From Treponema sp. (lineage in GTDB: Bacteria > Spirochaetota > Spirochaetia > Treponematales > Breznakiellaceae), in assembly GCA_031255615.1 (NCBI GenBank), contig JAIRSD010000263.1, positions 1-14,299 on the forward strand: 14,299 nt of DNA. Reading direction: 5' to 3'. Position numbers and translations under genes: made by a program. The notes under the pieces were generated by a model. The model searched no databases. It was not told where the DNA came from and was given only the letters and a program-made list of their open reading frames with translations. This document shows, in pieces, positions 1 to 14,299 of this stretch; positions within the stretch are counted from its first letter, which is position 1; every line of letters begins with the position of its first letter.

Positions 1-237
1 ATAGGCTGATTATGCTAAAAGATGAGATATATGGATATAAGAAATTCACCACCAGGGCGAGGAAGGCGCACGAAGGCGGGGATTGGAAGCCCATATACAT
101 TCCTTCGTGTTCCTGGCGAGCCGCAGATCGCCTTTGTGCCCCTTCGTGGTTAACATTCCTGTTCCCGGTTCTTTCGCTTATCCGGTGATGTGTGCAAGCA
201 AGGGTGCTAATGTCTGTCCACAAAGTCGGTTACTTTG
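1..237. other. Non-coding left flank with CCTTCGTG-type repeats
   Basis: No convincing gene is present. The first 60 bases are AT-rich, unlike the rest of the window. The octamer CCTTCGTG occurs at 102-109 and 141-148, a one-mismatch version (CCTTTGTG) lies at 131-138, and its reverse complement CACGAAGG lies at 69-76, so 69-109 can form a hairpin with an 8-bp stem. I recall similar dispersed intergenic CTTCGTG sequences in several bacterial genomes, but this is memory only. A 92-codon open frame crosses the region, but it has no ribosome binding site and no recognisable protein, so I do not call it. Confidence 0.45.
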
Positions 238-317
238 TGGGCGCATCCCCGTCCCCCGGGAGGCGGGGGACGGGAGGGAAGCCTGGTTTTTTGCGGTGCG
301 GCCGCAAAAACGCGCCC
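238..317. repeat. Small palindromic element (short form of the 8251-8737 family)
   Basis: GGGCGC at 239-244 pairs with GCGCCC at 312-317. The pair encloses two hairpins: an 11-bp perfect stem at 248-258/264-274 with a GGAGG loop, and a 9-bp stem at 288-296/302-310 with a TGCGG loop. The left end reads GGGCGCATCCCCG and the right end GCGCCCAA, matching the ends of the 487-bp element at 8251-8737. The fold is a three-way junction. No target-site duplication is evident. It has no coding content and may be a deletion derivative of the longer element. Confidence 0.6.
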
Positions 318-346
318 AACATAAATTTTTTCGTTTTAACCGGCTA

Positions 347-374
347 TTGTTCAGAAACTGAGGTTTCTGAACAA
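347..374. promoter_or_regulatory. Perfect 12-bp inverted repeat upstream of amrB
   Basis: TTGTTCAGAAAC and its exact reverse complement flank a TGAG spacer. No T-run follows, so it is not a typical terminator. A weak -10-like TAAAAT lies just downstream (386-391) and the amrB ribosome binding site further on. It could be an operator, an mRNA 5' hairpin or a dispersed intergenic palindrome. The sequence alone does not decide. Confidence 0.45.
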
Positions 375-406
375 CTCTATTCTGCTAAAATTGCTAAAAC
401 CCCAAT

Positions 407-415
407 AAAAGGAGG
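407..415 (+). promoter_or_regulatory. Ribosome binding site that fixes the amrB start
   Basis: AAAAGGAGG ends ten bases before the ATG at 426. It is the strongest Shine-Dalgarno match in the window. It decides against the longer in-frame extension that begins at 192 and would read through the palindromic element. Confidence 0.85.
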
Positions 416-425
416 CCGAACCTGG

Positions 426-1325
426 ATGAATATACGAGAACCCGCCCTGTCTCCCGGCTGGTATCCCCGAAGCGCCGAGGCAATTAACCGCTTTTTGGAA
501 CAATGGAAGGACCCCGCCCCGAAGCCCCGGAACGATTCCCCCGGCGGTTCCGATCAAGGCGACGGCGGCGGGCTGGCCGCCCTTTCCCCCCACGCGGGCT
601 GGTACTATTCCGGGGCCGTCGCCGCGACAGCCGCCGCCTTTCTGGACAGAGAGGCGGAGACGGTGGTGATCCTGGGGGGCCACCTGGCGGCCCGCTCCCC
701 GGTTTTAGCCTACACCGAAGACGGCTTTTCCAGCCCCCTGGGGCCCGTGATAATTGACCGGGAGCTTCGGGAATCCCTCTGTTCCGTTCTGGAACACGAC
801 GGCCCCCGGGCCTGGGGGCCGGATCGCTCACGGGACAATACGGTGGAGGTTCTGATTCCCATGGTCCGCTTCTTTTTTCCCCAGGCCCGGATTCTGGCCC
901 TGCGGCTGCCTGCGGATTCGTCCTCATACAACACGGGGATGCGGCTTGCGGAGGCGGCAAAGGCCCTGGGGCGGCGGCTGGCGGTTATCGGTTCCACCGA
1001 TCTGACCCACTATGGGCGGAACTACGGTTTCAGCCCCCAGGGACAGGGAAGCAAGGCCCTGGCCTGGGTCCGGCAGATCAACGACCGCCGTTTCCTCGAC
1101 GCGGTCCTGACCGGCGATCCGGCGGCGGTCCTGACCCGGGCGGAGGAGGAACGCTCCGCCTGTTCTGCCGGGGCGGTCCTGGGGGTCCTGGGTTTCGTCC
1201 GGGAATACGCCCCGACTGATTCCCCGGTCCTGCCGGAACTTTTGGCCTACGCCACCAGCGTCGATGCGGAGGAGGGGGGAATCCCCGATTCCTTTGTAGG
1301 CTACGCCGCCGTCGGCTGGAAATAA
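426..1325 (+). CDS. amrB: Memo family protein (AmmeMemoRadiSam system protein B)
   Basis: The 299-residue product fits the Memo family in length and motifs: SPHAGWYYSG (His56), ILGGHL (His86), GSTDLTHY around Asp192/His195, and a cysteine in SACSAG (Cys246). His56, His86 and Cys246 correspond to the metal-binding His/His/Cys set known from human MEMO1. The family is related to class III extradiol dioxygenases. In bacteria it often accompanies an AMMECR1 protein and a radical SAM protein, but neither is visible here, and the true substrate is unknown. The usual DHS(I/V)E segment reads DNTVE (residues 137-141), so one conserved histidine is replaced. Residues 30-50 form a Gly/Pro/Asp-rich insertion. 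The start is fixed by AAAAGGAGG. The gene stands alone, convergent with the operon to its right. Confidence 0.88.
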   Translation: MNIREPALSPGWYPRSAEAINRFLEQWKDPAPKPRNDSPGGSDQGDGGGLAALSPHAGWYYSGAVAATAAAFLDREAETVVILGGHLAARSPVLAYTEDGFSSPLGPVIIDRELRESLCSVLEHDGPRAWGPDRSRDNTVEVLIPMVRFFFPQARILALRLPADSSSYNTGMRLAEAAKALGRRLAVIGSTDLTHYGRNYGFSPQGQGSKALAWVRQINDRRFLDAVLTGDPAAVLTRAEEERSACSAGAVLGVLGFVREYAPTDSPVLPELLAYATSVDAEEGGIPDSFVGYAAVGWK

Positions 1326-1339
1326 GGCGGCCTCGCGCA

Positions 1340-1355
1340 ATGCCGGCCTCGGCAT
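1340..1355. terminator. Weak hairpin between convergent genes
   Basis: ATGCCG and CGGCAT flank a GCCT loop in the 63-bp gap between the amrB stop and the stop of the minus-strand operon. There is no T-run on either side, so any termination role is weakly supported. No better terminator is visible in the gap. Confidence 0.25.
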
Positions 1356-1388
1356 GGAACAGACCTGCGGCCTTTGGCGACTCCGGAA

Positions 1389-3068
1389 CTATCCCAGGAC
1401 CCGGTCTATCGCGGCTATGCCGTAATCCCGTATCCCCTCAATTATTCCCGCCCCCCGTAATCCAGGGTCCCTCCGCCGTAAGGCCGCGGCCAGGGGGAGG
1501 AGGGTGGCGAGAATCTGCCGTTCCCCGACGTCAAGTTTCTCCGGGTATGCCGATGCCGGCCCCTCCCTGGGCGGCGGGAGAGCGCGGATTCTTTCCCGGT
1601 ACTCCGCAAGGAAGTCCCGGGCGGGGAGGATCGGGTTCTTCCCCGCCGCCCTTCCCCGCCGCGGATCCCCCAGCCCCCGCCGCGGGACCCTGGTAAAGCC
1701 GCCCTCCGGGAGTGGTCGGGCCCCCATCCTTTCCCCTTTAAGGGCCAAGGCTTCCCGGTAGCGGGCCAGGGCCGCCGTTTCATAGTACCAGGCCCCGCCG
1801 GGGCCGTTTTTTTTCTCCAGGGGGCCGCGGTAAAGAAAATGTGAAAAGAGGGATTCAAGGGGGTAAAGCCGGTTTTGCCGCATGTTAAAGTAGGGAAAGA
1901 TGTAGGTCCCCCGGGCGTAGGTGCTTCCCTGGGGATAGGAAAAATCCGCCCCGTAAAGCCGAATTTCCCCGGCCCCCAGGAATTCCGCCAGGGAAACCGC
2001 CGCGTAGGTAACGTTGCCCCCGGAGCTGTCGATGGAGGGAAAGGGCCGCCACCAGGAGGAGGCATAGTCCGCCAGGGGATGGCCGCCGGAGAAAAAGATC
2101 CGCCTTCCCGCAAGGGATCCCAGGGGGCTTGTCAGATCCAGGAACAGGAGGCCCGGATCCCCGCCCTTCGTTCCGGGCGGGATAAAGTGGCGGTAGCTGA
2201 TATGTTGGCAGTCAATGGAGACCGTCGCGTCCGGTTTCAGGCCGGCGCTTAACAGGACGGGGAGGCTGGTATCGGCGGCGATGAGCAGCCCCCCCTTTTC
2301 CCTGGACTCGGCAATGTGGGCAAGCCGGCTGTTCAGGGAGGGCCCCGCGGCGCAGATTAAGGCCCGGTCTATCCGGGGAAAGGGAGCGGGCCCTTCTTCC
2401 GCCGGGATTGTTTCCGCGATCAAAATGTTTCGCAGGATGTTTTTGAACATCCTGATTCCAAAATGGGCCTGCACCGAATAATCGGCGGAGACGCGGCCCA
2501 CGGCCTCCCGAATTTCCGCCGCCGCCGTCTCAAAGACCAGGGGGGCCGCGTCTATCCGGGGCCGCAGGGGGAGGACCCTGATGGCCCCGGAGAGGGCGGG
2601 GAGGAAATGCGCCGGAATGAACCGTTCCAGCATCCCCGAAGGGGGATCCGCCAGGATTCCTACCCGGCTGTCCCCCAGGATGCGGCCCAGATCCCGCAGG
2701 CCCAACAGTTCCGCCAGACCCCGGATGCCGTATTCAACGATGATTACCCGGCTGGTTTCAGGCCGTTCCAGGGCCGCCTCGATATGGTAGCCCCCTCCCA
2801 GCCCCAAAAAGATAAGAAAATCCTCCTCCCCCAGGGTAGAGACGAGTCGGATTCCCTCCCGCCGGGGATCCACCAGGGAGTGGAGGGGCCTGGCGGTCCC
2901 CGAACCAAGGATCGCCGGTACCGGATCGCCGTTCCGGGCCTCCAAGAACCGGTAGCAGAGGGGGGTGGAAAAATCGGGCTGGGCCCCGGCAATGCGTTCC
3001 GCAAGCTCCCTGTCCCGGTTTTGCAGGAAACGGAGATTCCCCGCGAAGACGGTCCGGGGATCAGTCAT
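1389..3068 (-). CDS. MptE-like (DUF115) family protein, copy A; possible Maf-type glycosyltransferase
   Basis: A 559-residue protein. Residues 63-75 carry the LHS-x-x-DPrrEg motif that opens the N-terminal region. A Rossmann-like core follows, with AAGPSLN at 240-246, a PDATVSIDC strand at 279-287, SGGNVTYAAVSL at 349-360 and YGADFSY at 372-378. These match the MptE-like family (PF01973), whose members are annotated as 6-hydroxymethylpterin pyrophosphokinase-like or as motility-associated-factor (Maf) glycosyltransferases. The Maf-like role is inferred from size and bacterial context. The ATG at 3068 is chosen because it overlaps the upstream stop by 8 bases (ATGACTGA), implying coupled translation. 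An upstream in-frame start at 3110 is less likely. It is the last gene of the operon and ends in TAG. An A8 run lies at 1807-1814. Confidence 0.75.
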   Translation of the reverse strand: MTDPRTVFAGNLRFLQNRDRELAERIAGAQPDFSTPLCYRFLEARNGDPVPAILGSGTARPLHSLVDPRREGIRLVSTLGEEDFLIFLGLGGGYHIEAALERPETSRVIIVEYGIRGLAELLGLRDLGRILGDSRVGILADPPSGMLERFIPAHFLPALSGAIRVLPLRPRIDAAPLVFETAAAEIREAVGRVSADYSVQAHFGIRMFKNILRNILIAETIPAEEGPAPFPRIDRALICAAGPSLNSRLAHIAESREKGGLLIAADTSLPVLLSAGLKPDATVSIDCQHISYRHFIPPGTKGGDPGLLFLDLTSPLGSLAGRRIFFSGGHPLADYASSWWRPFPSIDSSGGNVTYAAVSLAEFLGAGEIRLYGADFSYPQGSTYARGTYIFPYFNMRQNRLYPLESLFSHFLYRGPLEKKNGPGGAWYYETAALARYREALALKGERMGARPLPEGGFTRVPRRGLGDPRRGRAAGKNPILPARDFLAEYRERIRALPPPREGPASAYPEKLDVGERQILATLLPLAAALRRRDPGLRGAGIIEGIRDYGIAAIDRVLG

Positions 3069-4512
3069 GGACCGCGCCCCTAGGCACCGGGGCCCCCGCC
3101 AGGGATTCAAGGACCCTCCATAGTTCCCCAGGCTCCGGGCTTTCTCCGGCAGGGAGAAGCAGGGAGCCCAGCTCCCCCCGAAGGGCCCGGCTGGTTTTTG
3201 GGTCCTCCAGCCCGGCCTTAAGGATCTCCAGGGCCCTTGAGACCGGATTCTCTATCCGAATTGGGATCAGCCGGGCCGGCGGCATTCCCCCTCCCCCTTT
3301 CTTCCCGCCGGTTCCCGGACTTTCCCGCCGGCCCTCCTCTGTTGCCGGGGGCAGCCCCCCGAAAAGGGGGTGGTTGTTCCCCAGGGTTTTGAGTCTGGCG
3401 GAGTAGGAGTCAAGATGGGCGGCGAACCATTCGGCGTAAACCCGGTGGCTTCCCCCCTCCTTCATGGCGAAACTCCGGGAAAAATATTGGCCGTATGCGG
3501 GCCGGAACCGTGAAGCCCCCTCCCGCCAGAGCCGGTCAAAGCCGTAGGGCCGCGCGTGGGTGCGGATATCCCGGCTGTCCAGATCCAGGCCGGCGATGTA
3601 GACATTCTCCCGGCCCAGAGTAAAGGCCAGGTCCAGGGCGGTGGCGGCAACGGTACCCCGTTGGGGCAGGACCAGATGGGGGATCCCAAGGCCCCCCAGG
3701 ATCAGACGCTGCCATAGACTGCCGTCGCCGATCCACAAAACAGGCAGCTCCCCGCATTGGGAAGGGATGCCGGCGATGAAGGCGGCGGCCAGGGCGGCAG
3801 CGACCCCCCGCCGGAATAATTCGTAGAGATGGAACTGGGCCCAGGGGCCCCCGTCGGTGGAAAGCACCAGATCGGGGACGATGTTCCCGTAACAGAGGGC
3901 CATGAGGGAAGATGAGGAGGCGATAATAAAACAGTCTTCCCGGTCCTTCAATTTTTTAATGAGGGGAAGACTTTCTTCCAGGGAAGGCCCCGCGCCGGTG
4001 ACCAGGACCGGAACCGGCAAGTCCCGGTAAAGGGGGAAACCGCCGAGGATCCGCAAATTCCTAAAGAAATTGCGAAACCACCGCCGTCCAAAGGCCCGGA
4101 CGGTACGCCGTCCCGCGTCGAAACGCCTGACGGCGGCGGCGGCGGCGGCGGCGAGTTTCAAATAATCTTCCCCGTAACGATCCCGCCCGGGCCGCCATTC
4201 GATGATCCGTACTGATTCCGCCCCCAATCCTCCCGGCAGCGCCTCTTCCAATTCCCGTTCCAAAAAATCCTCTGCGTCCGGGGCAAGATTGGGGTCCCAG
4301 TGGGCGGCTGGAAATTCCCGGCCCGCTTCGGAGGCCTCCACATGGAGGGCGGCGATCCGGGCCCTGGGAAAACGCCGGGCCAGAACAGGGATCATGTATC
4401 CCAGGCCGGGCTCAATTAAGATAAAACAACGGGTATCCGGATGAAGGGAAAGGGCGGCCAGGTATCGTTCCGCCTCAGCCTGGGGATTGTAGCGGGAATG
4501 AAGGGCCTTCAC
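3061..4512 (-). CDS. MptE-like (DUF115) family protein, copy B
   Basis: A 483-residue paralogue of the downstream gene. It begins almost directly with LHSRYNPQAEAER (residues 4-16), the motif that copy A has only at about residue 63, so its N-terminal arm is missing. TGAGPSL lies at 172-178, a PDLVLSTDGG strand at 213-222, a GTVAATALDLAFTLG helix at about 298-312, and AGLDLDS shortly after it. Residues 121-127 are a poly-alanine run encoded by a CGG-type trinucleotide repeat (4131-4153). A Gly/Lys-rich low-complexity insert lies in the last third. The start is GTG and overlaps the preceding TGA as GTGA. Paired copies suggest two related glycosyl- or nucleotide-transferase-like steps, or a heteromer, but this is inference. 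Confidence 0.72.
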   Translation of the reverse strand: MKALHSRYNPQAEAERYLAALSLHPDTRCFILIEPGLGYMIPVLARRFPRARIAALHVEASEAGREFPAAHWDPNLAPDAEDFLERELEEALPGGLGAESVRIIEWRPGRDRYGEDYLKLAAAAAAAVRRFDAGRRTVRAFGRRWFRNFFRNLRILGGFPLYRDLPVPVLVTGAGPSLEESLPLIKKLKDREDCFIIASSSSLMALCYGNIVPDLVLSTDGGPWAQFHLYELFRRGVAAALAAAFIAGIPSQCGELPVLWIGDGSLWQRLILGGLGIPHLVLPQRGTVAATALDLAFTLGRENVYIAGLDLDSRDIRTHARPYGFDRLWREGASRFRPAYGQYFSRSFAMKEGGSHRVYAEWFAAHLDSYSARLKTLGNNHPLFGGLPPATEEGRRESPGTGGKKGGGGMPPARLIPIRIENPVSRALEILKAGLEDPKTSRALRGELGSLLLPAGESPEPGELWRVLESLAGAPVPRGAVHD

Positions 4513-4946
4513 AGGTAGGGCCGGATATAATCCACCACCGACGCCGTGGTATCCGACTGAAAAACCACGAAAATTTCCCCCTCCAGACTCTTGGAGAGCC
4601 GGTGGGCCAGAAGTTCCCGGTCAATGGTATTTGAAAAAAGCACCAAGTTGCGCCGGGAAGAAAGGGGGATCGCCGTACCAAAGGCGGCAACCACACGGTT
4701 GAGCTGATGATCAAAGGATTCCCCCGCTTCCTTCGCATCGTAGTTCGGGGGATCCGAGATAACGATACCGTGAACCGATGTGTAGGTATCACAGTATTTG
4801 GTAATCGCGCTTTTTAGTTCTTCCGGGAGTCCTTCGGGGGAGAGAGGGCTCCCCCCATCCGCCCCCCGATCCTCAAGACCGGGACCCTTGTCCGCCGGTC
4901 CGGTGAAACTTGTTTTTATATCGGCGGCTTTATCCAAAAGCCCCAT
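4509..4946 (-). CDS. Conserved-looking protein of unknown function, 145 residues
   Basis: I do not recognise a family. The first 45 residues are charged and Gly/Pro-rich and look disordered. The remainder alternates predicted strands and helices, including HGIVISDPPNYD (about 59-70), a long helix around HQLNRVVAAFG, RRNLVLFS (about 98-105) and GEIFVVFQSD (about 122-131). That pattern suggests a small soluble alpha/beta domain. No signal peptide or membrane segment is seen. The ATG follows the acidic gene's TAA with no gap (TAAATG), and the TGA overlaps the next GTG. This tight placement makes a role alongside the MptE-like proteins likely, without showing what it is. Confidence 0.65.
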   Translation of the reverse strand: MGLLDKAADIKTSFTGPADKGPGLEDRGADGGSPLSPEGLPEELKSAITKYCDTYTSVHGIVISDPPNYDAKEAGESFDHQLNRVVAAFGTAIPLSSRRNLVLFSNTIDRELLAHRLSKSLEGEIFVVFQSDTTASVVDYIRPYL

Positions 4947-7184
4947 TTAAATCAACCCCAATTCCTTGAAAAGTTTTTTGTAGGTGTCGAAATACTCGGA
5001 CCGGGCGAATTCTTCGATTTTTTCTTCCGGCAGGGATTCCAGCAGTTGATCCATGTAGGAAAGCACCTGTTTCAGTTCGGTCTTGAAACCTCCGGGCAGG
5101 GCGGAAACTTCCGGTTCATCGATATCTTCGATCTCCGCTGCGTCTTTTCTGTTTTCCGGCGGCGCGTCTTCGGGAATTTCTTCCAGGGGGAGGACTTCTT
5201 CCAGAGAATCGATGCCGCCGGGTTCGGCCTCGTCTTCCGCATCCGCGACCACAAAGCCTTCGGGGATGATCTGATCCAGATCCTCTTCCCCGCCGATCCC
5301 CTCATCGGCGGCGGGAATTTCCGGGACCCCTTCTTCCGGCCCGGCAATTTCCTCCCCGCCCCCAAATTCCTCGGCGGAGAAGAAATCCATCGTATCGCCG
5401 GGAAGCTCTATAAGTTCCGGGGTAAGATCCTCGGCGGATTCCCCCAATCCTTCCTCAAGCAAGCCGAATTCATCGGGGGCCGGTTCCATAATGGGATTCT
5501 CCTGGATTTCCGCTCCCAGATCCGGTTCCTCAATGAGGGCGCCGGTTAAATCCAATGCGTCTTCATCAAAATTTTCCAGGGAGACGGCCTCGTCCTCCGA
5601 AAAAGAGGCGTCAAAGGAAATATCCGGTTCCCCAGAATCCGCCGCTGCCTCCTCATCGGGGCTATTTTCCACCGCCGCATCGCCCTCATCGAGGGGAAGA
5701 TCTTCAATATCGGGCAGATCTATAGCAAGGTCTTCAACCGCAGCTTCATCTTCCGCTTCTTCCTCGGGGGGAAGGTCTATGACAAGATCCTCAAGCCCTG
5801 TTTCTTCCCCGTCTTCATCAAGGAAAAGGTCCGCCGCAATATTGTCGTCGGGGAGATCCGCCAGGGAAAACCCGGCATCGTCAGGAATTTCCGTTGGAAG
5901 CTCCGTAGGCAATTCCTCAAGCTCCTCCAATTCAGGCAGGGTTTCTATCTCAAGGGATTCCTCAGCCGCCGGTTCCTCAAAATCAGCCAGTTCGTCAAGA
6001 AGGGCCGGTTCCTCAGCAATCGCCGGTTCTTCGGAGGGCCCGGACTCCCTAAGGGCCGGGGGCACCTCAAAATCCGCCAGCTCATCAAGAAGGGCCGATT
6101 CCTCAGCAATCGCCGGTTCTTCAGGGAGCTCGGGCTCCTCAAGGACCGCCGGTTCCTCCGGCTTTTCTTCCTCCGGGAAAGACGCGGTTTCGGGGGAAAG
6201 AGCATCCGGCCCGGCAGATGCCCCCTCCATAGCGTTTATACCGGATTCTTCGGTAAACTCCGCCGTGTTAAGGATGTTATTGAGTTCATCCCCCGTAAGG
6301 GCGATTTTGTCGTCATTGGCGGTATCGTTGAAAAAACCACGGGATTCCGCGTTTCCCCCCCCCATCGCCCGGACACTGGAAAATTCCCGCTTCAGGGCGC
6401 TTAATTCCGCCCGGATCGAAGAAAGCTCCTCGGCTATTCGCATCAGAAGCTGGGTGGACTGGTCGGAAGAGTCTTCAATCCGGTCTTTACCGCCGCTTGC
6501 TGCCGGCATATCCGAATCGGGAATGTCGTCCGCCACCTCTCCCAGAAGATCTTCCAGGGATATTTCGTCATAATCCGCGTCCCCCAGATCCGGAACGGGG
6601 ATTTCCAGGTCATTGTCCTCCGGAGCCGCCTCCTCAACCGGGGCCTTGTCTTCAATCAGGACCTCGTCTTCCAGCAAAGCATCATCTTCAAGCGGCAGAG
6701 CCTCGTCTTCAACCGGAGCCGCCCCATCATCCGGGGCCGCCTCGCCAGGCTCCTCAGCCGGGGAAATCTCGTCAGGCAGGGCCATATCCTCATCGCTGAA
6801 AGAAAAATCGGGAAAGGAATCGTCCTCGTCCAGGGAGAAGCCGTCCAGATCGAGGGGCTGGTCTCCGGAGTCGAGGGAAGGAAGGCCGTCGTCTTCGGCA
6901 TCGATGTTGAAATCGTCTTCCGGCGGCGGGAGATCCGATTCAGCCTCCGCTTCCGCCAAAGCGAAATCCTGATCGGCGGAAAAATCGGAGGAGGATTCGA
7001 GATCCACGGAGAACTCCGGCAGATCGTCTAACATATCCAGAGAAAAATCTCCCTCCCCCTCTTTATCGCTGTCGGCAAGATCCTGGGGTTCGCTTTTTAC
7101 CCATACCCCGTATTCGTCCAATTCCCTGGCCGAACCAATGGCCCCCCGGTCTTGATATATTGACGGTTCCTTTTCGTGTGCCAT
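4947..7184 (-). CDS. Large Asp/Glu-rich low-complexity protein, first gene of operon
   Basis: A 745-residue, extremely acidic protein with no signal peptide or membrane segment, so presumably cytoplasmic and largely disordered. Three segments look ordered. The N-terminus contains ELDEYGVWVKSEPQDL. A probable coiled coil runs over about 243-275 (QLLMRIAEELSSIRAELSAL), followed by DDKIALTGDELNNILNTAEF at about 289-308. The last 48 residues form a mixed-charge helical domain containing LLESLPEEKIEEFARSEYF. The acidic linkers hold internal repeats. The ATG at 7184 is preferred over a TTG at 7217 because of GGAGG four bases upstream and because the decayed copy starts with the same MAHEK. A G9 run lies at about codon 274. 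A scaffold role for the downstream proteins is speculation. Confidence 0.75.
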   Translation of the reverse strand: MAHEKEPSIYQDRGAIGSARELDEYGVWVKSEPQDLADSDKEGEGDFSLDMLDDLPEFSVDLESSSDFSADQDFALAEAEAESDLPPPEDDFNIDAEDDGLPSLDSGDQPLDLDGFSLDEDDSFPDFSFSDEDMALPDEISPAEEPGEAAPDDGAAPVEDEALPLEDDALLEDEVLIEDKAPVEEAAPEDNDLEIPVPDLGDADYDEISLEDLLGEVADDIPDSDMPAASGGKDRIEDSSDQSTQLLMRIAEELSSIRAELSALKREFSSVRAMGGGNAESRGFFNDTANDDKIALTGDELNNILNTAEFTEESGINAMEGASAGPDALSPETASFPEEEKPEEPAVLEEPELPEEPAIAEESALLDELADFEVPPALRESGPSEEPAIAEEPALLDELADFEEPAAEESLEIETLPELEELEELPTELPTEIPDDAGFSLADLPDDNIAADLFLDEDGEETGLEDLVIDLPPEEEAEDEAAVEDLAIDLPDIEDLPLDEGDAAVENSPDEEAAADSGEPDISFDASFSEDEAVSLENFDEDALDLTGALIEEPDLGAEIQENPIMEPAPDEFGLLEEGLGESAEDLTPELIELPGDTMDFFSAEEFGGGEEIAGPEEGVPEIPAADEGIGGEEDLDQIIPEGFVVADAEDEAEPGGIDSLEEVLPLEEIPEDAPPENRKDAAEIEDIDEPEVSALPGGFKTELKQVLSYMDQLLESLPEEKIEEFARSEYFDTYKKLFKELGLI
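5971..6122 (-). repeat. 90-bp in-frame direct repeat in the acidic gene
   Basis: 5971-6032 and 6061-6122 are near-identical (about 62 bp, 90-bp period). They encode two copies of EEPAIAEE(S/P)ALLDELADFE. The period is exactly 30 codons, so gain or loss of a unit keeps the frame. This points to growth of the linker by local duplication. Confidence 0.8.
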
Positions 7185-7215
7185 GCGTCCTCCGATCCGC
7201 TCCAGAGAAATAAGC

Positions 7216-7234
7216 AACCGGTCTCTACCCGGTT
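7216..7234 (-). promoter_or_regulatory. Conserved leader hairpin upstream of the acidic gene
   Basis: AACCGG and CCGGTT flank a 7-base loop, 32-50 bases before the ATG. The duplicated leader has the same hairpin at 8103-8119, with the loop sequence changed but the inner stem kept. It could be an mRNA 5' structure or an operator. Conservation between the two copies may simply reflect recent duplication. Confidence 0.35.
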
Positions 7235-7255
7235 TATTGTCATTCCTCTGGTATT

Positions 7256-7263
7256 TTATCGGC
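7256..7263 (-). promoter_or_regulatory. Candidate promoter element, sigma-28-like -10 (GCCGATAA)
   Basis: The minus strand reads GCCGATAA, identical to the known FliA/sigma-28 -10 consensus, 72 bases before the ATG of the acidic gene. At the spacing expected for TAAA the sequence is ACGG, so the -35 is not supported. The duplicated leader has ATCGATAA at 8142-8149, which keeps the last six bases. The same bases can also be read as a sigma-70-like -10 (TAAAAT here, TAATAT in the copy). Confidence 0.3.
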
Positions 7264-7480
7264 CCCTCAATAGAATATCCGTAGCATGAAATGCCAGCCA
7301 GGGCCTTTCCCGCGTATCGCCGGGAAGCTCTCCAAATTCCGGGGCAAGATCCTCCGCGGATTCCCCCGCTCCTTCCTCGTGCAAGCCGAATTCACCGGGG
7401 CCGGCTCCGCAACGGGATTCTCCCGGATTTCCGCTCCCGGACCCGGTTCCCCAATGAGGGCGCCGGTTGCATCCAGCGGG

Positions 7481-7531
7481 TCTTCACCTAGTGGGTTATT
7501 ACCAATGGGTTATTACCCACCGGATCTTCAC
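7481..7531. repeat. 37-bp palindromic insertion flanked by 7-bp direct repeats
   Basis: Compared with the homologous stretch of the intact gene, this copy has extra sequence at 7488-7524 between two TCTTCAC heptamers (7481-7487, 7525-7531). The insert contains a tandem TGGGTTATTACC and begins and ends with GTGGGT/ACCCAC (7491-7520). The heptamers could be a target-site duplication or the product of local slippage. Confidence 0.45.
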
Positions 7532-7640
7532 CGCAATTTTCCCGGGAAACGGCGGCGTCCTCCGAAACAGGCGTTATGAGGAAATGTCCGATTCCCCAGA
7601 ATCCGCCCCTTCCCCCGCGGCGAAACTATCCTCCTCCCCT

Positions 7641-8008
7641 TCGTCGAAGGGAAAGTCCGCAATCTCGTCTTCCGTCTCCTCATCGGGGGGAATCTCTATG
7701 ACGAGGTCTTCAATTTCATCCCCCGCATCTTCTTTGGGGGGAAGATTGATGACAAGGTCATCTTCGTCTTCCCCGCCGAGGGGAAGATCCTTGATAAGCT
7801 CCTCAAAGCCCCCTTCCTCCGCGGCTTCATCGGAGCGAAACTCCTCACCAGACTCCGTTTCTTCCGCATCCTCGTCGAAGGGAAAGTCCGCAATCTCGTC
7901 TTCCGTCTCCTCATCGGAGGGAATCCCTACGACGAGGTCTTCAACTTCATCTTTCGCCCCATCCTCGGGGGGAAGATTGATGACAAGGTCCTCCTCGTCC
8001 TCCCCGCC
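7641..8008 (-). repeat. Direct repeat inside the decayed copy, 231-bp period
   Basis: 7641-7777 and 7872-8008 align without gaps at high identity. They encode two versions of DLVINLPP...EDLV(V/I)(G/E)IP(S/P)DEETEDEIADFPFDE. The 231-bp period is 77 codons, so the duplication kept the frame and arose while the sequence was still being translated or was young. Confidence 0.8.
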
Positions 8009-8071
8009 TTCATCGAGGAAAAGGTCCGCCCCAGGGGATTCCCCAGCCGCCGGCCCCTTTTCGTGTGCCAT

Positions 8072-8198
8072 GGGTCCCTCCGATCCGTTTCCGGGAAATA
8101 AACAACCGGCCCCTACCCGGTGTACCGCCATTCCCCCGGAATATTATCGATCTTCATAGAACATCCGTAGTAAGAAATGGTAGCCTAGGGTCTTTTCC
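8072..8198 (-). repeat. Duplicated leader of the acidic gene
   Basis: This stretch aligns with 7185-7310, upstream of the intact acidic gene. Shared parts are the ribosome site, the CCGG hairpin, the CGATAA promoter-like element and the ATCCGTAG block. The alignment stops at about 8198 and 7312, which marks the upstream limit of the duplication. Confidence 0.75.
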
Positions 8199-8250
8199 GT
8201 GTCAATGGAAGCCGAATTTTAACGGAAATTCCCGGTGGAGGGGAGTTATA

Positions 8251-8737
8251 TTGGGCGCATCCCCGGCCCCATGGCCGGGGACCGGGCTATCCGGGGCTCC
8301 GGCTTCGCCTCCGGCCCCGCCTGCGGCGTGGCTGCTCCGCACCCCTCCTATCCCTTGCGCGGAGGCGAAACCAAACCAAAAGGCTGCGCCTTTTGGTTTT
8401 ACGGAGTTTCGCGACGGAACGCGAAACTCCATACAGGGGACGGAATCCCTGGGCTGCCGCACGGAGCGCGGCTGCCGAAAGGCGCAAAACGGCAGGGAGG
8501 CCGAACCAAAAGGCTGCGCCTTTTGGTTTTACGGAGTTTCGCGACGGAGCGCGAAACTCCACACGGGGGACAGAATCCTCGGGGTTTTTGCGGGGCAAAA
8601 ACCCCAGGCCCAAAAATGGCAGGGAGGCCATTTTGGGGCAGCGCAAGGGATAGAAGCGGTATCCTTTTGCCCGGCGGGCCGGGCAAAAGGATTGAAGCGG
8701 ATAGCCCGGTCCCCGCCGGAGGCGGGGATGCGCCCAA
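8251..8737. repeat. 487-bp nested palindromic element
   Basis: Three nested stems frame the element: TTGGGCGCAT at 8251-8260 with 8728-8737; ACCGGGCTATCCG at 8281-8293 with 8698-8710; CTATCCCTTGCGC at 8348-8360 with 8641-8653. Local hairpins fill the space: 8261-8280 (8 bp), 8373-8399 (11 bp), 8403-8430 (11 bp), the second copies of these two near 8504-8529 and 8533-8560, 8581-8605 (11 bp), 8609-8638 (11-12 bp, one bulged A), 8661-8692 (14 bp) and 8711-8727 (7 bp). The open frames crossing it are by-products of GC content and have no protein family. I see no transposase gene. It could be a non-autonomous mobile element, a structured RNA or a DNA cruciform site. Confidence 0.8.
8374..8579. repeat. 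Twin-hairpin unit duplicated inside the palindromic element
   Basis: 8374-8449 and 8504-8579 are direct copies (130-bp offset, only a few mismatches). Each holds an AACCAAAAGG/CCTTTTGGTT hairpin with a CTGCG loop, followed by a GGAGTTTCGCG/CGCGAAACTCC hairpin with an ACGGA(A/G) loop. The mismatches I see inside the hairpins fall in a loop, not in a stem. Confidence 0.85.
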
Positions 8738-8740
8738 AAA

Positions 8741-8761
8741 GAAAACGCCGCGGGGCTTTTC
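8741..8761 (+). terminator. Hairpin with short T-tract just outside the palindromic element
   Basis: GAAAA(C)GCC pairs with GGCTTTTC around a GCGG loop, giving 8 bp with one bulge. TTTT is part of the stem and CCC follows, so it is a weak factor-independent terminator at best. It lies 58 bases before the DivIC/FtsB-like gene and may separate that gene from upstream transcription. Confidence 0.25.
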
Positions 8762-8818
8762 CCTGAATTGGGGATTGGGGATTTAAGAACCGGAGGCCGG
8801 AATCCGTAAATAATACTA

Positions 8819-9280
8819 ATGCGGCTGATAAAATACCTGCTGGTTCTCTGGGTTTTCACGGCGGTCTACGCGGGGATGAGCGTGGTGGCGGGGCCCCGGG
8901 GGATTTTCGCCTACAGCGAGATGCTGGAGGAACAGGAGAAACAGGAAAAAAACATGGAAACCCTCCGGCGGATTAACGCGGAGCTGGGAAACCGGCAGAA
9001 GGCCCTGCTTTACGACAGCGATACCATCCGCATATACGCCCGAAACCTGGGGCTGGGGGGGGTGGACGAAAAATTTGTCCGGATTGTGGGGCTGGGGCAG
9101 GTAAAGAAGGCCCCCCTCCTGCCGGGCGAGGTTGTCGCCGCCGAAGAATCCCGCTCCATCGACAACAAAACAATCCACCTTGTCGCCCTTTTCGCCGCCC
9201 TGGCGGTTTTTGCCGCCCTCCTGATTCAGGATATTCTGGACCTTAATCTCCCCTCTTCGGGGCCCCGGAATTATCGCTAG
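8819..9280 (+). CDS. Septum formation initiator-like (DivIC/FtsB family) membrane protein
   Basis: A 153-residue protein with a short cytoplasmic tip, a membrane segment at about 4-26, a coiled-coil stretch at about 33-62 (EEQEKQEKNMETLRRINAEL) and the family's SDTIRIYARNLGLG motif at about 67-80. These match DivIC/FtsB, which join the divisome core with FtsL/FtsQ-type partners. A second hydrophobic segment at about 119-137 is not typical of FtsB, so the C-terminus may return through the membrane. No good Shine-Dalgarno is near the ATG (the nearest GGAGG ends 22 bases upstream), and an in-frame TAA at 8807 excludes a longer start. A G8 run lies at codons 79-82. It is convergent with smpB. Confidence 0.75.
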   Translation: MRLIKYLLVLWVFTAVYAGMSVVAGPRGIFAYSEMLEEQEKQEKNMETLRRINAELGNRQKALLYDSDTIRIYARNLGLGGVDEKFVRIVGLGQVKKAPLLPGEVVAAEESRSIDNKTIHLVALFAALAVFAALLIQDILDLNLPSSGPRNYR

Positions 9281-9308
9281 GGGGCGGAGCGTTGGGGGCT
9301 GTCCGTTA

Positions 9309-9330
9309 GCCAGCGGGATTGCTCGTTGGC
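9309..9330. terminator. Hairpin in the convergent gap before smpB
   Basis: The 22-base stretch folds into a 9-bp stem (with G-T pairs) and an ATTG loop between the stops of the DivIC/FtsB-like gene and smpB. It could act for both strands, but there is no T-run. The surrounding 55 bases repeat the motif CGTT(A/G)G four times (9290, 9304, 9324, 9339). Confidence 0.3.
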
Positions 9331-9340
9331 GGGGCGCCCG

Positions 9341-9793
9341 TTAGCGGCGGAATTCCCGCTCCATATCCCGTTTTATATCCCGATCCCGGATATCCGCCCG
9401 CTTGTCGTAGAGCTTTTTCCCCTTGCAAAGCCCTAATTCCACCTTGACCCGGCTTTTTTTGAAGTAAAAGGAGAGGGGAATGAGGGTGCAGCCCCGTTCT
9501 TCCACCTTGCGGCGGAGTCTCTTTATCTCGTCCCGGTGGAGGAGAAGCCGCTTTCGGCGATCCGGGTCGTGGTTAAAGATTGACGAGAAGGGATTCTCCG
9601 CCACCCGGAGGGAACGGAGCCATACCTGGCCTTCCTCGATCTCCGCCCAGGCGTCGGGAAAGGAGATTTTCCCGTCCCGGAAGGACTTTACCTCCGTGCC
9701 TTCCAGTTCTATGCCGCATTCCAGGCTTTCTTCCACGGTGTAATCGTACCTGGCCCGCCGGTTTACGGCAATGATCTTGATTCCCTCAGCCAT
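9341..9793 (-). CDS. smpB: SsrA-binding protein SmpB
   Basis: A 150-residue protein of normal SmpB length. Recognisable parts are NRRARYDYTVEESLECGIELEGTEVKS in the N-terminal OB-fold region (about 11-37), WLRSLRVAENPFSS (about 58-71), the RKRLLLHRDEI segment (about 80-90) and the basic tail with CKGKKLYDKR and a terminal RDIKRDMEREFRR. SmpB binds tmRNA and brings it to stalled ribosomes for trans-translation; the basic tail enters the mRNA channel. The ATG at 9793 overlaps the upstream stop by 8 bases (ATGGCTGA), so translation is probably coupled to the SUMF1-like gene. No tmRNA gene is seen in the window. The longer upstream open frame overlaps that gene and is not part of SmpB. Confidence 0.95.
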   Translation of the reverse strand: MAEGIKIIAVNRRARYDYTVEESLECGIELEGTEVKSFRDGKISFPDAWAEIEEGQVWLRSLRVAENPFSSIFNHDPDRRKRLLLHRDEIKRLRRKVEERGCTLIPLSFYFKKSRVKVELGLCKGKKLYDKRADIRDRDIKRDMEREFRR

Positions 9794-11282
9794 GGGGTCC
9801 CGTCCCTGGGGCCAGGAAGGGCCTGAAACCGGCGAAGGGGGAACAGAAATCCGGGGGCAGGGATGCCCGGGGCAGGGCGTTCTTCCGAAGCACCCGCTCC
9901 GGGGACGAGACCGCCGCCGCAGCTCCCTCGGAAGCGGGGAAAGACCGGAGGGGGGCGTAGGGATCGGCGCACCATTCCCAAAGATCCCCGGCCCCCTCCC
10001 CGCCGGCGAAGAACCCTTCGGCGGCTTCCCATTCGGTTTCGCTGGGGAGCCGGACTTCCCAATCCTCAAAACCGGCGGGGAGCCGGCTGCTGAGCCAGCG
10101 GCAAAAGGCCAGGGCGCCGTGCCAGGAAACCCCGGTCCGGGCCGCCGGGCCCCCCTCCGCGGCGGCGGATTCCCCCGGCTGGATAAGGTAATCGGCGGCA
10201 GCCAGCCCTTGCTCCCGGAGGGCGGCAATATGCTCCGGGGCCCACGCGGGCTGCTCCTCCATGAATGTTTCCCAGGTTTCCAAATCCACTAGCGATTCGG
10301 CGTAGTACAGGGAGGGGGCCCCGGAGGAACCCCGCCGGCTGAGGCCGCGGAAGCGGATTCCCCCGGCCTCGACCAAAGAGGGGCCGCCGGAAAAGGGTTC
10401 CAGGCTGAAATCCCGGCCGGCGGTGGGGCCGCCGGCCCTGTCGCCGGTTCCGCCGGCAGGTGCGGCATCCCCCGCCGCGCCCCCTCCGGCGGCCCAGGGG
10501 GAGTCCTGAATCACGGCGGCGGCTTCGGGGGGCAGAAAACCTGCCAGCCAGGATTCCGCGCCGGGGGCGGTGGAAAGCCAGGAAAGGATGTCCCCGGCGG
10601 ATTGGGCCATGCTCAGGGGGGAGGGCGGCATGCCCCCGTTATCCAGAAGAAATTTAGCCCGGCTTAAGTCCCGGAGGGAAGCCTGGGAAACCGCAAACCG
10701 GGCCGCCGTCCGGATCAGTTCCCCCGCTTCGGGAAGATTCTCCCTTTCCAGAAAGGGGGCCCCCCGGTACACTCCTTCGGAAAGGCTGAGGGGTATCTGA
10801 TACGCCCCGGTGGGTTCCCCGGTAAAAGACCATGCCGCGTAATCCCCCGCGGCGGCGGCTATGACGGCCAGGGGATCCTCTGCGGCAAGGACTTCGGTTA
10901 CCCTGAGCCGCCGGGGGAAAAACAGGGAAAAGGCGGCCCGGCCGGGAACATCCAGTTCGAGGCGGCGGGATTCAAAGCCGGGGAGGGAAAATTCGACGAC
11001 ATGGGGGCCCCGCTCAAGGAACAGTTCCTCCGGCGCGGCGCCCCGGTAGACGCTGTCAACGCGAATCGCCGCGCCCCAGGGTTCGGTCTGAAAGGACGCC
11101 ATGCTGCCGGGCCGGGAAAGTCCGGGGTAGAGGCATAAAAGAAAGAGGAAGGCCAGGAGGACCAGTCCGTAGAGGACGCTGAGATAGATTCCCGGCTGTA
11201 TGCCCAGGATCGACGGGAGCCGCACCCGGTCGTCGTTTGGGGGAGCTCCGCCGCCGTCCCCTGGTTCCCGTTTTTTCCCCAT
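9786..11282 (-). CDS. Membrane-anchored PEGA plus SUMF1-like domain protein
   Basis: A 498-residue protein from the ATG at 11282. A hydrophobic segment at about 32-54 anchors it, probably with the C-terminal part outside. A PEGA-like domain follows (about 62-125: GAAIRVDSVYRG, LFLERGPHVVEFSLPGF). The C-terminal third resembles formylglycine-generating-enzyme (SUMF1) proteins: GVSWHGALAFCRWLS, VRLPSETEWEAA, DLWEWCADPY and a closing GFRPF. Where the family has RVLRGGSW, this protein has RVLRKNALPR, so a catalytic role looks unlikely and a structural or ligand-binding role likelier. The middle contains Gly/Ala-rich linker. ATG 11291 is possible, but it lies inside the perfect -10 hexamer, so 11282 is preferred. 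Coupled to smpB. Confidence 0.72.
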   Translation of the reverse strand: MGKKREPGDGGGAPPNDDRVRLPSILGIQPGIYLSVLYGLVLLAFLFLLCLYPGLSRPGSMASFQTEPWGAAIRVDSVYRGAAPEELFLERGPHVVEFSLPGFESRRLELDVPGRAAFSLFFPRRLRVTEVLAAEDPLAVIAAAAGDYAAWSFTGEPTGAYQIPLSLSEGVYRGAPFLERENLPEAGELIRTAARFAVSQASLRDLSRAKFLLDNGGMPPSPLSMAQSAGDILSWLSTAPGAESWLAGFLPPEAAAVIQDSPWAAGGGAAGDAAPAGGTGDRAGGPTAGRDFSLEPFSGGPSLVEAGGIRFRGLSRRGSSGAPSLYYAESLVDLETWETFMEEQPAWAPEHIAALREQGLAAADYLIQPGESAAAEGGPAARTGVSWHGALAFCRWLSSRLPAGFEDWEVRLPSETEWEAAEGFFAGGEGAGDLWEWCADPYAPLRSFPASEGAAAAVSSPERVLRKNALPRASLPPDFCSPFAGFRPFLAPGTGPHG

Positions 11283-11289
11283 GGGCGGC

Positions 11290-11319
11290 ATTATAGGTTC
11301 CCCCCCTCTATCTTGTCAA
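11290..11319 (-). promoter_or_regulatory. Perfect sigma-70-type promoter for the SUMF1-like gene
   Basis: The minus strand reads TTGACA (11319-11314), 18 bases, TATAAT (11295-11290). Both hexamers are exact. The predicted start of transcription (about 11283) falls at the ATG at 11282, so the mRNA would be leaderless or nearly so. The spacer contains G7 (11300-11306); losing one G would give the optimal 17-base spacing. Confidence 0.7.
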
Positions 11320-11341
11320 CGAAGCCGCTTCATGGTAATTT
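11313..11341 (+). promoter_or_regulatory. Candidate plus-strand promoter for lepB, sharing the -35 site
   Basis: TTGTCA (11313-11318), 17 bases, TAATTT (11336-11341). Its -35 occupies almost the same bases as the minus-strand TTGACA, so the two promoters could not be occupied together. The predicted start (about 11347-11348) lies 2-3 bases before the ATG at 11350. The hexamers are weaker than on the other strand. Confidence 0.45.
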
Positions 11342-11349
11342 CTGCCAGC

Positions 11350-12396
11350 ATGTCCCATGTTTTTGATAGGATCCAGGCCCTTACCGAAGACTTTCTCACC
11401 CGGCGGAGGCGGATTCACCGGATAAAAAGGGAAAAGCAGCGGGCCAAAAACCCCATCCTCGATTGGGCGGAGGCCCTGATCTGGGCCGCCGGCTGGGTCC
11501 TCCTCATAAACCAGTACCTGGTCCAGGCCTACCAGATTCCCTCCGGTTCCATGATCGATACCCTGCTTATCGGGGACCATATCTTTGTGAACAAGCTGGT
11601 CTACGGTCCCGAAGTCCTGCCCGGTTTTGCCAAGATTCCCAGCCCCATAAAGCCGAAGCGGAATGACATTATCGTTTTTGAGAATCCCTCGTATATCAGC
11701 AAAGGCACGGTCTTTGACGTGGCCCAGCGGATTGTCTACATGCTCACCTTTTCCCTGGTGGATATAGACCGGGACGAAAAGGGGGAGCCCCGGGTCCATT
11801 TCCTGATCAAGCGGGCCGCCGGGGCGGCGGGGGATCGCTTCGTCATCGACAAGGGGGAGATGCGGATACTTTTCGCCGGGGAGGACCGCTGGATAAACGA
11901 GCGGGATTACGCCGCAAGCCGGGGCTGGAATCACAACCTGGGCCGGCTTATTGCCGAAGATCAGTACCCCGTTCAGGAAGCCCTGGGAAAATTGGAAGCC
12001 TACCGGGATATACCCGGCGGGCCCCCTCCCTCCCTTATCGCCGCCGCCGGCTCTGGCCGGGCCCTCCTCCCCGACACCTTTGCCGTGGAAAAGGCCTGGC
12101 TGGAAGCCATGCGGGGGGCCTATCCCCACGACGACCGGTACCGGATGCTCCTTTCCCGGCTTACCCAGGGCTGGTATGTACCGGAGGGCCGGATCTTCCC
12201 CCTGGGGGACAACCGGGACAATTCCCGGGACGGCCGGTACTTTGGACCCGTGAGGCTCTCGAAGGTTATCGGCCAGGGCTCCCTTATCTATTGGCCCCTC
12301 TGGCGTTCCGCCGAAGGGGGAAACGCCGGAAATACGGAGGCCCGGCCCCTTGAAAGATCCCTGGGGATCACCTGGCGGGCCGGAATGATCAGGTAG
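11350..12396 (+). CDS. lepB: Type I signal peptidase, first copy
   Basis: A 348-residue inner-membrane protease that removes signal peptides from exported proteins. It has a basic N-terminal arm, a membrane segment at about 38-57, the catalytic serine in IPSGSM (Ser67), the catalytic lysine in FLIKRAAGAAGD (Lys154) and the C-terminal box GDNRDNSRDGRYFGPV (286-301). The usual KRxxGxPGD reads KRAAGAAGD, so the proline is replaced. A long insertion (about 175-280) separates the lysine from the last box. Neither ATG 11332 nor ATG 11350 has a ribosome binding site; 11350 is chosen because it fits the promoter position. The frame is open further upstream, but that part overlaps the divergent gene. 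It is followed after 7 bases by a second signal peptidase. Confidence 0.9.
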   Translation: MSHVFDRIQALTEDFLTRRRRIHRIKREKQRAKNPILDWAEALIWAAGWVLLINQYLVQAYQIPSGSMIDTLLIGDHIFVNKLVYGPEVLPGFAKIPSPIKPKRNDIIVFENPSYISKGTVFDVAQRIVYMLTFSLVDIDRDEKGEPRVHFLIKRAAGAAGDRFVIDKGEMRILFAGEDRWINERDYAASRGWNHNLGRLIAEDQYPVQEALGKLEAYRDIPGGPPPSLIAAAGSGRALLPDTFAVEKAWLEAMRGAYPHDDRYRMLLSRLTQGWYVPEGRIFPLGDNRDNSRDGRYFGPVRLSKVIGQGSLIYWPLWRSAEGGNAGNTEARPLERSLGITWRAGMIR

Positions 12397-12403
12397 ACAG
12401 CCT

Positions 12404-13147
12404 ATGCGGGGAATTTCTAAATTTTTCGACAATAAAAAGTATTCCTACGCGGAACAAAAAACCCGGCGCTACCGGCTGCGGGGGCTGCTGCTCTGGATAT
12501 TGGCCTTCCTGTTGGCTTACAACGCCCTTAGTTCCTTTTTCTTCTCGGTCCGGGTTCTGGAAAACGATTCCATGCGTCCGGGGCTGCGGATGGGGGACCG
12601 TTTTGTTCTATCCTCCTTTTCCCTTCAATCCCTTTTTTTCCGGCTTCGCGTCCCCTTCCCCCCCCCTTCCCTAAAACGGGGGGACATCGTGTTGGTGGAT
12701 ATGTCCCAGGGAGAAAAGGACAACATCTTCGTCGATGTTCTGGACGGGGGTCTTCGGTTCTTTACCGCCCAACGGGTTTCCCTGACGGGGAGGGAAAGGC
12801 AGTTCTTTATGAAACGGGTCATAGGATTGCCGGGGGACGAAATCTCCATGACGAATTTTGTACTCCGGGTCCAGGCCGGGGGCGAATCTTACCCCCTGAC
12901 CGAATACGAGGTGTCTGAACGCGGGTATGTGCTGGAAATACCCCAGGTTCCGGCCCTTTGGGACGAGTCCATCCCTTTTTCGGGAAACATGGACCAGATT
13001 ATCCTGGAGGAGGGGGAGTGTTTCGTCCTCTCCGACGACCGGAGCAACACCAACGATTCCCGGACCTGGGGCCCCCTCCCCCTGGGCAGCGTAACGGGGA
13101 AGGTGCTTTTCCGCTATTGGCCCCTGAACCGTATGGGCCGGCCTTGA
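12404..13147 (+). CDS. lepB: Type I signal peptidase, second copy
   Basis: A 247-residue paralogue of the preceding gene. It has one membrane segment at about 27-47, the catalytic serine in ENDSMRPG (Ser56), the lysine in FFMKRVIGLPGD (Lys137, here with the canonical GLPGD) and LSDDRSNTNDSRTWGPL (209-225). The two copies are diverged, so they may serve different substrates or stages of export. A C9 run at 12658-12666 encodes Pro86-Pro88, between the serine and the lysine; slippage there would remove the lysine and the last box. The ribosome site is weak (AGG ten bases before the ATG). The TGA overlaps the TTG of hemW. Confidence 0.9.
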   Translation: MRGISKFFDNKKYSYAEQKTRRYRLRGLLLWILAFLLAYNALSSFFFSVRVLENDSMRPGLRMGDRFVLSSFSLQSLFFRLRVPFPPPSLKRGDIVLVDMSQGEKDNIFVDVLDGGLRFFTAQRVSLTGRERQFFMKRVIGLPGDEISMTNFVLRVQAGGESYPLTEYEVSERGYVLEIPQVPALWDESIPFSGNMDQIILEEGECFVLSDDRSNTNDSRTWGPLPLGSVTGKVLFRYWPLNRMGRP

Positions 13148-14299
13148 TTCGCGGGGGGCCGCCGGGGCCTTTCGCTGAATATTCCCTCTACATCCATGTG
13201 CCCTTCTGCCGATCCTTTTGCGATTACTGCGACTTTTATTCTGTTGCCCTCGGGTCTTCTTCTCCGGGATCTTTTTCTCCGGGGGACCGGGACCTGATAA
13301 ACCGCTACATCGCGGTCCTGGAAGGGGACGCCCGGCGGCTGCTGGAAGAATTTCCCCCCGCTTCGGTCCCCTCGGTGTACATAGGGGGCGGAACCCCCTC
13401 GGTCCTTGGGGAGGAAGGCATGGGCCGTCTCCTTGCCCTGTTGGGGGATCTCCTCCCCCCCCCGGCGGAGGAGCGGGAATGGACCATGGAAGCCAACCCC
13501 GAATCTCTGGACAGGGCCCTGCTCCGCGTCTGTCGGGAGGGGGGGATAAACCGGCTTTCCCTGGGGGTCCAAAGCCTCTCCCCCCGGCTGCGGGCTCTGG
13601 TGCACCGGAGAGGCGGGGCGGAAAGGGTGTACCGCGCCCTGGACCTGGCCGCGGAGTTCTTTCCCCAGGATTTTTCCGTGGACCTTATGGCGGGGCTTCC
13701 TGAACAGAGGCCCGCCGATCTCCTGGGGGATCTGGAGGAAATCCTCGGTTTTCACCCCGCCCATCTGTCCCTCTATTCCCTCAGCCTGGAGGAGGGAACC
13801 CCCCTTTGGAACCGGAGGGGGGAGCTCCCGCCGGAGGATCGGAGGGATTCCCTTTGGATTACCGGCAGGGACGCCCTGGAAGATGCCGGTTACGGCCAAT
13901 ATGAGGTAAGCAATTTTTCCTTGCCCGGCAAGGAAAGCCGCCATAATCTGCGCTACTGGGCCATGAAGAACTGGCTGGCCCTGGGACCCTCCGGTTCCGG
14001 CACCCTCATCGACGACCGGACCGGTACGGGCCGCCGCTATACCTGGCCCGCGGATATGGACGCATGGTTTTCCCCTTCTTCCCGAATCAAAGACGGCGGA
14101 ACCGGCCTTGCTTTTCTGCCGGCGGCGGAATATTTGGACCGGCTCACCCTGATGAAGGAGAGCCTCCTTATGGGCTTCCGCTGCGTCCGGGGCCCCGACG
14201 GGGAACTCTTCGCCCGCCGTTTCGGCCTTAGACCGGAGGAAGCCGTCCCCCGCAGCCTGGCGAAATACCGGGACCGGGGTCTTGCCGCCCCCAGGGGCC
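13144..14299 (+). CDS. hemW: HemW, radical SAM haem chaperone (3' end beyond window)
   Basis: 385 complete codons are present and the frame is open to the window edge. HVPFCRSFCDYCDF (18-31) has the radical SAM cysteines Cys22, Cys26 and Cys29, followed by DF as in HemW, where coproporphyrinogen dehydrogenase HemN has a further cysteine. Other family motifs are YIGGGTPS, MEANPE, SLGVQS, DLMAGLP, LSLYSLSLEEGTPL and YEVSNFS with RHNLRYW. HemW binds haem and is thought to deliver it to respiratory proteins; older annotations call it oxygen-independent coproporphyrinogen III oxidase. The most plausible start is TTG 13144, overlapping the upstream TGA as TTGA; no ribosome site is visible, so coupled translation is likely. 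A C9 run lies at 13455-13463 (Pro105-Pro107). Confidence 0.92.
   Translation, partial: MIRGGPPGPFAEYSLYIHVPFCRSFCDYCDFYSVALGSSSPGSFSPGDRDLINRYIAVLEGDARRLLEEFPPASVPSVYIGGGTPSVLGEEGMGRLLALLGDLLPPPAEEREWTMEANPESLDRALLRVCREGGINRLSLGVQSLSPRLRALVHRRGGAERVYRALDLAAEFFPQDFSVDLMAGLPEQRPADLLGDLEEILGFHPAHLSLYSLSLEEGTPLWNRRGELPPEDRRDSLWITGRDALEDAGYGQYEVSNFSLPGKESRHNLRYWAMKNWLALGPSGSGTLIDDRTGTGRRYTWPADMDAWFSPSSRIKDGGTGLAFLPAAEYLDRLTLMKESLLMGFRCVRGPDGELFARRFGLRPEEAVPRSLAKYRDRGLAAPRG

Follow-up and report, generated by a model that had tools for sequence, protein, structure and literature searches.

The window, a 14,299-nt stretch of Treponema DNA, carries genes for DivIC, SmpB, signal peptidases, and a HemW-like radical SAM protein. 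The best named homologues of its signal peptidase gene come from Treponema sp., and the habitat of the metagenome-assembled genomes (MAGs) is presumably the termite gut, judging from their isolate codes. Two divergently transcribed genes are separated by a large compound palindrome. The features of the window that bear on it are the following.

238–317, no strand: relic or shortened relative, with outer end motifs and hairpins and without the inner core
8177–8205, minus strand: sigma70-like promoter (TTGACA-17-TACCAT) serving the divergent upstream gene, left whole by the insertion 46 bp away
8251–8737, no strand: compound palindrome, two inverted copies around a hairpin-rich interior
8253–8360, minus strand: element copy A, type II, 108 bp, minus-strand reading from GCGCAAGGGATAG to ATGCGCCC
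8261–8280, minus strand: hp2 of copy A, self-complementary
8361–8640, no strand: interior of further hairpins, mostly two blocks of ~94 nt
8641–8735, plus strand: element copy B, type I, 95 bp, from GCGCAAGGGATAG to ATGCGCCC
8647–8708, plus strand: Rfam Flavo-1 (RF01705) match within copy B, 43.8 bits (gathering score 42)
8660–8693, plus strand: hp1 of copy B, with perfect 15-bp arms at 8661–8675/8678–8692 (I7)
8711–8727, plus strand: hp2 of copy B, self-complementary
8819–9280, plus strand: DivIC/FtsB-like septum gene downstream of the insertion

The initial annotation described a single 487-bp element of three nested stems, with perfect hairpins of 7–14 bp in the loops and an order beyond chance. 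The three long-range stems are present and perfect (8251–8260/8728–8737, 8281–8293/8698–8710, and 8348–8360/8641–8653), the middle one being a portion of an 18-bp perfect stem at 8276–8293/8698–8715. Internal hairpins of 11–15 bp were also found (I7, I8, I11, I14, I15, I17, and I19), of which I8 and I14 carry one mismatch each rather than being perfect. The order is borne out by RNA folding of 8245–8745, which gives −312.7 kcal/mol versus a shuffled mean of −222.0 (SD 6.95; z −13.05), with none of 100 shuffles equal to it. The unity of the element was not upheld. The palindrome is a compound, not seamless, of two inverted element copies of ~100 bp with 280 bp of hairpins between them, and each nested stem pairs a motif of copy A with its counterpart in copy B (the end motif, the core, or the 5' motif), all three being common to both copies. 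The interior is largely a tandem duplication (8360–8453 and 8490–8583, 87% identical), and hairpin blocks related to it adjoin copies in locus L119 and in contigs of genome G001. The shorter element at 238–317, proposed earlier to match the ends of the palindrome, has the left-end motif GGGCGCATCCCCG exactly, at 239–251; its right end, GCGCCCAA, lacks the AT, and its inner part, judged by eye, is missing. Long open reading frames (ORFs) overlap the palindrome (e.g., 8065–8766), with no mark of genuine genes seen.

Elsewhere on the minus strand of the window, the ORFs at 7574–8131 and 4947–7217 both have a MAHEK start and acidic repeats. The ORF at 4947–7217 is without a Pfam match, and that at 7574–8131 looks like a truncated tandem paralogue of it.

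The repeat unit and its insertion sites

The unit of ~85–115 bp has the plan of a three-way junction, composed of a closing stem (P1), a core around a variable hairpin (hp1), and a second variable hairpin (hp2). The core, AGGGATWGNAGC...GCGNAWAGCCC, flanks hp1, and the aligned unit reads GCGCAAGGGAT W G N AGC - hp1 - GC G N A W AGCCCGGT - hp2 - ATGCGCCC, with usually A-rich sequence after its end. Two types have the same ends and differ inside (type I, GRAGCGGAAATAC...; type II, GGAGGGGTGCG...). GCGCA/TGCGC ends are found in the 51 listed copies, for which the search pattern presupposes them, and variants of P1 occur in viral copies. Since P1 closes each unit, it amounts to terminal inverted repeats such as those of classical miniature inverted-repeat transposable elements (MITEs). 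Facing pairs were observed six times, including that of the window (window and loci L103–L230), with a spacing of 224–537 bp.

Further hairpin blocks, joined by conserved linkers, lie upstream of type I copies in G001. Five of its loci (L213, L218, L222, L223, and L228) contain long chains of such conserved-linker, variable-stem blocks (e.g., GGCGCTATGCGRWGCCRCATT...) upstream of type I copies, and these chains may constitute a second repeat family.

All 21 loci with a DivIC match (21 scanned, 13 also read) lack the element between the divergent gene and divIC; none is a close relative, with a DivIC identity of 67% at best and 32–51% in the others. A two-mismatch motif match at the divIC site of L052 is not the element. 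The nearest genomes have no DivIC match, and no relative emerged from an initial genome scan with the DivIC protein. A promoter with the spacing of that of the divergent gene was found in L027, L042, and L081, a weaker match in L070, and none in the other nine loci scanned.

Copies also reside inside genes. In a 2'-5' RNA ligase/Vsr gene (Pfam), the element is present in 5 of 16 distinct orthologues with both halves aligned, four times in reverse and once in forward orientation, the loci being the best 30 of 86 genomes with a match. All 16 keep the reading frame, with gap lengths divisible by three, as described for in-frame Rickettsia palindromic elements (RPEs); the window copy is intergenic. 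The ligase gene of L308, 94–97% identical to that of occupied L300, is without the element and keeps TTGGGCGCA. Since L309, a more distant locus, carries the element at that position, L308 probably reflects loss with a footprint rather than an unoccupied site. Among 63 copies, 3-nt flank repeats that might represent target duplication were observed 15 times versus 8.7 expected, and longer repeats were at chance except for one of 7 nt.

A Y1/RAYT transposase (PF01797) was found in none of the copy-carrying genomes G001, G003, and G004, which are incomplete MAGs, and its absence led to its rejection as the partner in G001; PF01797 is present in G002, G006, G007, and G012. G014, a Spirochaetia genome without Flavo-1 matches, has 46 matches to Y1/RAYT-type transposases. 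No recurrent gene was found beside 28 copies in the sampled part of G551.

Copies in spirochaetes, viral contigs, and plasmids

Relatives were sampled through an alignment of 30 signal peptidases, which led to 80 loci titled Treponema, Spirochaetaceae, Spirochaetia, and a few other spirochaete names. DNA of the window element matches all eight relative genomes searched, and RF01705 matches were obtained in 7 of 17 relatives (5 above the cut-off) versus none of 14 control genomes. Of 392 Spirochaetota genomes, 21 contain the exact 5' motif, some matches being without the full element; no element follows the only match in G292 (L291) or one in G291 (L299), and the reversed pattern matched one genome, G241, among the matches listed. 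The chromosome-sized G001 contains 35 exact 5'-motif matches in both orientations. Within the family of G001, the core pattern was detected in 22 of 58 genomes, with no match to the reversed-pattern control among the matches listed; the two richest genomes are G551, with 195 matches (98 on one strand and 97 on the other), and G553, with 83. The 28 G551 copies share the ends GCGCA...TGCGCCC and a near-constant hp1, have hp2 in many forms, and lie in unrelated flanks.

Most Treponema copies are intergenic. No significant strand preference relative to GC skew was detected (27 of 50; 21 of 32, p 0.11). For 29 copies outside ORFs in a second Treponema set, the orientations to the upstream/downstream genes were same/same in 10, same/anti in 8, anti/same in 6, and anti/anti in 4, with one upstream gene unassignable.

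Two loci are described for their gene content. At L190:1004–3670 (G006, contig C6), two inverted copies bracket a two-gene Septu defence system, consisting of an ATPase (versus PtuA, PADLOC E 5.6e-133) and an HNH protein (versus PtuB, 2.5e-72). At L286:2130–3443, an ORF for a branched-chain-type aminotransferase (PF01063) extends upstream through a copy on its 5' side, and L287, in a second genome, has a homologous arrangement; the start of the L286 ORF is probably over-extended.

The viral version has a longer hp1 arm, and three core patterns yielded 84, 84, and 1 stretches, representing 148 distinct copies. The 22 stretches matched by an initial viral pattern, GAAGCGGATAGCCCGG, are not the element, judging by their context, and a composite query against a phage collection gave no match. 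Relative to naive ORFs, 68 viral copies are antisense, 34 are on the same strand, and 46 lie outside. The same-strand ORFs have the core in all three phases (19, 12, and 3; n = 34), which indicates that a fixed reading frame is not general. In the Microcystis phage Mvi-Yong1342-1, the element sits within an annotated coding sequence, in frame near the C-terminus. Apart from a tRNA, an Rfam scan of 13 earlier viral loci returned nothing at the gathering score; both these loci and the type II copies scanned fall below the Flavo-1 threshold. The copy on viral contig L246, at 34.3 bits also below it, bridges the viral version and Flavo-1. No unoccupied sites were found among the viral contigs, as expected for a set in which nearly all contigs had been picked for the element.

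A first plasmid search with the whole window element gave no match. The plan of the unit, including P1, was confirmed by script in seven of eight plasmid records (one each from Alicycliphilus, P. aeruginosa, and Salmonella, and four from E. coli). It was not confirmed by script for a Roseomonas plasmid match, and matches on Paraclostridium and Leptospira plasmids were judged by eye alone. Matches to a 146-bp query spanning the surroundings of the Salmonella copy occur in 2137 of 5426 E. coli genomes, with 4613 of 4672 places on plasmids, all as partial matches covering less than 80%. The region around the E. coli element is present in 3768 of 5426 genomes, some matches ending at the first base of the element.

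On F-type plasmids of E. coli, the element is flanked by ssb and a methyltransferase gene or is located near DUF932/traM, and its strand is antisense to ssb, psiB, and their neighbours in the leading region; the P. aeruginosa plasmid copy is similarly located beside ssb. The single-strand promoters Frpo1 and Frpo2 have been described in the leading region (PMC9849209, PMC11541004), the latter upstream of ssbF (PMC9849209). The E. coli copies share this location, and the window copy, by its gene context, does not. In L502, the element starts ~240 nt from a long perfect hairpin nearer ssb. Three E. coli plasmids (L503, L504, and L506) have a different hairpin block at the point of the element, in a leading region that contains Frpo, and a fourth such plasmid carries a truncated, chimeric copy. 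The element is thus a replaceable block beside Frpo rather than an evident part of it.

Covariation of the stems

Pairing within copies was compared with pairing between copies in swap tests of hp2, viral P1, and the G553 stems, to which no pairing filter was applied. The arms of hp2 are 95.9% complementary in their own copy versus 41.3% when swapped between 63 copies. For P1, 96 of 133 viral copies with a non-GCGCA arm have a perfect 5-base downstream complement, versus a mean of 19.7 and a maximum of 27 after swapping. In an alignment of 24 type I copies, 91.9% of cells are paired versus 85.5% after shuffling (0/500) and 32–50% when slid; the shuffled value remains at 85.5% because most core columns are invariant, and MAFFT, by losing the register of hp1, leaves this helix only 76% paired. 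In three sets of copies, the W-W pair of the core is Watson-Crick in 75 of 76, 25 of 27, and 8 of 8, taking the forms A-T, T-A, G-C, or C-G; these sets were preselected for an hp2 at least 75% paired, not for W, and their high hp2 pairing is partly by construction. In orthologous viral copies with flanks 92% and 89% identical, the W-W pair is T-A versus C-G, both forms being included in the viral search patterns.

The turnover proceeds almost entirely through Watson-Crick pairs. All 44 long-hp1 copies listed for G553, in a count that repeats an earlier one on 26, comprise 654 Watson-Crick, 3 G-T, 1 A-C, and 2 other pairs, distributed over 18 distinct stems with all four Watson-Crick types at two positions. 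The hp2 count has 6 G-T of 590 pairs, versus 2 A-C, in a total that omits 8 of 76 rows as poorly paired or spurious regex matches. Pairs of viral P1 were counted only with a match at four or more of its five bases, and there A-C (9) outnumbers G-T (4); hp2 (P3) was counted in 124 of 148 viral copies. G-T pairs thus stand at ~1% across the hp2, viral P1, and G553 counts. RNA stems turned over to this extent are expected to pass through, and to keep, G-U pairs. Watson-Crick turnover nearly devoid of G-T suggests instead that both arms were altered together at the DNA level, one being copied from the other. Many GTAG palindromes, by comparison, are described as keeping G-T pairs (PMC3733652).

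Known relatives and rival explanations

The initial annotation knew of no named element with this layout, but part of copy B matches Flavo-1, a family described as a Bacteroidetes RNA (PMC2864571). Copy B and Flavo-1 have the GAAGCGG/GTAGCGG internal-loop core in common and differ in that the Flavo-1 model spans only the hp1 arm, without P1 and hp2. No description of the element family was found in the openly licensed papers searched, core sequence strings included.

Other likenesses are those of description rather than sequence. RPEs, described as palindromes of ~100–150 bp in frame within genes and with no encoded transposase (PMC10969869), resemble the element in these respects, whereas the Treponema element combines a fixed core with interchangeable hairpins in a three-way junction, is mostly intergenic, and extends to spirochaetes, viral contigs, and plasmids. 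REP/REPIN sequences are likewise high-copy intergenic hairpins, often in inverted pairs, but they are described as 20–40 bp long with GTAG or CGTC tags (PMC3733652), whereas the Treponema element measures 85–115 bp, has GCGCA/TGCGC ends and ~1% G-T, and has no Y1 transposase in G001; tag and partner gene exclude it from the REP/RAYT group. Modular hairpin units in variable combinations are known from BOX elements and recur here as in other MITE-like repeats. Of the further features of classical MITEs, no clear target duplication was seen in 63 copies of the Treponema element beyond the small 3-nt excess, and no parent transposon was found in the part of G551 searched. Mitochondrial GC clusters and double-hairpin elements are also short mobile double hairpins (PMC4478555, PMC5910586), likened by description alone and different in being organelle elements. 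By analogy, the element would work like RPEs and MITEs.

The explanation we consider probable, with moderate confidence, is that the 487 bp hold a short, non-autonomous mobile DNA palindrome twice, in inverted orientation, with additional hairpin blocks accumulated between the two copies. This is the option of the initial annotation, a non-autonomous mobile element built by insertion of hairpins into one another, that fits best: the unit has fixed ends, is repeated, is absent at related loci, occurs in frame within genes, and turns over its stems by Watson-Crick changes. A lack of further copies, or copies with uncompensated stem mutations and no defined ends, had been named as grounds for abandoning it; many copies with defined ends were found in relatives, and their stems change with compensation. 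Against a mobile palindrome stand the mobilising enzyme, which was not found in G001 or in the sampled part of G551, the target duplication, which is not clear, and the orientation of the viral copies, which is non-random. The lack of a strand preference by GC skew, the distance of the 21 divIC loci from the window, and the reading of L308 as a loss also count against it.

The main rival is a single-stranded DNA signal like Frpo/ssi, whose folding would initiate RNA or primer synthesis or shield the strand, the chromosomal copies being conjugative or phage remnants. The E. coli copies share with Frpo the leading region and the strand relation to its genes, near the described position of Frpo2 upstream of ssbF (PMC9849209); the P. 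aeruginosa copy beside ssb and the antisense leaning of the viral copies point the same way. The element is nevertheless unlikely to be such a signal, since in L502 it is distinct from the ssb-proximal hairpin, is replaced by another block in L503, L504, and L506, and is dispersed in chromosomes, as the 35 matches in both orientations in G001 and the in-gene copies attest. The listing of Flavo-1 as an sRNA in Rfam, the passing of its threshold by copy B, and covariation as strong as a functional RNA would show would all suit a structured RNA, whether Flavo-1 proper, a small RNA, or a cis-regulator selected as RNA. The large structured RNA envisaged in the initial annotation is disfavoured, and selection as RNA in any of these forms is quite improbable, given the near lack of G-T in turned-over stems (6/590 in hp2, 3/660 in G553, and 4 versus 9 A-C in P1) and the mixed orientation to genes; F. 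psychrophilum matches to Flavo-1 are moreover described as equally sense and antisense, many in untranscribed regions (PMC9723704). An immobile selected DNA site (protein-binding, cruciform, or terminator-like), multiplied by ordinary duplication, would account for the many intergenic copies and the strongly conserved core, but is rendered very improbable by near-identical copies with unrelated flanks, in-frame copies in genes, and relatives on viral contigs and plasmids. A cruciform, the third option raised initially, may still be the active form of the element, as may a folded single DNA strand.

For the mobile palindrome, a probable mechanism can be outlined. Folded as a single DNA strand while DNA is replicated or taken up, the element would spread in trans, mobilised by an enzyme encoded outside it. 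Its hairpin arms would repeatedly be copied from each other by snap-back or template-switch synthesis, which would change both arms jointly with almost no G-T step and produce differing hp2 sequences in otherwise near-identical copies. Inverted pairs such as that of the window would arise when one copy inserted beside another. A broader proposal, which we advance tentatively and hold to be possible rather than probable, is that the element belongs to a widespread class of mobile palindromes, a single-stranded DNA three-way junction that bacterial chromosomes share with phages and conjugative plasmids. Self-templating would rebuild its hairpins, so that each copy may acquire new perfect stems, and Flavo-1 would be a fragment of it, misfiled as RNA.

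If this is correct, an Rfam RNA family would really be part of a widespread mobile DNA element, and the nested palindromes that break Treponema assemblies would have a simple origin. Covarying stems without G-T steps would provide a testable signature of arm-to-arm copying on single-stranded DNA, and the biology of plasmids and phages would share a common structured DNA module, adjoining the known single-strand promoters of E. coli plasmids.
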